From Fimbriimonas ginsengisoli Gsoil 348 (GTDB lineage Bacteria > Armatimonadota > Fimbriimonadia > Fimbriimonadales > Fimbriimonadaceae): DNA of 64,000 nt. This document shows positions 1 through 64,000 of the stretch, one piece after another. The stretch spans positions 62,001 to 126,000 of the forward strand of contig CAMCVK010000010.1 in assembly GCA_945881865.1 (NCBI GenBank), given 5' to 3'. The notes under the pieces were generated by a model. That model saw nothing but the letters and a program-made list of their open reading frames with translations. It made no database searches and was not told where the DNA came from. The translations under genes and the position numbers were made by a program. Within the stretch, counting starts at the first letter, position 1; each line of letters starts with the position of its first letter.

Positions 1-664
1 CCGGCAGCCGAATCGGCAATCCGCCCGGTAAACAAATTTGTCCACCATGAGAGTGGCCGCTTAATACAAGGCTGGGACCAGCCGGGATGGTTGGCAGAAA
101 ATCGGGCTCGTGCAGAAGGCAAATTGTGTTCTTTTCGTAACGATTATTTAGAAGAAAGCCTGGCTCGGGGGTGCCCCGCAGGCAGTCATCCACGCCGACG
201 ATCTGAAGGCCGTCAAATTCCACCGCACCGTTCCGCAAGAGGGGCACCTGCGCCGCTGTAAAGGCCTCGGGGACGCGCTCAGAATGGATCGCCGCGTAAT
301 CGTGATTCCCCAAAACGCCAGCAACCGGCAGCCGTGTTTCCTTCAGCTCGCGAAGGTTCTGGGCAAGCATACGCAGCCGCCAATCCTGCGTTGCCGACAT
401 GTAGTCGCCCCCCAGCAAGATCAGGTCGGGCTTCTCGGCGACGGCGAGCTCGATGGCCCGCGTCATCCGCCGACGGTCGGGGGGTTCGTTCAGGTGCCAG
501 TCGGTCAGAAAGGCGACCCGCACCTTGCCGGCAGACCATCTTGGTAGCTGGAGCTTCACCCGCTCCAACCGCAGTTCTTCTTTGCCGAACAGGAATTCTC
601 GCGTTCCCGCGCCCAGCACAACCGCCGAAAACGCAAAAAGCAGTTGTCTTCGCGAGAAGCGCAT
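1..664 (-). CDS. Tat-exported metallophosphoesterase (YkuE/YaeI-like), 3' end beyond window
   Basis: Reading the minus strand from ATG at 664 gives 221 residues open to the window edge. Calcineurin-like metal-binding motifs appear in order: D55-x-H57 (TDWH), G86-D87 (GGDY), N120-H121 (GNHD), H185 (LHEPD) and H204-x-H206 (SGHSHGGQ). The N-terminus has a twin-arginine signal (SRRQLLF, then a hydrophobic stretch to about residue 20), as in Bacillus YkuE, so the enzyme probably acts outside the cytoplasm as a phosphodiesterase or phosphatase. Substrate is unknown. It is transcribed divergently from galE with about 64 bases between start codons. Only the C-terminal 40-60 residues should be missing. 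Confidence 0.88.
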   Translation of the reverse strand, partial: MRFSRRQLLFAFSAVVLGAGTREFLFGKEELRLERVKLQLPRWSAGKVRVAFLTDWHLNEPPDRRRMTRAIELAVAEKPDLILLGGDYMSATQDWRLRMLAQNLRELKETRLPVAGVLGNHDYAAIHSERVPEAFTAAQVPLLRNGAVEFDGLQIVGVDDCLRGTPEPGFLLNNRYEKNTICLLHEPDFLPTIPAGPSLVLSGHSHGGQICLPGGLPIRLP

Positions 665-728
665 CCATCGGGCTGGATTTTTCGTCTTGATGGTCCGTAG
701 TGTACTTTTGCATCATGGGGACCAGACA

Positions 729-1724
729 ATGATTTTGGTGATCGGCGGAGCCGGATACATCGGCTCGCACATGCTTCAGCTCCTTCGCGAGTCAAACGAG
801 CCGCATATCGTTTTCGATAATTTGGAGCGCGGGCACCGCAAGGCCGTTCAGGACAGCCGCCTGATGGTCGGCGACCTTCGAAGCTCGGATGACGTCGAGA
901 GCCTTCTGCGTAGCACGCCAGAAATCGACGTCGTCATGCACTTTGCCGCTTACGCTTACGTCGGCGAAAGCGTCGGCGAGCCGGCCAAGTATTGGGAAAA
1001 CAACACCGCCGCCGTGATGCGCCTGCTCGACACGATGCGCGGCCACGGAATCTCGAAGTTCGTCTTCAGCTCCACCTGCGCGACGTTTGGCGAGCCGGAC
1101 TACATTCCCATCGACGAGAAGCACCCGCAGCGGCCCATCAACCCCTACGGCGAGAGCAAGCTGGTCGTCGAGAAAATTCTCGACACCTACGACCACGCCT
1201 ACCAAACCCGAAGCGTTTGCCTGCGCTACTTTAACGCCGCCGGCGCCGACCCGCTTGGACGAATTGGCGAGGACCATCGGCCGGAAGTGCATCTCATCCC
1301 GAACGCGATCTACGCAGCGATGGGCAAGACGGGCCCGCTGAAGGTCTTCGGAAGCGATTACCCGACGCCCGATGGCACCTGCGTTCGCGACTACATCCAC
1401 GTGCATGACCTAGCCCGCGCGCACCTCCTCGCTGTTCAGCACCTTCGCAACGGCGGTGATTCCCGAAAGTACAACCTCGGCAACGGCAAAGGCTTCTCGA
1501 TCAAGGATGTCATCGACGTCGTCAGCAAGGTGACCGGCAAACCGGTTCCTTTCGAAATGGCCGACCGACGCCCGGGTGACCCGGCGACGTTGGTGGGCGG
1601 AAGCGGCAAAATCAAAGGCGACTGGGGCTGGGAGCCGATTTACGGCGACCTGGAAACCATCGTCGAGCACGCCTGGAACTGGCATCGCACCCATCCCGAT
1701 GGGTACGACACGGTTTCTGAGTAG
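729..1724 (+). CDS. galE: UDP-glucose 4-epimerase
   Basis: A 331-residue NAD-dependent epimerase of the extended SDR type, normal in length for GalE. It interconverts UDP-glucose and UDP-galactose. The Rossmann glycine motif GGAGYIGS is at residues 6-13, and the catalytic S/T115-116 and Y140-x3-K144 (YGESK) are present. The frame stays open upstream to 453, but that part is the shadow of the divergent metallophosphoesterase, and family homology begins at ATG 729. A -10-like TACTTT lies about 20 bases upstream. Downstream envelope-sugar genes suggest a role in cell-surface polysaccharide, with galK at 62353 completing galactose use. Confidence 0.93.
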   Translation: MILVIGGAGYIGSHMLQLLRESNEPHIVFDNLERGHRKAVQDSRLMVGDLRSSDDVESLLRSTPEIDVVMHFAAYAYVGESVGEPAKYWENNTAAVMRLLDTMRGHGISKFVFSSTCATFGEPDYIPIDEKHPQRPINPYGESKLVVEKILDTYDHAYQTRSVCLRYFNAAGADPLGRIGEDHRPEVHLIPNAIYAAMGKTGPLKVFGSDYPTPDGTCVRDYIHVHDLARAHLLAVQHLRNGGDSRKYNLGNGKGFSIKDVIDVVSKVTGKPVPFEMADRRPGDPATLVGGSGKIKGDWGWEPIYGDLETIVEHAWNWHRTHPDGYDTVSE

Positions 1725-1776
1725 TCCTCCAAAAGCGGTCTTACCAATAGGTTCAAACGCTGGGTATTCTGCCTGA

Positions 1777-2151
1777 TTGTTTCGTAAGAGGTCACCCTTG
1801 ACTAGCATGCCACTCAACTCAAAAGACGTTTTGCTTCTGCCGGGAATGCTGTCCGTCTTTGGCGTCTTCATTCTCATCTTCGCCCTCATCAGCTTTAAGA
1901 GCAGTGGCAACCTTCCGAAATTCCGCTGGGCAGCCCTGCTGTTCTTCATTGCGGCGGTGGTGGTGGGTTGGGGACCGTTCAGCCTTTTCGTAGGTAGCAG
2001 CGTGGAGTCGGCCGCCTACCAAACCACGGTGACCTCGAACTCGTTTCGAATCTCGCACTACATCGCGATCGCCGGACCGATCCTGCTGATCCTCATTTAC
2101 GGGATTGCAGAAATGCAGTTGCGCAAGAAAGCCGCCAACGACGGCTACTAA
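1777..2151 (+). CDS. small membrane protein of unknown function
   Basis: About 124 residues with three predicted transmembrane helices (near residues 17-40, 51-73 and 92-112), Lys/Arg at both ends and no family I recognise. The start is uncertain. TTG 1777 lies 6 bases after a TATTCT box, matching the leaderless pattern seen elsewhere in the window. TTG 1798 has an AAGAGGT ribosome site 5 bases upstream, and ATG 1807 is also in frame. It sits 3 bases before rmlD and is probably co-transcribed with the envelope sugar genes. A role alongside them is only inferred from position. Confidence 0.72.
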   Translation: MFRKRSPLTSMPLNSKDVLLLPGMLSVFGVFILIFALISFKSSGNLPKFRWAALLFFIAAVVVGWGPFSLFVGSSVESAAYQTTVTSNSFRISHYIAIAGPILLILIYGIAEMQLRKKAANDGY

Positions 2152-2154
2152 AGC

Positions 2155-3000
2155 ATGCGTGTGCTCGTTACCGGGGCCGGCGGAATGCTGGGACAGGCCG
2201 TTGTTCGCCGGCTCTCAGGGCACGAGCTCGTCGCCCTTCCCCGGGCCGAACTCGACATCGCCGACCCGATGTCGATCGGTCGGCTCGGAGTCGGCGAATT
2301 TGGGAAGTTCGACTGGGTCGTGAACTGCGCCGCCTACACGAAGGTCGACCTTGCCGAGACCGAGCGCGAAGCCGCCTACGACGCCAACGCAACCGGGGTT
2401 GCGTACCTGGGCCAAGCCTGCCACGACATTTCGGCGCGGCTGATCCACATCAGCACCGACTTTGTTTTCGACGGAACCGCCGAGCGGCCCTACGTTGAGA
2501 CGGACAAGACGTCCCCGCTGGGCGTCTACGGGGCATCCAAACTCGCGGGAGAGGAACGCTTGCGTGGCCTACCAAATGTCTGGATCCTGCGGACCTCGTG
2601 GCTGTTCGGGCCGGACGGACCGTGTTTTCCGCGCACGATGCTCCGCTCGCACCGCGCTGGTAAGCAGCTCCGCGTGGTGGCCGACCAGCGCGGAAACCCG
2701 ACCTACACCGGTGATCTCGCACGATCGATCCTGCAAATCGTCGAGAACGACCCTTTTCCCGACCTGTATCACGTCGCCGGTCCGGAGACGATGACCTGGC
2801 ACGAGTTCGCCGGCCTCACCCTCGCCGCCGCCGGATACGACGTCGAGATCGAGCCCATCAACACGGACGATTGGCCGACCCCGGCCCGGCGACCTGCTTT
2901 TAGCGCGCTGGATTCTGGCAAGGCCCTCGCCGCCGGAATCGGTCCGTTGCGCGGGCTGGAAGCCACCCTGCCGGAGTTCCTACAACTGCTTCCGAATTAA
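2155..3000 (+). CDS. rmlD: dTDP-4-dehydrorhamnose reductase
   Basis: A 281-residue NADPH-dependent SDR reductase making dTDP-L-rhamnose, the last step of the Rml pathway. It has the TGAGGMLGQ nucleotide motif at residues 6-14, S100-T101-D102, and the catalytic Y125-x3-K129 in YGASK, all typical of RmlD. It starts 3 bases after the small membrane protein. rmlA, rmlB and rmlC are not in the window. Rhamnose and an arabinose donor are encoded side by side here, as with the arabinogalactan precursors of mycobacteria, although the final polymer in this organism cannot be told from the sequence. Confidence 0.9.
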   Translation: MRVLVTGAGGMLGQAVVRRLSGHELVALPRAELDIADPMSIGRLGVGEFGKFDWVVNCAAYTKVDLAETEREAAYDANATGVAYLGQACHDISARLIHISTDFVFDGTAERPYVETDKTSPLGVYGASKLAGEERLRGLPNVWILRTSWLFGPDGPCFPRTMLRSHRAGKQLRVVADQRGNPTYTGDLARSILQIVENDPFPDLYHVAGPETMTWHEFAGLTLAAAGYDVEIEPINTDDWPTPARRPAFSALDSGKALAAGIGPLRGLEATLPEFLQLLPN

Positions 3001-3007
3001 TCGCCCG

Positions 3008-3015
3008 GGTACCGT
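3008..3015 (+). promoter_or_regulatory. extended -10 box for ubiA, leaderless type
   Basis: GGTACCGT ends 6 bases before the GTG start of the prenyltransferase gene. With normal -10 to +1 spacing, transcription would begin at the start codon. It is one of many such sites in the window. Confidence 0.6.
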
Positions 3016-3021
3016 ACCGGG

Positions 3022-3906
3022 GTGCGCGCCTACTTTCTGCTTCTGCGGCCAAAGCAGTGGACGAAGAACCTCATCATCTTCGCGGCGCTCATCTTCAGCG
3101 CGAAGTTTTCGGACGCGAGTGCGGTTGGATTGGCCCTGGTCGCCTTTGTCGCGATGTGCCTCGTCAGTTCGGCAACCTACATCGTCAACGACGCGCTGGA
3201 CGCCGAGAAGGACCGACTCCACCCGAAGAAGAAATTCCGGCCGATTGCGTCCGGTGCCGTTGCCGTACCGGCGGCGCTTCTTCTCGCCGTCGTGTTTGCC
3301 CTTCTCGGGCTCGGGCTGGGCTTTGTTCTGGCCAGGCGCGCCGGCTTCCTCATCCTCGTCTATCTGGTCATCCAGGTTCTGTACAACGTCGCCCTCAAAA
3401 AGATGTCTGTCGCCGACGTCTATGCCATCGCGAGCGGGTTCATTCTCCGCGCCGTGCTCGGCGCAGCCGCGATCAACGTCAAAATCTCGGCCTGGCTGCT
3501 GTTCTGCACGGCAGCGCTGGCGTTGATGCTCGGCTTCTCGAAACGGCGGAATGAGTTCATCCAGCAGGGCGAAGGCAAGGCGCAAACCCGCGAGAGCCTT
3601 GCCGGCTACAGTCGTGGCGCGCTGGACGCTCTCGTCATTGTCTTCGCGACCTGCGCGGCCCTTTGCTACGGGGTTTACAGCATTGAGAGCAAGACCGCCA
3701 GCCTGCACCCCGGCATCTTTCTTACGACCGGGTTCGTTTGGTACGGCATCTCGCGCTATGTCCTCCTGGTTTTCAACATGAACGAAGGCTCGGAACCTGC
3801 CGACATCCTCCTGAAGGACAAGCACATGATTTTCAGCGTCGTCGGTTTCATCATCGCCTCGATGGTCGCCATCAGCCTCACGCGCATCCCGCTGATCGAG
3901 CGGTAA
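3022..3906 (+). CDS. ubiA: UbiA-family phosphoribosyl-polyprenyl-phosphate synthase (DPPR synthase-like)
   Basis: A 294-residue integral membrane prenyltransferase with about eight or nine hydrophobic helices. The first Asp motif is N56-D57-x2-D60-x3-D64, followed by the HPKKKFRPIASG stretch typical of decaprenyl-phosphate phosphoribosyltransferases (Rv3806c family). The second conserved region begins at D132 (DVYAIASGFILRA). In that family the enzyme joins PRPP to polyprenyl phosphate at the inner membrane, the first committed step to polyprenyl-phosphoryl-arabinose. The start is GTG 3022, directly behind a -10 box. The DprE2-like and DprE1-like genes follow within 10 bases, which favours this role over quinone synthesis. 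Confidence 0.82.
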   Translation: MRAYFLLLRPKQWTKNLIIFAALIFSAKFSDASAVGLALVAFVAMCLVSSATYIVNDALDAEKDRLHPKKKFRPIASGAVAVPAALLLAVVFALLGLGLGFVLARRAGFLILVYLVIQVLYNVALKKMSVADVYAIASGFILRAVLGAAAINVKISAWLLFCTAALALMLGFSKRRNEFIQQGEGKAQTRESLAGYSRGALDALVIVFATCAALCYGVYSIESKTASLHPGIFLTTGFVWYGISRYVLLVFNMNEGSEPADILLKDKHMIFSVVGFIIASMVAISLTRIPLIER

Positions 3907-3915
3907 CCTCACGCC

Positions 3916-4647
3916 ATGGCACCACGGTACAAGCACGTCATTGTTGTGGGCGCCTCGGCAGGAATCGGGGCCGAACTCGTGCTTCAATTGGCCGCCGCCG
4001 GAAGCAAGGTCGCCGCGCTCGCCCGCCGCGAGGAGCCGCTGAAACGCCTTGCCGCCGCGCACCCGGGACAGGTTTTGCCAATCGTGCACGACGTGACCGA
4101 TTTCGACTCCGTCCCCGCCGTTTTTGAGTCCGTCGCCCAGCAGCTTGGCGGGTGCGACCTAGTGATTTACTCGAGCGGCGTCATGCCCACCGTCGGTCCC
4201 GCCGAGTTCGACTTTGCGAAGGACCGCCAAATGTTCGAGGTGAACGTTTTGGGCGGAATCGCCTGGCTGGACGCCGTCGCCGAGCGGTTTCAATCCACCG
4301 GTTCGGGCACCATCGTCATGATCGGCAGCGTCGCGGGCGACCGGGGCCGACGCGGCCAGCCGGGCTATAACGCCAGCAAGGCCGCCGTTGCCGCGTTTGC
4401 CGAAGCCCTCCGCAACCGCCTTTCCGGGAAAGGCGTCACCGTGACCACCGTCAAGCCGGGGCCGGTTCAAACCGAGCTCGTTGCGGCCCTCGGCTTCAAA
4501 AACGCGATGCCGGTTGCCGACGCCGCCGCACGCATCATCCGGCTGGCGCCCTCTGGCCGCGAGGTCTATCTCAAGTTTTCGCACCGGGTCATTTTCGCCG
4601 TCATCCGCCTCATGCCGTCATGGATCTTTCGCCACATTCCTATATAG
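3916..4647 (+). CDS. dprE2: DprE2-like SDR, polyprenylphosphoryl-2-keto-erythropentose reductase
   Basis: A 243-residue classical SDR with nucleotide motif GASAGIG (12-18), S138, Y151 and K155 (YNASK). It ends in a hydrophobic and basic tail (VIRLMPSWIFRHIPI) that matches the style of the mycobacterial DprE2 C-terminus, which I recall ending in IFRKLPI. DprE2 reduces the keto intermediate left by DprE1 to the arabinose form. Assignment rests on this tail and on the location between ubiA and dprE1; the catalytic motifs alone would fit many SDRs. Its end overlaps the dprE1 start by 28 bases. Confidence 0.72.
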   Translation: MAPRYKHVIVVGASAGIGAELVLQLAAAGSKVAALARREEPLKRLAAAHPGQVLPIVHDVTDFDSVPAVFESVAQQLGGCDLVIYSSGVMPTVGPAEFDFAKDRQMFEVNVLGGIAWLDAVAERFQSTGSGTIVMIGSVAGDRGRRGQPGYNASKAAVAAFAEALRNRLSGKGVTVTTVKPGPVQTELVAALGFKNAMPVADAAARIIRLAPSGREVYLKFSHRVIFAVIRLMPSWIFRHIPI

Positions 4648-6044
4648 GTCCATTTCGACGACTTGCGGGTTTTGGGCAGACCGAGTTCGGCGACTCGCGC
4701 GTGTGCTCGCCGACCTCGGACGACGAAGTCGCGACGATCCTTCAAACCGCCGCCGCTCAAGGCCGCCAGGTGATGCTTCGCGGGGCGGGACGAAGCTACG
4801 GCGACGCCAGCATCGCCGGAGAAACCGTCGCCATTCGGCAAGACCGCATGAACCGCGTCCTCGCCTGGGACCCCGCGACCGGAACCCTCGACGTCGAGGG
4901 CGGAATCACCCTGGAGGAAATCTGGCGATACGTATTGCCCGACGGTTTTTGGCCGCCGGTCGTCAGCGGAACCATGAAGACCTCCGTCGCCGGTGGTCTC
5001 GCCATGAATATTCACGGCAAGAACAACTGGAGCCAAGGCACGCTGGGCGAGCACGTCGATTGGATGGACATCATGCTGGCCGGCGGCGAGGTTCGCCGCC
5101 TGATTCCCGCCGACCCGTTGTTCTTCCAAATTATCTCGGGCTTCGGGCTGCTCGGCATCATCCTTCGCGCGCGGCTGCGGATGAAGCGGATCCGGTCCGG
5201 CTCGCTTCAGGTGGTGCAGCGCAGCGTGCGGAACTGGCAAGAGCAATTTGACACGTTCGAAGAGTTTCAGGACCGGTACGAGTACATCGTGAGCTGGGTC
5301 GATGGATTCCACGACGGCCGCGGAACGTTCCAGGCCGCGAACCACCACCCGGACGACGAGCCCCACACGCTCCACGCGTCGGCCCAGGAGCTCAGCCCAT
5401 ACTTGATTGGCTTCTATCCGAAATCGCGTGCCTGGCGGACGTTGCGCCACTTCACCAACCCAACCGGGATGCGGCTGCTTTCGGCCGCCAAATACCGCGC
5501 GGGCCGCCTCACCGGAAGCGAAAAAGCCGCGCAGATGCCGCTGGTGGCGTTCCATTTCCCGCTGGATTTCGTGCAGGACTGGGAGCGCGCCTACCTTCCC
5601 GGCGGATTGCTGCAGTTCCAGGTCGGCCTTGGCCGCGAAAACGCCCGCGAGGTCATCCCGGGGTTGCTGGCGCGCAGCCAAGCCGCGCAGCTGTGGCCGT
5701 ACCTCATCGTGATGAAGCGGCATCGCCCCGATCCGACGCTGATGAGTTATCTGGTAGATGGCTATAGCATCGCGATGGACTTCCATCGCACCGATTTGAA
5801 CGCCGCCCAGTTGGATCAGCTTTTCAAAGAGATGACGGCCGACGTCCTTGCGGCGGGCGGCAAGTTCTACATGGCCAAGGACGCGCGACTCACCGCCGAC
5901 GAAGCCAAGCAGAGCCTCGGCGAAGGGCCGTATCACCAGTTCCTGGCAACCAAGCGCGAACTCGACCCGACCGGCCTGCTGGTCTCTGCGCTCGGCGCAC
6001 GAATCGGCCTTTGCGATATCCCAAGTATGCTAAGCTCACCATAA
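4620..6044 (+). CDS. dprE1: DprE1-like FAD oxidase, polyprenylphosphoryl-ribose 2'-epimerase subunit
   Basis: A 474-residue FAD-linked oxidase of the vanillyl-alcohol-oxidase fold. Landmarks align residue for residue with M. tuberculosis DprE1 as I remember it: RGAGRSYGD with Y60, HGKN with H132 and K134, and TAKDSR-like MAKDAR with K420 (K418 there). The benzothiazinone-reactive Cys387 position aligns with Ala385 in GYSIAMDF. It oxidises the ribose 2'-OH of the lipid-linked substrate. The last ~10 residues (CDIPSMLSSP) run past the expected end and overlap a TATGCT box for the next gene, so the 3' end may have been reshaped when the RHS block arrived. Confidence 0.85.
   Translation: MDLSPHSYIGPFRRLAGFGQTEFGDSRVCSPTSDDEVATILQTAAAQGRQVMLRGAGRSYGDASIAGETVAIRQDRMNRVLAWDPATGTLDVEGGITLEEIWRYVLPDGFWPPVVSGTMKTSVAGGLAMNIHGKNNWSQGTLGEHVDWMDIMLAGGEVRRLIPADPLFFQIISGFGLLGIILRARLRMKRIRSGSLQVVQRSVRNWQEQFDTFEEFQDRYEYIVSWVDGFHDGRGTFQAANHHPDDEPHTLHASAQELSPYLIGFYPKSRAWRTLRHFTNPTGMRLLSAAKYRAGRLTGSEKAAQMPLVAFHFPLDFVQDWERAYLPGGLLQFQVGLGRENAREVIPGLLARSQAAQLWPYLIVMKRHRPDPTLMSYLVDGYSIAMDFHRTDLNAAQLDQLFKEMTADVLAAGGKFYMAKDARLTADEAKQSLGEGPYHQFLATKRELDPTGLLVSALGARIGLCDIPSMLSSP
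6026..6031 (+). promoter_or_regulatory. -10 box (TATGCT) at the head of the RHS block
   Basis: TATGCT lies within the last codons of dprE1, 12 bases before ATG 6044 of the first RHS fragment. It could start transcription of the accessory block independently of the sugar operon. No clear -35 is visible. Confidence 0.4.
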
Positions 6045-6418
6045 TGAACTTGACGAGTGCGCGGACGACGTTCGTCTATGATGCGGTTGGAAACGTGCTT
6101 CAGAAATGGCATCAGGGTTCCGATCCGATCACGATGGCCTACGATGCCGCCCAGCGGTTGGTGACTTCGATGGATGGGCCGACGCTGGTGACGTTCACCT
6201 ACGATGCGAGCGGAAACTTGACAAATGAGAACCGGGGCGGAGTTCAGACGTCATATAGCTACGACAACGAGAATCGTCTTGCGGTTCAGACGGACCCAGA
6301 TGGTTCGAAGACGACGATGACCTACCAGCCGGATGGTCTTCGTCGAACGCGGAGGACGCCTTCGGTTCTCACGACGTTTGTTTGGGATGAAAAGAACTAC
6401 CTTGGAGAAGTGATCTAG
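6044..6418 (+). CDS. RHS/YD-repeat fragment, N-terminally truncated
   Basis: The ORF of 124 residues starts at ATG 6044, whose A is the last base of the dprE1 stop. It contains several YD/RHS repeats (FVYDAVGNV, TFTYDASGNL, YSYDNENRL) and ends at FVWDEKNYLGEVI, the strand that normally leads into the RHS core. A complete RHS protein would have a thousand or more residues upstream. The stop TAG comes 2 bases before the ATG of the core ORF, so shell and core are separate reading frames here. It may be a translated leader for cassette 1 or a decayed remnant. Confidence 0.7.
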   Translation: MNLTSARTTFVYDAVGNVLQKWHQGSDPITMAYDAAQRLVTSMDGPTLVTFTYDASGNLTNENRGGVQTSYSYDNENRLAVQTDPDGSKTTMTYQPDGLRRTRRTPSVLTTFVWDEKNYLGEVI

Positions 6419-6420
6419 TT

Positions 6421-7230
6421 ATGGCAATGGCGGCGGTTTACACGACGATTAACGGAATGCTGGTTCATGAGAGCCGGGGTGGGGTGGAGTCTTTCTACTT
6501 CCCGGACACTCTGGGCAACCTCACCACCGTTCGCAGCGCGACCGGTGTGAAGACCTACGGCGCTGAGTACTGGCCGTACGGAGAAATTCAGACCGAAACG
6601 GGCACTAACCCCAGCCCTTGGAGCTTCGTCGGTCTTCTCGGCTACCTGAGAGACACGGCAAGCCGCCTCTACGTCCGCGCCAGGCACTACCGCCCCGGCC
6701 TAGCCAGGTGGCAGACCGTCGATCCGCTCTGGCCGGATGAAAGCGCGTACGGGTACGCCAACGCGTCACCGGTTTACCTTCGAGACCCCAGCGGTCAGGC
6801 CTGTAGTGACCCGTGTGCAGATGATGGTTCGCCTGTTGGAGGCTGCATTGCCTTGTTTTGCTCGATAAAGGCGTCGTTCGACTCAATAAAGAAAGCCCTC
6901 GGGCTCAATGGAGAATGGGACAAACTCATCAAGAAAATTCTTGGGTTGATCAAGGAGACCAAAGACTTTGATCCTAGCGGTTGCTGTAAGCAAGCTCACT
7001 CGGGTGGCTTCCCCACCAGCAAAGGCGGGCTAATTGCTGCACTTATTGGATTCGTCTGCAGATCAACTAAGACAAAGGCACCGAACCCTCGGTGGTGTAA
7101 AAAACTCCATCCTGACGATACAGGGGACTCCGACCGACCCACATCGGCTGGCTCAGGATGCCGTGGTTGTTGCAACTCCATGTTTACTAGGGGCACTAGT
7201 CTGTATGCAACGTGCTTAAACGTATGCTGA
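6421..7230 (+). CDS. RHS core with Cys-rich C-terminal tip, cassette 1
   Basis: This 269-residue protein has an RHS core in residues ~8-112 (VHESRGGV, LYVRARHYRPGLARWQTVDP), a DPSG hinge near 122, then a unique tip of about 145 residues. The tip has around 17 Cys, an amphipathic Lys-rich helix near 150-175, a short hydrophobic segment (LIAALIGFVC) and a final Cys cluster, C-x2-CC followed by two spaced Cys. I know similar Cys clusters at the ends of RHS proteins but no activity. It lacks a signal peptide. Translation starts at ATG 6421 behind GGAGAAGTGATC, and it overlaps the next gene. Probably a toxin tip; its target is unknown. Confidence 0.8.
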   Translation: MAMAAVYTTINGMLVHESRGGVESFYFPDTLGNLTTVRSATGVKTYGAEYWPYGEIQTETGTNPSPWSFVGLLGYLRDTASRLYVRARHYRPGLARWQTVDPLWPDESAYGYANASPVYLRDPSGQACSDPCADDGSPVGGCIALFCSIKASFDSIKKALGLNGEWDKLIKKILGLIKETKDFDPSGCCKQAHSGGFPTSKGGLIAALIGFVCRSTKTKAPNPRWCKKLHPDDTGDSDRPTSAGSGCRGCCNSMFTRGTSLYATCLNVC

Positions 7231-7850
7231 GGCGACCCACTTGTAAAAAGAGCTTTGTGGTCCTTTTCGTGGGGCTTCAACTTGTCGCTTGTAGGACCGC
7301 GCCGGAGCCGTCTAAGAAACCGAATGCTCCTGAAGAGGTGGCAATGCTTGCAACCAGGGAGTTGAACAAGGCGATCGACGCTGGTGATCGGTCGTCTGCT
7401 GAGCTCGACCGGCTCCGTGATCAACTGTCACCTAAAATTGGCGATGAGACGCTGCGCGACATGCTGCTGGGATCGTACTCGGCTTCTGTGAAGAGGGACC
7501 TTACTGCGGCGTGGTATCCAGGGAGAGAAGCAAGGCTTGGGCCCAAATTCGTGGCGGAAGTCGTCGACAAAAATGACGGCAAAGTGGGATCTCTATTGCT
7601 CGCGTTTGCCGGTAGTTTCGTCGCAGGCGGAGGCCAATTCTCGGAGCCGATTACGGAAATCGTTGATGCGTATGCGAGATATAGAAAGAGATTTCCGACC
7701 GAATCTGGATCTGCTATTTCGTTACTTGCTTATGATGGGGGAGAGAAATCTCAAATTATTCTCAAAGAGATAAGCCTTACTGGATCTCCTGCGGCGAGAT
7801 CAGCAGCGAAAGCTGTGTTAACAAGAATAAAGACACAGGGCAAACTATAA
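7224..7850 (+). CDS. lipoprotein, candidate immunity protein for cassette 1
   Basis: About 208 residues with an N-terminal lipoprotein signal ending in the lipobox LVAC (Cys about residue 23), so it is probably anchored at a membrane facing the periplasm. The remainder is mostly helical and charged (many KxLDRLRD-like stretches) and may form a helical repeat fold. ATG 7224 overlaps the tip's stop codon (ATGCTGA), and GTG 7212 is an in-frame alternative. Tight coupling to the tip gene is what one expects of an immunity gene. I recognise no family. A periplasmic anchor would imply that the tip acts in the periplasm or envelope. Confidence 0.7.
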   Translation: MLRRPTCKKSFVVLFVGLQLVACRTAPEPSKKPNAPEEVAMLATRELNKAIDAGDRSSAELDRLRDQLSPKIGDETLRDMLLGSYSASVKRDLTAAWYPGREARLGPKFVAEVVDKNDGKVGSLLLAFAGSFVAGGGQFSEPITEIVDAYARYRKRFPTESGSAISLLAYDGGEKSQIILKEISLTGSPAARSAAKAVLTRIKTQGKL

Positions 7851-7865
7851 ATGAGCGGGCTCATT

Positions 7866-7968
7866 CGATGACCTACCAGCAGGATGGCCTTCGTCGAACG
7901 AGGAGGACGCCTTCGGTTCTCACGACGTTTGTTTGGGATGGAACGGACTACCTTCAGGAGAGAAGCTG
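7866..7968 (+). pseudogene. truncated RHS-repeat leader of cassette 2
   Basis: Positions 7866-7950 repeat the 3' end of the RHS fragment at 6318-6400 (MTYQxDGLRRTRRTPSVLTTFVWDGTDYL) without a start of its own. The copy breaks after GACTACCTT and is followed by AGGAGAG, a ribosome site 7 bases before the cassette 2 ATG. Confidence 0.65.
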
Positions 7969-8811
7969 ATGCCGGTTGCAACGTACACAACGATTAACGG
8001 GATGCTGGTTCATGAGAGCCGGGGCGGGGTGGAGTCTTTCTACTTCCCCGACACACTGGGCAGCCTCACGACGGTTCGCAGCGCGACCGGCGTAAAGACC
8101 TACGGTGCCGAGTATTGGCCGTACGGGGAGATCCAGACGGAAACGGGCACCAACCCCAGCCCCTGGAGCTTCGTTGGACTTCTTGGCTACCTGAGAGACA
8201 CGGCTTCCCGCCTCTACGTCCGCGCTAGGCACTACCGGCCAGGCCTGGCAAGATGGCAGACGGTCGATCCACTCTGGCCGGACGAGAGCGCCTACGGATA
8301 TGTAAATGAAAGTCCAATGGAGACTGTGGACGTGCAAGGGAGATGGCCAGAAAAGCCCCCGTTTTTCGAGATCTTCCCAAAACCACGATGGTGGCCCCGA
8401 CAGATTCCGTGGCCGGGCCATATTTCACCGATACCAGGAATATGGCCCGGGCCAAAGCATCGTCCACGGCCGGTTGGCGGCGGTAGAGCAAACTACGACA
8501 ACGGCTGGACGCCGGGGGATTTCGGCTATGGGAACTACTGCGGATACTGGCGGAATGGTAAGGTCCAACACTGCAAAGAAGCGGGTGAAATTGATTGTCT
8601 GGACAAAGCGTGCAAGAAGCATGACGATGACAACCCAGGCGTCATCGACTATATTCCTGGAAGGCATCATCGAACTCTATGCTTTTCCCTTGCAAAATGC
8701 TCTTGCGTATCGGAGTATCCAATGCCTGGCCGAGATCAAAACAACTGCCTCGTAGCGAGGAGCAAAATGATGGCCCTTTATTGTCTTCATGGAGCGATAG
8801 TTGTTTGGTGA
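7969..8811 (+). CDS. RHS core with phospholipase A2-like tip, cassette 2
   Basis: A 280-residue protein with start ATG 7969 behind AGGAGAG. The RHS core spans residues ~5-110, with a DVQG variant in place of the usual DPxG hinge. The tip begins with a proline/tryptophan-rich linker (PKPRWWPRQIPWPG), then a phospholipase A2-like region: calcium-loop-like YCGYWRNG, followed by the helix LDKACKKHDDD carrying the His-Asp pair, and further Cys that could form disulfides. This suggests cleavage of glycerophospholipids of a target membrane. The downstream ankyrin gene overlaps its stop. Fold and motif are convincing; activity is inferred. Confidence 0.8.
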   Translation: MPVATYTTINGMLVHESRGGVESFYFPDTLGSLTTVRSATGVKTYGAEYWPYGEIQTETGTNPSPWSFVGLLGYLRDTASRLYVRARHYRPGLARWQTVDPLWPDESAYGYVNESPMETVDVQGRWPEKPPFFEIFPKPRWWPRQIPWPGHISPIPGIWPGPKHRPRPVGGGRANYDNGWTPGDFGYGNYCGYWRNGKVQHCKEAGEIDCLDKACKKHDDDNPGVIDYIPGRHHRTLCFSLAKCSCVSEYPMPGRDQNNCLVARSKMMALYCLHGAIVVW

Positions 8812-9295
8812 CAAGCTGAAATACGTTCCCGTGCGGGCCCTCGCAATTACGTTTGCCATCATGGTCACGATCGTGCTCGTCCTCAGCCCGATACCAATGA
8901 ACAACACGCAGGCGCCACCACTAGCGATTGCGGCCGGGACGGGCAATGAGGCAGAGGTGCGTCGGCTGATCGCCGAAGGCGCGCAGCTAGACGTACAAGA
9001 CTTCGGGGGCAACACGCCCCTCTCCTATGCCGTTGGGACTGGCCATTTCAAAATTGCACAACTGCTGCTTGACAAAGGGGCCAATATGTACGTACGTAAT
9101 CGGCAGGGCATGACCGTTATCGAGAGACGACGGTGGCTCGCGAACGCTCGTCCCGACCTTCCGCAATACCGAGAGGATACGCTGTCGGACCGACGCGGAC
9201 TTGCATGGCTGCTTGCGGCGGAGAAGCGAATGAAGGCGCAAAAGTCGAAGACGCAGCCTCCGGAGATTAAGAAAATTGACGATTCTTCAAATTGA
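8801..9295 (+). CDS. membrane-anchored ankyrin-repeat protein, candidate immunity for cassette 2
   Basis: A 164-residue protein with one N-terminal transmembrane helix (~residues 11-30) and two or three ankyrin repeats (PLAIAAGTGNEAEVRRLI, TPLSYAVGTGHFKIAQLL). TTG 8801 has GGAG 6 bases upstream and overlaps the end of the tip gene by 11 bases. Ankyrin proteins are known immunity partners in polymorphic toxin systems, and an anchored repeat domain could bind a phospholipase tip at the periplasmic face. Its stop TGA (9293-9295) lies inside the next copy of the RHS-repeat sequence, so the cassette junction falls exactly at its end. Confidence 0.75.
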   Translation: MFGDKLKYVPVRALAITFAIMVTIVLVLSPIPMNNTQAPPLAIAAGTGNEAEVRRLIAEGAQLDVQDFGGNTPLSYAVGTGHFKIAQLLLDKGANMYVRNRQGMTVIERRRWLANARPDLPQYREDTLSDRRGLAWLLAAEKRMKAQKSKTQPPEIKKIDDSSN

Positions 9296-9485
9296 GAGCC
9301 GGGGCGGAGTTCAGACGTCTTATAGCTACGACAACGAGAATCGTCTTGCGGTTCAAACGGATCCAGATGGTTCGAAGACGACGATGACCTACCAGCCGGA
9401 TGGCCTTCGTCGAACGCGGAGGACGCCTTCGGTTCTCACGACGTTTGTTTGGGATGGAACGGACTACCTTGGAGAGGTGATCTAG
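9293..9485 (+). pseudogene. truncated RHS-repeat leader of cassette 3
   Basis: The segment repeats positions ~6226-6418 almost exactly (GGVQTSYSYDNENRL through WDGTDYLGEVI). It is open from a TTG at 9276 inside the ankyrin gene but has no credible start of its own. Its last codons GAG-GTG-ATC-TAG also form an extended ribosome binding site for cassette 3. Confidence 0.7.
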
Positions 9486-9487
9486 TT

Positions 9488-10372
9488 ATGGCGATGGCGG
9501 CGGTTTACACGACGATCAACGGGATGCTGGTTCATGAGAGCCGGGGTGGGGTGGAGTCTTTCTACTTCCCCGACACCCTGGGCAGCCTCACCACGGTTCG
9601 CAGCGCAACCGGCGTGAAGACCTATGGTGCCGAGTACTGGCCGTACGGCGAAATCCAAACCGAAACGGGCACGAACCCCAGCCCCTGGAGCTTCGTTGGG
9701 CTTCTCGGCTACCTGAGAGACACGGCTTCCCGTCTCTACGTCCGCGCTAGGCATTACCGCCCCGGCCTAGCCAGGTGGCAAACGGTAGATCCACTCTGGC
9801 CACGGCTCTCACCTTATGGCTACGGTCGCCTCCGTCCGGTCAGCGAAACCGATCCAAGTGGGCTTATTCCGGCGAATATTATTGCAGGGGTAATTGGGGG
9901 ACTTTTGAGTTGCCTCATCTCAGCAGGTATTTCCTGGATAGGCAGCCACCTTAAGGGGGAGGGCCCGGCGGAAGCGAACTGCAAAGCTGGAACAAAATGC
10001 GTTGCCAAGGGCCTTGGAACTGGGATCGGTATCGCTTCAATGAACCCGGCTCTCGCTTGCGCACTCTCGATAGCGTCGGAAGTGATTAGTTTGCTGGCCG
10101 ACGCCTTGTGCCCCCTTGCTGACGCGAAGTGCCCAAAGTTGCCGAGCCTATGCGACTTGACAAAGGCGGCAATATCAGGGGCAGGGGGTTGCTTAGGTTG
10201 GTTCGGGGCCAAAGACGGGGTGATCAGTCAAGTAGGTGAAATGCTTGGTTGGATCGGAAGAGAACTTGCGAAGTACGCGGGCGGAATTCTGGCTAGTTCG
10301 CTGGGCTCAATCATCTCCGGCTCCGGCAAGATTGCCTGCGACTGGGCGGGACCCGCATTCGGGAAGGGATGA
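9488..10372 (+). CDS. RHS core with glycine-rich membrane-active-type tip, cassette 3
   Basis: A 294-residue protein; the RHS core is in residues ~8-108 and a DPSG hinge near 122. The tip of about 170 residues is rich in Gly, Ala, Ile and Ser, with several hydrophobic stretches (IIAGVIGGLLSCLISAGISW, GILASSLGSIISGSG) and spaced Cys. This composition resembles pore-forming or membrane-inserting domains with glycine-zipper helices more than an enzyme. ATG 9488 follows GAGGTGATC. Its stop shares ATGA with the next gene, which encodes a multi-pass membrane protein. A membrane-acting tip with a membrane immunity protein is a sensible pairing, but inferred. Confidence 0.75.
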   Translation: MAMAAVYTTINGMLVHESRGGVESFYFPDTLGSLTTVRSATGVKTYGAEYWPYGEIQTETGTNPSPWSFVGLLGYLRDTASRLYVRARHYRPGLARWQTVDPLWPRLSPYGYGRLRPVSETDPSGLIPANIIAGVIGGLLSCLISAGISWIGSHLKGEGPAEANCKAGTKCVAKGLGTGIGIASMNPALACALSIASEVISLLADALCPLADAKCPKLPSLCDLTKAAISGAGGCLGWFGAKDGVISQVGEMLGWIGRELAKYAGGILASSLGSIISGSGKIACDWAGPAFGKG

Positions 10373-10785
10373 GCTTAATTGTTCGTAGGGAGTGGGCTTG
10401 GATTCTTTCTTCCATTTTCTATTGGTGCGGAATCAGTGTCATTTTTTTCGCAACTTATAGTCACTCTCAACCATGGAGTGCGAAGCAACTCATTTTTCCC
10501 GGAGTCGTTGTATTCACAACTTCCGTCGTGATCGCTGCGATCGGCATCGCGAGCCGAGCGTTCGCTCGTATAGCTCTCAGCTTAGGGATGGTGGTGGTGC
10601 TTGCGATCGGCGTGGGGCAAGGCACTCCAATCCCGCCCAATGCTTGGGTTCTGGCAACTTGTCTTTTGGCAGGTGGCTGGATGTTTGAAGTTTGCGATTT
10701 TGGAAATTCTATCGCAAAAAATTCAGTTTCTCGATCACATGAAAGACAAAAGATGGCGTATGACGACAACGTACACGACGATTAA
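10369..10785 (+). CDS. four-helix membrane protein, candidate immunity for cassette 3
   Basis: A 138-residue protein with about four transmembrane helices (near 10-29, 42-62, 70-86 and 92-107), no signal peptide and no family I recognise. It starts by ATGA overlap with the tip gene. Its last ~10 codons (AYDDNVHDD) run through the start of cassette 4 in another frame, so the original C-terminus was probably replaced when cassette 4 was joined. Base composition is clearly AT-richer than the flanking chromosome. Expected to sit in the inner membrane and block the tip's insertion or pore. Confidence 0.7.
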   Translation: MSLIVRREWAWILSSIFYWCGISVIFFATYSHSQPWSAKQLIFPGVVVFTTSVVIAAIGIASRAFARIALSLGMVVVLAIGVGQGTPIPPNAWVLATCLLAGGWMFEVCDFGNSIAKNSVSRSHERQKMAYDDNVHDD

Positions 10786-11554
10786 CGGGATGCTGGTTCA
10801 TGAGAGCCGGGGTGGGGTGGAGTCTTTCTACTTCCCCGACACCCTGGGCAGCCTCACCACGGTTCGCAGCGCGACCGGTGTGAAGACCTACGGTGCTGAA
10901 TACTGGCCGTACGGGGAGATCCAGACCGAGACGGGAACAAACCCCAGCCCTTGGAGCTTCGTAGGGCTTCTTGGCTACCTGAGGGACACGGCAAGCCGCA
11001 TCTACGTCAGGGCAAGGCACTACCGCCCTGGCCTAGCCAGATGGCAAACGGTTGATCCACTGTGGCCGGGGGAAAGTGCGTATGGATACGTCGGGCAGCA
11101 GCCAGTTTATCGAGTTGATCCGACGGGAATGGGCGACAAATGTTTCATTGATGATATATGGCAGTGGCTAGTGCCAAAGGGAATTCCCCAGGCCCCGATC
11201 GTGATGCCTGATTGGTTAAGGCCACTACGACACTTTGGCGAAGTGACTAACTTCAACTATTTTAAGTGGAAGTGGGGCAATTGCTGTGGGCTAGATCAGA
11301 AATGCGGTCCGGCAAAATCTAATGGATCGTGCGCGGATAACGCCTGCGAAAAGCACGACAAATGTGTTGGACCAGACTTCTTCCCGGGGGCGGCCAACTG
11401 GCGGTCGTGTGCAGCGGGTCTGTGCTCTGACTTGAAGAAATGCTACAAAAAGAACGGGTGTGCTAGCCAGGTGACGCCTTCAAGCGAGTGCCAAGCTGCT
11501 TGGGAAGCCGGTGTTTTCTTTTGCATGCAAGCCGGGATGGTATTTGAGTCTTAA
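10760..11554 (+). CDS. RHS core with phospholipase A2-like tip, cassette 4
   Basis: A 264-residue protein. The RHS core starts almost at once (TTTYTTINGML) with a DPTG hinge near residue 122. The tip carries a second, different phospholipase A2-like region: GNCCGLDQKCG as a possible calcium loop, then ADNACEKHDKCVG with the classical C-x3-H-D-x-C arrangement, plus many other Cys. The ATG at 10760 lies within the end of the preceding immunity gene; ATG 10739 is an alternative. No strong ribosome site is visible, unlike the other cassettes, and no RHS-repeat leader remains. Overlaps the downstream membrane protein. Confidence 0.78.
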   Translation: MTTTYTTINGMLVHESRGGVESFYFPDTLGSLTTVRSATGVKTYGAEYWPYGEIQTETGTNPSPWSFVGLLGYLRDTASRIYVRARHYRPGLARWQTVDPLWPGESAYGYVGQQPVYRVDPTGMGDKCFIDDIWQWLVPKGIPQAPIVMPDWLRPLRHFGEVTNFNYFKWKWGNCCGLDQKCGPAKSNGSCADNACEKHDKCVGPDFFPGAANWRSCAAGLCSDLKKCYKKNGCASQVTPSSECQAAWEAGVFFCMQAGMVFES

Positions 11555-11846
11555 GCAACGGCTAAAGAAGTGGCTCGTTCCTGCAGGCATCGGGCTCGTG
11601 TTCCCCGGCTGTGTACTGGCCTACGAGCTTTCAGGCATCGATCCATTTGGAGTCTTTCTTGTTATGGTTTGTAGTCTGACGGTGAGCCCAATCACCATAA
11701 TTTGGGAGGCCAGGTTTATGCTCACTAAGTGTGAGCCAGGAGCTGACATTGTAATTCCTGTTTTAGCAATCTTTGCAAATACAGTTCTGCTTGTCGTAAG
11801 CCTTGTCGGATTTGGTTTTCTGGGCGCGACGGGGAGAGGGCATTGA
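11544..11846 (+). CDS. small membrane protein, candidate immunity for cassette 4
   Basis: About 100 residues from TTG 11544 (GTG 11511 gives 111), with three hydrophobic segments (LVPAGIGLVFPGCVL, VFLVMVCSLTVSPITII, VLAIFANTVLLVVSLVGFGF). The start overlaps the end of the cassette 4 tip by 11 bases, with GGGATGG upstream. No family is recognised. Position predicts immunity against the phospholipase-like tip; its small size and topology differ from the ankyrin partner of the other phospholipase-like tip. Confidence 0.62.
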   Translation: MSLKQRLKKWLVPAGIGLVFPGCVLAYELSGIDPFGVFLVMVCSLTVSPITIIWEARFMLTKCEPGADIVIPVLAIFANTVLLVVSLVGFGFLGATGRGH

Positions 11847-11870
11847 CGAGTTTCATCGACGATCCGTCTA

Positions 11871-11950
11871 TTCGTCGAACGAGGAGGACGCCTTCGGTTC
11901 TCACGACGTTTGTTTGGGATGGAACGGACTACCTTGGAGAGGTGATCTAG
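11871..11950 (+). pseudogene. truncated RHS-repeat leader of cassette 5
   Basis: The segment copies the last ~80 bases of the RHS-repeat fragment (RRTRRTPSVLTTFVWDGTDYLGEVI) right after the cassette 4 immunity gene, with no start of its own. GAGGTGATCTAG at its end again serves as ribosome site for the core ORF. Confidence 0.68.
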
Positions 11951-11952
11951 TT

Positions 11953-12816
11953 ATGGCAATGGCGGCGGTTTACACCACGGTTAACGGGATGCTGGTTCAT
12001 GAGAGCCGGGGTGGGGTTGAGTCTTTCTACTTCCCCGACACCCTGGGCAGCCTTACGACAGTCCGCAGCGCGACCGGCGTGAAGACCTACGGTGCCGAGT
12101 ACTGGCCGTATGGGGAGATCCAAACCGAAACGGGCACCAACCCAAGTCCATGGAGCTTTGTTGGGCTCTACGGATATCTCAGAGACACGGCTTCTCGCCT
12201 CTACGTCCGCGCCAGGCACTACCGGCCCGGACTGGCCAGGTGGCAGACCGTCGACCCGCTTTGGCCAGATGAAAGTGCGTATGGGTACGTCGGTAATGAC
12301 CCGAGCAGAGGCGTCGATCCAGCAGGGTATCAAAAGCTTCCGCCTAAGAAGACGAAGCTTGGGCCGACGATATGCTCTTCTCGAGTCAAAGATGTGGAGA
12401 ATCAACTGGCGGCAAGTTGTAACACGCCGGGCATGGGCGGATATTTCAGAAAGTGCATTGGCCAATATTTGCCACCTGGTAGTAATCCTGATTGCGGAGC
12501 ACATAATGGTGGGCATGGCTTCTCTGGTATTCTCTGGTCAGGTTGCTGTGAGCAAATCATGATCGATTTGTGCAATCTTATGTCCAAACGGCTGCCTCCA
12601 AAACAAGCGCATTTCCCACCTCCTCCCGAATACGTCATTCCAGCTTGTTTGGACAAAATGATAAGAGACCTAAATGGGGGCAAAAACCCAATCTCGGATT
12701 GTGTAACCGTCGGCCGCCCCTTGCGAAAAGGGGAGTGCCCGCCAGGATACTACTGGGTGCAACAGGACTGTTGCAGGGGTCACTGCGCTGAGGGCTCGTT
12801 TATGTGGCCGAGGTAA
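11953..12816 (+). CDS. RHS core with Cys/Pro-rich tip of unknown activity, cassette 5
   Basis: A 287-residue protein; the RHS core is in residues ~8-108 (with LYGYLRD where others have LLGYLRD) and a DPAG hinge near 122. The ~165-residue tip has about 14 Cys, a His/Gly patch (CGAHNGGHGFSGILWSGCC) that could be catalytic or metal-binding, a Pro-rich stretch and an end rich in Cys. I do not recognise a family. Start ATG 11953 lies behind GAGGTGATC. The downstream gene starts 30 bases after its stop, the only cassette without overlap. Confidence 0.75.
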   Translation: MAMAAVYTTVNGMLVHESRGGVESFYFPDTLGSLTTVRSATGVKTYGAEYWPYGEIQTETGTNPSPWSFVGLYGYLRDTASRLYVRARHYRPGLARWQTVDPLWPDESAYGYVGNDPSRGVDPAGYQKLPPKKTKLGPTICSSRVKDVENQLAASCNTPGMGGYFRKCIGQYLPPGSNPDCGAHNGGHGFSGILWSGCCEQIMIDLCNLMSKRLPPKQAHFPPPPEYVIPACLDKMIRDLNGGKNPISDCVTVGRPLRKGECPPGYYWVQQDCCRGHCAEGSFMWPR

Positions 12817-12846
12817 ACTTAGACCACATGCAAATTCAAAATTACA

Positions 12847-13377
12847 ATGGCAATCAGCATGAAGAATCCTAGGACTCGTGGATGGGTCGTTACGATGGGC
12901 ATCCTGTTTTTCATCGTCGCATCATTTTCAGCTGGAAAGGAGTGGTTTCGACTTGGCCACGGCTACCAGCTCGATACATTGCGGCTGAGGAAAACGTCCG
13001 TAAGGGGGGATGGCTTCACACATGTTTTGGGGCCCGTTCTCTCCGTCGCAGCAAATGGCCAAATGGATGTATTCACGATGCAATCCAGAACTGCGGGTTC
13101 GAGAGGCGAGATCCAATATGCGAGCGGACCTCCCATTGAATACCGACTCAGAGCGGTCGAGGCGAAATGGGAGTCTGACCTGAAGTTCCCTAACACGATC
13201 CAATTGGACACCCGAGACGCACTGACAATCACGCCAGACATTCTATCGGATACCAAATTGGCTCCCGATGGCTCTCTCACGGCGCGCTGCCGGGGATACT
13301 ATTTTGTGGGCATGCTGTGGCTGAAGAACCCAAGGCAAATGCCAGAAGGGGGATATATTTCTATCATAATGCATTAA
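12847..13377 (+). CDS. exported or membrane-anchored protein, candidate immunity for cassette 5
   Basis: A 176-residue protein with one N-terminal hydrophobic helix (~residues 13-30), then a mixed alpha/beta domain of about 145 residues and no lipobox. ATG 12847 is used here; ATG 12859 is in frame. It follows the cassette 5 tip by 30 bases. Like the partners of cassettes 1 and 2, its soluble part should face the periplasm, which supports an envelope site of action for these tips. No family is recognised. Confidence 0.62.
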   Translation: MAISMKNPRTRGWVVTMGILFFIVASFSAGKEWFRLGHGYQLDTLRLRKTSVRGDGFTHVLGPVLSVAANGQMDVFTMQSRTAGSRGEIQYASGPPIEYRLRAVEAKWESDLKFPNTIQLDTRDALTITPDILSDTKLAPDGSLTARCRGYYFVGMLWLKNPRQMPEGGYISIIMH

Positions 13378-13707
13378 GCTATGCAGGTTGGTCAACATGC
13401 TATGACAATAGTTCAAGTCGGTTACAAGGTACACGACGATTAACGGGATGCTGGCTCATCATTCTCTTTCTCGTGGTGCTCCACGCCAGGCACCTTTCGA
13501 GCCAATCGTAAACCCGGCAGACAGATCATGCACACCTAAACCCGGGCCGCTTTGCGCTCGCAAGGCCCCTCATTTTCGGGCCGCTTCCCTGCCCTGCAAA
13601 CAAGGGAGAAACTTGCTCCCCCAAGCCTTGCCGCACTCAGCGTCCGGGTTCTTTCGGTAGGCATGACGCCGGGCAATTCCGCTCGGCAAAACCGAAAGGA
13701 ATCCGCT
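13378..13707. other. intergenic junction with remnants, right border of RHS block
   Basis: The stretch holds the 31-base RHS-core remnant (13429-13459) and then about 250 bases without a convincing gene. GC-rich inverted-looking runs (GGGCCGC...) lie near 13545-13590. An A+G-rich AAAGGAAT precedes ATG 13708. Confidence 0.55.
13429..13459 (+). repeat. remnant of a sixth RHS core
   Basis: These 31 bases match the start of the core (codons for YTTINGMLVH) with one mismatch and then stop abruptly. This shows that a further cassette once followed, or that recombination ended here. Confidence 0.8.
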
Positions 13708-13830
13708 ATGACTACTCAAGCAAACCACCTCGAAATCCTATCTGTGACAGCCCAGGGCCAACGCACCGTCTGGACGCGCATTGGAACCGCCTTCCCCACC
13801 AAGGACGGCAAGGGCTACCGCCCAAATCCC
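13708..13830 (+). pseudogene. truncated small-protein gene fused in frame toward nrnA
   Basis: ATG 13708, with AAAGGA 9 bases upstream, opens a frame whose first ~40 residues (HLEILSVTAQG, VWTRIGTAFPTKDGKGY) resemble a family of 50-65-residue proteins often seen on mobile DNA. The family-like part ends at KGY, and the frame then runs without a stop into nrnA. The bases from about 13830 look like the native nrnA upstream region. Probably a truncated insertion remnant; a 388-residue fusion protein is formally possible. Confidence 0.5.
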
Positions 13831-13896
13831 AGGTGCGCCGGAGCCCGTGTAGTAAACTCCGCACGATTTGACGATGACTCTTGTTTGGGGGCGAAA

Positions 13897-14871
13897 ATGA
13901 GCCTGGAGCTTTCACCGGCCGGCGTTCTCCAGCGCGAGATCGAGCAGGCGAAGCGCATCGTCATCGGCACCCACCTGAATCCCGACGGCGACGCGCTGGG
14001 GAGCGCGCTCGCCATGTCCCACTACCTGGAAGGCATCCACAAAGAGCACGCCCTGGTTTGCCACCATCCCGCGCCGCGCAACCTCGAGTTTTTGCCGGGC
14101 ATCGAGCGAGTTCAACAGTCCGCCGAAGGCGAGTTCGACCTCGGCATCATCTTGGACCTGGACGCCTACGACCGCCTGGGCGACACCGCGCCGCTCTTCG
14201 ACCGCTGCCCGCGCACCATCGTCATCGACCACCACGTTCCGATCCAAAAGCCGGGCGATGTGCGCATCATCGATACGACCGCCGCCGCAACCGCGCTCAT
14301 CCTGGGCCGCCTGTTCCGCGAGATGGGGGCCGAGTTCACCCCCGCGATCTCGACGTGCCTTTTGACCGGAATCGTCACCGATACCGGCTCGTTCCGCTAC
14401 CGCAACACCAGCGCCGAGGCGCTGAGCCTATCGGCGTTCCTGCTGGAGCACGGCGGCGACATCAACAAGGTCAGCGAAGAGATCTTCCAGCGCAAGCCGC
14501 TCGGCGGAACCCGGTTGCTGGGCCACATGCTGGACACTATGCGACTCGCCGCCGAAAACCGCATCGCCTACGGCGTTCTCACCCAGGCCGATTTTGCCGA
14601 CACCGGCGCCCTGGACCAAGACACCGAAGGCTTTGTCAACGAGATGCTGTTCATCGACACGGTGCAGATTGCGGCCCTGCTTCGCGAGGTGTCGGAAGGC
14701 ACGATTCGATGCTCGATCCGCTCGCGAAACCACCTGGACGTGGCGGCGGTCGCGCGAATTTTTGGCGGTGGCGGGCACAAAAACGCCGCCGGCTGCACGT
14801 TTTACACCTCCGTCCCCGATGCGGAAACCCAACTGGTTAAGGAACTCCAACGATGTTTGGCATTCTCTTAA
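13897..14871 (+). CDS. nrnA: DHH-family oligoribonuclease / pAp phosphatase
   Basis: A 324-residue DHH/DHHA1 phosphoesterase degrading short RNA or DNA oligonucleotides and pAp. Motifs: H26-x3-D30-x-D32 (THLNPDGD), D86-like LDLDAYDRLG, D111-H112-H113 (VIDHH), and the DHHA1 GGGGHKNAAG motif near 292-301. Start ATG 13897 with GGGGG 5 bases upstream; the frame is open further upstream to an unrelated remnant. The end overlaps truB by 19 bases, the usual nrnA-truB order of the translation/RNA cluster. No rbfA or infB lies in the window. Confidence 0.92.
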   Translation: MSLELSPAGVLQREIEQAKRIVIGTHLNPDGDALGSALAMSHYLEGIHKEHALVCHHPAPRNLEFLPGIERVQQSAEGEFDLGIILDLDAYDRLGDTAPLFDRCPRTIVIDHHVPIQKPGDVRIIDTTAAATALILGRLFREMGAEFTPAISTCLLTGIVTDTGSFRYRNTSAEALSLSAFLLEHGGDINKVSEEIFQRKPLGGTRLLGHMLDTMRLAAENRIAYGVLTQADFADTGALDQDTEGFVNEMLFIDTVQIAALLREVSEGTIRCSIRSRNHLDVAAVARIFGGGGHKNAAGCTFYTSVPDAETQLVKELQRCLAFS

Positions 14872-15725
14872 TCAAAAAAGAACTGGGCACGACCTCACAC
14901 GACGTCGTTAACCAGGTTCGAAGGAAGTTCAACACGCGCCGAGTCGGCCACGCCGGGACGCTGGACCCGCTTGCGACCGGGCTTCTGGTGGTGGCGGTCG
15001 GTCCGGCCACTCGGTTCCTGCAGTATTTGCCCTTGGAACCGAAGGAGTACATCGCCGACATCGAGTTCGGGGCGGCGACCACGACCTACGACCGGGAAGG
15101 CGAACGCATCTTGTCAGGACCGGTTCCGGAGGACCTTGCGGGCGCAATCGACCTTGCGCTGGTCAATTTTCGTGGGCTGATCACGCAGCTTCCGCCGATC
15201 TATAGCGCGGTAAAGGTGAACGGCCAGGCGATGTATAAGTACGCGCGGGCCGGAAAAGAGGTCCCGCGCGAGCCGCGAACCGTCCACATCGCGGAGTACG
15301 AGATCCTCCGTGTCGAAGGGAGCGTGGCCCGGGCCAGGATCGTCTGCTCGGGCGGAACCTACATCCGAACGTTGGCGCACGACCTTGGCGAAGCACTCGG
15401 CTGCGGTGCGCATCTCGCTGGTTTGGAACGCACGCGAGTCGGCCGGTACACGCTGGAAGAAGGCTTGCTTCTTTCGGACGCCACCCCCGAAGACCTGATT
15501 TCGCTCCGCGACGCGTTGCCGCCGATGCCGCTGCTGGACCTCACGGAAGAGCAGGTCGAGGCCGTGCGGTTCGGCCGACAGCTTGGCTTGGCGCAGCCGC
15601 CGGGCAACTATTTGGTCGGACTTTGCGACCCAAACGGGAACGTCATCAGCGTTGCGCGCGTGATTGGAAATATGCTCCAACCGGAGTGCGTTATTCCGGC
15701 CGAGGTCGCCCATGTCCTTTCTTGA
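14853..15725 (+). CDS. truB: tRNA pseudouridine-55 synthase
   Basis: A 290-residue pseudouridine synthase modifying U55 in the T loop of tRNAs. Catalytic Asp38 lies in GHAGTLDPLATG, with YIADIEFGAATTTYDREGE and CSGGTYIRTLAHDLGE as further TruB signatures. AAGGA lies 8 bases before ATG 14853, inside the end of nrnA, so translation is probably coupled. Length is normal for the family. The DUF2752 gene starts before its stop codon. Confidence 0.94.
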   Translation: MFGILLIKKELGTTSHDVVNQVRRKFNTRRVGHAGTLDPLATGLLVVAVGPATRFLQYLPLEPKEYIADIEFGAATTTYDREGERILSGPVPEDLAGAIDLALVNFRGLITQLPPIYSAVKVNGQAMYKYARAGKEVPREPRTVHIAEYEILRVEGSVARARIVCSGGTYIRTLAHDLGEALGCGAHLAGLERTRVGRYTLEEGLLLSDATPEDLISLRDALPPMPLLDLTEEQVEAVRFGRQLGLAQPPGNYLVGLCDPNGNVISVARVIGNMLQPECVIPAEVAHVLS

Positions 15726-16203
15726 ACCCACGCAGGATAAACGCCCGTTGATCAGCCAGTCGCTCTGGTTCGGCATTTGGGCGGCGGTGACGGTGGTGGG
15801 CGGGATGCTGAAACCCGATTCGCACGGCCACGGCACGCACCAGCAGCTCGGCCTTCCGCCGTGCCCCAGCGTGCTGATGTTCAACAGACCGTGCCCCGCC
15901 TGCGGCCTCACGACGAGCTGGACGGCCACGCTGAACGGAGATTTCTCCGCCGCGTTTAAGGCGCACCCGCTGGGCCCGCTGCTGTACCTCGGCTTCACGA
16001 TCACGGCGTTCATGGCGCTGTACGGCGCGATCAAGCAGCTTCACTTCCGGACCGACACAAAGCAGGCGAACCGCATCGCTACCGTCGTCGGCATCGTTTT
16101 CTTCGGCTTTGGCCTTTATCGGATGGCCACGACGACGAATTACCGTTCGGCGCACGAGCAAAACTACGTCAACGTGCTGACCGGCAAAGAAACCGCTCCC
16201 TAG
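15712..16203 (+). CDS. DUF2752 membrane protein
   Basis: A 163-residue protein with the DUF2752 hallmark CPACGLTTSWTAT near residue 60 and three hydrophobic helices (about 19-36, 84-103 and 118-135). The family is widespread and its function is unknown. ATG 15712 overlaps the truB stop by 14 bases; the longer frame from 15664 belongs to truB. Its stop TAG shares bases with the convergent dcyD stop. Confidence 0.8.
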   Translation: MSFLEPTQDKRPLISQSLWFGIWAAVTVVGGMLKPDSHGHGTHQQLGLPPCPSVLMFNRPCPACGLTTSWTATLNGDFSAAFKAHPLGPLLYLGFTITAFMALYGAIKQLHFRTDTKQANRIATVVGIVFFGFGLYRMATTTNYRSAHEQNYVNVLTGKETAP

Positions 16204-17177
16204 CGGAATGCCGCGAGTGGCAGGGTGAACAGCCCGGGCACGCCGCCGGTGTGCCAGAACAGAACTCGACCCTTCAGTTCCCCGCGCTGCGCCAATTCAA
16301 GCAGTCCGGCGAACGCCTTGCCGGTATAAATCGGATCGAGGAGGATCCCCTCGCGCCGGGCCATCAGGGAGATCGCCGCCAGCCCCGCCTCGCTTGGAAC
16401 GCCGTAACCCGGCCCGACAAACTCGAAGTTCAGGTCGAAGTCCTCTTTCGTGAACTGCCTAGGGTTTTCTAACAGGGCTTCGTATGAGTTCAGGAGCCGG
16501 GCGAACTCTTCTCCAATTTCCGGCTCCGGGTCGCACGCTATCCCGAGGATCCGAGTCTTTGTTCCGTGAAAAGCCGAAAGCAGCCCCGCATGCGTGCTTC
16601 CGCTGCTGCTGGCAAACACGATGGTATCGAACGGCGTCTCCTCAGCCAGCTCATGTGCGGCAAGCGCGAAAGCATGGACCCCTTGCGGCGACGACCCGCC
16701 GACCGGAATGAACATCACCTTGGAGCCCGCCGCCCGTAGTCTTTCCGCTGTTGTCAGCGCGAGCGCCTCTAGCTCGTCCCACGTGCCGTCGGGATGCTCG
16801 TGAATCTCCGCCCCGAATATCTCGTCAAGCAAACGGTTCCCCGTGTCCGGCTCTTTCTCGGTCGAAGCAGGCTCGAACTCATAGGGATGCGCCATCGTCG
16901 ACGCAACGCAACGGATGCCGTGCATCGCGGCGGCCGCCGCAAGCTGCCGGATGAAGTTGGAGTGCGTGGAGCCGTAGGTCACCAAAACCTCCGCCCCGGC
17001 ATCCTGCGCGGCGGCAATCAGAAACTCGATTTTCCGGCCCTTGTTCCCTCCGCCCGCGAAGCCGGTTAGGTCGTCCCGCTTGATCCAGAGATCCAACCCG
17101 GTGATGGCCGAGAGGTTTGGCAGACGATGCAGCGGCGTCGGCAACTGGCAAAGCGGAACCTTCCGGAACACGGTCAT
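16200..17177 (-). CDS. dcyD: D-cysteine desulfhydrase / ACC deaminase family PLP enzyme
   Basis: A 325-residue fold-type II PLP enzyme. The PLP lysine is K46 in GGGNKGRKIEF; STHSNFIRQ binds the substrate carboxylate; SSSGSTHAGLL binds phosphate; and FWHTGG lies near the C-terminus. D-cysteine desulfhydrases break D-cysteine to pyruvate, sulfide and ammonia; close relatives deaminate ACC or racemise amino acids, so the exact substrate is not certain. ATG 17177 is divergent from the next gene with a palindromic GGGTACCC between them. Its stop overlaps the DUF2752 stop in CTAG. Confidence 0.82.
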   Translation of the reverse strand: MTVFRKVPLCQLPTPLHRLPNLSAITGLDLWIKRDDLTGFAGGGNKGRKIEFLIAAAQDAGAEVLVTYGSTHSNFIRQLAAAAAMHGIRCVASTMAHPYEFEPASTEKEPDTGNRLLDEIFGAEIHEHPDGTWDELEALALTTAERLRAAGSKVMFIPVGGSSPQGVHAFALAAHELAEETPFDTIVFASSSGSTHAGLLSAFHGTKTRILGIACDPEPEIGEEFARLLNSYEALLENPRQFTKEDFDLNFEFVGPGYGVPSEAGLAAISLMARREGILLDPIYTGKAFAGLLELAQRGELKGRVLFWHTGGVPGLFTLPLAAFR

Positions 17178-17186
17178 AGGTGCACG

Positions 17187-17194
17187 GGTACCCT
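17187..17194 (+). promoter_or_regulatory. GGTACCCT -10 box in a 23-base divergent spacer
   Basis: TACCCT at 17189-17194 ends 6 bases before GTG 17201. The surrounding palindrome GGGTACCC offers a near-match in the other direction for dcyD. Confidence 0.55.
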
Positions 17195-17200
17195 AAACGG

Positions 17201-17695
17201 GTGTCTCGCCGCAAACGAAACATCCTTCTCGGCCTCGGACTTGTTACCGCCGGAGCCGTGATCTGGCTGGGCTGGATCGTGAAACCGCTCATCGACCGGG
17301 GCTTTTTCGAGACCGCGACCCCGGACAAGTACGTCGCGAGCCGCGAAGCAAATCTGAAGGCGATCCGAAACGCATTGATGCTCTATCACGATTCGGAAGG
17401 GCAGTTTCCGGCGGCAAATGGCTGGCTCGACGCGATTCGCCCCCGGATGCAAACGAACAAAATGACCGCGCAGGAAGCCGAGACGAAGATCATTCGACCG
17501 GATCTTGCCGGAAAGCCGGGCGCATTCGGCTATGCCCTCAATGTAGCGGCTGCCGAAAAATACAAAGACGACGTCGGGCGAACCAGCACCGTCCTGGTGT
17601 ACGAATCGATCGACGAGCGGGCAAACGCCTCTGGAACTCCCGATCTTTCCGCCGGCCGGCTCGGCATCACCATCGAAGGCAAGCTCGTCCCATAA
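17201..17695 (+). CDS. membrane-anchored protein of unknown function, pilin-like architecture
   Basis: A 164-residue protein from GTG 17201: basic N-terminus (SRRKRN), one hydrophobic helix (~8-28), then a helical and extracytoplasmic domain. The segment with YHDSEGQFPAANGW resembles the region after the helix in type II secretion pseudopilins (where short residues give the proportion of peptide to be filled in), but there is no prepilin peptidase site. The start is chosen because a TACCCT box lies 6 bases upstream. Function unknown. Confidence 0.65.
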   Translation: MSRRKRNILLGLGLVTAGAVIWLGWIVKPLIDRGFFETATPDKYVASREANLKAIRNALMLYHDSEGQFPAANGWLDAIRPRMQTNKMTAQEAETKIIRPDLAGKPGAFGYALNVAAAEKYKDDVGRTSTVLVYESIDERANASGTPDLSAGRLGITIEGKLVP

Positions 17696-17740
17696 AAGTG
17701 TGTCGGCCTAACCTGCCGATTGAAGGGAATACTGCCTGTG

Positions 17741-20071
17741 ATGTTTAGACGATCCGCATGGGTCTCTGCTGGTTTCGTTTTGCTTTGCTCGTCGATGGCG
17801 TTTGGTCAGGCGGACACCGCCGCGTTGCGCCGAATTGAGGCTTCTGCGCGACTGCTTTCTTCTTCTCGGCTGGCCGCGGTCGATCCGCTGTTCCGCACCC
17901 CCGCTTTTCCCAACCGAAAATTCGTCGGCTTCCTGAACGGCCAACCAATCTTCCTTTCGACCACAAACGTCGAAGCTGCTGACACGGTAGGAACCGACGA
18001 AGTTTGGCCGGGCGGCTCGCTTGGCACCAACTTGACCGGGGCGGGCGTGCCCATCGCAGTCTGGGATTCCGGCTCACCCCAGTTAGATCATCCCGAGTTC
18101 GTGGGCACCCCCGCTCGCATTCGCGTCCGGGATAACGCTGTTCTTTTCGCCCATTCCTCCGGCGTCGTCGGCACGCTTATCGCCTCCGGGTTGCTCCCTA
18201 ATACGCGCGGCGGCGTTTACCAAGGCTCCGTGGATTGCTTCAACTTTACGAACGACACGACCGAAATGGCCGCGAACGGTGCCAATTACTCCGTTTCGAA
18301 CCACAGCTATGCCTACAACTGCGGCTGGGTGGCAAACTTTAAGCGCGACGGCAAGTGGGGCTGGCTTGGGGACACGAAGATCGACCCGCGGACCGACTGG
18401 AAATTTGGCTACTACAGCGACGACTCGAAGCTAATTGATGGCGTCGTCACCGCTACCCGAAACCTTCTGCCGATCTTCGCCGCTAGCAACGCACGAGGCG
18501 GTCCCGCAACCCAACCGGTGGAGCATTGGGCGTACGATCCCGCGAAGTCCTCGTACGTGCTCACCAGCGGAGTTCGAAACTTGAACGGCGGCGCGAACGG
18601 GTTCAACTCGTTGCCTTTTGGCGGGCAAACGGCCAAGAACACGCTGGTCGTGGGCTCGGTTGCGGCCATCGCGGGTGGCTACAAGTCTCCCGCCGACGTT
18701 CGGCTGATGCCCTACAGCGGAACCGGACCAACGCTCGACGGCCGCATCAAGCCGGATGTCGTTTCGCCCGGCAATAAGATCTACACGACCTCGACCGGCA
18801 GCGGATATCAGACGATGAGCGGGACAAGCATCGCCGCGCCCACCGCCACCGCCGCCGCCGCGCTCGTTTCGCAGGCCTACCGACGGCGGACAGACGAATG
18901 GCCCTGGGCGAGCGACCTGCGGGCGATATTGATCCACACTGCCGACGCGGCGACCACAACCCCGGGCCCGAACTACCAAACTGGCTGGGGACTTATCAAC
19001 ACGAAGCGTGCCGTGGAACTCGTGATGCGCAGCGGACCGGTGTATCACGGCGTGCTGAAGAACAGAGCGTCGCAAACCCGCCGCATCGAGTCGGACGGAA
19101 AGACCCCGATCAAGATCACGCTTGCGTGGAGCGACCCCGCGTCGCCTTCACCGGCGATTCCCGACCGCGCCCGTCGGCTCTTGGTCAACGACATAGACAT
19201 TCGGCTTGAAAATTTCACAACAAAGGAGGTCACCCAGCCGTGGATCCTTGACCAAGCGAACCCGACCGCACCGGCGACCCGGGGCGACAACCTTATCGAC
19301 AACGTCGAGCAGATCGTCCTAGCGGCCCCGAAAGCGGGCGTTTACCGGCTGATGATCTCGGCAAAGAATCCTTCGCTGCTTCCGACCGGTGAGCAACCGT
19401 ACTCGCTTGTCGTTTCGGGCGCAACGCTCTTTCCGATTCTGGAAACGCTCTCGGTCAATACTTCTCCGATCACCTCAGGCCAAACTCCCCCGCCCGTCGG
19501 CACCGTTTCGCTAAGTGCCAATGCGACCTACGACTACACGTTGACTCTGGCGAGTTCGGCACCCGAGCTCGTCGTCCCAGCGACCGTGAAGATTGCCAAG
19601 GGTCGCCGCTCGGCGACGTTCACCATCACGAGCCGGCCGGTTGCGGCGACAAAAATGGTCACGCTTTCGGCAAGTTTCTCCGGCAAAACCGTAACAAGTC
19701 CCGTCGAAGTCCGGGTTCCGGTGAACAATGCAAAGTTCATCTCCCAGTCGGTTCCGCTAACGGCGAAGCCAGGCAGCTCGTTCTGGGTGGAGTTAGAGTT
19801 TGAAAACACCGGCACCAATTCTTGGTCGACCGCAACCTTTTACTACCTGTACAGCCAGAGCCCGGCCGGAAACTCCACTTGGGGACGAGACCGAACTTAC
19901 GCGAGCGCGGGCGAAGTTATCGCGCGCGGAGCGCGCAAAAAGTTCGGCTTCTTCGCAAAGGCACCGACCTTGGCCGGAACCTACGACTTCCAGTGGCGGA
20001 TGCGGCAAGGCTCGATTAACCAGTCGTTTGGCGAGCCAAGCCCGAAGATCTCGATCACCGTTGCTCCGTAA
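17741..20071 (+). CDS. secreted subtilase (S8) with C-terminal FW/NBR1-like domain
   Basis: About 776 residues. A Sec signal peptide (FRRSAWVSAGFVLLCSSMAFGQA) is followed by a subtilisin-type catalytic domain: Asp in IAVWDSG near 107, His in FAHSSGVVG (unlike the usual HGT) near 144, and Ser in SGTSIAAP near 367. A beta-rich region follows, and the last ~110 residues form one domain starting NNAKFISQSVP and containing FENTGTNSW and YDFQWRMRQG. That domain matches the repeats of the next gene and resembles the NBR1 Ig-like (FW) domain. Starts at TTG 17720 or GTG 17738 are possible. Likely a secreted or cell-surface protease. Confidence 0.82.
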   Translation: MFRRSAWVSAGFVLLCSSMAFGQADTAALRRIEASARLLSSSRLAAVDPLFRTPAFPNRKFVGFLNGQPIFLSTTNVEAADTVGTDEVWPGGSLGTNLTGAGVPIAVWDSGSPQLDHPEFVGTPARIRVRDNAVLFAHSSGVVGTLIASGLLPNTRGGVYQGSVDCFNFTNDTTEMAANGANYSVSNHSYAYNCGWVANFKRDGKWGWLGDTKIDPRTDWKFGYYSDDSKLIDGVVTATRNLLPIFAASNARGGPATQPVEHWAYDPAKSSYVLTSGVRNLNGGANGFNSLPFGGQTAKNTLVVGSVAAIAGGYKSPADVRLMPYSGTGPTLDGRIKPDVVSPGNKIYTTSTGSGYQTMSGTSIAAPTATAAAALVSQAYRRRTDEWPWASDLRAILIHTADAATTTPGPNYQTGWGLINTKRAVELVMRSGPVYHGVLKNRASQTRRIESDGKTPIKITLAWSDPASPSPAIPDRARRLLVNDIDIRLENFTTKEVTQPWILDQANPTAPATRGDNLIDNVEQIVLAAPKAGVYRLMISAKNPSLLPTGEQPYSLVVSGATLFPILETLSVNTSPITSGQTPPPVGTVSLSANATYDYTLTLASSAPELVVPATVKIAKGRRSATFTITSRPVAATKMVTLSASFSGKTVTSPVEVRVPVNNAKFISQSVPLTAKPGSSFWVELEFENTGTNSWSTATFYYLYSQSPAGNSTWGRDRTYASAGEVIARGARKKFGFFAKAPTLAGTYDFQWRMRQGSINQSFGEPSPKISITVAP

Positions 20072-20188
20072 TCTTGCGGTTTGTTTCAGGATGAGACTAA
20101 AAACTTCATAATCCGCGAACAATGCGGTGATCTAGGGTGTCGTAGACTAACAGCGAATGTAGCTGGCGTTCGCCCAGACCGAGTCAAC

Positions 20189-23173
20189 ATGAACGAAATT
20201 AATTCTTCCCTTCTCGATCCGCGACGAGACCGGGTGGCAAAACGATCCAATAGTTTCCGGACGACTGCCCCGCTCATCGCCGCTCTCGCCGTGGTCCTTT
20301 TGGGCTCCGCCACTTCGGCACAGGCAGGCCCCGACTTCGGTTCGCGCCGGTCTCAGGTATCCGCCGACGGCGCCGTCATCGAGCCTCGGTTCAACCCGGC
20401 CCGTAAGGCCATCCCTTACGTTGGCGATGCCGCGCTGCTACCGCAGCTTGTGATTGAGCTGCGCCCCGGAGTCAATCCAAACCTTTTCGCCGCATCCTTC
20501 GGCCTTCAGTTGGGCACGCCGATGGAATCCATGCCAAACGGATACATTTTCCGCGCGACGAGCGTCGCGGCGGCCAAACGACTTTCGGACGATCTCGGAA
20601 AGAACTCGCTCGTTCTGCGCGCTTTTCAAGATCAGTTCATCCCTCGCCAGCGCTTCGCTTTCACCCCGAACGACACCTATTTTGCCAACAACAGCCCGGC
20701 GGGTTTCCCCGGCCAGTGGCACCTTTCGAACACGGCGAACGTCGGCGGAGCGCAGATTGATGTCCGCGTCGCACCGGCTTGGACGCGCGACCAGATCGGC
20801 ACCGGAGTCACCATCGGGATCATTGACGACGGCCTCGAGCGCACCCACCCCGACCTCGTCGGCAACTACTCCGCTGCCGACAGCTTTGACTTCGGACAAG
20901 GCGACAGCGACCCTACGCCGGCCTACGCCGATGACGACCACGGCACGGCCGTCTCGGGCGTTGCGGCTGCCAAAGGCGGCAATAGTCTCGGCGTGACCGG
21001 CGCGGCACCGAACGCAAAGCTAGCCGGTCTCCGCTGCGACTTCGTCGTCGGCACGCTCGCCCAGTTCGTGGATGCGACGCTCTACCGAAGCTCTGGCGCG
21101 ACGAAGACTATCGGCATCAAGAACCACTCCTATGGGTACGGTAGCCCGTACGTTAACGGCCAGGCCGAGCGAGATGCTCTTGCGACTTCGGCTGCGGCCG
21201 GCACGATCCACGTTTGGGCCTCCGGCAACGACCGGTTGGATCGAAATGAGGACGCAAACAAGTCCCTCGTTCAGAACAGCCCGGATGCCATCACCGTTGC
21301 GGCCCTGAGTGCCGACGGAAGGTTTAGCGACTACTCCTCCTTCGGTGCAAACGTTTTCGTCACCGCGCCGAGCAGCGACCGCAGCCAGGCAGGAATCACC
21401 ACCGTGGATCGAGCCGCTAACTCCGGCTACAACCCGACTTTCGACACCTTCCCCGACCGGAACTACACCGCCGTATTCGGTGGCACCTCCAGTTCCAGCC
21501 CGCTGGCCGCTGGCGTTCTTGCCCTCGTTAAGGGCGTTCAACCGGCACTCAACACCCGGTTTGCCAAGCACCTACTGGTGCGATTTTCCGATATCGTTGA
21601 CGCAGCGGATGCTACCGGCCCGAGCGACGGCGGTTGGAAGACCAACGGCGCCGGCTTCAAGTTCAACCAGAACTACGGATTCGGTCTCATCAACGCCAAT
21701 AAGCTAACGACGAATGCGGTTCTCTTTACCGGCGTTAGTGCCCTAACGACGACCTCCATCGCCACCACACAAGTAGGCGCGGGCATCCCAGACTTCGTCA
21801 CCTCGCCCGGCAGAATCAGCCGCACCTTCTCCGTCGCTTCCACCGCCAAGTTGGAAGAGGTTCTCGTTAGCCTGAACATCACGCATCCGGTCCGCGGCGA
21901 CGTTGAGGCCTACCTCACCTCGCCTGCTGGCACAAAGAGCCGCTTGATGTACCGCGCCTCGGCCGACAGCCGAGCCAATATCAACTGGACGTTCACCAGC
22001 AACGCTTTCTGGGGGGAGAACCCGTCCGGAACCTGGACACTTGAAGTCACCGACGCCATCGCCGGTAGCATCGGAACTTGGAATAGCTACGCAGTAACCC
22101 TTCGACAGGGCGATATCATTCCGGTGAACACCTCGAACACCAACAACGCCGAGTTTGTGAGCCAAGCAGTTCCGACTTCGATGGTGACGGGCGCCTCTGT
22201 GCCGGTAACCGTGACGATGCGGAACAACGGAACGACCACTTGGACGCGCGCCGCAGGCCACCTGCTTTACGTCACGAATCCGGAAGGAAACGCGACGTGG
22301 ACGACGAAGTTTGCCGCTCTGGCCACGACCGACAGCATCGCCCCCGGCCAATCGAAGACCTTTAGCTTCCGAGTAACCGCCCCGGCCACCCCTGGAACCT
22401 ATAACTTCCAGTGGCGAATGCGACAGAACACCACGCCGTTCGGCGGTGCCAGCACCAACGTGCCGGTTACGGTGACTTCCACGCTTCCGAACAACTCGGA
22501 GTTTGTCTCCCAGACGGTTCCGGGCGTTATGTCCCCGGGACAAACCGCTTCGGTTACATTGACGTTCAAGAACACCGGCGCGAACACCTGGACGCGAGCC
22601 GCTGGCCACGTCCTGTATTCGAGCAACCCAGTTGGTAACACCACTTGGGGTCCGAGCTTCGTTGCCCTGCCGACGACGGACAGCATTGCGACCGGCGCTT
22701 CGAAGACGTTCACGTTCAACATCAAGGCGCCTACCACCCCTGGAACCTACAACTTCCAGTGGACGATGCGAACGTTAGGCGTGAATTTTGGCCAGGTGAG
22801 CACGAATGTGGCGATCACGGTCGCCAGTAACGTCAACTCGGCCCAGTTCATCAGCCAGTCGGTTCCGACTACGATTCCGCGAAACGGCAACCGTGTCGTG
22901 TCGGTCACGTTCAAAAACGTTGGAACCACGACCTGGACGAGCGCGAGCGGCTTCCAGCTCATCTCGCAGAATCCGGCGCTGAACACGACCTGGAACGTTA
23001 GCACCGTTGCCCTCGATGCGGCGGACTCGATTGCCCCGGGACAACAGAAAACGTTCCGGATCTCGATCAAGGCACCTGCAACGGCTGGAACGTATAACTT
23101 CCAGTGGGGCATGCGACAAAACTCAACCAACTTCGCCGCAAATTCAGTGAACGTTGCCGTCGTAGTTAACTAA
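20189..23173 (+). CDS. secreted subtilase with P-domain and three FW/NBR1-like repeats
   Basis: A 994-residue protein. A basic N-region and Sec signal end near residue 46 (TSAQA). The catalytic triad is Asp in GIIDDGLERTHPDL, His in DDDHGTAVSG and Ser in GGTSSSSPLAAG, with Asn in WASGND. A proprotein convertase P-domain follows (SLNITHPVRGDVEAYLTSPAG to SGTWTLEVTD). Three ~115-residue repeats then start with N/S-x-EFVSQ or AQFISQ and end in GTYNFQWxMR. The kexin-like order protease + P-domain is common in secreted bacterial proteases. A TAGACT box 41 bases upstream fits a short leader. Confidence 0.87.
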   Translation: MNEINSSLLDPRRDRVAKRSNSFRTTAPLIAALAVVLLGSATSAQAGPDFGSRRSQVSADGAVIEPRFNPARKAIPYVGDAALLPQLVIELRPGVNPNLFAASFGLQLGTPMESMPNGYIFRATSVAAAKRLSDDLGKNSLVLRAFQDQFIPRQRFAFTPNDTYFANNSPAGFPGQWHLSNTANVGGAQIDVRVAPAWTRDQIGTGVTIGIIDDGLERTHPDLVGNYSAADSFDFGQGDSDPTPAYADDDHGTAVSGVAAAKGGNSLGVTGAAPNAKLAGLRCDFVVGTLAQFVDATLYRSSGATKTIGIKNHSYGYGSPYVNGQAERDALATSAAAGTIHVWASGNDRLDRNEDANKSLVQNSPDAITVAALSADGRFSDYSSFGANVFVTAPSSDRSQAGITTVDRAANSGYNPTFDTFPDRNYTAVFGGTSSSSPLAAGVLALVKGVQPALNTRFAKHLLVRFSDIVDAADATGPSDGGWKTNGAGFKFNQNYGFGLINANKLTTNAVLFTGVSALTTTSIATTQVGAGIPDFVTSPGRISRTFSVASTAKLEEVLVSLNITHPVRGDVEAYLTSPAGTKSRLMYRASADSRANINWTFTSNAFWGENPSGTWTLEVTDAIAGSIGTWNSYAVTLRQGDIIPVNTSNTNNAEFVSQAVPTSMVTGASVPVTVTMRNNGTTTWTRAAGHLLYVTNPEGNATWTTKFAALATTDSIAPGQSKTFSFRVTAPATPGTYNFQWRMRQNTTPFGGASTNVPVTVTSTLPNNSEFVSQTVPGVMSPGQTASVTLTFKNTGANTWTRAAGHVLYSSNPVGNTTWGPSFVALPTTDSIATGASKTFTFNIKAPTTPGTYNFQWTMRTLGVNFGQVSTNVAITVASNVNSAQFISQSVPTTIPRNGNRVVSVTFKNVGTTTWTSASGFQLISQNPALNTTWNVSTVALDAADSIAPGQQKTFRISIKAPATAGTYNFQWGMRQNSTNFAANSVNVAVVVN

Positions 23174-23186
23174 GAGCGACCATCGC

Positions 23187-23222
23187 AAAAAATCCGAACC
23201 GGCCTGCCGGTTCGGATTTTTT
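23187..23222 (+). terminator. intrinsic terminator after the subtilase gene
   Basis: A perfect GC-rich stem (TCCGAACCGG pairing with CCGGTTCGGA, 4-base loop) is flanked by A6 and T6, starting 14 bases after the stop codon. The symmetrical A/T tracts could let it work in both directions. Confidence 0.93.
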
Positions 23223-23304
23223 GTGCGTGAAAAGTGCCGCCGGTATACTCCGGACGGCGGAGTCGCTCCGATCAACGTCGACCCTGGAACCCGAAAGAAC
23301 GCCC

Positions 23305-25277
23305 ATGCAAAGTGACCTTTTGCCTTCTGCACCGCTCAACCGAGCCTATTCCAAACTTGACTTTCTCCGACTGATGGTTCTGAGTCGCGAAGGCGACCGG
23401 CGGGAGGGCATTCTGCTGCGGCAGAGCAAAGGCTGGTTCCAGGTAAGCGGAATGGGGCACGAAGCCCTTGGCGTTTTGGCCCACCTTTTGGGTCCCGAGG
23501 ACTACCTCTTCCCTTACTACCGCGACCGCGCCTTGATGCTGGCGCGCGGAATCACCAACTACGAACTTGCGGAGGCCTACTTGGCCAAGCAGACTTCGAG
23601 CTCTGCTGGCCGCCAGATGCCGGGTCACTACTCCAGCCGGGAGAAGAACGTTTTCAGCGTCTGCACCCCAACCGGAGGCACGCTGCTGCCCGCCTGCGGA
23701 ACCGCCTGGGCGATGAAACTGGAAGGCACCGACCGCGTTGCAATCGCGACCATTGGCGATGCCGCCGCCCGCCAGGGCGAGTTTTTTGAGGCGGTCGCCT
23801 TTGCCCTTCAGGAAAAGCTGCCAGTGATCTTCGTGGTCGAAGACAACAAATACGGCATTTCGACCCCGACCGAAAAGTTCTTGCCATTCCACCTGGAAAT
23901 GCTTAGCGAAGAGCATGTGGTCAAGGTCGACGCCCGACATCCGGACCGCGTTTGGGATGCCGGTGCCGCCGCGATTGATCGCGCCCGCCGAGGCGAGGGA
24001 CCCACGATTCTTTGGGCCGACATCGACCGACTCGCATCGCACACCTCTAGCGACGACCACCGCGTGTACCGCAAGCTCGACGAGATCGAGGCGATGGCCG
24101 GTCGAGACCCAATTCGACTGCTTGCTACCGAACTTATTGAATCCGGCGAGCTAACCGCCGAAACCTGGGAGGCCCTCCAAGATGAGATCATTGCCCAGGT
24201 GGACGCCGACTACCAGCGGGCCGAAAAGCTTCCTGAGTTGGATGGCCAAACGTACCTGGACCATGTGTTCGCCGAGGAGAAGCCCACGACGGCTCCGCCG
24301 CTCACACCGTCCGACCGAATGACGATGGTTCAGGCGATCAACGCCACTTTTGGCAAAGCGCTCGAAGCAAACCCGAAGGCCATCTTCTTTGGTGAGGACA
24401 TTGAGGACCCCAAGGGAGGCGTGTTCGGCCTCACGAAGGGCCTCAGCGACGCCTTCCCTGGCCAGGTCTTTAACTCCCCGTTGGCCGAGGCCACGATCAT
24501 GGGCGTTGCCGTCGGCATGGCCGCCTACGGCTGGAAGCCGGTATTCGAGCTCCAATTCATCGACTTCATTGCGCCCGGCTGGAACCAGATCACCACGAAC
24601 ATGAGCACGCTTCGCTGGCGGACCGCAGGTGCTTGGTCTTGCCCGCTCGTGATCTTCGCACCCTACGGTGCGTACCTGCCGGGTGGCTCGCTCTGGCACT
24701 CCCAGTCGAACGAAGCCTGCCTCGCTCACACGCCAGGGATCAAAGTCGCAATTCCCAGCACCCCCGAGGACGCCGCCGGACTGCTGTGGACCGCCATTCA
24801 CGGCGAAGACCCGCACTTTGTCCTTATTCCGAAGCACATCTTCCGAAAGCCGGTCGCGGTTGAGAGTATCGAGGCCGTGCCGTTCGGAAAGGCAAAAGTT
24901 CGTCGCGAAGGAAACGACGTCACGGTGGTTGCCTGGGGCAATTGTCTCGAACTCGTCGAGGATGCCGCCACCAAAACGACGGCAAGCTTGGAGATCATTG
25001 ACCTTCGGTCAATCGTTCCCTGCGATTACGACACGATCACCGAGTCATTGGAGAAAACTGGGCGCCTCATCGTGGTCCACGAAGACACGATTACGGCCGG
25101 TTTCGGCCAAGCGATTCTCGCCGAGATGACCCGCGTTCCCGAGCGATGGAACCTGTTCCTTTCGCCGCCTCAGCTCGTCGCGCGGGAAGACGTTCCGATT
25201 GGCTACCACCCGAACTACGAGTACGCTGCCCTACCGGACGTAGAGCGCGTACTCGAAGCGATTCGAACGGTAATGGC

Positions 25278-25281
<4 letters not shown>
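23305..25281 (+). CDS. fused alpha-beta E1 of a 2-oxo acid dehydrogenase (branched-chain type)
   Basis: A 658-residue thiamin-diphosphate enzyme in which E1-alpha (residues ~1-330) and E1-beta (~345-658) are joined by a short linker. The alpha part has GDAAARQGEFFEAVAF and EDNKYGIST (ThDP-Mg motif, GDA variant of GDG) and the phosphorylation-loop-like SSAGRQMPGHYS. The beta part has FFGEDIEDPKGGVFG and PLAEATIMGVAVGMA. The family decarboxylates branched-chain 2-oxo acids and passes the acyl group to E2. Neither E2 nor E3 lies nearby. A GGTATACT promoter at about 23239-23246 gives a leader of ~55 bases. Convergent with sdhC; the stops overlap in TTAG. Confidence 0.88.
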
Positions 25282-27353
<2,072 letters not shown>

Positions 27354-27357
27354 GAGC

Positions 27358-27696
27358 ATGCCGCGCCTTTTCGTCTACGGCACCCTGCGCGACCCGGAGA
27401 TCCAAAAGGAGATCTTCGGGCGCGTGGTGCCCATGGTTCCCGAGCGACTCGCGGGATATCGGCTGGAGCACATCCAAATCGAAAACCCTTACGTTCTCGA
27501 GACGAGCGGGATGTCAGTCCACCGGATTTTGGTTGCCGATGCGGACGCAACCGAACCCATCGAAGGGTTTAGCCTTGAAATCACGGAGGATGAGTTAGCC
27601 CGCGCCGACATTTATGAAGACGCGGACTATGCGCGGGTGCTCGCCCCGCTCGAATCTGGCCGGTCGGCCTTCGTTTACGTTGCGCCGACGGCTTAG
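27358..27696 (+). CDS. gamma-glutamylcyclotransferase-like (GGCT/AIG2) protein
   Basis: A 112-residue protein of the GGCT fold: YGTLRD (phosphate/oxyanion motif Y-G-S/T-L) at residues 7-12 and EDADYARV, with the catalytic Glu probably the one near E81-E85 (SLEITEDELARADIYE). The family cyclises gamma-glutamyl amines, but many bacterial members are uncharacterised. Start ATG 27358, 4 bases after the eno stop; the frame upstream to 27181 is an eno shadow. Convergent with the DinB gene; the stops overlap in TTAG. Confidence 0.78.
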   Translation: MPRLFVYGTLRDPEIQKEIFGRVVPMVPERLAGYRLEHIQIENPYVLETSGMSVHRILVADADATEPIEGFSLEITEDELARADIYEDADYARVLAPLESGRSAFVYVAPTA

Positions 27697-28163
27697 GGAA
27701 TCAGCTGGTGGAGTTCCGTAAGGTACTCCGTAACCTGCTCGATGTGATAGATGTCGTGGCCAGTGATAATCGCAAGCTGCTGGGCAACGGTGATCTCGCC
27801 GAGCTCGTCGTGCACTGCGGAAAGCTGTAACTGCTCCGCCGTCACCGACTCCAAGAAGTCGATTGTATCGCGTCGTCGGTTGGCAAACACCTCAATTTCG
27901 TGGTGAATATCCTTCGCCGCGTAGTTTTGCTCGACCACCCGCGCTTCCTCGTCGATGGATACCAGGCGCGAGCCCGGGTGCAGCACCGTAAGTCGCATCC
28001 GGTCCAGGAAAACTTCCTCGAAGTCCGTCACGTGGGCGATCGCCTCAAGCAAAGTGAATCTGCCCGAGTGCCGTTTCTCGTGGAATCGCTCCTCGGGGAT
28101 CTCATCCACGAGTCGCTCCAAAATCACGGGCGTATGCCGAATCGAAAGCAGATACGGATTCAT
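27693..28163 (-). CDS. DinB-family metal-binding protein
   Basis: A 156-residue four-helix DinB/YfiT-like protein. Likely metal ligands are His in AIAHVTDFE (near 46) and the pair in TGHDIYHIEQ (near 135-139), giving the usual three-His site. DinB-like proteins often act as thiol-dependent transferases (bacillithiol or similar), but no substrate can be assigned here. ATG 28163 follows a TAGCCT box by 9 bases. Confidence 0.82.
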   Translation of the reverse strand: MNPYLLSIRHTPVILERLVDEIPEERFHEKRHSGRFTLLEAIAHVTDFEEVFLDRMRLTVLHPGSRLVSIDEEARVVEQNYAAKDIHHEIEVFANRRRDTIDFLESVTAEQLQLSAVHDELGEITVAQQLAIITGHDIYHIEQVTEYLTELHQLIP

Positions 28164-28249
28164 ATCAGCCCAAGGCTACCACCTGGCAAACCCGAGCGTA
28201 GGACATCATAGAGAGACGGTCCTCAAGACCCAGTAACCGAGAACGCCCC

Positions 28250-28972
28250 ATGAGAAACGAGTTATCGCGACGTGACTTGATTGTGATTGGGGGTACCGTA
28301 GGTCTGGGTTTGGCGGTCGGTCAGACGGCCAACGCCTTCGTCTTGTCCCCGGAGAATCAACCGAAAATGGAACCCAAACTAGTTACAGTCCCAACCGAAG
28401 CCGACATCGCCAAAGCCCTTAAAACGGACGGCCGTGGCATCAGCGCCGCCACCCACAAGGCTCACCTCACCCTGTGGCAAGGCTACGCAAACAAGACCAA
28501 CGAGATTCGAAAGGCGCTTGCCGAGCTGGATACCGATCCGGCAAAGGGTAACCAGATCTACAGCGTTACGCGATCCCTCAAGGTGAACTATGCGTTCGCC
28601 TACGGCGGTCTGATCAACCATAACGTTTACTTCGATACGCTCGGCGGCGAAGGCGTCATCGGCGGAGATGCCGAGGCCCTCATCAAGGAAGCTTACGGAA
28701 CCGTCGAGAAGTGGAAAGCCGACTGGAAAATCACCGGTCTTTCGTCGCGCGGCTGGGTTTACCTTGGCTACGACCACGACGAGAAGCGCGTGTTCAACTA
28801 CGCCGGCGACGCCCAGGACACCTTCCCTGCTTGGAACAACACGCTCATCCTCGCGATGGACGTGTACGAGCACGCCTACTATCTGGACTACCAGACCGCC
28901 CGAGCGAAGTACGTGGACGCCTATTTTGGTCTCGTCGATTGGGACGCCGTCAACGCACGCTTGCCAAAGTAA
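28250..28972 (+). CDS. Tat-exported Fe/Mn superoxide dismutase-family protein
   Basis: A 240-residue protein with a twin-arginine signal (SRRDLIVIGGTVGLG) cleaved near residue 29 (TANA). Fe/Mn SOD ligands appear in order: H69 (SAATHKAH), H124 (LINHNVYFDTLGG), and D204 plus H208 (DVYEHAYYLDY). The usual Trp in DxWEHAYY is Tyr here, and AYF replaces the common xxW. It would dismutate superoxide outside the cytoplasm; the changes near the site could alter metal choice. A terminator hairpin follows, inside the convergent corC gene. Confidence 0.85.
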   Translation: MRNELSRRDLIVIGGTVGLGLAVGQTANAFVLSPENQPKMEPKLVTVPTEADIAKALKTDGRGISAATHKAHLTLWQGYANKTNEIRKALAELDTDPAKGNQIYSVTRSLKVNYAFAYGGLINHNVYFDTLGGEGVIGGDAEALIKEAYGTVEKWKADWKITGLSSRGWVYLGYDHDEKRVFNYAGDAQDTFPAWNNTLILAMDVYEHAYYLDYQTARAKYVDAYFGLVDWDAVNARLPK

Positions 28973-28975
28973 GCC

Positions 28976-30454
28976 CTAGGCGTTGAGGAGATTGGCTTCG
29001 TCTGGTTCAGACGGAGCCAATTTTCTTATTCTCAGGCGCTGGATTCGCCGCCCGTCGGTGTCGGCAACCACGTATTGCAGACTGTCGGCCTCGATGGATT
29101 CACCTTTCTTCGGCTGCCGCCCGAAGAGGCCAAACACATAGCCGCCGATGGTGTCGAACTCGTCGCTGTCCAGTTGAACGCCTAAGTAACGCCGGACGTC
29201 TTCCCAATGGGTTCGACCGTCCACCAGCACGCCGTCCGGCGTCTCGACGAACTCTTCTTTCACTTCGTCGTACTCGTCGACGATCTCGCCGACGAGCTCC
29301 TCAACGATGTCCTCGATCGTGACGATTCCTGCGGTACCGCCAAACTCGTCCTGAATGATCGCCATTTGGTTGCGGCTCTGGCGCATTTCCTGCAACAGCT
29401 CGTGCAGGTCCTTGTTTTCTGGCACGACCAACGGCGGACGCATGAGCGACCGCAGCGTGACCGTCTTGCCGTCGAAGAACGCCTTTAGGAGATCCTTCGC
29501 GTGGATGATGCCGACGATCGTGTCGTCGGTGCCATCGTACAGCGGAATCCGCGAGTGCCCGGTTTTCTGGATAAGGCGGATCGCATCGGAAGGGTCGCCC
29601 TCCACCGGCATGGAATCCAAGTCGACCCGGGGCGTCATGATCTCCCGCGCGACCGTGTCGGAAAAGTCAAAAACGGAGTGGAGCAGTTCCTTCTCGTCGT
29701 CCTCAATCTCCCCGGTTTCCTGGGCAGATTCGACCAAATTCTTGATCTCCTCTTCGGTTTGGCTGGCCGAAGTGAACGAAGCCGTGCCACCGAACCGGGC
29801 GGTGACCACGTTTGCGACACTAGCCACCGGCCAAACGATGAGGGAGAGAATCGCCGACGTAGCCCGGATGAACCCGTAAAGCGCGAGCCCAACCCGGTGC
29901 GGGTGCAAGGTTGCGTAGCTCTTGGGCACCAGTCTGCCAAGGATCAGATTGATGATTTCAACCGGCAGCGCGATAAAAAGCGCGGCGAGCAGTAGGCTTC
30001 CGTAGCTAAACGGCCAGCCGAGCGACTTTTCTGCCCATAGGGCGACGTTCTGGCCCAACAGAAATGCGACGAAAATGAGTCCGATTCGGACGAAGTTTCC
30101 GCCCAGTGCGCATGCCGCCACATACCGTGGCCGGTGATCAATCAACGCTTGAAGGCGCTGGCTCTGACCATCGTTTGTCTCACGTACGAAGCGAACGTGC
30201 ATCGGCCGAAGGATGTCCACCGCCGTTTCGGCCGCGACAAAAAGAGCGTTAAGCCCGACCATGCCCAGCACGGCGATGATGGCAAATGAACCCAACCCGA
30301 CCGGCTGTCGCAAACCATCGACGGCTTGCTGCGTGCTCTGCCACTGCCCCTCGCCGATGAACCAAACGGCAGTCAGAGACAGCAAGATACAAACGGAAAC
30401 GATCCGTTCTCCGAGTTGATTTATGGCAGGGCGAGGTTTATCTGGGTAGCTCAA
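28976..30454 (-). CDS. CNNM/CorC-HlyC family membrane protein with CBS pair
   Basis: About 492 residues: an N-terminal hydrophobic DUF21/CNNM domain with about four helices (roughly 1-200), two CBS domains (MTPRVDLDSMPVEGD to IVGIIHAKDLLKAF, then MRPPLVVPENKDLHELL to GGTAGIVTIEDIVEELVGEI), and a C-terminal CorC_HlyC domain. Homologues move or sense magnesium or cobalt. Start is uncertain: TTG 30454 overlaps the dgkA stop by 4 bases, and TTG 30475 is also in frame. Last gene of the rpsU-ybeY-dgkA-corC operon. Confidence 0.87.
   Translation of the reverse strand: MSYPDKPRPAINQLGERIVSVCILLSLTAVWFIGEGQWQSTQQAVDGLRQPVGLGSFAIIAVLGMVGLNALFVAAETAVDILRPMHVRFVRETNDGQSQRLQALIDHRPRYVAACALGGNFVRIGLIFVAFLLGQNVALWAEKSLGWPFSYGSLLLAALFIALPVEIINLILGRLVPKSYATLHPHRVGLALYGFIRATSAILSLIVWPVASVANVVTARFGGTASFTSASQTEEEIKNLVESAQETGEIEDDEKELLHSVFDFSDTVAREIMTPRVDLDSMPVEGDPSDAIRLIQKTGHSRIPLYDGTDDTIVGIIHAKDLLKAFFDGKTVTLRSLMRPPLVVPENKDLHELLQEMRQSRNQMAIIQDEFGGTAGIVTIEDIVEELVGEIVDEYDEVKEEFVETPDGVLVDGRTHWEDVRRYLGVQLDSDEFDTIGGYVFGLFGRQPKKGESIEADSLQYVVADTDGRRIQRLRIRKLAPSEPDEANLLNA
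28992..29024 (+). terminator. intrinsic terminator for the SOD gene, inside the corC coding sequence
   Basis: A 13-bp stem (TTGGCTTCGTCTG with CAGACGGAGCCAA, one G-T pair) with a 3-base loop is followed by TTTTCTTATT, 20 bases after the SOD stop. The same bases encode APSEPDEAN near the CorC C-terminus on the other strand. Confidence 0.8.
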
Positions 30455-31173
30455 CGGGGCACCAAGCCGAAGCAAAGTAGCGCGAGAACGGAGCCAACGC
30501 CGGCCCCGAGGACAAGTTCAAAAATCGAGTGGATCTTCGCTTCGTAGCGGCTTTGCGCAACAAGGGCGGCGATCATGATGGCGAGCGTGCTGGCCAGTGC
30601 GTTATCCGTGAGAAACGGCACCGCAAAGGCAAAGAAGAATGCATAGGCCGCGTGGCCACTGACAAGGCCACCCTTGAGCACGGTTCCCCGCTTGCCGAGG
30701 CCCTTGCCCACGATGACGACAACGAAGACAATGAGACAGCCCACAAACAGCTTCGCCATGAAGCTCAGGCCGATGCCTTCGGAGGTGAGGTTGATCTTGA
30801 CCGCTTCCCACCGCTCTTCCCCAAACAGCAGAAGCGCACCCACAACGAGGGCCACGATGGTGGTGATGAGAACCGCGCCGGCCGCGATGTCCTTCGCGAA
30901 TTTCGCCAAGGGGTGATAGACGGGTGAAACAAGGTCGATCGTTGCCTCGATGGCCGAGTTAAACATTTCTGCGACCACGACCAACGAGATCGTAAACAGC
31001 AGCACGAGAACCTCGCGAAGCTGCAGGTCTACCATGATGCCGAGCAGCATCACGACCAGAACCACGTACAGGTGGAAGCGCATGTGGCGCTGAGTTTTAA
31101 AAGTGAAAACGATTCCGCTGACGGCGACCTTAAATGGGTCCAAAAACTTGTTGGCAATCTTGCGCGGATTCAT
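30451..31173 (-). CDS. DgkA-type undecaprenol/diacylglycerol kinase fused to a PAP2 phosphatase domain
   Basis: A 240-residue membrane protein. Residues ~1-115 form a DgkA domain with the signature EMFNSAIEATID, followed by HPLAKFAKDIAAGAVL. Residues ~140-235 carry PAP2 features: KGGLVSGHAAYAFF (SGH motif) and SRYEAKIHSIFELVLGAGVG (SR-x5-H motif). One part adds and the other removes a lipid phosphate, suggesting a self-contained switch on lipid carrier phosphate, possibly undecaprenyl. ATG 31173 shares ATGA with the ybeY stop. Some PAP2 residues (the first KxxxxxxRP motif) are not obvious, so the second domain may be degenerate. Confidence 0.78.
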   Translation of the reverse strand: MNPRKIANKFLDPFKVAVSGIVFTFKTQRHMRFHLYVVLVVMLLGIMVDLQLREVLVLLFTISLVVVAEMFNSAIEATIDLVSPVYHPLAKFAKDIAAGAVLITTIVALVVGALLLFGEERWEAVKINLTSEGIGLSFMAKLFVGCLIVFVVVIVGKGLGKRGTVLKGGLVSGHAAYAFFFAFAVPFLTDNALASTLAIMIAALVAQSRYEAKIHSIFELVLGAGVGSVLALLCFGLVPR

Positions 31174-31649
31174 CGGGTTGCCCCTGCATAGTGCATCGAA
31201 AACCACCGTTCGTCGCCAGGAATTCCGACTTGCCGGGCAACGACGTTCATTTCCTGAACCATTTGCGCCTGTTCTTCGTCGGTTTCGTCGTCAAACCCGC
31301 TCAGGTGCAACGCACCGTGGATGACGAGGAACAGGCACTCTTCGCGCAAGGAAGCCTCGCGGACGGCGGCTTGGCGTCGCGCCATCGGAACGGAAACTGC
31401 GATCTCGCCGACGCGTCCGAGGGGCGTGGCGTAGTCGAACGTGAGAACGTCGGTCGCGGTGTGAACGCCACGGTATCGGGCGTTGAGATCGGTGATCGTC
31501 TCATCATCCGTGAACAGCACGTTCACTTCTGCGAATGGGTCCCGGCTGCGGGAGAGTGAGGTACAGACGGTAACCTTAACCTCATCCTCGGCCACATCGG
31601 CCAAGGATGAATTGATAGCGGAGATTAAGGGGTAACTCGGAGGTTCCAT
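31170..31649 (-). CDS. ybeY: endoribonuclease YbeY (16S rRNA maturation)
   Basis: A 159-residue UPF0054 metalloprotease-fold RNase needed for 16S 3' end processing and ribosome quality control. The zinc motif reads HGALHLSGFDDETDEE. The first two His are present, but the usual third His (GxDH) is Asp here. Other family features: DETITDLNARYRGVHTATDVLTF. Start ATG 31649; GTG 31664 is an alternative. It lies between rpsU and dgkA, and its stop shares ATGA with dgkA. Confidence 0.88.
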   Translation of the reverse strand: MEPPSYPLISAINSSLADVAEDEVKVTVCTSLSRSRDPFAEVNVLFTDDETITDLNARYRGVHTATDVLTFDYATPLGRVGEIAVSVPMARRQAAVREASLREECLFLVIHGALHLSGFDDETDEEQAQMVQEMNVVARQVGIPGDERWFSMHYAGATR

Positions 31650-31707
31650 AGATCCGGCAGGCACGTCTTCTGGCGATTTGCCAGGCTGTATCGCCTGCCC
31701 GAATACC

Positions 31708-31878
31708 TTACTGTCGCGAAACGCGTCGGCGAGCCATGCGGCGTCGCTTTTCGCTGGGCTTCTCGTAGTGCGAGTGCTCTTTGAGCTCGCGCAGCAATCC
31801 GCTCTGCTGCATCTTCATGTTGAAGCGCTTGAGCGCGCTGTCAATCGACTCATTTGGGTTTACGGTCACATAAATCAA
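31708..31878 (-). CDS. rpsU: 30S ribosomal protein S21
   Basis: A 56-residue basic protein read on the minus strand from TTG 31878 (GTG 31869 is in frame). It has the S21 pattern: SIDSALKRFNMKMQQSGLL, then HYEKPSEKRRR and an Arg-rich tail. S21 helps 30S subunits select mRNA starts. A consensus TATAAT lies ~30 bases upstream, with GGAGG 12 bases before TTG. It heads the ybeY-dgkA-corC operon, an arrangement known from many bacteria. Confidence 0.9.
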   Translation of the reverse strand: MIYVTVNPNESIDSALKRFNMKMQQSGLLRELKEHSHYEKPSEKRRRMARRRVSRQ

Positions 31879-31906
31879 TGGGGGTGTCTGCCTCCGGAAC
31901 CCTAAG

Positions 31907-31912
31907 ATTATA
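31907..31912 (-). promoter_or_regulatory. TATAAT -10 box of the rpsU operon
   Basis: TATAAT on the minus strand, ~29 bases before TTG 31878 and followed by GGAGG (31891-31895). This is a conventional leadered promoter, in contrast with the leaderless type common in this window. Confidence 0.65.
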
Positions 31913-31921
31913 TCCCAAATC

Positions 31922-32917
31922 TCAATTGCCGGCGGTAAGCCGCTTCGCGGTGGCGGCCGAGACCGGAACCAACTCTCGCAAAAAAGCGCCGTGCGGCGTT
32001 GAATAGACGAGTTTTAGCCCATCGGGACTGATCTCCGAACCATTGGTCACGCCGCGCGCGAAGAGGAGACGGCGGGCTGGCTCGTCCGGATTACTCAACA
32101 CGATGTCGTAGAGCGTGTCCTCTTTCATCGCAATCTCGCTCTTCGGAAGTTCCACCCGGTCGAGCTTCAGCGGCAGCTTCTTTTCAACCCGGAGTTCGTA
32201 TTCCGGCCGGCCGTCGGTGATATCGGAAACCGTGAAACTGTCGTAGTTGATGGAAAAGAATCGGCTGTCCGCTCCCGGCTTCGAAACCACCAACACGGCG
32301 GTTCCACCTACGGTGTTCCCGCTAAACACGCCGTATTTCCAGTCCGAATCCACCTGTATTTTTTGAAAGCCGGAGTCCGAGATCCCGGCGACCGTAAGGC
32401 CGCTGGGTCCTGCCAAAGCGACGATCGCTCGCCGCTTTTTCCTCGAAGCGATCACCGAGGACGACGAGCTTTCAATCCACTCCGTAATGGCCGCCGTCTT
32501 CTTGCCAACCGGTGCAAACCAGATTTGAGCGAACTGCTTTCCATCATTTTCGACCCGCCGCAGTTCGAAGATGGCGTCTCCGCCGGGTCCGACGAGGTCG
32601 ATGTTGCCCAGATAGGCGTCCGATCGCAAACCAACCAACACCTCATTCCTCCCAGACGCGACGTCATACCGGCAAAGCTGGCTAGTTTCCACCTCGTAAC
32701 GACCAAGTTTCGCCAACCCTGCCCGAATCATCGATCGCGAAGTGCCGATGTCCCCGGCTTGATAAACGAATTGCGAGCTATCGGCCGACCATCGACAAGC
32801 CACCGCCAAGCCTGCCAGGTAGGCCGGAGGAGCGGGCACCAGGACCTTTTCGCCAACCTGCAGGTACGGCGAAGAGGCCTGAGCAACGAGGCAGGCAAGC
32901 GCGGCAAGAATCGCCAT
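31922..32917 (-). CDS. exported beta-propeller-like protein of unknown function
   Basis: A 331-residue protein with a signal peptide (AILAALACLVAQASS) and repeated strands of the TolB/WD type (CRWSADSSQFVYQ, LCRYDVASGRN, SEISPDGLKLVYSTPHG). The 'SPDG.KLVY' phrase is typical of six- or seven-bladed periplasmic propellers. No catalytic motif is seen. It may bind a partner or ligand in the periplasm. Confidence 0.72.
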   Translation of the reverse strand: MAILAALACLVAQASSPYLQVGEKVLVPAPPAYLAGLAVACRWSADSSQFVYQAGDIGTSRSMIRAGLAKLGRYEVETSQLCRYDVASGRNEVLVGLRSDAYLGNIDLVGPGGDAIFELRRVENDGKQFAQIWFAPVGKKTAAITEWIESSSSSVIASRKKRRAIVALAGPSGLTVAGISDSGFQKIQVDSDWKYGVFSGNTVGGTAVLVVSKPGADSRFFSINYDSFTVSDITDGRPEYELRVEKKLPLKLDRVELPKSEIAMKEDTLYDIVLSNPDEPARRLLFARGVTNGSEISPDGLKLVYSTPHGAFLRELVPVSAATAKRLTAGN

Positions 32918-32954
32918 TTGGCAGTCCCTACTTGCGCCGAAGCCTCAGAGTTCC

Positions 32955-33899
32955 TTAAGCCTCTTTCCAGCCCCAGGCAACGTACTCGCTGGTGAACGTG
33001 CCGTCGTCGGCAAGATCGAGCACGCGGTAGCCCGGCTTAAACTCAAGTCGATCGCCGCGCCACCAGTTACCCGAAACCGCGCCGCCGCAAAGGTAGGAAA
33101 CGCCAAGGTAATCCACCCGGTCGACCATGTGCATGTGCCCGCTGAGCGCAATCTTAACGTGCGGATTTTTCTTGAATAGCTCCCGAAGCGCGTCGGCGTT
33201 CTTGTTCATCAGGTTCCCGCCGACCTTCCAGTCGCCGGTTTGGGCGTTCCAGCCGGTGACGACCGGCGTGATCGACATGATCGGGATGTGCGTGAGAATC
33301 AACGTCGGTTTCTTCGTCCCCTTAAGGTCGCTCGCGAGCCATTCCATCTGCTCGGGGTCGACCAGGCCGTTGTAGCCGTCCGGAGTCTGCAGGATATTGT
33401 TGAGCACGACGAAGTGCCAGCGGCCCATGTCAAAGCTGTAGTGGGCCTTCGTCAGGCCGAACTGGTCGCAAAACCATCGGTCGCCCCACTTGGCTTCGTT
33501 CCCGGTGGTCTTGCTCTCGTTCTTATTCCAGCCCCAAACGTCGTGGTTGCCCATCGTCGGCCGGAACGGTACCTTCGTCTCGGCGTTCAGGATGTCGGAA
33601 AAGATCTTCCACTGGAGTGCGGTGCGCTCTTCTGTTGCCGCGAAGCTATCCATGATGAGGTCGCCGCCGCCCAGGATGAGGGACGGTCGCGGCTTGAGGG
33701 CCATCATGTGCTGCAGCGACTTTCGCATTCCGCTCGGCGCGTTCAGCTCGGGCTGAGCGTGGAAGTCGCTCATGTGGGCCACCCGCATCGTTCGCTTGCC
33801 GGCGAAAGCCGTCGCAAGCGATTCGATGGCAGAAACGGGAGAAAGGGCGGTGGCGGCACCACCGATGAGAAGCTCGCGTCGACTTGCGGAAAAAGGCAT
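32955..33899 (-). CDS. Tat-exported calcineurin-like metallophosphoesterase
   Basis: A 314-residue protein. Twin-arginine signal SRRELLIGGAA at the N-terminus, then the metal motifs: D-x-H in HMSDFHAQ, GGGDLIMD, MGNHDVWGW, LTHIPIMS and SGHMHMVD. It belongs with the Icc/3',5'-cNMP or phosphodiesterase-like group, exported; substrate is unknown. ATG 33899 follows TATGAT by 6 bases (leaderless pattern). The second such exported phosphoesterase in the window, after the one at the left edge. Confidence 0.87.
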   Translation of the reverse strand: MPFSASRRELLIGGAATALSPVSAIESLATAFAGKRTMRVAHMSDFHAQPELNAPSGMRKSLQHMMALKPRPSLILGGGDLIMDSFAATEERTALQWKIFSDILNAETKVPFRPTMGNHDVWGWNKNESKTTGNEAKWGDRWFCDQFGLTKAHYSFDMGRWHFVVLNNILQTPDGYNGLVDPEQMEWLASDLKGTKKPTLILTHIPIMSITPVVTGWNAQTGDWKVGGNLMNKNADALRELFKKNPHVKIALSGHMHMVDRVDYLGVSYLCGGAVSGNWWRGDRLEFKPGYRVLDLADDGTFTSEYVAWGWKEA

Positions 33900-33951
33900 G
33901 GCCAGATCATAGACCCGGCCATGCTAACGGAAGGTTAAGAAACCCTCGTGC

Positions 33952-34674
33952 TTAGGCGGATTTCTTTCGGCGGCGAAGCGCCAAAGCACCGAGACCGAGG
34001 ACGGCAAGGGTTGCCGGCTCTGGAACCGGTTCCTGACCAGGAATCGCGTTCACGCCGTTCAAGTGAAGGCCGAAGTCGTTGTAGTCCTTGTCGCCAAGGT
34101 TCACGCCGTCTTCCCACGAAACCGTTAGACCGCAATCGGTAAGGCAGTTATCCTTGTTGCGATCCTTAACGACGGCCACTCGGTTCTCCTGTTTCTGGTT
34201 CTTTTCGGATTGGCTGTAATAAACGGTGCTCTTGAAGGCGTTTCCGTTGCCCTTGTCTCCGCTCCCAAACGCCAGGCCGAAGACGCCCGAGATTTGGACG
34301 GTCGCCGTCGACGGCAATCCGCTGCTCGAACCGCCGAGAACCCAAGTGATCGCCGGGTTCTTCGAGGTCATGTCGGTGTAGTAGCCCAGCAGGTGGTTGG
34401 CCCGGTAGCCGGCTTTCTGCCACTCGATGGACCAAACTTGCGGCTTCTCGGGGTCACAAAGCTGGAATGTTCGTCCGTCCGACTGGTCGCCGTAATTAAA
34501 CTGATTCCCGTTAACTGCTCCGACCGAGCTGTAGTGGCCCGAGCCTTTGATCAGAGTCTGGACATCGGAGCCAACACCATCGCCGCCTCGCGTTAAATCT
34601 CTCGGGTCGATAAACTGAGCGTTTGCAACGAGCACACAAGAAAGAATGCTTAGGGAGGCAATGATCTTTTTCAC
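33952..34674 (-). CDS. PEP-CTERM sorted surface protein
   Basis: A 240-residue protein from GTG 34674 with signal peptide (KKIIASLSILSCVLVANA), a beta-rich region with acidic stretches (VVKDRNKDNC, NLGDKDYNDFG) like calcium-binding secreted proteins, and a C-terminal sorting signal: VPEPATLAVLGLGALALRRRKK. PEP-CTERM proteins are processed by an exosortase (EpsH/XrtA type) during export with exopolysaccharide. No exosortase is in this window. Mature function unknown. Confidence 0.88.
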   Translation of the reverse strand: MKKIIASLSILSCVLVANAQFIDPRDLTRGGDGVGSDVQTLIKGSGHYSSVGAVNGNQFNYGDQSDGRTFQLCDPEKPQVWSIEWQKAGYRANHLLGYYTDMTSKNPAITWVLGGSSSGLPSTATVQISGVFGLAFGSGDKGNGNAFKSTVYYSQSEKNQKQENRVAVVKDRNKDNCLTDCGLTVSWEDGVNLGDKDYNDFGLHLNGVNAIPGQEPVPEPATLAVLGLGALALRRRKKSA

Positions 34675-34725
34675 ATGTCTATTGTTGAGCCTAGCCCGGA
34701 GTTTTAGATGCCCCGATTCTGGGCG

Positions 34726-35388
34726 TCACATCAATCGGTCACGCCGCAGGCTGATCCATTTCTTGTCGCCCATGATGATGTGATCGCGAAGTTCAATGTC
34801 CAGTAGCTTCCCGGCCTGCACCAGTTCGCGGGTCACGCGGATGTCCTCCGGGCTCGGCGTTGGGTCGCCGCTGGGATGGTTGTGCGCAACGATGACGCTC
34901 GCGGCGCTCTCGCGCAACGCTTCGCGGAACACTTCCCTTGCGCCCACGATACTTTCCGTAAGGGTGCCGATGTGAATCGTGCTGCGGCGCAGCACCTTGT
35001 TTTTGGCTGAGAGCAGAATCGCGACGAAGTGCTCCTTGCTCTCGTGACGAAGGTCTTCCAGCAGCTGGGCGGCGTCTTCCGGGGTATCGATGATCGTCGG
35101 CACGCCTTTGCCGGCCTCCACCATTCGACGCCCAAGCTCGATGAGGGCCTGCGCGCGGAGCCCTTCAAACTCCTCAAGCCCGGTCACGCTTGCCAAGTCC
35201 ACGCCCGAAAAACTCTTGAGATTGGCCAGCGACCCCACCCGATAAAGAAACGGCCGCACCAGATTCTCGGCCGCAAGAACGTCGTTTTCGTACCGGGAGA
35301 GACCGACCGCTAGCAGGTCGGCCACGCTGGCGGCATGAACCCCCGCGACGCGGACGCGATCGACCGCCGACTCGTTTGTTTCGGCCAA
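34726..35388 (-). CDS. radC: RadC/JAB-domain protein
   Basis: About 220 residues; helix-hairpin-helix-like N-terminal part (SFSGVDLASVTGLEEF) then a JAMM/MPN+ metalloprotease-fold domain with VIVAHNHPSGDPTPSPED, the RadC signature. Earlier links to DNA repair are doubtful; real function is unknown. Start is uncertain: TTG 35388 is inside the end of ispG, and the frame is open to 35454. Last gene of the dapL-deiminase-ispG-radC operon. Confidence 0.82.
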   Translation of the reverse strand: MAETNESAVDRVRVAGVHAASVADLLAVGLSRYENDVLAAENLVRPFLYRVGSLANLKSFSGVDLASVTGLEEFEGLRAQALIELGRRMVEAGKGVPTIIDTPEDAAQLLEDLRHESKEHFVAILLSAKNKVLRRSTIHIGTLTESIVGAREVFREALRESAASVIVAHNHPSGDPTPSPEDIRVTRELVQAGKLLDIELRDHIIMGDKKWISLRRDRLM

Positions 35389-35393
35389 CGTGC

Positions 35394-36617
35394 CTAGCCC
35401 ACCACGGCCAAGTTGATCACCGACTTCGTTTGGCCTTCCGGCGGATCGACCCAAACCTTATCTTCCTTAAGCAGCGCCACCAGCTCGGCGACGCCGTTCT
35501 CCTGCGGAATACTCGTCTTTACGACGTTTCGCTTTCGGTACAGCGTGATTTTGCCCGCGCCCGCGCCAACGTAGCCGTAATCTGCATCCGCCATCTCGCC
35601 GGGACCGTTCACGATGCAGCCCATGACTGCGATATCCAACCCAACCAAATGCTTCGTGGCGTCGCGAACCTCGTTCAACACCGTCGGCAGGTTGAATTTC
35701 GTTCGGCCGCACGACGGGCAAGCGATGTATTCGACCTTCGTCTTTCGCAAGCCCAGAGACTGGAGGATGTCGTAGCAGACCGGAATCTCGGCGATGGGAT
35801 CCTCGGAAAGCGATACCCGGATCGTGTCGCCGATTCCTTCCATGAGCAAGGTCGCGATGCCCGCCGTCGACTTGATACGGGCATAGACGCCGTCACCGGC
35901 CTCGGTAACACCAAGGTGGAGCGGGTAGGCCATGCCCTCTTCGTCCATCTTTCGAACCATCAGCCGGTTCGCCGCCACCATAACTGGAACCCGGCTCGCC
36001 TTCAGCGATATGTTGAGGTTTTGGTATTCATACTTCTCGCAAATCCGCAGGTACTCCATGGCGCTCTCCACCATGCCGTCCGGCGTATCGCCGTAGGTGA
36101 CGAGCATCCGCTCGCTGAGGGATCCGTGGTTGACGCCAACGCGCATCGCCCGGCCGTGCTGCTTGCAGGCTTCGACCACCGGCACGAAACTGGTTTCAAT
36201 GGCCTCTCGCTCTTCGGCGTGCTCCTTCTCCGTGTACTCCACGTTGTCGCCCCATTTGTGGAACACGAACAGGCCTGGGTTCACACGAACCTCGTCAACA
36301 TGCTTCGCGGCCTCGACAGCGATGGCCGTGCCCTGGTGATGCACGTCAGCCGTGAGCGGCACGTACTTGTACCGCTCGGTGACTTTCGCTCGGATCTCTT
36401 CCATCGCGCGGGCCTCGCCGAGCGTGGGCGTGGTGACGCGCACAAGCTCGCAACCCTCGCGGTGTAGAGCAATGACCTGCTCGACACAGGCGTCGATGTT
36501 GCGGGTCTCTTCCGTGATCATGCTTTGCACGAGCACCGGATGGCCGCCGCCAATGGTGACCGGGCCAACCCGGCAGGCTACGGTATTACGTCGCGGATAG
36601 GTGATGTCCAGGGCCAT
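35394..36617 (-). CDS. ispG: 4-hydroxy-3-methylbut-2-enyl diphosphate synthase
   Basis: A 407-residue IspG (GcpE) iron-sulfur enzyme of the MEP isoprenoid pathway. Signature [18 protein letters not shown] near the N-terminus, and 4Fe-4S ligands in CPSCGR and [10 protein letters not shown], with the terminal Glu. Start ATG 36617 preceded by AAGGAAGTAG, 7 bases after the deiminase stop; the extension to 36680 is spurious. Isoprenoids feed the polyprenyl carriers used by the ubiA-dprE pathway at 3022-6044. Confidence 0.94.
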
Positions 36618-36624
36618 GATTCTT

Positions 36625-37839
36625 CTACTTCCTTGAGGTCGGCATCTGTTGCGTGATGCAGTGAATTCCGCCGCCGCCAAGGTTGATGGCTTCGGAGTCG
36701 ATCGCGATGATCTTGTAGCCGGGAAAAGCTTCCTTCAGAATCTGGAGCGCCTTCGCGTCCTTCGCCTTCAGACCGATGGGCCGCCCGGGCTTGTAGAACT
36801 TCGAGGTGATGATCTTCCCGTTCGAGATCAGGAAGTTGAGGTAGCTCGCCGCCTGAATCACCTTGATCGGCTTCCCTTTCGGAAACGGCTTCTTGGCGTA
36901 GTTGAGGTCCTTGATGTAGTCGTAAACGCCGTCCCCCGGAGACATCGTGGTGATCATGGGGTCTGGCACCGGCATCCGAATGATCTTGAGGTCCGGCGCG
37001 GCCCGCCGCAAGGTCCGCCAATTTTGCTCAAGCCGATTACGGCTCGCCCACGCGATCGGACTCTTCTGAGCGTCCTCAAGGGTCACCTCCGCGAGGAGAA
37101 CCGTGTCCACGTTCACGAATCGGGCTACGTTATCGACGTGGCCTCCGGTCGCGATGACCGTATAGACATCGCCGTCTTTCCCACCATCCAATGGGCCCAT
37201 GAAGGTCAGGTCATCTTCTAATCCACCGTGCGGCAACCAAATCACGCGATCTACACCAAGGTATCGCTTATGTTCGGTTTCTAGCTCCTCGCGAAGCTTG
37301 CCGGGGTTGCGCTGCTTCTCGACGCTTTCAACCACGATCATCGTCCCTTTGCCGTTGAACTCGCGGTTGCCGCCTTCCGAGATAATCGGCGCGTTGAGCA
37401 ACATCGTTGACGTGCCCCGAACCGCCTGACGGCCAAACTGCGCATCGACCGCGTCTTCCGCTTTTGACATCTGGTCGTTCACATCGGTATAGCCCCAATA
37501 GTTGAACTTGTAGGTCACCGGCTGCAACGTGCCATTCGGGTTTTTCACGAAGATCGGGCCGAAGTCGCGGGTCCAGATTTCGTTGTTCCCCGACAGGTGA
37601 AACCGAACGTGCGGCGCTTTGCCCAAAAACTTCGTTGCCTGCGCCAACTGGTTGGGCCGAACCAGCAAATCCACCTTGGTCTCCGGGCCGAGGGCGTGGA
37701 TCATCTCGCGCTGGACGGCGTGGACCGAGTAGCCGCGCTTGTTCTCGTAGGTCGCCCAAGACATCCAAACGCTCTCTTGAGGCTCCCACTCGGCCGGGAA
37801 CGTGCCAAACATGAACCAGCCTGCCAGCAACGGGATCAT
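36625..37839 (-). CDS. agmatine deiminase / peptidyl-arginine deiminase family enzyme
   Basis: A 404-residue PPAD/AguA-type guanidine-modifying enzyme. Landmarks: [44 protein letters not shown], and the catalytic Cys in [15 protein letters not shown] near the C-terminus. The full catalytic set (Asp, Glu, His, Cys) is present. Agmatine to N-carbamoylputrescine is the usual reaction for single-domain bacterial members. ATG 37839 shares ATGA with the dapL stop. An N-terminal hydrophobic start ([11 protein letters not shown]) is short and not a clear signal peptide. Confidence 0.87.
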
Positions 37840-39017
37840 GGAATCAGCCCGCTTGCCTGAATTCGGCGAACGGCCTCGGCGAATCGCTCGCCGTTCTGGT
37901 CTCCCTTCAATGTCAACGACATCCTAACGTATCCTTCTCCTTCCGTCCCGTACCCGTTTCCTGGGATCGCCACGATGTGCGCCTGCTTCAAAAGCGCGCC
38001 CGCAAACTCTGCGCTCGTCATATCGGTTCGCGGCACCTTCGCCCATACGTAGAACGCCGACTTCGGCTTGGTTACCGGCCAGCCGATCGCGTTGAGTCCG
38101 TCACACAGGGCATCGCGGCGCTTTTCGTACATCGCCAGCGTGTCGTCGTTGTTCAGGTTTTCCAGCGCGTACGCACCGGCTTGAGCCACGGCAGGAAACT
38201 GCTTGCTGTCGATGTTCGACTTTAGGCGCTGCAGGTTTTGTACAACCTGGGCGTTGCCAAGCGCAAAGCCAAGCCGCCAACCGGTCATGTTGTACATCTT
38301 GCTCAGCGAGTGGAATTCGATGGCGACATCCTTCGCCCCTTCCACTTGAAGCACCGTGGGGTTCACGAATCCGTCGTAGGCAACCGTTGCGTAGGCCATG
38401 TCGTTCACCAGGATGATGTCGTGATCGCGGCAGAATGCGACCGCGTCTTCATAGAACTCGCGGGTTGCGGTCGCTCCGGTTGGGTTGTGCGGGTAGCAAA
38501 CGTAGAACAGCTTTGCGCGGCGAGCGATGTCCGTCGGGATGTCGGCCAGCACCGGCAGCATGTCGTTTTCCGGTCGTAGCGGCGTCTCATGGACTTCTCC
38601 GCCGGCCATCAACGTGTTGACTTTGTAAACCGTGTAACCCGGGTTCGGCACGATGGAAACATCGCCGGGATCAATGTAGGTCCAGGCGAGGTGCGCGAGG
38701 CCCTCTTTGCTTCCGATGAGCTGAACGAACTCTTTTTTGGGATCGAGTTGCGGCCCAAAGGTGCGGCCGTACCACGAGGCGGCGGCGTCGAGGAAAGGCT
38801 CCCAGCCACGGGCGGTCTCGTCGTACCGGTGGGTTTCCGGGTCGTGCGCGGCTTCGGTGAGCGCATTGATGACCGCCGTCGGGGTCGGAAGGTCCGGATC
38901 GCCGATTCCGAGGTCAATGATGTCGGCGCCGGAGGCCACGGCCTCGGCCTTTATGCGGGCGATTTCGGCAAAAAGGTAGGGCGGAATCAGTTCCAGACGC
39001 TGCGCGCGGGCGGGCAT
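37836..39017 (-). CDS. dapL: LL-diaminopimelate aminotransferase-type class I aminotransferase
   Basis: A 393-residue fold-type I PLP enzyme. N-terminal IPPYLFAEIARIKAEA, IDLGIGDPDLPTP, LIGSKEGLAHL, YPHNPTGA, and the PLP lysine in EFHSLSKMYNMTGWRLGFA match the DapL group, which converts tetrahydrodipicolinate directly to LL-DAP for lysine and peptidoglycan. Related aminotransferases with other substrates share these motifs, so substrate is likely but not certain. ATG 39017 follows TACCCT by 8 bases. It heads the ispG operon. Confidence 0.83.
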   Translation of the reverse strand: MPARAQRLELIPPYLFAEIARIKAEAVASGADIIDLGIGDPDLPTPTAVINALTEAAHDPETHRYDETARGWEPFLDAAASWYGRTFGPQLDPKKEFVQLIGSKEGLAHLAWTYIDPGDVSIVPNPGYTVYKVNTLMAGGEVHETPLRPENDMLPVLADIPTDIARRAKLFYVCYPHNPTGATATREFYEDAVAFCRDHDIILVNDMAYATVAYDGFVNPTVLQVEGAKDVAIEFHSLSKMYNMTGWRLGFALGNAQVVQNLQRLKSNIDSKQFPAVAQAGAYALENLNNDDTLAMYEKRRDALCDGLNAIGWPVTKPKSAFYVWAKVPRTDMTSAEFAGALLKQAHIVAIPGNGYGTEGEGYVRMSLTLKGDQNGERFAEAVRRIQASGLIP

Positions 39018-39025
39018 ATGCCCGG

Positions 39026-39049
39026 AGGGTACCCGCGATCTGGTACCTT
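39026..39049. promoter_or_regulatory. back-to-back GGTACC -10 boxes for dapL and tRNA-Pro
   Basis: On the minus strand TACCCT (39026-39031) is 8 bases before the dapL ATG. On the plus strand TACCTT (39044-39049) is 11 bases before the tRNA, allowing a 5' leader of about 4-5 bases. The -10 boxes are only 12 bases apart, so the two polymerases would compete. Confidence 0.62.
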
Positions 39050-39060
39050 TCTGGGGTCGG

Positions 39061-39137
39061 CGGGGTGTAGCTCAGCTTGGTAGAGCGCGTGCTTTGGGAG
39101 CATGAGGCCGCAGGTTCGAATCCTGTCGCCCCGACCA
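39061..39137 (+). tRNA. tRNA-Pro(TGG)
   Basis: A 77-base cloverleaf with encoded CCA. Acceptor stem CGGGGTG / CGCCCCG plus A; D stem GCTC/GAGC; anticodon stem CGTGC/GCATG around loop TTTGGGA (anticodon TGG); T stem GCAGG/CCTGT with loop TTCGAAT. Decodes CCA and likely other Pro codons by wobble. Confidence 0.97.
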
Positions 39138-39159
39138 CTTTCCCTCTTCCTTCCCGGCC

Positions 39160-39573
39160 ATGCTGCAAACCGACCAACTGGCTAGATCGCTGGAAACGTT
39201 GCGGTACTCGCTGCGACATTTCAAGGAATCCGAACCAGGGTCGGTCGAAAACGAGGTCTTCCGCAACGCCGTCATCAAGGGGTTTGAGCTTTCCTTGGAG
39301 ACATCGGCAAAACTTTTGCGCAAACGGCTGGCCGATTACGTCGCGCAGCCCGGCGCCGTCCATTCGCTGCCATTCAAAGAGGTGTTTCGTCGGGCCGCCG
39401 GTTTCGGGATTCTGGCGCCCGACGCCGTCGAGCGCTGGTTCGAGTATCGAGACAACCGCAACGATACGGCGCATGACTACGGCGAGAGGTTTGCCGAGGA
39501 AACGGTGCGCTTGCTGCCCGCGTTCCTCACCGACGCCGAATCGCTTTTGACCACCCTTCAACATGAACCTTGA
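39160..39573 (+). CDS. hepT: HEPN-domain RNase toxin (HepT/HI0074 family)
   Basis: A 137-residue helical HEPN protein. The RX4HXY active site is R-N-D-T-A-H-D-Y near residues 99-106, preceded by FEYRDN. The family forms the toxin of type VII (HEPN/MNT) toxin-antitoxin pairs, where the Tyr of the motif is AMPylated by the partner. IKGFELSLETSAKLLRK resembles the nucleotidyltransferase substrate-binding group (HI0074). It starts 22 bases after tRNA-Pro with no visible promoter or ribosome site of its own. Overlaps the antitoxin gene by 11 bases. Confidence 0.82.
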   Translation: MLQTDQLARSLETLRYSLRHFKESEPGSVENEVFRNAVIKGFELSLETSAKLLRKRLADYVAQPGAVHSLPFKEVFRRAAGFGILAPDAVERWFEYRDNRNDTAHDYGERFAEETVRLLPAFLTDAESLLTTLQHEP

Positions 39574-39862
39574 CCTGCCCGAGCGCTGGCGCGCCGAAAT
39601 CGCGCAGATTTTGGTCCGGCATCTGCCCGCGGCGGAAGTCTTGGCGTTTGGAAGCCGGGTCACCGGTAAGAATCATCCAGGAAGCGACCTGGACTTGGCC
39701 GTCCTCGGCGGCACGCCGGCCGGACTTGCCGCCGCGAGATCGGCACTCGCCGAGAGCAACGTGCCGATCTCGGTGGATTTGCTGGCTTACGAGAGTCTTC
39801 CAGAAAGCTATCGAGAAGAGATCGACCGGTCCGCCGCTCCCTTCCCGCTCAACCCCGAATAG
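39563..39862 (+). CDS. mntA: minimal nucleotidyltransferase antitoxin (MntA/HI0073 family)
   Basis: A 99-residue MNT protein with the GSX10DXD motif complete: GSRVTGKNHPGSDLDLAV near residues 32-49, and a third carboxylate likely in VDLLAYE. In studied pairs MNT transfers AMP from ATP to the HEPN Tyr and so silences the RNase. Length is normal for the minimal group. Starts within the hepT end (ATG 39563), so the two are translated together. Confidence 0.85.
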   Translation: MNLDLPERWRAEIAQILVRHLPAAEVLAFGSRVTGKNHPGSDLDLAVLGGTPAGLAAARSALAESNVPISVDLLAYESLPESYREEIDRSAAPFPLNPE

Positions 39863-39868
39863 GCCGCG

Positions 39869-40054
39869 TCAAGTCCATACTTGGCGCCAGAAACTGCTGT
39901 TATACAGATCAAACTCGGCGGTGGTGCCGTCGGCAAAGGTGAGAATCCCCTTTCCTTCCGCGTCGTAGTCCCCCGTCGCGGGGCACAGAGGATCGTTCAC
40001 ATTCTCAACTCGAATCGAACCGGTGAGATCCGGATTACTGAGCCAGCGACGGGC
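39869..40054 (-). pseudogene. frameshifted 3' remnant next to the lipoprotein gene
   Basis: A minus-strand frame of 61 codons between a TAG and a TGA reads like a real protein end (ILTFADGTTAEFDLYNSSFW) but has no ATG and sits in a different frame from the upstream lipoprotein, separated from it by a stop codon. It may be the original C-terminus of that protein or of a lost gene. Confidence 0.45.
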
Positions 40055-40068
40055 CTATCTGGCCACGT

Positions 40069-40587
40069 TCACCCCCGCCGAAGCACGAACTGAACCGTCG
40101 TTTGGCCGTCGGACGAGGCATCCTGGATGACAATCAGGTCCTGGGCACTCAGATCACCGGGCTGCAGAAACATGGCATCGTTCCCGCCGGAACTGCGTTG
40201 CTCAACGCCTTGCCCATCTTTCTCGACGATCTTGGAGTCGTCGATCATCCCCTTATTGTCAATCGTGACAGGCCCCGTCCAGACCATTGTCGCCGAACCA
40301 AACTTGAACACGCCGTCCACTTCGCCGCCTTCGGAAACCTTCATCGCGCCCGAGAAGATCATCCCCTGAGTCTGGAATTCGGCACCCGATCCAGACATGA
40401 GGGTCGACCGCACGTTCGACTTTTCCGGATCCATAACCCAGGTTCCGGCGAGGCGACTCTGCATGTCAGAGTTGGCCGCCACGGCGGTCCCCGTCTCGGA
40501 CGCATTGCACCCCGCCACCGCGAACATGACGATCGCGATGAGCAGGCATGTGACGAGTCGGAGCGAAGCGGTTGAGGTGAGTCCCAT
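40069..40587 (-). CDS. lipoprotein of unknown function
   Basis: A 172-residue protein with a lipoprotein signal and lipobox (FAVAGC, Cys about residue 27). The mature part has GTWVMDPEKSNVRS, which recalls short 'lipocalin-like' proteins that quote a drug-sized ligand pocket, and then beta-rich sequence. ATG 40587 lies 6 bases after a TAGTTT box. The C-terminus (VQFVLRRG) ends shortly before a coding-like remnant in another frame, so the gene may be frameshifted. Confidence 0.65.
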   Translation of the reverse strand: MGLTSTASLRLVTCLLIAIVMFAVAGCNASETGTAVAANSDMQSRLAGTWVMDPEKSNVRSTLMSGSGAEFQTQGMIFSGAMKVSEGGEVDGVFKFGSATMVWTGPVTIDNKGMIDDSKIVEKDGQGVEQRSSGGNDAMFLQPGDLSAQDLIVIQDASSDGQTTVQFVLRRG

Positions 40588-40644
40588 GCAAACAAACTAC
40601 ATAGGACCCAAAGACCTCGACTTGATCTAAGTCACGAACTGGCT

Positions 40645-43206
40645 TCAGTCCATGTCTTCGGTGCGCCAGCGCGCGCCCGGGGTTGCTGGTCGCGGCACGT
40701 TTGCGCCCTTGATCGAACCCCAAAGGATGTCGTTCAGCGCTTCGTCGGGCAGCGACTCTTCCACCAGCGCGTTCAGGAGGCGAGCGCTGTCGGCCGCACG
40801 GAACGAACGCGGTGTGTTGAGTTCCGCAACAATTTCCCTCGCCGGCAGGATCGCCTTGTAAGGCTCAGCATTCACCGGCTTCTTGTCGAAAACGTCCATC
40901 GGGAAGGCGGTCGCGATGTACTGGTTCCACGGCTTGGCCCCGAGCAACCGCGACATCGTCAGCAGCATCGAGTCCGTGTTGTAGAACCGGCTGTCCAAGA
41001 AGTTGCGCTTGTTGTAGGCGCTCACGACGAAAGCGATCGACCGGTGCGCGTCCACGTGGTCAAAGCCCGCCTGCGCGTCATCCTCCAGGATGAAGATTGC
41101 CGTTTTCTTCCAAAGTGGACCGTTGCTCACCGCCTCTACGAGCTGCCCAACCGCGTAGTCGTTGTCCGCCACCATAGCGCGAGGGCTGTAGGTTCCGGGG
41201 GCCGTTCCCGAAGTATGGTCGCGGCCAAGCCGCAGAATCATAAAATTCGGCACCTTGCCACTTGCCAGGAGACGCTTGTAATCTCGCAAGAACGAGGTCA
41301 TTCGAGAAGGATCCTTCATCTTGCCGAAGGTGGCCATCTGCCGCGGCGCGGGGTCAAGACCGTACTTCACCCACGCTTCGCTGTCGGCATAGTTCATGTC
41401 ATATCGTCGGAACGTGGGCTCGGTATGGTCGACAAGTGCCTTCTTCGTTGGGGCATTGTCCGGCTCAAAGCGAGTGTCACGCTTGTCGGCGTCGCCGCCT
41501 TGGAAGCTGAGGAAGCTGCCGTAGTTGCGGTAAGACAAACCTGCCTTGGCCATGGCATCCCAAATGTAGCCGCCGCTGGCGGTGGCTACGTCGCGAACGC
41601 CTTGCATATCGACCGCAACGCCATTGTTCGTGCCTTCAAAGTCGTACTGGCGACCGCGGCCCGCATAGTTGTAAATGCTGTTCCGCGACGTGTATTCGTT
41701 CGCCGCGCCGGAAGTCGACCAGTTCCAGCCGTCTGCCGAGACCTCGGCGCAGACGTGGAAGTTATCGAGCTGAACGAATCGCTCAGCCAGCGCGTGCTGG
41801 TTCGGCGTGACTTCCCGACCAAAGAGAACCAGCGAAGGCTCGCCGTTGCCCCGCGGCAGGCCCCCCAGAACCTGGTCGTAGGTTCGGTTTTCCTTGATGA
41901 CGTAGATGACGTGCTCAATCGGTGGCTTCACGAACTGCTTCTGAACCGCGTTCAAGATTGGCTTGGTTGCCCGGTTCAGCCGGAGCACCTGCTCGGTGTG
42001 GTCTTCCAGACCGGTCAGCGCCTTATCGACATCAACCAGCGTCACGGCACCCTCGATGATGTTGAGGACGTACTGTCCGCGATCGCCAACTTCCTTGCCG
42101 TTCGGGTTCTTCGCGTTCACGCCCTTGCCGTTCAAAACGAAGAGCCGCTTGCCGTTTTGGGTGAGAACCGTAGAGGTGGGGTACCAGCCGGCAGGCAAGT
42201 AGCCTTTCAGTTCGCCAGCTGAAGGATCGATCACCGCAACCGCGTTCATGTCCGCCACGGCAACGAATGCCAGCTTATCGGTGATGAAGCTGCTTCCAAG
42301 CGGGGTGAATCCGCCGAGTCCGCGCAGGGCCGCCGGTCGGATGAGCGTCGTCTTTTCGACCTTGCCCGACCCGGTGTTGATCCAGCTGAGCGTGTCGCTG
42401 TTCGAATTGCTCACCAAAACGTGCTTGCCATCTTTGCTGGCCGTGATGTAAGACGGGTTTTCGCCGGTTCGGATGGTCTTCTGCGCACCGGTTTTCGGGT
42501 CAAGTTGAACCACAACGCCGTCTCGCTCGCAGGTGATGAAGAGCGATCCGCCCGCGAGAGCCGCGCCGAAGGGGAATCCCGGCAGCTCAATGGTTTGCTT
42601 CAGCTCGCCGGTTTTTCGGTCGAATCGGGCCACCGCACCTTTCAGCTTCGTGTCGGCGGTGGCCGTGTTGATGACCGCCCAAACACTATCGGTGTCAACC
42701 GCAACGCCGGCGACCGGATTCGGCGAGGGCTTGCCGGGGCAAGAAAAGTCGCGAACGAGGGCGAGCTCGCCCGTCGCCGAAACGCTATATTCGGAAACTT
42801 TCTCTTCCGAGCCGCGCGAGGCGAAAAGCCGGGTGCTGCCATCAGCTTCGGTTCCCACGGCGAGGCCGTAGTACAGGCCAATCTTTCCTCGGCCACCAAA
42901 GTCGAGCTTGCTGGCGACGCTACCGTCCGACGTTCGGAAGACCGTAAGTTGCTGCCGGTGCCCGGCGTTGGTCGAGATCATGAACTTGCCGTCTGGCGTG
43001 CTGATCGCGTTGACCGGGAAACTGCCAACTCCGACCGGCGACATGCCTGGAATATTCAGCAGCGGCTCGACTGGCTTTCCGGTGCTGGCGTACTCCCCCT
43101 TCGCACCCGCTTGCCGCCGCGCAAGCGCTGAGTCAACGCTGACTCCAATTCCAATGATTGCCGCAAGCGCGACGGCCCCGAAGGTGATGACTTTGTTTCG
43201 CCCCAT
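40645..43206 (-). CDS. YVTN-type beta-propeller fused to a phosphoesterase (phospholipase C / acid phosphatase family)
   Basis: An 853-residue exported protein. N-terminal hydrophobic segment (VITFGAVALAAIIGIGVSVD), then a propeller of about 350 residues (AVAVIDPSAGELKGYLPAGW, YITASKDGKHVLVSNSNSD). The C-terminal half is a metal-dependent phosphoesterase of the AcpA/PLC type: VIYVIKENRTYDQVLGGL with the nucleophile region, and AIFILEDDAQAGFDHVDAHRS with metal ligands. Similar fusions are common in environmental bacteria and probably release phosphate outside the cell. ATG 43206 is 7 bases after TAGGCT; the frame to 43236 is not used. Confidence 0.83.
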   Translation of the reverse strand: MGRNKVITFGAVALAAIIGIGVSVDSALARRQAGAKGEYASTGKPVEPLLNIPGMSPVGVGSFPVNAISTPDGKFMISTNAGHRQQLTVFRTSDGSVASKLDFGGRGKIGLYYGLAVGTEADGSTRLFASRGSEEKVSEYSVSATGELALVRDFSCPGKPSPNPVAGVAVDTDSVWAVINTATADTKLKGAVARFDRKTGELKQTIELPGFPFGAALAGGSLFITCERDGVVVQLDPKTGAQKTIRTGENPSYITASKDGKHVLVSNSNSDTLSWINTGSGKVEKTTLIRPAALRGLGGFTPLGSSFITDKLAFVAVADMNAVAVIDPSAGELKGYLPAGWYPTSTVLTQNGKRLFVLNGKGVNAKNPNGKEVGDRGQYVLNIIEGAVTLVDVDKALTGLEDHTEQVLRLNRATKPILNAVQKQFVKPPIEHVIYVIKENRTYDQVLGGLPRGNGEPSLVLFGREVTPNQHALAERFVQLDNFHVCAEVSADGWNWSTSGAANEYTSRNSIYNYAGRGRQYDFEGTNNGVAVDMQGVRDVATASGGYIWDAMAKAGLSYRNYGSFLSFQGGDADKRDTRFEPDNAPTKKALVDHTEPTFRRYDMNYADSEAWVKYGLDPAPRQMATFGKMKDPSRMTSFLRDYKRLLASGKVPNFMILRLGRDHTSGTAPGTYSPRAMVADNDYAVGQLVEAVSNGPLWKKTAIFILEDDAQAGFDHVDAHRSIAFVVSAYNKRNFLDSRFYNTDSMLLTMSRLLGAKPWNQYIATAFPMDVFDKKPVNAEPYKAILPAREIVAELNTPRSFRAADSARLLNALVEESLPDEALNDILWGSIKGANVPRPATPGARWRTEDMD

Positions 43207-43294
43207 AGTTGGGAGCCTACAGAGTCTCCAACGCATTAGGCAATTGTTTTTCGCAATTCTCGCTTCCCGTTAAGAATCCTTAACAATTGGGAGG

Positions 43295-44110
43295 CTAGTG
43301 AGCCGTTTTCGGTCCGGCGAGCGCGCCTCCCACCATCTCGATTCCACCCGGCACGACCTTCCCGCATTCGCTTCCCGTCTCCGCGTCCGCGAGGTGCGCC
43401 TCGGTGCCGTCGAACCTCAGAAGAGGATGGTAGAACTCCCAGGCTTCGGTGCTGTTCCCCGTGATGTAGTGGGCGATGAGTGACCGGCGGAAGCGGGTGT
43501 CCGACCGATTTGGCCCGCTTCCGTGAATCAGATTTCCGTGGAAAAACAAAACGTCGCCGGCTTTCATCAACATCGGCACCGCTTGATAGCCGTCGGGAAC
43601 AGGAACCTGCTCGCCGGTGAAGCTCTCCTTTCGGTCGGCGGGAATCGGGCAAAGAATAGGCAGGCGGTGTGACCCGGGAACCACGCTCATGCAGCCGTTC
43701 TCCTCATCGCAATCGTCCACCGCAAGCCAGCCCGCAACGCAGGTTCCCGGCGCAGCGCGCAGATAGGCTTGGTCCTGATGCAACGCCTGACCGCGTGCAT
43801 GCGGCGGCTTAAAGTAGAACATCGTTTGCGCGCCGAACGGCTCTTCGTCCAAGAAGGTGGACAGAAGCTGCTGCATCCGGGCATCCAGCAGGAACTCTAG
43901 CGACAGTGCATCGCGGCGATGCGGATGGATGATGCGCGGGAACTGCGCCAGCGGATCTTGCCCCGTTTGATCGATTCGATCGAAGTCCTCGCGACGGTCC
44001 GAAGCGTTCCATTCCATGAAATGGTCGCGAATACGCGCGATTTCCTCGGCCGAGAACACGCCCCGGGCCAGGACAAACCCGTTTTCTTCCCACTGTTGCC
44101 GCGCCGTCAT
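43295..44110 (-). CDS. phytanoyl-CoA dioxygenase (PhyH) family Fe(II)/2-oxoglutarate oxygenase, copy 1
   Basis: A 271-residue double-stranded beta-helix oxygenase. The iron triad is HxD in ALHQDQAYL plus the distal His in GNLIHGSGPN, and an Arg of the 2-oxoglutarate site in RRSLIAHY. It would hydroxylate an organic substrate using Fe(II), O2 and 2-oxoglutarate. It is the last of a run that includes a second PhyH and a sugar ABC importer, so the substrate may be what that importer brings in. A TACATC box is 7 bases before ATG. Confidence 0.82.
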   Translation of the reverse strand: MTARQQWEENGFVLARGVFSAEEIARIRDHFMEWNASDRREDFDRIDQTGQDPLAQFPRIIHPHRRDALSLEFLLDARMQQLLSTFLDEEPFGAQTMFYFKPPHARGQALHQDQAYLRAAPGTCVAGWLAVDDCDEENGCMSVVPGSHRLPILCPIPADRKESFTGEQVPVPDGYQAVPMLMKAGDVLFFHGNLIHGSGPNRSDTRFRRSLIAHYITGNSTEAWEFYHPLLRFDGTEAHLADAETGSECGKVVPGGIEMVGGALAGPKTAH

Positions 44111-44171
44111 TTGTCGAGATGTACCAGATTCGGCCAGCGCAGACAGCGAAAAGCCATGCTTCGTCCCACCT

Positions 44172-44975
44172 TTAGCTTCGAGACCAGATCAGCGGATTTA
44201 TCACGGGGTCGTTGAGTACGTCCCCGACCTTAAGCCCAGCAGCGTAGGCTTCGGGCAAAACGTTCCGCTCGCCGTTGAACGTGCTGCCATCCGGCATGTA
44301 CGCACACGTCATCGCGCGGCGCGGTCGGTTCGTCATGTTGGCCCCGGCGCCGTGCGCGGTGAGGCCGTTATGTACCACCGCCGAGCCCGCTCTTGCCGGG
44401 CACGCCACCGGTTCGATCTCCCGCCATTCGGGATACACCCGAAACAGGTCGGCTTGGTTGTGTCCAATGCCGACGTTCTCGAATCGGGCCAGCTTGTGGG
44501 TGCCGGGCAGATACCAGAGCGCGCCGTTGGCAAGCGTGGCGTCGTCGAGTGCTACCCAGATCGACAACGAATCGCGCGACGAGAACGACCAGTACGGGTT
44601 GTCCAAATGCCAGGCCGTCGCGTTGCCAAACGGCGGCTTAATCAGCGCCTGATCGTGCCAAATCCGGATGCCATCAACGCCCGCGAGCGTGCCGACGACC
44701 TCTCCCAGGCGGGGATCGTTCATCAGCGTGTGCATGCCTTCGTGGGTGTCGGCCAGCTTCACGCACTGGGTGAAAACATGCGCGTAGTAGCTGTTCGGGT
44801 CACCTTGGTTGGTCAGGTTCCAGCCTTCCACCTTCTCGGCCAGCCGGTGCGCGACCGCTTCCTCGGTGATAAACCGCCAGATCTCAAGCTCTTCCGGGCT
44901 CAGAAAGTCTTCGAGAACGATGAATCCGTTCTCCTGGTATTCGGCAATCTGCTCGGCGGTGAGGGCAGTCTTCAC
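44172..44975 (-). CDS. phytanoyl-CoA dioxygenase (PhyH) family oxygenase, copy 2
   Basis: A 267-residue relative of the adjacent PhyH. HxD in AWHLDNPYW and the distal His in LTAHGAGANMTNRPRRA with the 2-oxoglutarate Arg. GTG 44975 is 9 bases after the permease stop; TAAGCT overlaps that stop and sits 6 bases before GTG, so it may also have its own leaderless transcript. The two PhyH copies are clearly diverged and presumably act on different or successive positions of a substrate. Confidence 0.83.
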   Translation of the reverse strand: MKTALTAEQIAEYQENGFIVLEDFLSPEELEIWRFITEEAVAHRLAEKVEGWNLTNQGDPNSYYAHVFTQCVKLADTHEGMHTLMNDPRLGEVVGTLAGVDGIRIWHDQALIKPPFGNATAWHLDNPYWSFSSRDSLSIWVALDDATLANGALWYLPGTHKLARFENVGIGHNQADLFRVYPEWREIEPVACPARAGSAVVHNGLTAHGAGANMTNRPRRAMTCAYMPDGSTFNGERNVLPEAYAAGLKVGDVLNDPVINPLIWSRS

Positions 44976-44984
44976 CCGCCCAGC

Positions 44985-45806
44985 TTAACCCTTTACGCCG
45001 CCAAGCATGATGCCTTTCACGAAGAATTTCTGGCCGGCGATGAACAGCAGAATCAGCGGGATGATGCTCATCACGCTGGCCGCCATGATCAGGTTGGTCT
45101 GCCGACCGTTCACGCTGTCGAAGTACATCATCCCGATCGGCAGCGTGCGCAGGTGGTCGCTTTTCACCAAAATCAGTGGCCAGAAGAACGAGCCGTAGCT
45201 GCCCATGAAGGTGAAAATTCCGAGCGTCGCCAAGCCCGGCTTGCAGAGCGGCATGACCACGTCCCAGAAGATCTGCAAAGGCTTTGCGCCGTCGATCTCG
45301 GCCGCTTCGTCCAGCGAAGGATGGATCGACATCATGAACTGCCGCAACATGAACGTGCCGAACGCACTGAACGCGGCCGGAACGATCAACCCGGTGTAGG
45401 AATCCAGTAGCCGCAACTCAACCATCAGGCTGAAGTTCGGGATCATCGTGACCAGGCCGGGGATCATCATCGTCGCCAGATAAAGCCGGAAGATGCTGTC
45501 GCGGCCGGGCCATTGAATCCGAGCGAACGAGTAGGCCGCCATTGAGCTCGTGACCAGCGTCAAGAACGTCACCCATGCCGCTATGAAGGCACTGTTGAAG
45601 TAATACTGGGCGTACTTGATCTGCCGGAAGACTTCGGCGTAGTTCTCCGGGTGCCAGCTGGTCGGCCACAGGTTCGGGCTTTCGACGTCGGCGAGCTCCT
45701 TGAAGCTGGCCAGCACCATCCAGATGAACGGCATCAGCGCCATCACCGAGAGCAAGACCAGCGCGATGTGTGGCCCCAGGTTCAACTTTCGCTTGCGAAC
45801 GGCCAT
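44985..45806 (-). CDS. carbohydrate ABC transporter permease, MalG type
   Basis: A 273-residue inner-membrane permease with six helices. The EAA loop is EAAEIDGAKPLQIFWDVVMPLCKPGL near residues 180-206. It pairs with the MalF-type permease upstream (ATG overlapping its stop by one base). No ATPase of the MalK type lies in the window, so a shared ATPase elsewhere is expected. Part of an import operon with a solute-binding protein and two PhyH oxygenases. Confidence 0.9.
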   Translation of the reverse strand: MAVRKRKLNLGPHIALVLLSVMALMPFIWMVLASFKELADVESPNLWPTSWHPENYAEVFRQIKYAQYYFNSAFIAAWVTFLTLVTSSMAAYSFARIQWPGRDSIFRLYLATMMIPGLVTMIPNFSLMVELRLLDSYTGLIVPAAFSAFGTFMLRQFMMSIHPSLDEAAEIDGAKPLQIFWDVVMPLCKPGLATLGIFTFMGSYGSFFWPLILVKSDHLRTLPIGMMYFDSVNGRQTNLIMAASVMSIIPLILLFIAGQKFFVKGIMLGGVKG

Positions 45807-46744
45807 TAGTAAGTCGTCTCCCGGTTGCCAAACTTCCAGTTGAGAAGCGTGATGGCAAAGATGAGGGCAAAAAGGACAAGCGAGACGGCCGACGCAAATC
45901 CCATCTGAAGCTCAACGAACGCTTTATTGTAAATGTAATAGGCGATCGTCGTGGTTGTTCCCGCCGGGCCGCCGCCGGTCATGACGCGGGCTTGCTCGAA
46001 GCCGCCCTGAAGACCGCCGATGAACGACATCACGAGAATGAAGAAGGTCGTTGGTGCCAGCTGCGGCCAGGTGACGTTGCGGAAAACCTTCCACCGGTTG
46101 GCTCCGTCCAGCTCGGCCGCCTCCGTGAGCTCCGATGGCACGTTGCCAAGGGCCGCCAAATAGAGCAATGTGTTGCCGCCGCCCAGCGCCCCCCAAATCC
46201 CCATGATGAGAATCGCCTCGCGGGCACCAAACCCGAACTGCATGGGCACGAAGCCGACTTTCTCGACTCCTAGTGCCGCCAGGTTCTGGGTCGAGAGCAA
46301 CCAGTTCGGTCCTTGAACGCCAAACACGCTTTCGATGAATCGATTGATCGGGCCGAAGTCCGGGTTGTACAGCGCCTTCCAAAGGATCATCACCGCCACG
46401 CCGCTCGTCACGCTTGGCAGGTAAAGCAGAGTTCGGTACACGACGATGCCCCGAATCTTGGAATCTAAAAGCAACGCGACTGCTAGCGAGCCGACAATGG
46501 AGAGCGGAATGCCGATGAGGAAATAGAAGGTGTTGACCAGATAAAGCCAAAAACCGTTATCCGTCGCCATGTTCACAAAGTTGTCGAAGCCGATAAACCG
46601 AACCGGCGAACCCTGAAGGTCCCAGTTGGTAAACGCCGCGCCGAATGAGAACGCCACCGGACCGGCGGTGAAGATCAAGAATCCGAGCAAGTTTGGCAAC
46701 AGAAAAGCAAGCCCAATGAAGAGGCGCCGCCGCTGCTTGTTCAC
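45806..46744 (-). CDS. carbohydrate ABC transporter permease, MalF type
   Basis: A 312-residue permease with six helices and the EAA loop ELTEAAELDGANRWKVFRNVTWP near 207-229. GTG 46744 overlaps the solute-binding-protein stop (GTGA). It forms the heteromeric channel of a sugar or sugar-like importer with the MalG-type partner. Confidence 0.9.
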   Translation of the reverse strand: MNKQRRRLFIGLAFLLPNLLGFLIFTAGPVAFSFGAAFTNWDLQGSPVRFIGFDNFVNMATDNGFWLYLVNTFYFLIGIPLSIVGSLAVALLLDSKIRGIVVYRTLLYLPSVTSGVAVMILWKALYNPDFGPINRFIESVFGVQGPNWLLSTQNLAALGVEKVGFVPMQFGFGAREAILIMGIWGALGGGNTLLYLAALGNVPSELTEAAELDGANRWKVFRNVTWPQLAPTTFFILVMSFIGGLQGGFEQARVMTGGGPAGTTTTIAYYIYNKAFVELQMGFASAVSLVLFALIFAITLLNWKFGNRETTY

Positions 46745-48084
46745 GGGTTTTCACCCTTAAGCTCGCGGTACATCTTCGCATACAGCGGATTGATTTCAAT
46801 ATTGCGTTTGATTCGCTCGTTGGTGTCGATAGCGGCTTGCTTCATCGCTTCGGGCACCGGCTTCAGGTCGTTTTTCACCAAGTCCAGCTGGTTCTTCAGT
46901 GGCGCGATGTCGGTGCCCTTTAAGAAAGGGCTGAATTCCGCTGCCTCGGCGTGTTCGTTGACAAATCGCCAGATCTCGTTGTAATCCTCTTGAGGGTATG
47001 CCGGGTTGAAGAGAAATTCCTCGGTATAGGCATACTTTTTCACCGGTGAGATCGCGTCGGCCTGGGAGTTGATCAAGTCGTTGTACGGCTTCTCCGACAT
47101 GAATTTCAGGAATCTTAGCGCCGCTTCCCTCTTAGGGCTATACCGATTGATCATCGTGATACCGCCGCCGCCTTGATACAAGCGCTGCTTCGTGAAGGGA
47201 AGCGGAACGCAGCCAAGGTTGAGGCCCTTCTGGCTGCGCATCAAATTCAGCCACCAGCGGCCGCCGTAGGCCATGGCGACGCGCCCTCCCATGAGAAACG
47301 TGATTCCGCCTGAGCCCCATCCGCCCTGGGTCGCCAGGGCGGCTTCTTCCATGGGAGACGGAGCAATCTTGTACTTATGCAGCAGGTCGCGCGACCGCTG
47401 CACGGCGTCGATCGCTTCTGGGCTGCCGATAAGGCTTACGGTTCCGTCCTTTGAGAACTGTCGCCCGCCACTCTGAAAAATGAGGTCGCCAGTGTTGCCG
47501 AAGTCCCAGTAAAAGCCGAACTGCTTTGCCTTGCCCGCTTCGTCGCGCACCGTCAGCTTCTTCGCGGTCGCGATGAGATCGTGCCAACTCCAGTCGCGTT
47601 TGGGATACGGCACACCCGCCTTGTCGAAAAGGTCCTTGTTGTACCAAACGGCGTTTGTGTTCGCGTTCCGAGGAAAACCGTAGATGCGATCTCGGTACAC
47701 GCAGCCGGGCAAAAGCGTCGGCCAGATCAGATCGTAAATGTCGATGTCCATCTTCTCGAAGTCATCGGTGACATCGAGCGGAATACCGGCGCGGACAAAG
47801 TTTTCTAGATTCTCCGCCGAGTAACCGTCGAAGAGGTCCGGCCCCACGCCGCCGATGGATTGAACGATGACCTTTTGGGAGTCCGCATTCTGCGGGTCGA
47901 TCGTCAAGAAGAGATCCGGGTTCAGCTTGTTGAAGAGCGCACACTGCTCAGCGCGGACCGGGTTATTGTCTGTTGCCCAAACCAACGTCGTCCGTTTACC
48001 ACCCGGCAGGGGCGGCGTAAGGCTGGCCGCAAACATGCTCAGCAGGATTAACCCCAGCAGAGTTAGGAGGAAGGATGCTTTCAT
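46741..48084 (-). CDS. extracellular solute-binding protein, family 1
   Basis: A 447-residue protein with an N-terminal hydrophobic segment (LLTLLGLILLSMFAASL) and no clear lipobox, so it may be membrane-anchored or cleaved. The rest matches sugar-binding proteins of CUT1 importers: LVWATDNNPVRAEQ, GFPRNANTNAVWYNKDLFDKAGV, GGITMINRYSPKREAALRFLKFMSE. ATG 48084 chosen at the signal; the open frame upstream overlaps the divergent ABC gene and is not coding. First gene of the import operon. Confidence 0.87.
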   Translation of the reverse strand: MKASFLLTLLGLILLSMFAASLTPPLPGGKRTTLVWATDNNPVRAEQCALFNKLNPDLFLTIDPQNADSQKVIVQSIGGVGPDLFDGYSAENLENFVRAGIPLDVTDDFEKMDIDIYDLIWPTLLPGCVYRDRIYGFPRNANTNAVWYNKDLFDKAGVPYPKRDWSWHDLIATAKKLTVRDEAGKAKQFGFYWDFGNTGDLIFQSGGRQFSKDGTVSLIGSPEAIDAVQRSRDLLHKYKIAPSPMEEAALATQGGWGSGGITFLMGGRVAMAYGGRWWLNLMRSQKGLNLGCVPLPFTKQRLYQGGGGITMINRYSPKREAALRFLKFMSEKPYNDLINSQADAISPVKKYAYTEEFLFNPAYPQEDYNEIWRFVNEHAEAAEFSPFLKGTDIAPLKNQLDLVKNDLKPVPEAMKQAAIDTNERIKRNIEINPLYAKMYRELKGENP

Positions 48085-48177
48085 CGGTGAAGGCCGCCCA
48101 TACGTTATCACATCCGCAAGTGCTTTCGAAACGCCGTCGAAAAGCTCCAAAAGGCCCAAGTCGGTGCCAGCTACCGC

Positions 48178-48183
48178 TACACT
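48178..48183 (+). promoter_or_regulatory. TACACT -10 box of the Nat-type exporter, leaderless type
   Basis: TACACT ends 7 bases before ATG 48191, again predicting a transcript start at the start codon. Confidence 0.5.
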
Positions 48184-48190
48184 AGCCCGC

Positions 48191-48940
48191 ATGGTTGAAA
48201 CGAACGGACTCTGTAAGGAGTTCCGCGATAAAACAGGGGTGAAACGTGCCGTGGACAACGTCTCCTTCCTGGCCCGCGAGGGCGAAATCTTTGGCCTACT
48301 TGGTGTGAACGGTGCCGGAAAAACCACGACCCTTCGCATCCTCTCCACGGTGATCCAAGCGACTTCGGGCACGGCAACCGTAAACGGCTATGACGTCGTG
48401 CGGGACTCGCAAAAAGTGCGCGCCAGCATCGGATTCATGAGTACCAGCACGGCACTGTACGGCCGCCTTACCGGCAAAGAGACGCTCGAATACTTTGGCA
48501 AGCTATACGGCCTGAGCCAGGCCCGGATCACAGAGCGGATCGCATTCGTCACCGAGAAACTGAATCTCGGCGAGTTTATTGGAAAGCTCTGCGACACGCT
48601 TTCAACCGGCCAGAAGCAGCGCGTGAACATCGCCCGAACCATCTTGCACGATCCCGCCGTGCTCTTCCTTGACGAACCAACCTCCGGATTGGACATCGTC
48701 ACTAGCCAGGCGGTCATGGAATTCATCGAAGACTCGCGCGCCCAGGGCAAAACCATCGTCTTCAGCTCGCACATCATGAGCGAGGCCGAGCGGCTCTGCG
48801 ATCGCATCGCCATCATTCACGACGGGCACATCGGCGCCGAAGGCACCCTAGCCGAGCTAAAAGCCTCCACCGAGAGCGAAACATTGGAACAAGCATTTTT
48901 GAAGATCGTGAAATACGAGCGGGAGCTGTCCCTTGCTTGA
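48191..48940 (+). CDS. ABC transporter ATP-binding protein, NatA-like
   Basis: A 249-residue ATPase: Walker A GVNGAGKTTT, signature LSTGQKQRVNIAR (normally LSGGQ; Thr for Gly at one position), Walker B AVLFLDEPTSGLD, and H-loop FSSHIMSEAE. This 'NatA' type powers export of small ions, drugs or lipids with an ABC-2 permease. The frame runs upstream to 47867 opposite the solute-binding protein but coding starts at ATG 48191. The permease overlaps its end. Confidence 0.9.
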   Translation: MVETNGLCKEFRDKTGVKRAVDNVSFLAREGEIFGLLGVNGAGKTTTLRILSTVIQATSGTATVNGYDVVRDSQKVRASIGFMSTSTALYGRLTGKETLEYFGKLYGLSQARITERIAFVTEKLNLGEFIGKLCDTLSTGQKQRVNIARTILHDPAVLFLDEPTSGLDIVTSQAVMEFIEDSRAQGKTIVFSSHIMSEAERLCDRIAIIHDGHIGAEGTLAELKASTESETLEQAFLKIVKYERELSLA

Positions 48941-50093
48941 CGTCATGAAGAAGGAGCTTCGCGAGCTTTTTCGCGACAAGCGGGTGCGCGGGACCGCGTT
49001 CATCGGCCCGATCGTGCTCATCTTCGGCCTGATGTTCCTGTTCTCCAGCGTCATTGGCGGCCTCGCAAAACCCAGCTCCACGAAGGTCCACGTCATCACG
49101 TCGAACAGCCCATACACCGCGCTATTCAAAACGAGTGGGTTCCAGATCGTCCCGGTCGCGTCCGTCGAGGAAGGCAAAAAGCTTCTCACTGACGGAAAGG
49201 CCCGGGTCGTGGTCGAATTCCTACCCGTGAAAGACGGCGTTACTCCGATGAAAGTGCGATTCGACGAGCGCGAGCAACTCAGCGTCATCACGAAGGAGCG
49301 CGTCTCGGCGGTAGCCAACGCAGTGAACGAGAAGCAACGGGAGCTGTTCATGAAAGCCAGCAGCATCCCCGCTTCGAGCGTTGCCCCGATTCAAGTCAGT
49401 TCGGAAAACATCGGTGCCAAGGACGATAGCAATCCCGGCGAACTCCTCGTTTCGTTGCTGCCCTATCTCATCGTCATCTGGGCGTTCTACGGCGGCATGG
49501 GCTCGGCGGCAGACATGGTCGCCGGCGAAAAGGAACGGGCGACCCTCGAAACTTTGCTGATCACGCCGATCAGTCGGACGCAGATCGCACTTGGAAAGAC
49601 GGCGGCGCTGGGCGTCATATGCCTTCTCAGTTCCCTTTCGTCGCTGGTTGGGTTGGCTCTGTTCGCGCTGATCAAACCGAAGGGAAGCGAAATCATGTTC
49701 AAGAACGGGCTGGGCGTCACCCTCCCAGCTTTCTTTTGGATTCTAGTTCTGCTGCTCCCGCTCGTTGCCTTCTTCGCCAGCATGCTAGTTGCCCTCAGCG
49801 CCTACGCAAAGAACAGCCGTGAAGCCCAGACGTATCTCGGTCTTGGCAGCTTCATCGTCGTGATGCCGGCGATGTTTAGCCAGTTCATTGGCCTGACTGA
49901 CTACTCGCGGGCCCAGTGGGTGAACTTGGTTCCGGTTCTGAACACGGCGGCCAACATCCGCAGCGTTCTCATTGGCAAAACTGACATTCCAGGCATCGCC
50001 ATTACGGTGTTGGTCTGCTCGGTTCTGGCGGCGATCATGTTAAGAATCGCGATCGTTTTGTTCAATCGCGAGAAGGTGCTTGCCCGAAACTAA
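48933..50093 (+). CDS. ABC-2 type permease, NatB-like
   Basis: A 386-residue protein: one N-terminal helix (~20-41), an extracytoplasmic domain of about 140 residues, and five or six helices from ~170 on. EKERATLETLLITPISRTQIALGK is the typical NatB/ABC-2 motif. TTG 48933 overlaps the ATPase stop by 8 bases; ATG 48945 is an alternative. Together with NatA it exports an unknown substrate; sodium in the Bacillus pair. Confidence 0.88.
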   Translation: MLDVMKKELRELFRDKRVRGTAFIGPIVLIFGLMFLFSSVIGGLAKPSSTKVHVITSNSPYTALFKTSGFQIVPVASVEEGKKLLTDGKARVVVEFLPVKDGVTPMKVRFDEREQLSVITKERVSAVANAVNEKQRELFMKASSIPASSVAPIQVSSENIGAKDDSNPGELLVSLLPYLIVIWAFYGGMGSAADMVAGEKERATLETLLITPISRTQIALGKTAALGVICLLSSLSSLVGLALFALIKPKGSEIMFKNGLGVTLPAFFWILVLLLPLVAFFASMLVALSAYAKNSREAQTYLGLGSFIVVMPAMFSQFIGLTDYSRAQWVNLVPVLNTAANIRSVLIGKTDIPGIAITVLVCSVLAAIMLRIAIVLFNREKVLARN

Positions 50094-50102
50094 GGAATCG
50101 CG

Positions 50103-50110
50103 GGTACCTT
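50103..50110 (+). promoter_or_regulatory. GGTACCTT -10 box before the HAD phosphatase
   Basis: TACCTT ends 8 bases before ATG 50119. Leaderless type, just after the natB stop. Confidence 0.55.
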
Positions 50111-50118
50111 CCGGGTCC

Positions 50119-50910
50119 ATGGCCGTACGACTCATCGCCATTGACCTGGACGGCACCCTCCTCATGCGGAGCGGATTCCCGCATCCCGAAAACGTAGCCG
50201 CGATCGCCGAAGCCCGCGCCGCTGGAATCTACGTCGTTCTAGCCAGCGGTCGGGTGCAGACGAGCGTCCGGTACTACGCCAAGCTCGTCGGCATCGAGCA
50301 GCCGATGGTCTGCTGTAACGGGGCCGATGCGGTTTGGACCGACGGACGCGAGATCTTGCACCGCCGCTTGGACCCAGCTTGCGTCCGGGAGATCATTGAC
50401 ACGGCCCGCCAAGACGGCATTCACGCTAGCATCTACACCCGCGACCGGGTCATTTTCCTCCAGGAAGGCGCGTGGGCGGAGCGATATCGCGAGCGGGTGA
50501 AACACGTTGAACCCGAGAGCCTGCTGCCAGAAAACCTGGACGACCTGGACGTTTCGAAGGTGCTCCTGATGACCGAGGCTAGCCGCGTCGCCGGATTAAG
50601 GGAACTTTTCGCGGCAAAGTTAGACCAAAGCTTGGTTCACACGACGGAGTCGGAACCAGAATATCTCGAATTTCTACCCAAAGGAGCCGACAAGGGCTCC
50701 GCCCTCGCGGTGGTTGCCGAGAGCCTAGGCATCCAGCAGGCGGAGTGCGCAGCGATCGGCGACTACCTGAACGATTTGGAAATGGTTCGCTGGGCCGGCA
50801 TCAGTGGCGCCATGGAAAACGCACATCCGACACTGAAAGAAGCCGCAGATGCTGTGTGGGGTCACCACGAAAATGCCGGGGTTGCAGAGTTTATTCGGGC
50901 TATAATGTAG
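50119..50910 (+). CDS. HAD-superfamily hydrolase, Cof/IIB type
   Basis: A 263-residue phosphatase. Nucleophile motif I is AIDLDGTLL (D9, D11), motif II has ASGR, motif III Lys in LPKGADKGSAL, and motif IV GDYLNDLEMV. The Cof group usually acts on sugar phosphates, flavin phosphate or other small metabolites. Start ATG 50119 is set by the box above; the frame opens at 50080 within the natB end. Confidence 0.9.
   Translation: MAVRLIAIDLDGTLLMRSGFPHPENVAAIAEARAAGIYVVLASGRVQTSVRYYAKLVGIEQPMVCCNGADAVWTDGREILHRRLDPACVREIIDTARQDGIHASIYTRDRVIFLQEGAWAERYRERVKHVEPESLLPENLDDLDVSKVLLMTEASRVAGLRELFAAKLDQSLVHTTESEPEYLEFLPKGADKGSALAVVAESLGIQQAECAAIGDYLNDLEMVRWAGISGAMENAHPTLKEAADAVWGHHENAGVAEFIRAIM
50901..50906 (+). 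promoter_or_regulatory. TATAAT -10 box for the exported Ig-like protein gene
   Basis: A consensus TATAAT in the last codons of the HAD gene, 55 bases before ATG 50961. AAGGAG lies just upstream of the ATG: a leadered gene with a strong ribosome site. Confidence 0.6.
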
Positions 50911-50960
50911 TTGCGACCAGGAGGGTCGCGCGTTAGGCACATTACGGAAAGGAGAAGACC

Positions 50961-51935
50961 ATGGAACGGTTATTCATTCGCTTTTTAACGGTCCTCGCGG
51001 TGCTGTGCACTGCGGTCGCCGCCAATGCGGGAACGCTCACTCTCAAGAGCCCAACCCAAGGCTCCTTTTTGGGGCTCTCGAACCAACTTAAGTTTTTGCT
51101 TACCGGGAGCGTCGTGGACGTTACCGTGAAGGCAGTTCTCACCGGCCCCGCAGGCACCACGGAACAAGAAAAGACCTTCACGCCCAACAGCGAGAACAAG
51201 GTCGACGACAGCCTTCCGCTCAATTTTAACGAGAGCACGCCCGAAGGTAACTACACGCTCACGGTCTCGGCGACCGAACCCGGCAACACCTACGCGCCCA
51301 AGACGGTCACCTTCCGCGTGGACACAGTTCGCCCCAAGTTTCTGGAATCGACCCCTGGCAACGGACAGTCGGTCAAGGGCATCGTTCGAGTCCGCGCCAC
51401 GTTGAAGGAAACGAACCTCAAGAGCTGGGACGTCAAGATCAACGGCCAGGCCATTCCCAACAACACCGGAACCACCACGGCAGTCGCAGTCAACTGGGAC
51501 ACCAGCGGAATCGAATTCGACGGCAGCCAAAGTATCACGATTACGGCGCGCGACCTCAGCGGAAATGAGGCCGTTCAGAACATTAGTGCAACCCTGGACC
51601 GTGTCGCTCCGATCATCACGATCGCCTACCCAAGAAGCGACTCGCAAGTACTGCCGGGCACGACGATTCCAGTTTTGATCGACATCGCTGACGCCAGTAC
51701 GTCGAGCATTGACGGAACCGGCATCGACGTTGTGGCCAAGACCCTCACCGGGGCATACCTCACGCGGGTCTCAAGACTCAGCGTAAAAGGCTCGGGTTCA
51801 AACATTTTGCGGTGGACCGGAAGAATCCTCTACAAGGCCGGATTGCTTCCGCGCAAATTCAAAATCACGGTTACCGCCATCGATAAGGCCGGTAACCGTG
51901 CCGCGAACCAAGAAGTCATCGTTACGGTGCGATAA
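50961..51935 (+). CDS. exported protein with bacterial Ig-like domains
   Basis: A 324-residue protein: signal peptide (LFIRFLTVLAVLCTAVAANA), then two to three beta-sandwich domains of Ig/FN3 type, with phrases such as PEGNYTLTVSATEPGN, DLSGNEAVQNISATLDRVAPIITIAYPRS and TVTAIDKAGNRAANQEVIVTV. Such domains usually mediate adhesion or surface attachment. AAGGAG 9 bases before the start. No catalytic residues are seen. It precedes an outer-membrane barrel and a caspase-like protein, possibly as one exported set. Confidence 0.77.
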   Translation: MERLFIRFLTVLAVLCTAVAANAGTLTLKSPTQGSFLGLSNQLKFLLTGSVVDVTVKAVLTGPAGTTEQEKTFTPNSENKVDDSLPLNFNESTPEGNYTLTVSATEPGNTYAPKTVTFRVDTVRPKFLESTPGNGQSVKGIVRVRATLKETNLKSWDVKINGQAIPNNTGTTTAVAVNWDTSGIEFDGSQSITITARDLSGNEAVQNISATLDRVAPIITIAYPRSDSQVLPGTTIPVLIDIADASTSSIDGTGIDVVAKTLTGAYLTRVSRLSVKGSGSNILRWTGRILYKAGLLPRKFKITVTAIDKAGNRAANQEVIVTVR

Positions 51936-51974
51936 ATTCGCACGTCATCTACAGGGACCTGCTCGTCCCTACTC

Positions 51975-53177
51975 ATGGAGAGATTGTTGAAGAACAGGAT
52001 GTTCTCACTGAACGCTGGCTTGTCGTCCCTGGGGATGCTTGCTCTGGCGGGGTTTGGCCACGCGCAAGTGGCCGACATGCTTAGCGCGTTCGACGCGGGA
52101 AGCCGGTCGTCTGGTGCCGGCGGAGCCCTCACCGGGGCGTCTCCCGATACTTTGGCCACCTACTACAACCCGGCCGCGCTTGCCTACATCGACCGCAAAA
52201 CGCTGAACATCGTGCAGAAAAACCTGCCGAACGGTCGCAACAGCGTCGTCGGGAAGTACTACGACCAAACCAAAACCACGACGAACCGAAGCGGAAACCA
52301 AGCGGTTACGCACGTTGGGTTCGCGGTACCGATGTCCAGCCTGCGCAAAGGCGGAATTGGCACGCTCGCTTTCTCCTACACCATCGGCGGATACCTTGAG
52401 GAGTCTTCCACCGGGCCGACAAACTCGGCGCTGGAACTGATTCCCGGCCTCGGCGTGCGCAACTTTACCGAGAAGAAGAGCGCGAAGAGCGAGTTCTATA
52501 CGCTGGCCTACGGTCGCACGAACGGCGCGGGGAACTTCGCCTACGGCGTTGGGCTCACCGTCGTGAACCAGCTGATGCAGCTGCGGCAAACCGGTCTTTT
52601 GGTGGACGGCAGCGGAAACGAGATAAACCCCGGCGCTTCGCCTATTTCGTTCCCGAATGTCCGCACAAATGGAACCGGGCTCGGCTTGCTTGCGGGCGTG
52701 ATGTTTTCGCCGGTGAACAATCCGGATCTATCGGTCTGGGCGTCTCTTCGAACGCCCATTGAACTTAACGGTGTGAGCAAAGACGCCGTTTCCTACGACC
52801 GCATTCCCGGCCGACTCATCGCCGGTGGCGCCATCCGTCGCGATGGCTTCCGGAAGGGTGCCCAGGACTATCTCGTTTTGGCCACGCAGGTGACCTACTA
52901 CTTTAGCGGCGGGGCCAGCCAATTCTTCGATCGAAGCTCGCAAAGCGTCACCAGCGTAGGTGCCGAGTACTATCTGGTTTTGGGGCTCGCCCGCGTCCCG
53001 CTTCGGGTGGGCTATCAGGGAATTACGAAAGGCGGCCGAGGCTTCGCGTCGCGTAAGGGTCTCACCTACGGCATTGGTTTTCAGCCCGGAAACGGCAAAT
53101 ATGTGCTTGACTTAAACTACTTCCAACCTTCTGGCGGCGGCGGCGACACCAGCATCACCGCGACGTACCGATTCTGA
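51975..53177 (+). CDS. outer-membrane beta-barrel protein, FadL/PorV-like
   Basis: A 400-residue protein with signal peptide (ends near FGHAQ) and a phrase common to FadL/UPF0164/PorV barrels: ASPDTLATYYNPAALAYIDRKTL. It then has alternating amphipathic strands and a C-terminal Phe (ITATYRF) as needed for Bam insertion. It could transport hydrophobic molecules or act as a type IX-like shuttle, but neither is certain. Its presence is the best evidence here for an outer membrane. ATG 51999 is an alternative start. Confidence 0.8.
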   Translation: MERLLKNRMFSLNAGLSSLGMLALAGFGHAQVADMLSAFDAGSRSSGAGGALTGASPDTLATYYNPAALAYIDRKTLNIVQKNLPNGRNSVVGKYYDQTKTTTNRSGNQAVTHVGFAVPMSSLRKGGIGTLAFSYTIGGYLEESSTGPTNSALELIPGLGVRNFTEKKSAKSEFYTLAYGRTNGAGNFAYGVGLTVVNQLMQLRQTGLLVDGSGNEINPGASPISFPNVRTNGTGLGLLAGVMFSPVNNPDLSVWASLRTPIELNGVSKDAVSYDRIPGRLIAGGAIRRDGFRKGAQDYLVLATQVTYYFSGGASQFFDRSSQSVTSVGAEYYLVLGLARVPLRVGYQGITKGGRGFASRKGLTYGIGFQPGNGKYVLDLNYFQPSGGGGDTSITATYRF

Positions 53178-53182
53178 CAACC

Positions 53183-54559
53183 ATGCAACGCACCTCCATC
53201 CTTGCCCTGGCTAGCCTCGCCACTCTTTGTGCGGGCGCGGCGGCGCACGCGCAGGCTTGGAAGTCGGACTACGAAACGGGCATCACAGAGGCCAAGCGGG
53301 AGCGATGGGGCTCGGCCCGCGAGGCATTCCAGCGGGCGATTCAGAAGAAGCCGCTAGACGATTCGAAGCCGACCGGAATGCCCGGTCCGATTACCGAAAG
53401 ACGATTCTGGCGCAACGGCTCACCCTATTCGGCTAACCTGCTGGCGGCTTACTCGGGCTATCGGCTTGCCGCCAAGATGGAAAAGGAAGAAGAGCGAACC
53501 GCCTTGCTCGGCACGGTGGCAAAAGAGCTTGAAACCCTCCTCGACAAGAAGACCGCCGGAAGCAACGCCGTTTTCCTGCTCGGCGAGATTTACACCGCCT
53601 TGGGGCAGCTGGAAAAGCGCGGGGAGCTTCAGCAACGGGCGGTAAACCGAGACTGGCGCGAGGACACCGAGATCATCGCCCCGGAGCAAGTCTCGATTAC
53701 GGCCGGAGTGGGCAATGCCGCCACCAACCCACCGGTGAATCCATCCACGAATCCGCCGGTAAACCCTCCGGTCAATCCACCCGTCAACCCTCCGATCAAA
53801 CCGACGACACCGACCGCAACCGGCCCCGGGCAAACGACGATTGGCGGAGTCGCGCTGATGGAGACCAAGTTCGCACTCGTGATCGGCAATGCGACCGGCC
53901 AGCTTCCGGAGACGGTGCTTCCGCATGCAGTGGAAGACGCGACGCTCGTCAAGGAGCAGCTCACCAACTACGCGGGCTACCCCGCGGCGAACGTTACGAC
54001 GCTGACGAACGTGAGTGCGGCCGAGATTCGGACAGCAGCGACCACCCTCGCGGATCGTATGCCCGCCGGAGCGACGCTGACCATCTTCTTTGCCGGCGTG
54101 GCGAGCAACGTGAACGGCCGCGACTACCTGGCCGGAATCGGTGCCCTGTCGATCGTCGACACGAACGACATGATCCTCAAAGAGGACCTCTATCAGATCT
54201 TCTTTGCGAAGGAAGCGCGGATCTTTGCCTTCTACGAGTGCCACCGGCCCAGCCGGGATAGCCGCATTTTTGGCGGAACCGACCACCCGGTGGACGGCCA
54301 GTACGCCGAGATGTACAGCATCTACGCGGGCGGGCGGGTTCCCACGACGTTCCGAAACGGGAAGCGGTTGGCGGTGTTTGCCGATGCCTTCTCGCAGACG
54401 CTACAGTTCTACCGAACCAACCAGATTCCGATCGGTGAGTTTGCTTGGAAGCTGATTGACTTCTTCAAGACGGGGGCTTCCGGCACGTCGGGAGGCAGCA
54501 GCAAGCTCGCCCCTACGCTTCCCATCGCGAACCGACTCGCCGCCGACGCGAAGTTTTAG
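53183..54559 (+). CDS. exported TPR / caspase-like protein lacking the catalytic His
   Basis: A 458-residue protein: signal peptide (ILALASLATLCAGAAAHAQA), a helical TPR-like region (~25-160), a low-complexity linker of repeated PPVNPPVNP units (~190-215), then a caspase-hemoglobinase fold domain. That domain starts KFALVIGNATG and has LPHAVEDATLVKEQL and TLTIFFAGVASNVNGRDYL, where active enzymes have YFSGHG; the His is Val here. The Cys is kept in FAFYECHRPS. Probably a pseudo-caspase with a binding role, or one using another base. Five bases after the barrel gene. Confidence 0.8.
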   Translation: MQRTSILALASLATLCAGAAAHAQAWKSDYETGITEAKRERWGSAREAFQRAIQKKPLDDSKPTGMPGPITERRFWRNGSPYSANLLAAYSGYRLAAKMEKEEERTALLGTVAKELETLLDKKTAGSNAVFLLGEIYTALGQLEKRGELQQRAVNRDWREDTEIIAPEQVSITAGVGNAATNPPVNPSTNPPVNPPVNPPVNPPIKPTTPTATGPGQTTIGGVALMETKFALVIGNATGQLPETVLPHAVEDATLVKEQLTNYAGYPAANVTTLTNVSAAEIRTAATTLADRMPAGATLTIFFAGVASNVNGRDYLAGIGALSIVDTNDMILKEDLYQIFFAKEARIFAFYECHRPSRDSRIFGGTDHPVDGQYAEMYSIYAGGRVPTTFRNGKRLAVFADAFSQTLQFYRTNQIPIGEFAWKLIDFFKTGASGTSGGSSKLAPTLPIANRLAADAKF

Positions 54560-54718
54560 AAGCTCTTGTTTGCGAACGATCGCTGACAATAGCGGACAAT
54601 GGCGGACAGTTGCCGACTATTGCCCATTCGGAAGTTCCCGACTCCGCCATCGTCAGCCATCTTCAGCTATCGTCCGCACCCGATCCGCCTCTCCGCAAAA
54701 GAAGCCAGCTGGGCGATG

Positions 54719-55339
54719 TCAATCTAACGAAATGTTCTTCGCACTGCCGTCCATGTAAAGCTCGTTGATCCGCGTACCGTGCGCGGTCTCGAACGGATAT
54801 AGAGCGGTCGGATCCATCTTTCGCAGAATCACGTCGCGGGCATAAACGCGCATTTGCGGAACTTGGCTTAGCCGCAGCAACGGTACACCCTGCGCTGTCA
54901 ATGTCCATCCTTCCGTTCGGACCACCTGGTAGCTGGTGAACTCATTCGTGCTGAAGCCGTCGGAGGTCCGTACCTGATCCTTAGACCGCGCATGGCGGTC
55001 GGCAGGGCAAAAGAAAATGGCGTCGGCTTTTACATACCGATTTACGAGCTCACGCCATTTCTTTGCATCCGCGTCTATTGGAATGAACGGGCCTACGTTT
55101 GCAACCTGCCCTTTCGTGGCATGCGTCAGCAACGGCGGCGCCATATCGTCGAAGTCGGCCGCGTACAACAACACGCCTTTCCCAATTTGTGAGAGATTCG
55201 AGAGGCAACCGTTCACGGCAACCGACGCCCGCACGCCACCCGAGACTCCAAAAATGATTCCGGCAAGAACGGCGATGATGGCCACCACGACCAGCAACTC
55301 GACCACCGTGACACCGGCGCGACATGATCCCCTACTCAT
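54719..55339 (-). CDS. type IV prepilin-like protein (DUF1559-like)
   Basis: A 206-residue protein with an N-terminal methylation-type helix: CRAG then VTVVELLVVVAIIAVLAGI, cut after Gly with Val at +1 and Glu at +5. The globular part has Cys pairs and ends with INELYMDGSAKN, resembling the 'DG' end of planctomycete-like prepilins. GAGGT lies 4 bases before ATG. Probably a minor pilin or pseudopilin. It lies 75 bases after coaX and may have its own promoter. Confidence 0.83.
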   Translation of the reverse strand: MSRGSCRAGVTVVELLVVVAIIAVLAGIIFGVSGGVRASVAVNGCLSNLSQIGKGVLLYAADFDDMAPPLLTHATKGQVANVGPFIPIDADAKKWRELVNRYVKADAIFFCPADRHARSKDQVRTSDGFSTNEFTSYQVVRTEGWTLTAQGVPLLRLSQVPQMRVYARDVILRKMDPTALYPFETAHGTRINELYMDGSAKNISLD

Positions 55340-55413
55340 CGTTACCTCGATGACGAAGTCGTCAGTCTGGAGAGTTCACCCATTCGGAAAACGTGGCGAA
55401 ACTTAACAAAACC

Positions 55414-56190
55414 CTAATTCGACGCCCCTGCCGCCAACCGATCTGCGGCAATTCGTAGCCCGTCCAAAGTCAGCGTAGGCTCGTACGATGAGATCGTCGT
55501 GCACAGCCCAATAAAAATGCCGCCCAGGCCGCCGGTTGCCAGAATCGTCGCATCGCCGCCTAGCTCGCTGTTGATTCGGCCGGCAAGACCATCCACCGCC
55601 GAAGCGTAGCCGAACATGATTCCCGACCGAATCGAATCCACCGTATTCCGGCCGATCACCCGTTCTGGCGCGGTGAACTCGACCGCCGGAAGCTTGGCCG
55701 CGTGTGCGAACAACGCGTTCGCCGAAGTCTTGACGCCCGGCAGAATCACGCCACCGATGTAGGAGCCGTCCCGGTCGATCGTGTCAAACGTCGTGGCGGT
55801 TCCGAAGTCGACCACGACGATGGGCGGCGCAAACCGAGCCAACGCGGCGAGCGCGTTCGCCAGACGGTCGGCGCCAACGGCGTGCGGCGGGTCGTAAGTA
55901 ACGCGCAAACCGACATCATCGCCCCTTCGCAAGAACCTCAACGGAACCCTAAAGTGCTTTTCGGCCAGCTTCGCGATGGCATCATTGACGCCCGGAACGA
56001 CCGAGCCGCAGACGGCATCTACAACGCCGAAGGGAATCCCGCTGATTTCAAAAAGCGGGAACAGCCAAGCGGCCAGTTCGTCTTCGGTGTCCGAAATCGA
56101 GGTCGCGCGTCGCCAAACCGCGACCCAAGTTACGCCGTCGTGCAGGCCGTAAACGGTGTGCGTGTTGCCAACATCAATCGCCAAGCGCAT
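55414..56190 (-). CDS. coaX: type III pantothenate kinase
   Basis: A 258-residue ASKHA-fold kinase starting CoA synthesis; type III enzymes are not inhibited by CoA and need a monovalent cation. Phosphate motif DVGNTHTVYGL at 6-16, DPPHAVGADRLANALA, VVDFGTATTFDTID, and GGVILPGVKTSANALF are as expected. It overlaps glmM by 17 bases. Confidence 0.94.
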   Translation of the reverse strand: MRLAIDVGNTHTVYGLHDGVTWVAVWRRATSISDTEDELAAWLFPLFEISGIPFGVVDAVCGSVVPGVNDAIAKLAEKHFRVPLRFLRRGDDVGLRVTYDPPHAVGADRLANALAALARFAPPIVVVDFGTATTFDTIDRDGSYIGGVILPGVKTSANALFAHAAKLPAVEFTAPERVIGRNTVDSIRSGIMFGYASAVDGLAGRINSELGGDATILATGGLGGIFIGLCTTISSYEPTLTLDGLRIAADRLAAGASN

Positions 56191-57550
56191 GGGTAAGGTC
56201 TACCCTCCCGCGGACTTCCCCACCGAGCTTGGCTACCAACGGCTCGACGAGCGACTCCGCCACGCGATCCCGCAGTTCGATATCGTCGGCCTCAACCATC
56301 ACGCGAATCTTGGCTTCGGTGCCGCTCGGACGAACGTTTACTCGGCCGCGGTCACCTAGCTCGTGCTCCGCCTGAATGAGCTCCTCAGCGATGGCTTCCT
56401 GCCAGCCGTCCTTGCTCTTGACACCGATGTTCACCATCAGCTGCGGCCAGTTCTCGAACTCGTCGTAGAACTCGGCGGCGGGCCGACCCTCGGCATGCAG
56501 CACGCGGAAAAGCTGGAGCATGGTGACCAGGCCGTCTCCCGTCGGGCCCTGCTCGGGGAAGATGATGTGGCCACTCTGCTCGCCGCCGATGCGGGCGCTC
56601 GTCTCCGCGATGCGCTGCGCAACGTACTTATCGCCGACCGGCGCACGCTCAAGCGTGATTCCGCGATCCGCCATGTATTTGGCGAATCCGCCATTCGACA
56701 TGACGGTGCCGACGACCGTCGCCGGATTCAAACGCCCGTGCTTTTGTTCGTGGGCCGCCCAAATCGCGATGGTTCGGTCACCGTTGATGAGTCGCCCCAG
56801 ATGGTCGCTAAAGACCGCCCGGTCCGCATCGCCATCGAACGCAACGCCGACCTGCGCGCCGGTCTCGACCGTAAACGTCTGCATCACGCCCGGTTTCGTC
56901 GCGCCGCATCCGTGATTGATGGTGGTTCCGTCGCCGGGATCGATCCCGATCGTGACGACTTCCGCCCCTAGCCTACGAAGAATTTCTGGTCCAAGGCGGA
57001 ACGCCGCGCCGTTTGCGCCGTCAACGGCCACCTTGAGGCCGCCAAGGCCCTCCGGAACCAGAGCTTCCAGAAACTGGAGATATCGCTCAAGGGCTTCGTC
57101 GTCGGAGTTGATCCAGCCAACTTCCCCTCCGCCAAGCCGAGTTTCGCTCCCCGCCATCAGCGACTCGATGCGCTCTTCAACGGAGTCCGGGAGCTTTCGG
57201 CCGTCGTGACCGACGAACTTGATCCCGTTATCCGGCGCCGGATTGTGGGATGCCGAGATGATTCCGCCGAGGCCGAAGTCGCCCGTGCGCGCAACAAACG
57301 CCACGGCCGGAGTCGGTGCCCAGCCGAGCGAAACAACCGAGACGCCTTCGGTACAGAAGCCGGCCGCCAGGGCCGCGCCGATCATCGAACCAGACCGTCG
57401 TGTGTCTCGGCCAAGAACGACCTGCGGCACGCCGCCGGTCTCCTTTAGCCAGAGCGCGGCGCCCCGGCCAAGGCCGTAGGCAAGCTCAGGGGTGAGGACG
57501 CGGTTGGCTTCGCCGCGCACGCCGTCGGTTCCAAAAAATTGTCGTGCCAT
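56174..57550 (-). CDS. glmM: phosphoglucosamine mutase
   Basis: A 458-residue alpha-D-phosphohexomutase making glucosamine-1-phosphate for peptidoglycan and LPS. FGTDGVRGEAN at the N-terminus, phosphoserine loop GIISASHNPAPDNGIK near 100, metal loop FDGDADRAVF, sugar loop GGEQSGHIIFPE, and C-terminal RPSGTEAKIRVMVEA. ATG 57550 is 1 base from the grpE stop. Full length. Confidence 0.95.
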   Translation of the reverse strand: MARQFFGTDGVRGEANRVLTPELAYGLGRGAALWLKETGGVPQVVLGRDTRRSGSMIGAALAAGFCTEGVSVVSLGWAPTPAVAFVARTGDFGLGGIISASHNPAPDNGIKFVGHDGRKLPDSVEERIESLMAGSETRLGGGEVGWINSDDEALERYLQFLEALVPEGLGGLKVAVDGANGAAFRLGPEILRRLGAEVVTIGIDPGDGTTINHGCGATKPGVMQTFTVETGAQVGVAFDGDADRAVFSDHLGRLINGDRTIAIWAAHEQKHGRLNPATVVGTVMSNGGFAKYMADRGITLERAPVGDKYVAQRIAETSARIGGEQSGHIIFPEQGPTGDGLVTMLQLFRVLHAEGRPAAEFYDEFENWPQLMVNIGVKSKDGWQEAIAEELIQAEHELGDRGRVNVRPSGTEAKIRVMVEADDIELRDRVAESLVEPLVAKLGGEVRGRVDLTHALGD

Positions 57551-57551
57551 G

Positions 57552-58118
57552 TTATTGTGCTACTCGTACTTTTGCGGGGCGAACGACTCGGTCGCCCATT
57601 TTGAATCCAGATTCGATGACGTCGAGGATCTGCCCTTCTTCGGCCCCCTCTTGTTGGCCGGTGGCAATCGCCTCGTGGAACTCGGGGTCGAACTTGTCGC
57701 CCACCTTCACGACCGGTCGGACGTCCTGGCTTTCCAGGGCCACGAGCAGTTGCCGATGCACGGCCTTCACGCCTTCGCTCAGCTGCTCGACGGTCGCGCC
57801 GGCTTCCAGGTGCCGCAGGGTTCGCTCAAAGTTATCGACCACCGGGAGCAACTCGCGCACAAATCGCTCGGTCGCGAATCGTCGCTCCTGGATTTGCCGT
57901 TGCTCGGTCATGCGGCGGAAGTTCTGCATCTCGGCGAGGGCGCGCAGCATCTCCTCGCGGGCGGTGTCGCGCTCTTTGCTGAGGCGGGTGATTTCGGACT
58001 GATAGAATGCCGCGCCGGGCGTCTCATCGATTCCGTCCGTGGCGAATTCACTGTCGGAATCTTCCAGCAGTTCGTCTTCGAGAAGGTCGGTTTCTTCGGT
58101 AAGTTTCTCGTCGGTCAT
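57552..58118 (-). CDS. grpE: nucleotide exchange factor GrpE
   Basis: A 188-residue co-chaperone of DnaK. An acidic N-terminus (EETDLLEDELLEDSDSE), long coiled coil (~45-110) and the C-terminal beta-wing region (PVVKVGDKFDPEFHEAI, VIESGFKMGDRVVRPAKVRVAQ) are typical. ATG 58118 lies 9 bases after TAAACT. No CIRCE or dnaK/dnaJ is in the window; grpE is instead joined to glmM-coaX. Confidence 0.93.
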   Translation of the reverse strand: MTDEKLTEETDLLEDELLEDSDSEFATDGIDETPGAAFYQSEITRLSKERDTAREEMLRALAEMQNFRRMTEQRQIQERRFATERFVRELLPVVDNFERTLRHLEAGATVEQLSEGVKAVHRQLLVALESQDVRPVVKVGDKFDPEFHEAIATGQQEGAEEGQILDVIESGFKMGDRVVRPAKVRVAQ

Positions 58119-58340
58119 TTGATTTTGAGTTTACTCGGGCGGGTTTCGGGGGAACCGGTGATCTTTCCGAGAAGGTGCCCTCGCACCTGGCGAACCAGTG
58201 ATTGGTCCGAGATGGTTCCCCTTGCAGCGGAGCGGAAGGGGGAACCGTGGGGGGAGGGGGATTCTTGCCTTCGCAATCTTCTGCTTTAACTTCAAAGCCA
58301 TCGAGCGACAGCACAAAGCCACCGAACCTCGCGAACGCTG

Positions 58341-58346
58341 TAAGAT
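58341..58346 (+). promoter_or_regulatory. TAAGAT -10 box of the third PhyH gene, leaderless type
   Basis: TAAGAT ends 6 bases before ATG 58353. The 234 bases between grpE and this gene otherwise show nothing I can name. Confidence 0.55.
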
Positions 58347-58352
58347 ACGCAC

Positions 58353-59261
58353 ATGGTTGATAGGCCGCTCACCTCCGGCGGACACGCGCTGGAACTCGAC
58401 GCCGACGCATTCGGTTGGCTGCGCGACAGTAACGACGCCAAGGACGACGTCGCCGAACTCCGCCGGCGAATGGATCAGGACGGCTACCTTTTCCTGCCCG
58501 GCTACCTAGACCGCGAAGCGATCCGCGCGGTGCGGCTTGAGATTTGTCAAGAATTCGAAAAGGAAGGCCTGCTTGACCCCGCCTATCCAGTTGAGGACGC
58601 CGTCTCCAAACCCGGGGTCCAGATGTACTTCCGACCCGACATCGCCAACCGACTCAAAGGTCTGAAAGAAGTCATTTACGGCCAGACGGTGATGGACTTC
58701 TACTCCCGGCTCCTCGGCGGCCCGGCGATGCACTACGACTTCACCTGGATGCGCGCCATCGCAAAGGGCAAAGGGACTTACCCGCACTGCGACGTGGTCT
58801 ACATGGGCCGCGGAACCCAAAACGTCTTCACCGCCTGGATTCCGTTCGGCGACGTGCCGCTCGAAGTCGGCGGACTCGTCGTTCTGGAAGGAACCCACCG
58901 AAACGAAACCCTGCGCAACGGTTACTGCAAACTAGATGTCGACACGACATGCAAGTCTGACCCGAGCAAAAGCGAGCTCCACGCGGCGGGATACAGCGGC
59001 TTTGGTGAGCTGAGCTCAAACATCACGCAGGTACGGCGCGACTACGGCCGCCGCATCCTCACCTGCCCGGAGTACCGAATGGGTGACCTACTCACCTTCA
59101 GCATCTTCACCGCCCACGGCTCGCTGGATAACTCAACCCACCAAATCCGGGTCTCGACCGACACGCGCTACCAACTTGCGAGCGAACCCGCCGACCCGCG
59201 ATGGATCGGCGAAAACCCTCCCGCGCACGGCGGAAACAGCCTCAAAGAAATGATCTGTTAG
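58353..59261 (+). CDS. phytanoyl-CoA dioxygenase (PhyH) family oxygenase, copy 3
   Basis: A 302-residue PhyH-like enzyme with HxD in YPHCDVVYMG, the distal His in TAHGSLDNSTHQIR and the Arg of the 2-oxoglutarate site in RVSTDTRYQL. N-terminal phrase MDQDGYLFLPGYLDREAI is typical of the family. It is single and convergent with ychF (stops overlap in TTAG). The substrate is unknown; together with the two near 44 kb it suggests a lineage with many such oxygenases. Confidence 0.82.
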   Translation: MVDRPLTSGGHALELDADAFGWLRDSNDAKDDVAELRRRMDQDGYLFLPGYLDREAIRAVRLEICQEFEKEGLLDPAYPVEDAVSKPGVQMYFRPDIANRLKGLKEVIYGQTVMDFYSRLLGGPAMHYDFTWMRAIAKGKGTYPHCDVVYMGRGTQNVFTAWIPFGDVPLEVGGLVVLEGTHRNETLRNGYCKLDVDTTCKSDPSKSELHAAGYSGFGELSSNITQVRRDYGRRILTCPEYRMGDLLTFSIFTAHGSLDNSTHQIRVSTDTRYQLASEPADPRWIGENPPAHGGNSLKEMIC

Positions 59262-60349
59262 ACGTTGAAGCGGAAAAGCATCACGTCGCCTTCCTGCACC
59301 ACGTAGTCGCGGCCTTCGCTGCGGACCTTGCCTTTCTCTTTCGCGGCGGCCATCGAGCCGTTCTCCGTGAGGTCGGCGTAGGAGACCGTCTCCGCGCGGA
59401 TGAAGCCGCGCTCGAAATCGCTGTGAATGACGCCCGCCGCCTGCGGCGCGGTCATGCCCTTCGTAATCGTCCAGGCGCGGGTCTCTTTTGGCCCGGTGGT
59501 GAAATAAGTTTGCAGCCCAAGCAGGTCGTACGTGGCACGGATGAGCGCCTGCAGGCCGCCCTCTTTGGCACCAAGACTCTCCAGGAATTCCGCACGGTCG
59601 GCTTCCGGTAGCTCGATGAGTTCCGCCTCAACCTGGGCCGAGATCACGACGACCTGCGCGCCCTCTGCCTCTGCCAGGTCCTTCACCTGCTGGACCCATT
59701 TGTTGCCTGCCGAGAGGTCGTCCTCCGAGACGTTCGCTGCGTAAATGATCGGCTTCGCCGTGAGGAATTCCAATGGCTTGATCGCGACCTTCTCCTCGGC
59801 CGAAAGCGGCAAAGAACGAACCGACTTTCCATCGTTCAGCGCCGGAAGAATTTTCTCAAGCGCATCGACTTCGGCCTGAGCTTCCTTCTTCGTTCGCGCA
59901 TCACGGCGGGCCTTTTCAATCCGTCGCTCTGCAACGCCGAGGTCGGCGAAAATCAACTCTAGGTTGATGATTTCGATGTCGCGAACCGGATCGACCGAGT
60001 CGAGAACGTGAATGATATCGTCGTTATCGAAGCATCGGACCACGTGGACGATGGCGTCTACCTCTCGAATATTGGCCAAGAACTGGTTGCCAAGGCCTTC
60101 GCCCTTGCTTGCGCCCTTCACCAACCCGGCGATGTCGACAAATTCAACGCGCGCTGGCAGGATGGCTTCCGAGCCCGAAATTTTTGCAAGGACGTCCAGG
60201 CGCGGATCCGGCACGCTAACCAGGCCGACGTTCGGCTCGATGGTGCAGAACGGAAAGTTCGCGGCCTGGGCCTGGGCATTTGCCACCACGGCGTTGAAGA
60301 GGGTGGACTTGCCGACGTTTGGCAGCCCGACATTTCCGGCTCTAAGCAT
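59258..60349 (-). CDS. ychF: redox-regulated ATPase YchF
   Basis: A 363-residue Obg-related P-loop protein that prefers ATP. Walker A GLPNVGKST (residues 8-16), switch II DIAGLVKGASKGEGLGN, and the altered NKxD motif (ANVSED), which explains ATP preference. A coiled coil is in the middle and the TGS domain (TTGPKETRAWTITKGM to FERGFIRAETVSYADL) at the end. It binds ribosomes and responds to stress. The start MLRAGNVGLPNVGK is a few residues shorter than usual. Confidence 0.95.
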   Translation of the reverse strand: MLRAGNVGLPNVGKSTLFNAVVANAQAQAANFPFCTIEPNVGLVSVPDPRLDVLAKISGSEAILPARVEFVDIAGLVKGASKGEGLGNQFLANIREVDAIVHVVRCFDNDDIIHVLDSVDPVRDIEIINLELIFADLGVAERRIEKARRDARTKKEAQAEVDALEKILPALNDGKSVRSLPLSAEEKVAIKPLEFLTAKPIIYAANVSEDDLSAGNKWVQQVKDLAEAEGAQVVVISAQVEAELIELPEADRAEFLESLGAKEGGLQALIRATYDLLGLQTYFTTGPKETRAWTITKGMTAPQAAGVIHSDFERGFIRAETVSYADLTENGSMAAAKEKGKVRSEGRDYVVQEGDVMLFRFNV

Positions 60350-60384
60350 AATTTGAACCGGAGTTTACCGGTGCGGGCCGCCCC

Positions 60385-60906
60385 TTACTCTTCGCGCGGG
60401 ACGTGGTAGTTCAATTGAACCAAGCCAGAGTCGTAGGAAACCGCCGCCTCAAGCTGCAGCGCGGTGTGCGGGAAGCCATCGTGAAACAGTTTTACGCCCC
60501 GCCCGAGCAGAACCGGATGGAGCGAAACCGTAATCCGATCTATCAGTTTCTCGCGCAGGAACGATCGAATCAGCTCCGCGCCGCCCACGAGCCAGACTTC
60601 CTCGGCACCGTCGTCCTGCAGATCTTTCAGCAAATCTGGCAGGTTTCCGCCGAAGACGGTGACGCCCGGGGTATCCGCCGTGACGTCTCCACTGCGCGAG
60701 ACCACAACGCTTGCCTTATCGGAATACGGCCACTTGGGGAACGACTTCACGACTTCGTAGGTTCCGCGACCCATGATCAGCGTATCGACGCTGTCGTAGA
60801 AGTCGCTGAACCCGTAGTCCTCGTCCGTAAATCGCCACGACAGGTCGTCGTCCGGCCCGGCGATATAGCCATCCAGGCTGGTAGCAACAAACAGCGTTAC
60901 GGTCAT
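60385..60906 (-). CDS. dihydrofolate reductase / RibD C-terminal family reductase
   Basis: A 173-residue protein of the RibD_C fold (YyaP/YwjB-like). It has TLFVATSLDGYIAGPDDDLSW at the N-terminus, IMGRGTYEVVKS, and EEVWLVGGAELIRSFL near the NADPH site. The natural substrate is not known for these single-domain forms. Start ATG 60906 from the box below; the frame runs to 60939. Confidence 0.85.
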   Translation of the reverse strand: MTVTLFVATSLDGYIAGPDDDLSWRFTDEDYGFSDFYDSVDTLIMGRGTYEVVKSFPKWPYSDKASVVVSRSGDVTADTPGVTVFGGNLPDLLKDLQDDGAEEVWLVGGAELIRSFLREKLIDRITVSLHPVLLGRGVKLFHDGFPHTALQLEAAVSYDSGLVQLNYHVPREE

Positions 60907-60912
60907 GGAATG

Positions 60913-60920
60913 AAGGTACC
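60913..60920 (-). promoter_or_regulatory. GGTACCTT -10 box of the RibD-like reductase
   Basis: On the minus strand TACCTT (60913-60918) ends 6 bases before ATG 60906, in the short space after the dipeptidase stop. Confidence 0.55.
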
Positions 60921-60922
60921 CC

Positions 60923-62317
60923 TTACGGCAACTGGGCAAGCCGGTAGAAGATGTGCGCGTAGATTCGGCTCATCTTGAAGAGATGCTCGACTTTCAGCCG
61001 CTCATCGGTCTCGTGCGCGTTTCCGTCGCCGTCCCATCCCGTGCCGATGCTGACCGTGTTGGGAATCGCGCGGGCGTAAGTTCCGCCGCCCATGGTCCCC
61101 GGCTTCTTCCGCTCGCCCGTCTCCGCCTCGTAGACATCGACGATGGTTTGCACCAACGGGTGGTCCAGCGGGAAGTAAAGCGGTCGGCTGTCGCGAGTGA
61201 CTTCGAACGTGATTTCGTTTCGCAGCTCGGCGAAGCAGGCCGTTGCGAGTGCCTTCAGCTTCTCGGCATCCCACGTCACCGGGTACCGAATGTTGAAGAG
61301 CAGTTCCAATCGGCCTTCCTTCATCGAGGCGATGCCAAGGTTCGAGGTGAGATCCTTGCTGGGTTCGTCCGAACCGGAAATGCCCAGCCCGGCGCCGCCC
61401 GGATGCGTCATTTCCAGCAGTTCACCGTAGAGGATCGAGTCTTGTACCGGCGAAATGTCGGTGAGGAAGCGGAACAAGCGGGTTGCGGCTGAGTCGCCGA
61501 GGAACGGCCAGCTTCCGTGGGCGGCCTTGCCATGGGCGAAAAGTCCGAGCTCGTTGCCGTCCCACGCGTATGTGACGTTGCGGTCCCAGGCGTCGGCCAG
61601 TTTTTCTTCGACAAACGCGCGTACCGACGGCGACACCACGACGGTCGCCGAGCAGGAATCGATGACGATGTTTGGCCGCTGGCCGCCATCAAACTTGGTG
61701 AGTTTGACCTCGCTTCCCGGAGCCACCACCGATACTTCGATGTTACAGATACCCTTCTCGGCATGATACAGCGGCCAGCCCGAGTCTGGGGCAACGCCGT
61801 AAGTCGGGGCTTCTTCCGTCTGCACGTAGCGCTCGACACAGCCAAAGCCGGATTCCTCGTCGCAGCCAAAAACCTGCCGGAACCGCACGTTCAACTCAGG
61901 AAAAACTTCCTTCACGGCGCGCATAGCGTAGAAGCTGGCCATCGTCGGGCCCTTGTCGTCGGTCGTGCCGCGGGCGTAAATGTAACCGTCCTCGATTTCG
62001 GCCCCAAACGGGGCGTGCTTCCATCCCGGTCCAACGGGAACGACGTCGAGATGGCCTAAGGAGACGATGAGGTTCTTTCCCGAACCAAACTCGCCGTAGC
62101 CGATGTGGCCCTCCAGGTCGGTAGTGCTAAATCCATACTTCGCCGCCAAGCCAAGGGCGAGGTCCAACGCATCGCGGTTCGCCTTTCCGTACGGCGCATA
62201 CGGCTCCGCCTCCGTTTCGATGCTGGGAATCTGAAGCATGGCGACGGTGTCGGCCAAAAGTTCGGCCTCATGGTCGTGAAGCCAAGCGTGAAGTTTTACG
62301 ATCGCGGCGTCCGGCAT
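60923..62317 (-). CDS. M20 family dipeptidase, PepV-like
   Basis: A 464-residue zinc peptidase. Metal and catalytic motifs: GHLDVVPVGPGW (His, Asp), ARGTTDDKGP (Asp), CDEESGFG (Glu-Glu), and a C-terminal GGGTYARAIP with the last ligand. The lid domain lies between ~190 and 340. PepV hydrolyses dipeptides in the cytoplasm. ATG 62317 lies 6 bases after TAACCT. Confidence 0.88.
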   Translation of the reverse strand: MPDAAIVKLHAWLHDHEAELLADTVAMLQIPSIETEAEPYAPYGKANRDALDLALGLAAKYGFSTTDLEGHIGYGEFGSGKNLIVSLGHLDVVPVGPGWKHAPFGAEIEDGYIYARGTTDDKGPTMASFYAMRAVKEVFPELNVRFRQVFGCDEESGFGCVERYVQTEEAPTYGVAPDSGWPLYHAEKGICNIEVSVVAPGSEVKLTKFDGGQRPNIVIDSCSATVVVSPSVRAFVEEKLADAWDRNVTYAWDGNELGLFAHGKAAHGSWPFLGDSAATRLFRFLTDISPVQDSILYGELLEMTHPGGAGLGISGSDEPSKDLTSNLGIASMKEGRLELLFNIRYPVTWDAEKLKALATACFAELRNEITFEVTRDSRPLYFPLDHPLVQTIVDVYEAETGERKKPGTMGGGTYARAIPNTVSIGTGWDGDGNAHETDERLKVEHLFKMSRIYAHIFYRLAQLP

Positions 62318-62323
62318 GGCGGA

Positions 62324-62345
62324 AGGTTACCGGGTTAAGTATCCT
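62324..62345. promoter_or_regulatory. divergent -10 boxes between the dipeptidase and galK
   Basis: TAACCT on the minus strand (62324-62329) is 6 bases before ATG 62317. TATCCT on the plus strand (62340-62345) is 7 bases before ATG 62353. Both promoters fit in 35 bases. Confidence 0.6.
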
Positions 62346-62352
62346 CACGCGA

Positions 62353-63495
62353 ATGCAAGCCGCCACCGTTGCTCTGTTTCGCGCTCAGTTCGGTCACGAA
62401 CCCGCTTGGATTGCCCGGGCGCCGGGCCGGGTGAACCTGATTGGCGAGCACACCGACTACAACGATGGGTTTGTTTTTCCGGCGGCCATCGACCGCTTCA
62501 CGTGGATCGCCGCTTCGCCGACGGACGGATTGTCCGAGTTGGTCTCGGCGAACTTGGGCTTGGCGGCTCCGGTTGATGTGACCGATTCGATCCCCGGTGC
62601 CGTAACGGACTGGGGTCAGTACGCCGCAGGAATGGCTTGGGCGTTTCGCGAGGCGGGTTACTCGGTCGGCAATCTTCGGGCGGCGGTCGCGAGCAACGTG
62701 CCGATGGGAAGCGGCGTCAGCAGCAGCGCGGCGCTGGAAATGGCGCTGGCCGCGTACTGGCAGGCCGAATCAGGCCTGGATGTCGATCAGGTCGCCATGG
62801 CCAAGATCGGGCAGCGGTGCGAGAACGGCTACATCGGCCTCCGGACCGGCATCATGGACCAGCTTGCATCAGCCAACGGTCGTGCGGGCGCCGCGATGTT
62901 CATTGACACCCGATCGCTGGAGATCGCCTATGCGCCGGTGCCTTCGGGCTTGTCGATGGTCATTTTGGACACGCTCAAGCCGAGGGCCTTAACGGCTTCC
63001 GCCTACAACGAGCGCCGCTCGCAGTGCGAAGCGGCGGCGGCCGTCCTTGGGGTAGCCAGCCTTCGCGACGCCACCCTCGCCGGTCTAGAAGCCGCCGTTG
63101 ACCAAATGGACCCAACCGCCTTCCGGCGCGCTCGCCATGTGATCTCGGAAAACCAGCGTTGCCTCGATTTCCGGCTTGCGCTCGAGAACTCCGACTTAGA
63201 CCAGATTGGCGCGCTGATGGCTGGAAGCCACAATAGCTTGCGCGACGACTATGAGGTCAGTTGCACCGAGCTGGACGCGATGGTAGAAGCCGCGTTGGCA
63301 AGCCCGGGAGTGGTCGGCGTTCGCATGACCGGCGCGGGTTTTGGCGGCTGCTGCATTGCGCTTGTGAACTCCAGCCAAGTTGATGCGTTTAATCGTTCTT
63401 GCCTTACCGCTTACAAAGGAAAAACAGGACTTGCAGGAATGGCCGAAACGTGCCTTGCCGCCGACGGAGCAACCGCCGAGCGATGGGTTTCGTAA
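62353..63495 (+). CDS. galK: galactokinase
   Basis: A 380-residue GHMP kinase phosphorylating galactose at C1. Galactose-binding motif GRVNLIGEHTDYNDGFVFP, ATP motif PMGSGVSSSAALEMALAAYW, catalytic Asp in LRTGIMDQLASANG, and C-terminal GAGFGGCCIAL. No galT in the window, although galE lies at 729. Confidence 0.94.
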   Translation: MQAATVALFRAQFGHEPAWIARAPGRVNLIGEHTDYNDGFVFPAAIDRFTWIAASPTDGLSELVSANLGLAAPVDVTDSIPGAVTDWGQYAAGMAWAFREAGYSVGNLRAAVASNVPMGSGVSSSAALEMALAAYWQAESGLDVDQVAMAKIGQRCENGYIGLRTGIMDQLASANGRAGAAMFIDTRSLEIAYAPVPSGLSMVILDTLKPRALTASAYNERRSQCEAAAAVLGVASLRDATLAGLEAAVDQMDPTAFRRARHVISENQRCLDFRLALENSDLDQIGALMAGSHNSLRDDYEVSCTELDAMVEAALASPGVVGVRMTGAGFGGCCIALVNSSQVDAFNRSCLTAYKGKTGLAGMAETCLAADGATAERWVS

Positions 63496-63552
63496 TCCGT
63501 GCGGACTGCAGCGCAATATTCAAAAAAGTTCGCCCTCTGGGCAGAAATGCCG

Positions 63553-63558
63553 TATGAT
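63553..63558 (+). promoter_or_regulatory. TATGAT -10 box upstream of the LuxR-type regulator
   Basis: TATGAT followed by a leader of about 85 bases to ATG 63649. The leader contains several purine-rich GGGG and GAAAAG stretches; no clear stem-loop is seen. Confidence 0.4.
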
Positions 63559-63648
63559 AGGGGCGTGAAAGGGGAAAAGCTCGTAAAGATACGGGTCGTT
63601 CCACCGCTCTAACGCATCGTTATGGCGGGATTCCGCCGAGGTTCTTGC

Positions 63649-63909
63649 ATGATCGCCACCGCTCCTTCCTTAACGTCTTCGCCGAGACCCGTTCGCCTTA
63701 CCAAACGGGAGGTTGAGGTTCTGAATCTCATCGCCCAGGGTCACAGCAGCCGCGAGGCAGCCGAGGCGCTTTACGTCTCGAAGAGAACGGTCGATTTTCA
63801 TCTTGCAAACATCTACGATAAATTGCAAGTAAGCAACCGCGTGCAAGCTTTCCGGGCCGCAACTCGCTTGGGACTCATTCCCTTCGAGCCGACCATGCGG
63901 GTGTTCTAA
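63649..63909 (+). CDS. HTH-only LuxR/GerE-type regulator
   Basis: An 86-residue protein made of little more than a LuxR-type helix-turn-helix (LTKREVEVLNLIAQGHSSREAAEALYVSKRTVDFHLANIYDKLQVSNRVQAF, residues ~20-72) and short tails. GerE of Bacillus is similarly small. With no receiver or ligand domain it may act constitutively or through a partner. Start ATG 63649 has GAGG 8 bases upstream; ATG 63622 is in frame without one. Confidence 0.85.
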   Translation: MIATAPSLTSSPRPVRLTKREVEVLNLIAQGHSSREAAEALYVSKRTVDFHLANIYDKLQVSNRVQAFRAATRLGLIPFEPTMRVF

Positions 63910-64000
63910 CATTTCGCTTTCGGGCTTCCTGAGTAAGGCGCTCGACTTCCCTTTTCCGAGCCGCTGCGCTCTCTGCGACGCGATGGGACCCGACGCCATC

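What the first reader, a model, noticed from the sequence alone, without database searches (positions are those of the whole stretch)
6044..13459. An array of five RHS 'tip' genes, each with its own start, core, C-terminal domain and immunity-type gene
Seen: five ORFs share an almost identical RHS core but differ completely after the DPxG hinge, each followed by a different small gene, four of them overlapping. Known: orphan Rhs-CT/immunity modules are stored behind full rhs genes and used by recombination, but they often lack start signals. Here each tip has an ATG, most have a clear ribosome site, and no full-length shell is in the window. They may be translated as free short core-tip proteins, either loading onto a shell encoded elsewhere or acting alone.
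Basis: partly seen in the sequence, partly recalled or inferred. Interest (0 to 1): 0.9.

Follow-up and report, generated by a model that had tools for sequence, protein, structure and literature searches.

The report
Split Rhs toxins: plug-toxin gene array
In this bacterial family (Fimbriimonadaceae) the "bottle" of an Rhs toxin capsule and its "cork plus toxin" are encoded as separate genes, often with several different corks in a row, so one bottle might be armed with many toxins; the window holds five corks with their immunity-type genes but, in this genome, no bottle was found.

Summary
Window 6421-12816 holds five ORFs with near-identical ~120-residue RHS-associated cores and unrelated C-termini, each followed by its own small gene. 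The cores differ mainly at synonymous sites (dN/dS 0.02-0.05).

Relatives show what they are. In at least seven genera of Fimbriimonadaceae (Armatimonadota) a long Rhs shell ORF (~890-1270 aa) stops 14-36 nt before the core of a separate tip ORF, often with overlapping stop/start; more tips commonly follow in tandem. Shell-to-tip frame offset is random (6/5/4), start codons sit at fixed positions, and 77% of tips have a Shine-Dalgarno-like motif against 19% background. This is a split Rhs gene, cut between barrel and C-terminal aspartyl-protease plug. It is not a frameshift, an assembly error or a start-less recombination cassette.

Full shells are preceded by a NifU-like gene within a conserved cluster. 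The window's genome (98% complete) has neither a shell nor that gene, only the shell's last ~124 codons; the array sits between dprE1 and nrnA, which are adjacent in seven relatives.

It works like TcB/TcC (one shell, several toxin subunits) but is cut elsewhere and carries immunity-type genes. Loading in trans is inferred, not shown.

The parts
4620..6044 (+). dprE1-like oxidase gene, left flank; its stop codon overlaps the ATG of the shell remnant (TAATG)
   Evidence: dprE1 lies next to nrnA in seven relatives
6044..6418 (+). remnant of the 3' end of an Rhs shell gene (124 codons, open), ends WDEKNYLGEVI*
   Evidence: YD_repeat_2x and RHS_repeat hits; 55% identical to residues 923-1056 of the G018 shell
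6421..7230 (+). tip 1: RHS-associated core (plug) + Cys-rich C-terminal domain
   Evidence: TIGR03696 E 2e-11; CT has a 30% homologue in a tip of Uphvl-Ar2, L105
7212..7850 (+). immunity-type gene 1, lipoprotein-like N-terminus (in-frame ATG at 7224)
   Evidence: orphan paralogue, 73% identical, on contig C6
7866..7969 (+). shell 3' remnant, ends WDGTDYLQERS* (TGATG overlap with tip 2)
7969..8811 (+). tip 2: core + C-terminal domain with a phospholipase-A2-like motif (YGNYCG...DCLDKACKKHDDD)
   Evidence: TIGR03696; CT homologues in L130, L105, L200; enzyme class is inference
8801..9295 (+). immunity-type gene 2: one membrane segment + ankyrin repeats
   Evidence: Pfam Ank E 8e-12; homologue sits next to a tip-2-like CT in L130
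9290..9485 (+). shell 3' remnant, ends WDGTDYLGEVI*
9488..10372 (+). tip 3: core + Gly-rich hydrophobic C-terminal domain (possible membrane-active toxin, inference)
   Evidence: 34% homologue in the G008 array (L076)
10369..10785 (+). immunity-type gene 3, multi-pass membrane protein
10760..11554 (+). tip 4: core + C-terminal domain with a PLA2-like motif (GNCCG...CADNACEKHDKC); no shell remnant upstream
   Evidence: TIGR03696 E 1e-11
11544..11846 (+). immunity-type gene 4, multi-pass membrane protein (alternative start GTG 11511)
11871..11950 (+). shell 3' remnant, ends WDGTDYLGEVI*
11953..12816 (+). tip 5: core + Cys-rich C-terminal domain of unknown family
12847..13377 (+). immunity-type gene 5, N-terminal membrane anchor
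13429..13459 (+). sixth core start, truncated
   Evidence: (D3 family)
13903..14871 (+). nrnA, right flank

Best explanation
The five ORFs are the plug-plus-toxin genes of a split Rhs polymorphic-toxin system. SHOWN by sequence: in this family the Rhs cocoon gene is often divided into two ORFs, a shell (N-terminal part and beta-barrel) and a tip (C-terminal aspartyl-protease plug of ~120 residues plus a variable toxin), separated by a stop codon and a new start with its own ribosome site; further tip/immunity pairs often stand in tandem behind the first. INFERRED: each tip is made as a separate protein, inserts its plug into the open end of the barrel made by the shell, threads its toxin inside, and self-cleaves at the conserved Asp pair to free the toxin. 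One shell could therefore be loaded with any of several tips without DNA rearrangement. The membrane or lipoprotein immunity-type genes protect the producer, which points to toxins acting at the envelope. In the window's own genome the shell and the NifU-like gene of its cluster are absent. The array there is a shell-less store of tips and immunities, inserted between dprE1 and nrnA, that still looks intact and constrained; it may serve as immunity against kin, as a recombination stock, or as free-standing toxins.
For: Fifteen shell frames of at least 850 aa (two cut by contig ends) stop 14-36 nt before the core of a separate tip ORF, in at least seven genera, including the complete chromosome CP075366. 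Frame offsets 2/1/0 occur 6/5/4 times. Of 157 tips, 142 have a start codon close to the core, 116 of them at -15 or -18 nt; 110 of 142 have an SD-like motif against 19% background. dN/dS among the five window cores is 0.02-0.05; 60 of 70 variable sites are third positions. The shell model (pLDDT 81) is beta to its last residue and matches solved Rhs cocoons at E 5e-52. The tip profile matches the end of solved Rhs/TcC chains, just before the toxin. Rhs1 of P. laumondii has its barrel at 420-1262 and a C-terminal aspartyl-protease plug at 1263-1357 (PMC8636562), which is where the split falls. The two Asp residues are kept in 100% and 98.7% of tips, 21 residues apart. 153 CTs fall into 104 clusters. 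Precedent for one shell with several toxin subunits: YenB with YenC1/2/3 (PMC11067744).
Against: No expression or binding data. The own genome has no shell and no cluster NifU-like gene, so loading in trans cannot happen here unless the shell lies in the missing ~2%. Core constraint may reflect selection in donor lineages before the modules were assembled. Core identity falls from ~0.95 at its start to 0.80 at its end, as expected if recombination also exchanges tips. The SD-like motif partly overlaps conserved shell codons. The tip model was too poor (pLDDT 46) to show a plug fold.
Confidence: 0.72

Rival explanations
1. Classical silent orphan Rhs-CT/immunity cassettes: a DNA stock used only by recombination into a fused rhs gene; the ATGs are incidental.
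For: Shell 3' remnants of varying length lie before four of five tips and identity declines along the core, the mark of recombination tracts; the array has no shell in this genome; orphan cassettes are well known (PMC3482391).
Against: In relatives even the first tip behind a full shell is a separate ORF, so recombination into the shell locus would still give a separate tip. Start position and SD-like motif are kept across genera, also where no shell remnant is present; the core is constrained in the tip frame.
Confidence: 0.15
2. Free-standing intracellular toxin-antitoxin modules, as reported for the Salmonella orphan rhs; the core is a passive leftover.
For: Toxin and immunity genes overlap; each tip has a start; no shell in this genome; Salmonella precedent (PMC7043789).
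Against: A passive core should not be held at dN/dS 0.02-0.05 with the Asp pair kept in nearly all tips. Immunity-type proteins look membrane-bound, unlike cytosolic antitoxins.
Confidence: 0.1
3. Programmed frameshifting or stop read-through joins shell and tip into one normal Rhs protein.
For: Stop and start are adjacent, often overlapping (TAATG), and fused homologues exist in the same phylum (L028, L114, L187).
Against: Tip frame relative to shell is 2/1/0 in 6/5/4 cases and the spacer varies; one recoding signal cannot serve all three. Array tips without a shell keep the same start.
Confidence: 0.03
4. Decaying pseudogene debris of a lost rhs locus.
For: Shell reduced to its last 124 codons; truncated sixth core; no shell cluster.
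Against: All five tips and all five small genes are open; third-position bias of changes; an orphan copy of immunity gene 1 elsewhere is also open with dN/dS 0.27.
Confidence: 0.08

Closest known systems
TcB/TcC of ABC (Tc) toxins, e.g. YenB with YenC1/YenC2/YenC3 (PMC11067744)
   Same: Rhs cocoon made of two polypeptides; several alternative toxin-bearing subunits, even from a distant locus, load one shell subunit; self-cleavage before a hypervariable C-terminus.
   Different: TcC brings ~555 further residues before the region that matches the tip (TccC2 chain 6l7i_G: tip profile at 555-663 of 664). Here the cut lies at the barrel/plug border, the shell shows only RHS repeats in Pfam, and tips carry immunity-type genes and occur in tandem.
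T6SS-type Rhs effectors (Rhs1, RhsA, RhsP, Tse5, Tse15)
   Same: Shell fold, C-terminal plug with Asp pair, variable toxin, immunity gene.
   Different: Those are single polypeptides that cleave themselves; here shell and plug-toxin are separate genes, and the genes next to the shell are not T6SS parts as far as they were identified.
Orphan Rhs-CT/immunity cassettes (PMC3482391; Salmonella, PMC7043789)
   Same: Tandem core-tip/immunity modules with homology for recombination.
   Different: Conserved start and ribosome site, constrained core, and the first tip behind the full shell is itself a separate ORF.

Membership tests
RHS polymorphic toxins | RHS-associated core (TIGR03696) before a variable C-terminus | tested here: met
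   t1, t2, t4 over the curated cut-off; CT clusters
RHS polymorphic toxins | YD-repeat shell | tested here: met
   Full shells in relatives; in the window only a 124-codon remnant
RHS polymorphic toxins | Cognate immunity gene directly downstream | tested here: inconclusive
   Position and overlap met; one CT/immunity pair conserved between genera (t2/i2 and L130); protection not testable
Classical orphan Rhs-CT cassette | No independent translation signals | tested here: not met
   Conserved start codons, SD-like motif in 110/142
Classical orphan Rhs-CT cassette | Lies behind a full-length rhs gene of the same genome | tested here: not met
   No shell in the own genome; met in several relatives
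Classical orphan Rhs-CT cassette | Shared core/shell DNA that allows recombination | tested here: met
TcB/TcC (ABC toxin) | Cocoon from two polypeptides with the toxin on the second | tested here: inconclusive
   Gene structure fits; assembly of the proteins not tested
TcB/TcC (ABC toxin) | SpvB / beta-propeller part of TcB | tested here: not met
   Pfam finds only RHS_repeat in the shell L086
TcB/TcC (ABC toxin) | TcC carries a large share of the barrel | tested here: not met
   Tip starts ~120 residues before the toxin; TcC has ~555 more
TcB/TcC (ABC toxin) | TcA injector encoded in the genome | not tested
   No TcA search was run; upstream neighbours are GT2/TPR, NifU-like and small Cys-rich/Hint proteins
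Salmonella-type Rhs TA module | Intracellular toxicity neutralised by the immunity protein | not testable with these tools
   Needs expression

The most novel reading that the evidence does not exclude
A whole bacterial family uses a one-bottle, many-corks Rhs weapon: a single separately encoded cocoon is sealed in trans by any of several plug-toxin proteins made from tandem genes, helped by a dedicated glycosyltransferase / NifU-like / Hint cluster, so a cell fires a mixed toxin load without rearranging DNA.
Probability: 0.45. Interest if true: 0.88.

Novelty: new variant of a known kind. Interest (0 to 1): 0.8.

Why it matters
Rhs diversity is usually explained by recombination that swaps the C-terminus of one long gene. 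A natural split between barrel and plug would allow combinatorial arming at the protein level, give a simple two-part test system for cocoon assembly and toxin encapsulation, and explain why many short "RHS core" ORFs are not broken genes. I found no held paper that mentions Fimbriimonas with Rhs, Armatimonadetes with RHS-repeat toxins, or an Rhs/NifU/Hint cluster; most subscription papers are not in that library.

Tried and rejected
Own-genome shell searches with one shell, with PF05593 and with a shell profile found only the window remnants and unrelated RHS pieces. Pfam gave no family for the tip C-termini. The tip structure was too poor to use (pLDDT 46). Frameshift, assembly error and pseudogene readings were considered and rejected on frame offsets, recurrence in many assemblies including complete chromosomes, and substitution pattern. 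The automatic SPLIT calls include a few false ones (e.g. L040, L076:19365, L088); the counts used here come from the stricter pass, where the numbers for short fragments are still approximate.
Full report
What is in the window. Between a dprE1-like gene (ends 6044) and nrnA lie five ORFs, t1 to t5, that share an almost identical first ~115 residues and then differ completely. Each is followed by a different small gene, four of them overlapping the tip. t1, t2 and t4 score above the cut-off of TIGR03696, the RHS-associated core (t3 and t5 were not run there but share the same core). Before t1, t2, t3 and t5 lies, in a different frame, the 3' end of an Rhs shell gene, of varying length, ending in WD..xYLxE..* two bases before the tip ATG (t1, t3, t5) or overlapping it as TGATG (t2). 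t4 has no such remnant and starts inside the end of the preceding immunity-type ORF. A truncated sixth core start lies at ~13429.

Selection. Over 100 codons the five cores differ at 70 sites, 60 of them third positions; pairwise dN/dS is 0.02-0.05 with dS about 0.5-1.05. Identity falls from ~0.95 at the core start to 0.80 at its end, which suggests that recombination tracts also enter from the shell side.

The same architecture in relatives. The genome belongs to Fimbriimonadaceae, Armatimonadota (named relatives). The core profile matches in 78 of 85 genomes of the family; most of the best matches lie in open frames of about 250-400 residues, and such frames also occur in other families of the phylum. 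Many stand in tandem. In 15 cases a shell frame of at least 850 residues ends 14-36 nt upstream of a tip core: G012/L081 (1270 aa), G005/L084 (1088 and 887, the latter cut by the contig end), G005/L083 (888, cut), G018/L086 (1072), L107 (1086), L113 (1078), L119 (1272), G026/L185 (1139), G080/L186 = CP075366 (1246), G056/L192 (1248), G068/L193 (977), G033/L197 (1130) and L198 (1145), G023/L200 (1097). Many are followed by one to four more tips, most of them without a shell piece of their own.

Why this is a real split. The tip frame relative to the shell frame is 2, 1 or 0 in 6, 5 and 4 of the 15 cases, which no single recoding event explains. Start codons lie at -15 or -18 nt from the core in 116 of the 142 tips with a start, whether or not a shell precedes them, and 110 of 142 have a Shine-Dalgarno-like motif, against 19% of random 15-mers from the same loci. 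The motif overlaps codons for the shell's last residues (LGEV, LQE), so in part it may come free with the protein sequence; array tips without a shell remnant keep starts all the same. Fused Rhs genes of the ordinary kind also exist in the phylum (L028, L029, L048, L049, L114, L187, L191), so the split is an alternative state within a known family.

Where the cut lies. The shell of G018 is predicted as a continuous beta structure to its last residue (pLDDT 81) and matches solved Rhs cocoons over its whole length (E 5e-52; T6SS Rhs, teneurins, Tc BC; global superposition is loose, TM 0.3-0.5). The tip profile matches the last ~100 residues before the toxin in TcC, RhsP, Tse5 and others. In Rhs1 the barrel spans 420-1262 and the C-terminal plug, an aspartyl protease, 1263-1357 (PMC8636562). 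The split thus falls at the border of barrel and plug. The two Asp residues of the tip core, 21 apart, are present in 100% and 98.7% of 157 tips. That they are the protease pair is inferred from general knowledge of TccC3 and from the cleavage mutants named (TcC D651A; Tse15 D1369N, D1391N).

The cluster around full shells. In all eleven split-shell loci that were examined with enough upstream sequence, a NifU_N-like protein of ~120-145 residues lies about 160-1100 nt before the shell (Pfam NifU_N E 2.5e-20 in L084). Where it could be seen, a large glycosyltransferase family 2 protein with TPR repeats lies before it in most of these loci, and a small Cys/Gly/Pro-rich protein often follows it, in L113 and L119 with a weak Hint match. 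Fused shells in G009, G039, G061 and L114 have the NifU-like gene nearby too, so the cluster is older than, or independent of, the split. Its role (maturation, modification or export) is unknown.

The own genome. G000 (3.23 Mb, 26 contigs, 98.2% complete) has no shell by three searches and no cluster NifU-like gene. G008 (4 contigs, 99%) likewise has a tip array with only a 245-residue shell piece and no cluster NifU-like gene (its one weak match covers only the first ~84 positions and is probably the housekeeping protein). In seven relatives dprE1 stands directly before nrnA, so the array was most likely inserted there in this lineage. A paralogue of immunity-type gene 1 (73% identical, dN/dS 0.27) stands alone on contig C6 with ~75-100 bp of shell remnant at its end, a sign that immunities can be kept apart from toxins.

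What the tips may do. t2 and t4 carry the motif YGNYCG/GNCCG...D..C..HD typical of phospholipase A2-like proteins (class assigned from motif and general knowledge, no Pfam match). t3 is Gly-rich and hydrophobic. All five small genes look like lipoproteins or membrane proteins (and the sequence itself), which suits toxins that act on the envelope. A t2-like C-terminus in L130 is followed by an ankyrin gene related to i2, which supports the pairing.

Most likely mechanism. Shell and tip are made separately and the tip's plug closes the barrel, much as TcC completes TcB. YenB is known to take up YenC1, YenC2 and YenC3, the last from a distant locus (PMC11067744), so loading of a cocoon in trans by alternative toxin subunits has a precedent. 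In the window's genome this step is not possible with what is assembled. There the array is best read as a shell-less store of tips and immunities that is recent enough, or useful enough, to be intact.

Status. Split gene structure, conserved starts, constraint, missing shell: shown. Separate translation: strongly supported, not observed. Loading in trans, self-cleavage, toxicity, immunity, envelope target: inferred.

Noticed in passing
L017 (G000 contig C6) 10024-10650, strand -: Orphan paralogue of immunity-type gene 1 (73% identical), open, with a 75-100 bp shell/tip remnant at its 3' end and no toxin next to it.
   Followed up: partly
L018 (G000 contig C11) 8951-9961: A solitary split-type tip of another subfamily (core 41% identical), with a WNESEHLQERS* remnant and its own ATG.
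   Followed up: partly
L081, L084, L086, L107, L113, L119, L131, L197, L198, L200 (upstream of the shells): Recurrent cluster of a large family-2 glycosyltransferase/TPR protein, a NifU-like protein and a small Cys/Gly-rich (sometimes Hint) protein before Rhs shells; the NifU-like gene also accompanies fused shells.
   Followed up: partly
window 6041-6047: The stop of dprE1 overlaps the ATG of the 124-codon shell remnant (TAATG), so the remnant could be translated by coupling.
   Followed up: no
L183 (G077:C1) around 1957351-1960571: A shell in two adjacent frames (759 and 347 residues) before five tips; possibly a second break in the shell, a pseudogene or a sequencing error.
   Followed up: no
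G045:C1, around 2.59-2.63 Mb and 0.9 Mb: Dozens of RHS pieces of other subfamilies, apparently a hotspot of partial rhs genes.
   Followed up: no

Follow-up and report, generated by a model that had tools for sequence, protein, structure and literature searches.

The window analyzed here, a 64,000-nucleotide stretch of the Fimbriimonas ginsengisoli Gsoil 348 genome, contains an array of five cassettes between positions 6045 and 13377, every one of them on the plus strand. Each cassette consists of an open reading frame (ORF) of ~265 to 295 amino acids (aa), in which an RHS-associated core is joined to a distinct cysteine-rich tip, followed by a partner gene. In a search with the NCBIfam models, TIGR03696 scored above its cut-off in all five cassettes. 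The cores are near-copies of one another (67 to 95% DNA identity in ungapped windows), and Cys makes up 5 to 9% of the array tips. The features of the array, with the evidence for each, are as follows.

6045..6420, plus strand: remnant of an RHS shell ORF, which terminates YLGEVI-stop directly 5′ of cassette 1
6421..7230, plus strand: cassette 1, RHS core and Cys-rich tip (ORF, TIGR03696, Cys content)
7212..7850, plus strand: partner 1, with a lipoprotein-like N terminus (ORF, sequence inspection)
7969..8811, plus strand: cassette 2, RHS-associated core and PLA2-like tip 2, 280 aa (ORF, TIGR03696 E 2e-10)
8485..8808, plus strand: PLA2-like domain of tip 2, YGNYCG ... DCLDKACKKHD ... C ... C (family alignment, PDB profile)
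8801..9295, plus strand: partner 2, putative immunity protein with ankyrin repeats and a hydrophobic anchor at the N terminus (Pfam Ank_5 E 8e-12)
9488..10372, plus strand: cassette 3, RHS core and hydrophobic Cys-rich tip (ORF, TIGR03696)
10369..10785, plus strand: partner 3, polytopic membrane protein (ORF, sequence)
10760..11554, plus strand: cassette 4, RHS-associated core and PLA2-like tip 4, 264 aa (ORF, TIGR03696 E 1e-11)
11240..11551, plus strand: PLA2-like domain of tip 4, GNCCG ... SCADNACEKHDKC ... (family alignment, PDB profile)
11511..11846, plus strand: partner 4, 111 aa with three hydrophobic segments (at 22, 43, and 76), putative immunity protein
11953..12816, plus strand: cassette 5, RHS core and Cys-rich tip (ORF, TIGR03696)
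12847..13377, plus strand: partner 5, with an N-terminal hydrophobic segment (ORF, sequence inspection)

Three smaller features of the array deserve mention. At 10750-10785, the last 26 nucleotides of partner 3 overlap the start of cassette 4 in a different frame, as if the two had been fused at a recombination breakpoint. Downstream of partner 5, at 13432-13460, lies what remains of the start of a sixth cassette (GTACACGACGATTAACGGGATGCTGG), a truncated core copy that suggests a lost or truncated cassette. Tips 1 and 5 (within 6421-7230 and 11953-12816) contain 8 to 9% Cys and CC-rich motifs (GCRGCCNSMF; SGCCEQ and DCCRGHC); they gave no match to any family model and are possibly further disulfide-rich enzymes.

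An earlier note on this DNA had picked out phospholipase A2 (PLA2)-like motifs in tips 2 and 4, and these motifs are present and in frame. In tip 2, YCGYWRNG occupies 8536-8559 and DKACKKHDDD 8602-8631, with the His codon at 8620-8622 and the Asp codon at 8623-8625. In tip 4, GNCCGLDQKCG begins at 11276 and DNACEKHDKC occupies 11336-11365, with His at 11354-11356 and Asp at 11357-11359. The pattern CG-x(8-40)-D-x-x-C-x-x-H-D is rare by chance, appearing 38 and 32 times per 200,000 shuffles of tips 2 and 4, respectively. Both window tips have Ala in place of the first Cys in the canonical CC pair (AC before xxHD), and the Cys after HD is absent from tip 2; CC before xxHD is present in L064 and in distant family members. 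The DPxG hinge from which the note had counted its tips holds for cassette 4 (DPTG) but not for cassette 2 (DVQG).

The two tips had been regarded as different PLA2-like domains that share little else. Direct similarity between them is low (only ~24% identity and a weak blastp E value of 4e-3), but a chain of blastp matches leads through intermediates from tip 2 to L041 (3e-25), from L041 to L037 (1e-16), and from L037 to tip 4 (2e-20); L037, L035, L042, and L041 are the same loci as L063, L064, L065, and L066. The tip 2 and tip 4 clades are sisters on the tip tree. Because intermediates join them, tips 2 and 4 are, as judged from sequence, divergent sister clades of one PLA2-like family and not representatives of two.

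A search of related genomes with tip 4 returned clear relatives together with tip 2-like sequences, and named records place relatives in Fimbriimonadaceae and other Armatimonadota. A narrower alignment, used as a query against genome contigs, found four loci, and the family profile gave 35 matches in 27 of 291 Armatimonadota genomes. Tip 4 had no relative among the viral contigs searched, and a tip 4-like relative used as query retrieved nothing among the plasmids searched. The Cys, His, and Asp of the C..HD motif are invariant in all 34 aligned Armatimonadota members, window tips included, and the calcium-loop CG is present in all 33 members whose alignment covers the region; this invariance is partly a selection effect, as members were recruited by family similarity, in a search that did not require these columns. 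The conservation of His-Asp in homologues, on which the earlier proposal had depended, was thus found throughout. In L063, L064, and L038, a tip 4-like PLA2 domain ends ORFs of ~600 to 680 aa that are unlike ordinary RHS shells, and the tip therefore appears to move between carriers.

Family profiles tie these sequences to PLA2s. Searched against the PDB, a profile of 14 tips gave 49 matches at E ≤ 10, all of them PLA2s or PLA2 homologues, with rice PLA2 as the best (E 1.5e-5); with an 18-sequence profile, the best 60 of 123 matches were all PLA2s or homologues, again headed by rice PLA2 (E 2.1e-8). The Pfam model Phospholip_A2_1 (PF00068) is matched weakly by 13 of the 18 members (best 8.5e-6), whereas the window tips, taken singly, matched no PLA2 model in the Pfam, NCBIfam, or PDB searches. 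Tip 2 also gave a phmmer match to PLC-gamma, which was rejected as short and due to chance. In the alignment to the plant enzyme, YG-x-x-CG corresponds to the calcium loop and D-x-x-C-x-x-HD to the catalytic helix. AlphaFold models of both tips, built from six sequences, were of low confidence (mean pLDDT about 60), and Foldseek returned no significant match for either of these models. When the Foldseek candidates were re-ranked, rice PLA2 came first for both (Z 7.0 over 88 residues and Z 6.5 over 91), scores that are middling alone and take their weight from agreement with the sequence result. The models do not contradict the PLA2 helix arrangement that structure prediction had been expected to reveal but are too weak to prove it. 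The view that both tips are PLA2-like and have unlike partners is supported by the profile searches, by the catalytic residues that do not vary in homologues, and by the conservation of tip/partner pairing.

These results support the placement of tips 2 and 4 in the secreted PLA2 superfamily, a claim made for the superfamily and not for groups I, II, or XI. With the secreted calcium-dependent PLA2s (PF00068; the rice enzyme, 2wg7-2wg9, is the nearest solved), the tips share the YG-x-x-CG loop followed by the D-x-x-C-x-x-HD helix in a disulfide-rich domain of ~100 aa. They differ in having AC in place of CC, in being bacterial and fused to an RHS core, in a middle region of their own, and in falling below Pfam thresholds. 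It is very improbable that the HD/Cys pattern is a coincidence in Cys-rich sequences of some other fold: while the window tips lack single-sequence matches and their models are of low confidence, the two profiles retrieve PLA2s alone among the matches listed, and several distant members match the Pfam PLA2 model by themselves. We also consider it unlikely that the tips have a PLA2 fold but are not enzymes, binding a membrane or a receptor instead, with the partner as a docking protein. The AC that both tips have instead of CC, and the absence of a Cys after HD from tip 2, would fit such a function, as would the non-enzymatic PLA2 homologues among the PDB matches, but neither His-Asp nor the CG loop varies across very divergent members, as selection on catalysis predicts.

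The partners of the two tips are unlike each other, as the earlier note had described. The product of the gene 3′ of tip 2 has a hydrophobic N-terminal segment followed by ankyrin repeats, and that of the gene 3′ of tip 4 is a small protein with three hydrophobic segments. L065 and L066, the nearest relatives of tip 2, also adjoin N-anchored ankyrin partners; Pfam Ank is above cut-off in all three partners, the ankyrin parts of which are 27 to 36% identical. In the tip 4 clade (tip 4, L034, L036, L038, L063, and L064), the partners are ~92 to 113 aa long with two or three hydrophobic segments. Among these, the partners of L063 and L064 match each other at E 2e-8 and those of L034 and L036 at E 2e-4; homology across the whole group is only hinted at, because the best match of partner 4 is the L063 partner at E 0.03. 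Most other AC..HD members have two-segment partners of 77 to 100 aa, and the distant CC..HD members mostly have N-anchored partners of ~300 aa. Pfam PD40 (a WD40-like beta-propeller) is above cut-off only in the partners of L108, L111, and L113, all N-anchored; for L098, L107, L109, L110, L101 (second), and L114, the propeller-type label on the tree was given by length and N-terminal anchor only. Partner assignment is uncertain at L075, L100, L103, L104, and L112, where several ORFs compete.

Partner classes track the tip phylogeny, and the pairing of tip and partner is conserved. The three classes needed 7 changes on the tip tree, compared with an average of 10.7 when labels were shuffled; none of 200 shuffles came as low, and near-copies contribute to this clustering. 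The ankyrin clade (three members; support 85/28) is sister to the small-membrane-protein clade (six members). The natural comparison of two putative lipid-attacking tips with different partners that had been hoped for is real, and it is better than stated because both tips sit within one enzyme family.

Almost throughout, the partners are predicted to be polytopic or N-anchored, and because of this membrane association we favor, with a probability of roughly 70%, the reading that the tips are PLA2-like toxins acting outside the cytoplasm and that the adjoining genes encode membrane-held cognate immunity proteins, both the activity and the protection being putative. This reading draws on the sequence family, the invariant catalytic residues, the conserved pairing with its fit to the tip tree, and the predicted membrane association. 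The steps that we infer, from delivery and site of action through enzymatic activity and substrate to protection by the partner, would be the following. RHS-core cassettes with their own start codon would carry the tips, and each tip, delivered to a rival cell but not into its cytoplasm, would fold with disulfides. Calcium would be held by the loop around CG together with the Asp of C..HD, and the His of the HD pair would activate water, leading to cleavage of membrane phospholipids. The gene directly 3′ of each tip would supply a cognate immunity protein that blocks the tip at the producer's membrane, with tip 2 countered by an anchored ankyrin solenoid and tip 4 by a small three-helix membrane protein.

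Membrane-anchored partners also accompany seven of the eight non-PLA2 cassettes examined. Anchoring is therefore not specific to PLA2 tips, which suggests an extracytoplasmic site of action for this toxin system as a whole. This bears on the idea that the tips and partners are intracellular toxin-antitoxin pairs like the orphan Rhs toxins of Salmonella (PMC7043789). That precedent would agree with such pairs, and so would the start that each cassette has for itself and the close setting of toxin gene and partner gene, but Cys-rich tips and anchored or polytopic partners suit extracytoplasmic action better than a reducing cytoplasm, and we regard the idea as quite unlikely. Delivery is the weak point of the favored extracytoplasmic reading, as the cassettes have no evident signal peptide and neither an intact RHS shell like those of relatives nor a gene for a phage sheath was found in the assembly of this genome (98% complete, 26 contigs).

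The RHS carrier itself is split. The YD-repeat shell is not in the same polypeptide as the tips: the window cassettes comprise core only, and the shell ORF is separate in most relatives examined. Relatives L117, L119, and L121 have intact RHS-repeat ORFs of 1,072 to 1,245 aa. The relatives' shell ORFs terminate at a fixed point, VWDGxDYLxE..stop, and a core-tip ORF with its own start begins at once. We collected 31 junctions, from loci that are related to each other and not an unbiased sample, of which 4 were contiguous and 27 split. The core-tip start of 24 split junctions lies no more than 1 nucleotide before or 4 nucleotides after the point where the stop codon ends, and a Shine-Dalgarno-like tetramer is found 5′ of 23 starts (background, 11%), mostly inside the last codons of the shell. 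Split junctions lie in the window at 6390-6440, 7940-7990, 9460-9510, and 11930-11970 and in the relatives at L117:4990, L119:4611, and L121:19870. In cassette 2, the ATG shares bases with the TGA that ends the RHS fragment upstream of it and is served by the Shine-Dalgarno sequence AGGAG. Programmed frameshifting at the junction was rejected because shell and core-tip ORFs do not stand in a constant frame (+2 in 16 junctions, +1 in 10, and in frame in 1).

These junctions are relevant to whether the cassettes are expressed where they stand. A silent store, in which the tips would be unexpressed here and become active only after recombination into a full RHS gene, has been proposed for the orphan rhs modules of enterobacteria, and it is compatible with the tips being PLA2 toxins. 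The window holds only fragments of RHS shells in an assembly without an intact shell of that kind, and the likeness of the cores in DNA, along with the sixth, truncated core copy near 13432-13459, also accords with a store. Set against it are start codons that belong to the cassettes themselves, most of them with a Shine-Dalgarno-like site, and the conservation of this junction across genera; the intact partners, which lie on the same strand with little spacing; and the draft state of the assembly, in whose 26 contigs a shell may be missed. We judge a silent store to be a serious possibility that falls well short of even odds. Our tentative proposal, which we hold at slightly less than an even chance, is an Armatimonadota split RHS weapon. 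Its shell polypeptide, of ~1,080 to 1,250 aa, would stop at a fixed point, with its final codons doubling as the ribosome-binding site from which a separate core-tip ORF is translated; toxin-immunity cassettes could then be kept in stock, expressed, and exchanged as self-contained units. Within this system, a single PLA2 family would have partners of three or more unrelated membrane-anchored folds (small polytopic, ankyrin, and beta-propeller). If functional, the split junction would be a simple genetic device for warhead swapping.

The arrangement resembles known systems in part. Orphan Rhs-CT/immunity modules (PMC3967940, PMC7043789) likewise comprise displaced RHS core-tip cassettes and immunity genes (putative here), but in Armatimonadota the core-tip ORFs start independently, at a stop/start junction that is conserved, and in relatives they also lie directly 3′ of intact shells. 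In Tc toxins, TcB and TcC (PMC11067744) form a two-polypeptide RHS cocoon with the variable toxin on the second polypeptide, a division to which the separate shell and core-tip ORFs of Armatimonadota may correspond. The Armatimonadota split falls just 5′ of the RHS-associated core, with about 120 to 130 aa left before the hinge; in TcC, ~680 residues precede the toxin.

RHS proteins that end in a PLA2 tip are known as a kind. In the Tox-PLA2 class of polymorphic toxins (Zhang et al. 2012, PMC3482391), a PLA2 fold is likewise predicted for the C-terminal tip of RHS proteins; the class is described with the motif CxxHxxxYxN and PDB 1kp4, and no immunity protein is listed for it. The window tips, with CKKHDDDNPG and CEKHDKCVGP, do not have this motif; the present family has CxxHD, followed in most members by xC as in plant and animal enzymes, and it has partners. 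The open-licence literature that we searched held no account of RHS toxins in Fimbriimonas or of this pairing of PLA2 tip and partner.

For the ankyrin partner there is a precedent, with a crystal structure, in Tli of Enterobacter cloacae, an ankyrin-repeat lipoprotein that neutralizes a phospholipase effector acting in the periplasm (PMC11470151). As in the Tle/Tli pair, a phospholipase would here be opposed outside the cytoplasm by a membrane-anchored ankyrin-repeat protein, the immunity role of partner 2 being putative; this makes the ankyrin partner plausible but not in itself new. Tle differs in being a Ser alpha/beta-hydrolase of unrelated fold that is delivered by the T6SS, and Tli has six ankyrin repeats. 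Imm-Ank immunity is also known for other toxins, and ankyrin repeats beside a toxin are shared by the window, L065, and L066, again with a putative role in immunity; according to the 2012 survey, beta-propellers had not been seen among immunity proteins (PMC3482391). The tip/partner pairs are thus candidates for two gaps in that survey, immunity to PLA2 tips and beta-propeller immunity. One enzyme family with unrelated candidate immunity proteins in a single array may also help to explain how toxins switch immunity partners and how phospholipase toxins are neutralized.

Further RHS genes occur elsewhere in the same genome. G000:C11 (L125:6002-7504) carries a core-tip ORF that again stands by itself and has a lipoprotein-like partner, and G000:C9 (L124:3673-5191) has a 420-aa RHS-repeat ORF followed by another gene. 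In three genomes, a gene with a NifU_N domain (Pfam E 1e-20 to 1e-22) lies 5′ of the RHS locus, at L117:1154-1507, L119:726-1127, and L121:9132-9518.

Follow-up and report, generated by a model that had tools for sequence, protein, structure and literature searches.

The window, a 64,000-nt stretch of Fimbriimonas ginsengisoli DNA, contains a tRNA-Pro gene with the anticodon TGG at positions 39061–39137 of the plus strand (ARAGORN; Rfam RF00005, 66.1 bits), whose CCA end is encoded at 39135–39137. The tRNA is followed on the same strand by a 22-nt spacer, CTTTCCCTCTTCCTTCCCGGCC (39138–39159), in which 20 of the 22 nucleotides are pyrimidines, and then by two genes, one encoding a HEPN toxin-like protein of 137 aa (39160–39573) and the other an HI0073-like MNT nucleotidyltransferase antitoxin-like protein of 99 aa (39563–39862). 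The 3' end of the HEPN gene and the start of the MNT gene overlap by 11 nt. The HEPN protein matched PF08780 (NTase_sub_bind, HI0074-like) with 69.9 bits (cut-off 31.8) and carries a perfect RX4HXY motif at residues 100–107 (R100, H105 and Y107), and the MNT protein matched PF01909 with 37.2 bits (cut-off 21) and carries a perfect GSX10DXD motif at residues 30–44 (G30, S31, D42 and D44). A first-pass annotation made from the sequence had placed such a pair 22 nt behind tRNA-Pro, with perfect forms of both motifs, and these profile and tRNA searches confirmed its coordinates and its sequence statements. Among the 581 open frames of at least 60 aa in the window, RX4HXY was present in 10 and GSX10DXD in 1; since RX4HXY alone is weak evidence at this frequency, the identities of the two genes were decided by the profile scores and by their pairing. 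The ATG of the HEPN gene at 39160 was consistent with the N-termini of eight relatives.

On the upstream side, the tRNA gene is flanked by a divergent class I/II aminotransferase gene (37836–39017, minus strand). Just 3' of the antitoxin stop, folding predicted a 9-bp hairpin without a T run (39866..39887, plus strand), which is a possible 3' end or stabiliser of the mRNA of the pair. Degraded-looking coding remnants (39863–40090, minus strand) lie between the antitoxin and a 172-aa ORF without a Pfam match (40069–40587, minus strand), and a convergent gene for an 863-aa phosphoesterase-type protein follows at 40645–43236. Beyond it we observed two adjacent PhyH-type dioxygenase genes (43295–44110 and 44172–44975, minus strand), adjoined by a frame at 44985–45806 that resembles an ABC permease by eye.

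Family, fold and activity of the pair

The HEPN protein scored 53.7 bits against TIGR01987, the HI0074 subfamily proper, slightly short of the cut-off (55.8), and is a divergent relative of HI0074 that we do not assign to this subfamily. An assignment to the HepT/MntA type VII systems was ruled out by scores far under the cut-offs for the HepT-like family PF01934 (11.9 bits, cut-off 23.5) and NF047751 (15.2 bits, cut-off 60) on the HEPN side and for NF047752 (36.7 bits, cut-off 60) on the MNT side. Among solved structures, the best sequence matches of HEPN and MNT were HI0074 (1jog, E 7.9e-11) and HI0073 (1no5, E 1.5e-9) of Haemophilus influenzae, respectively. The predicted HEPN model (pLDDT 91.4) has an HI0074-like helical HEPN fold and was closest to 1jog (Z 17.9, rmsd 1.9 over 132 residues), although the protein is only 23–24% identical to HI0074 in the fold alignments. 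Fold agreement was poorer for the chains 7ae2, 7ae6, 7ae8 and 7ae9 (Z 12.3–13.3), which we take to be Aphanizomenon HepT, reportedly a cutter of tRNA 3' ends. An anti-phage library returned weak matches only, the best being PDC-S09 with 28.7 bits to the antitoxin. The pair is of the PF08780 type (HI0074/HI0073-like HEPN–MNT), not HepT/MntA, and thus a member of a known family.

The closest functionally characterised relative is the Legionella pneumophila pair lpg2920/lpg2921 (8xdj, 8xeh and 8yuf; PMC11586414), which shares RX4HXY and the fold (Z 16.6) with the HEPN protein of the window. The two Legionella genes overlap by 8 bp, compared with 11 nt in the window pair, and the available part of that report mentions no link to a tRNA gene. 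The Shewanella HepT/MntA type VII system (PF01934), as described in the available part of PMC7641770, is similar in its HEPN fold (HepT 6m6w, Z 14.7), in RX4HXY and GSX10DXD and in its two-gene organization, but belongs to a different Pfam family from the window pair.

For HEPN–MNT pairs, the accessible parts of both reports (PMC7641770 and PMC11586414) describe that MNT AMPylates the tyrosine of RX4HXY and so silences the HEPN RNase. The residues relevant to AMPylation are all present here, Y107 in HEPN and the four motif residues in MNT, and by analogy MNT would AMPylate Y107 in a type VII-like control of HEPN. The Legionella HEPN cuts 23S and 16S rRNA in vitro, its RNase activity depends on a Q44/E47 Mg site, and the RX4HXY substitutions R98A and H103A had a negligible effect on this activity (PMC11586414); gels with 5S rRNA and tRNA also appear in the accessible part of the study. 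While the Legionella E47 is kept here as E43, Q44 corresponds to K40, and lysine takes the place of glutamine in 9 of 9 subfamily sequences, across whose alignment 'ERWFEYRDNRN.TAH.YG' and K40 are invariant. A Mg site of the Legionella type may be changed or absent in the window protein, the catalytic details may differ from those of the Legionella HEPN, and RNase activity, which is predicted by analogy, is not certain. The first-pass annotation had also described tRNA 3' ends as the cleavage site of known HEPN toxins of this type. This statement is not supported: the pair is of the PF08780 type, and rRNA cleavage is what is reported for its Legionella relative.

Relatives of the pair and variation of the locus

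One scan of genome contigs returned eight MAG loci as the nearest relatives, with 45–60% identity, from Gammaproteobacteria (Thiotrichales, Thiotrichaceae, Thiomargarita and two unplaced), Desulfuromonadales, Akkermansia and Dehalococcoidia. The MNT gene was located immediately 3' of the HEPN gene in all eight, and no tRNA was found in the flanking sequence examined. Within the own phylum, the best identity was 39% (L129 and L115) among the PF08780 loci compared, which were 56 of the 61 listed. PF08780 was present in 12 of 113 genomes of the own order and in four places in the genome of the window, one of them beside a tRNA, and in the other genomes of the genus that carry it (G016, G025, G026 and G028) no tRNA was found in the stretch examined around the PF08780 match. 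Given this patchiness and the closest relatives in distant lineages, the comparison suggests that the pair was acquired horizontally. We set aside an origin from phages or plasmids, as phages gave no match to the pair, viral contigs gave no confirmed relative and relatives in five plasmid records reached 30–39% identity.

In the 19 further genomes of the genus that we compared (L047–L061 and L033–L036, with only 534 nt of flanking sequence for L050 and about 1.4–1.5 kb for L033–L036), tRNA-Pro(TGG) was never followed by the pair, and a conserved synteny from tRNA-Pro to HEPN was ruled out on this count. In G033 (L052), DNA similarity to the window ended 3 nt past the CCA and resumed ∼32 nt further on within the convergent 863-aa phosphoesterase-type gene, and the same interval in the window spans ∼1.5 kb and holds the pair, the 172-aa minus-strand ORF and the degraded-looking frames. 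Two further genomes, G020 and G027, have the divergent aminotransferase gene upstream as in the window and different ORFs downstream. Across the genomes compared, the slot behind tRNA-Pro(TGG) is variable.

Genes close behind tRNAs

We surveyed PF08780 loci from the own phylum (56 of 61 listed), from the genomes of the eight nearest relatives and from one other class, one other order and one other phylum, these three each represented by part of the listed matches, mainly the best-scoring. From 233 loci, nine duplicates with an identical core sequence were dropped, including L016, which is from another genome than L013, and the remaining 224 distinct loci had a full 300-nt flank upstream in 219 cases and downstream in 158. 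Four of these loci (the window, L006, L195 and L288) had a tRNA on the same strand in the ∼300 nt preceding the HEPN match, so that proximity to tRNAs was rejected as a general feature of the family, and no tRNA was found on the opposite strand or within 300 nt downstream of the HEPN match in any of the 224. The HEPN start was located 60 nt or less behind the tRNA in two cases, the window (22 nt) and L006 (14 nt); the survey distances run to the profile match, hence the value of 68 recorded for L006 despite the 14 nt that separate tRNA and ATG there. Two loci out of 224 are little evidence for a preference of PF08780 for tRNA trailers. In a simple motif search of the same loci, MNT was positioned 3' of HEPN in 175 and 5' of it in 38, while the search detected none in the other 11. 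As a control, 1 of 30 HepT-like loci in the own order had a tRNA in the stretch examined, 1154 nt upstream, where some of the stretches end at contig ends.

L006, in the same-family genome G013, consists of tRNA-Thr(CGT), 14 nt of spacer, HEPN and MNT (minus strand, ∼1170–2012). Its motif reads RNRTSPTY, with P in place of H in RX4H, and this HEPN protein may be inactive. In L195 and L288, we found by eye a hairpin with T-rich sequence after the tRNA, followed by a distinct leader before HEPN, and HEPN genes near tRNAs are probably expressed independently in such cases.

Genes close behind tRNAs are ordinary in the genome of the window, since at least 4 of its 44 other tRNAs are followed by a same-strand, Pfam-matched ORF able to start within 60 nt, namely GIY-YIG (+12), GH2-like (+19), NuoB-like (+43) and ScpA-like (+55); 10 ORFs behind tRNAs were hand-picked for Pfam, so that the count is a minimum, and each distance refers to the earliest possible start. 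The first of these is a compact GIY-YIG gene (G000 C1:157788–158039; L067/L320) located 12 nt behind the CCA of tRNA-Ala(TGC). It is like the window pair in being a small nuclease-family gene close behind a CCA end with no -10 in the spacer, but it is a single gene for an unrelated protein and is recurrent in the order. Among the 30 GIY-YIG loci of the own order that were compared (L320–L349; 30 of 51 listed), 10 had a same-strand tRNA 9–36 nt upstream, for Ala, Val or Pro, with no -10 in the spacer, and four others had one 77–187 nt upstream, while no tRNA was found on the other strand or downstream. For three of the ten (L324, L327 and L330), the matrix likewise gave no strong -10 upstream of the tRNA. 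Among 30 GIY-YIG loci in the class of G294, where the GIY-YIG matches are also weaker, none had a tRNA ending in the 60 nt upstream, and generality of the pattern beyond the order is thus not supported.

The titles and abstract openings of the open-access literature contained nothing on such an arrangement for HEPN with tRNA 3' ends, for tRNA-linked toxin–antitoxin pairs or for GIY-YIG beside tRNA genes, and for tRNA-mRNA dicistrons they yielded one plant protocol, which is not such an arrangement. The available part of a GIY-YIG phylogenomics study (PMC1564403) contained nothing on the tRNA-gene neighbourhood. The first-pass annotation had regarded the location of the pair as suggestive of its RNA target. 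With 222 of the 224 PF08780 loci starting outside the first 60 nt behind a tRNA and GIY-YIG genes found in the same slot, the location gives no indication of the target, and tRNA-Pro, for which support is limited to proximity, is not favoured as one.

Predicted transcription and translation of the pair

To score promoters, a -10 matrix was trained on the regions upstream of 44 tRNAs from the genome, with tRNA-Pro excluded (consensus GGTATAATT), and it represents one promoter type only, fitted on tRNAs. The -10-like element of the tRNA-Pro promoter, GGTACCTTT at 39042..39050 on the plus strand, scored 8.4 (99.98th percentile of the window) and was the sole strong plus-strand site from 39000 to the toxin ATG. 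The best score was 2.65 in the tRNA plus spacer and -5.0 in the spacer alone, no TANNNT was found in 39061–39165, and a consensus sigma-70 scan of both strands in 38500–40500 detected no promoter, all of which agrees with the earlier observation that none lies between the CCA and the toxin ATG. A terminator scan of 38500–40500 gave one candidate, at 39589 within the antitoxin gene, and none between the tRNA and the toxin; a terminator in 39138–39160 is what the first-pass annotation had named as evidence against its proposal. No clear -10 immediately precedes HEPN in the three remaining PF08780 copies of this genome, and the missing -10 in the spacer is therefore not strong evidence for dependence on the tRNA.

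The toxin leader had no Shine-Dalgarno match, as had been noted earlier in the form of a missing ribosome site, but this absence is uninformative because the window starts show no clear Shine-Dalgarno excess: a match of at least 4 nt preceded 14 of 51 starts, compared with about 24% of random positions, where the starts were chosen mechanically and include one false frame (39077–39550). For the divergent aminotransferase gene, a -10-like element was found at 39025..39033 on the minus strand (score 7.0), just 7 nt before the ATG, which suggests that its mRNA is leaderless. GGTACC-type -10-like elements occur close before starts in the window, for example at 39017 (minus) and 50080 (plus), and suggest leaderless mRNAs; titles and abstract openings of the open-access literature contained nothing on leaderless genes in Fimbriimonas.

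We consider it probable that the locus represents an acquired pair that is parked behind tRNA-Pro(TGG) and expressed by tRNA readthrough. Because the sole strong -10 is located before the tRNA, with no promoter or terminator in between, readthrough from the tRNA promoter would be the simplest source of the mRNA, and co-transcription of the pair with tRNA-Pro is likely. The proposal that the pair rides on the tRNA transcript thus stands as the most likely reading, with support at the level of the sequence. A second case of the arrangement is the tRNA-Thr(CGT)-HEPN-MNT locus of G013, where the -10 before the tRNA scored 10.7 and the best site behind it at most 2.6. In the window, transcription would start at the tRNA-Pro promoter (-10 at 39042), read past the unterminated CCA end and continue across the HEPN and MNT genes. 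Maturation of the tRNA 3' end would free an mRNA with a pyrimidine-rich leader of at most 22 nt that lacks a Shine-Dalgarno sequence, HEPN would be translated from this short leader, and MNT would follow by coupling over the 11-nt overlap. MNT would then adenylylate Y107 of RX4HXY and silence the HEPN RNase, by analogy with characterised HEPN–MNT pairs.

The pair could instead be transcribed from a promoter of its own that is of a type our searches did not catch, depending on another sigma factor or on an element within the tRNA gene, with the tRNA as a mere neighbour. The absence of a recognisable upstream -10 from the other PF08780 copies of the genome is equally in keeping with this explanation, as are L195 and L288 with their T-rich hairpins after the tRNA and separate HEPN leaders, but the spacer offers only 22 nt of room, its score is -5.0 and TANNNT is absent from tRNA and spacer alike, and we regard an own promoter as rather unlikely. 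The ends of tRNA genes are classical integration sites, and the ∼1.5 kb of extra DNA relative to G033, with its degraded-looking minus-strand frames, could be what is left of an element integrated at the tRNA 3' end, in which the pair decays without effective expression. Against such decay, both frames and their motif residues are intact, GC3 of the two genes (0.71 and 0.73) lies within the range of the window genes (0.61–0.86), and the direct repeats listed for 38000–42000 leave tRNA-Pro untouched, which makes this explanation improbable.

A functional feedback, in which cleavage of tRNA-Pro or of its precursor by HEPN regulates either the HEPN mRNA itself or the supply of the tRNA, would give a meaning to the physical linkage of the gene with one tRNA. 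We consider it very improbable, given the rRNA cleavage reported for the characterised Legionella relative (PMC11586414), the lack of a tRNA in the flanks examined for the eight close relatives, the location of the second case behind tRNA-Thr and the occurrence of GIY-YIG genes in this slot behind tRNAs for Ala, Val and Pro.

The pair itself is ordinary and of a known kind, and its place behind the tRNA is the unusual and interesting part. If the pair is expressed solely by tRNA readthrough, as we favour, the dose of toxin and antitoxin would follow tRNA transcription and processing and not a regulator of its own, an unusual control for a toxin–antitoxin pair. A broader idea, which we hold tentatively and find somewhat doubtful, is that in the own order the slot behind the tRNA CCA is a berth open to repeated use by small promoterless nuclease genes, whose expression would depend on readthrough and 3' processing. 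GIY-YIG genes may fill this slot repeatedly and PF08780-type pairs may have entered it at least twice, behind tRNA-Pro in the window and behind tRNA-Thr in G013, with the HEPN pair as an occasional user. Cargo expression would in that case be tied to an essential gene, with some protection from deletion, and the repeated use of the slot by GIY-YIG and HEPN in one order suggests a general route of persistence for very small promoterless genes. How nuclease genes of the own order make use of tRNA trailers is what deserves to be followed. In a separate observation, a 134-aa ORF without a Pfam match (L100:647–1048) can start 10 nt behind tRNA-Ser(GGA) and is possibly another trailer gene.
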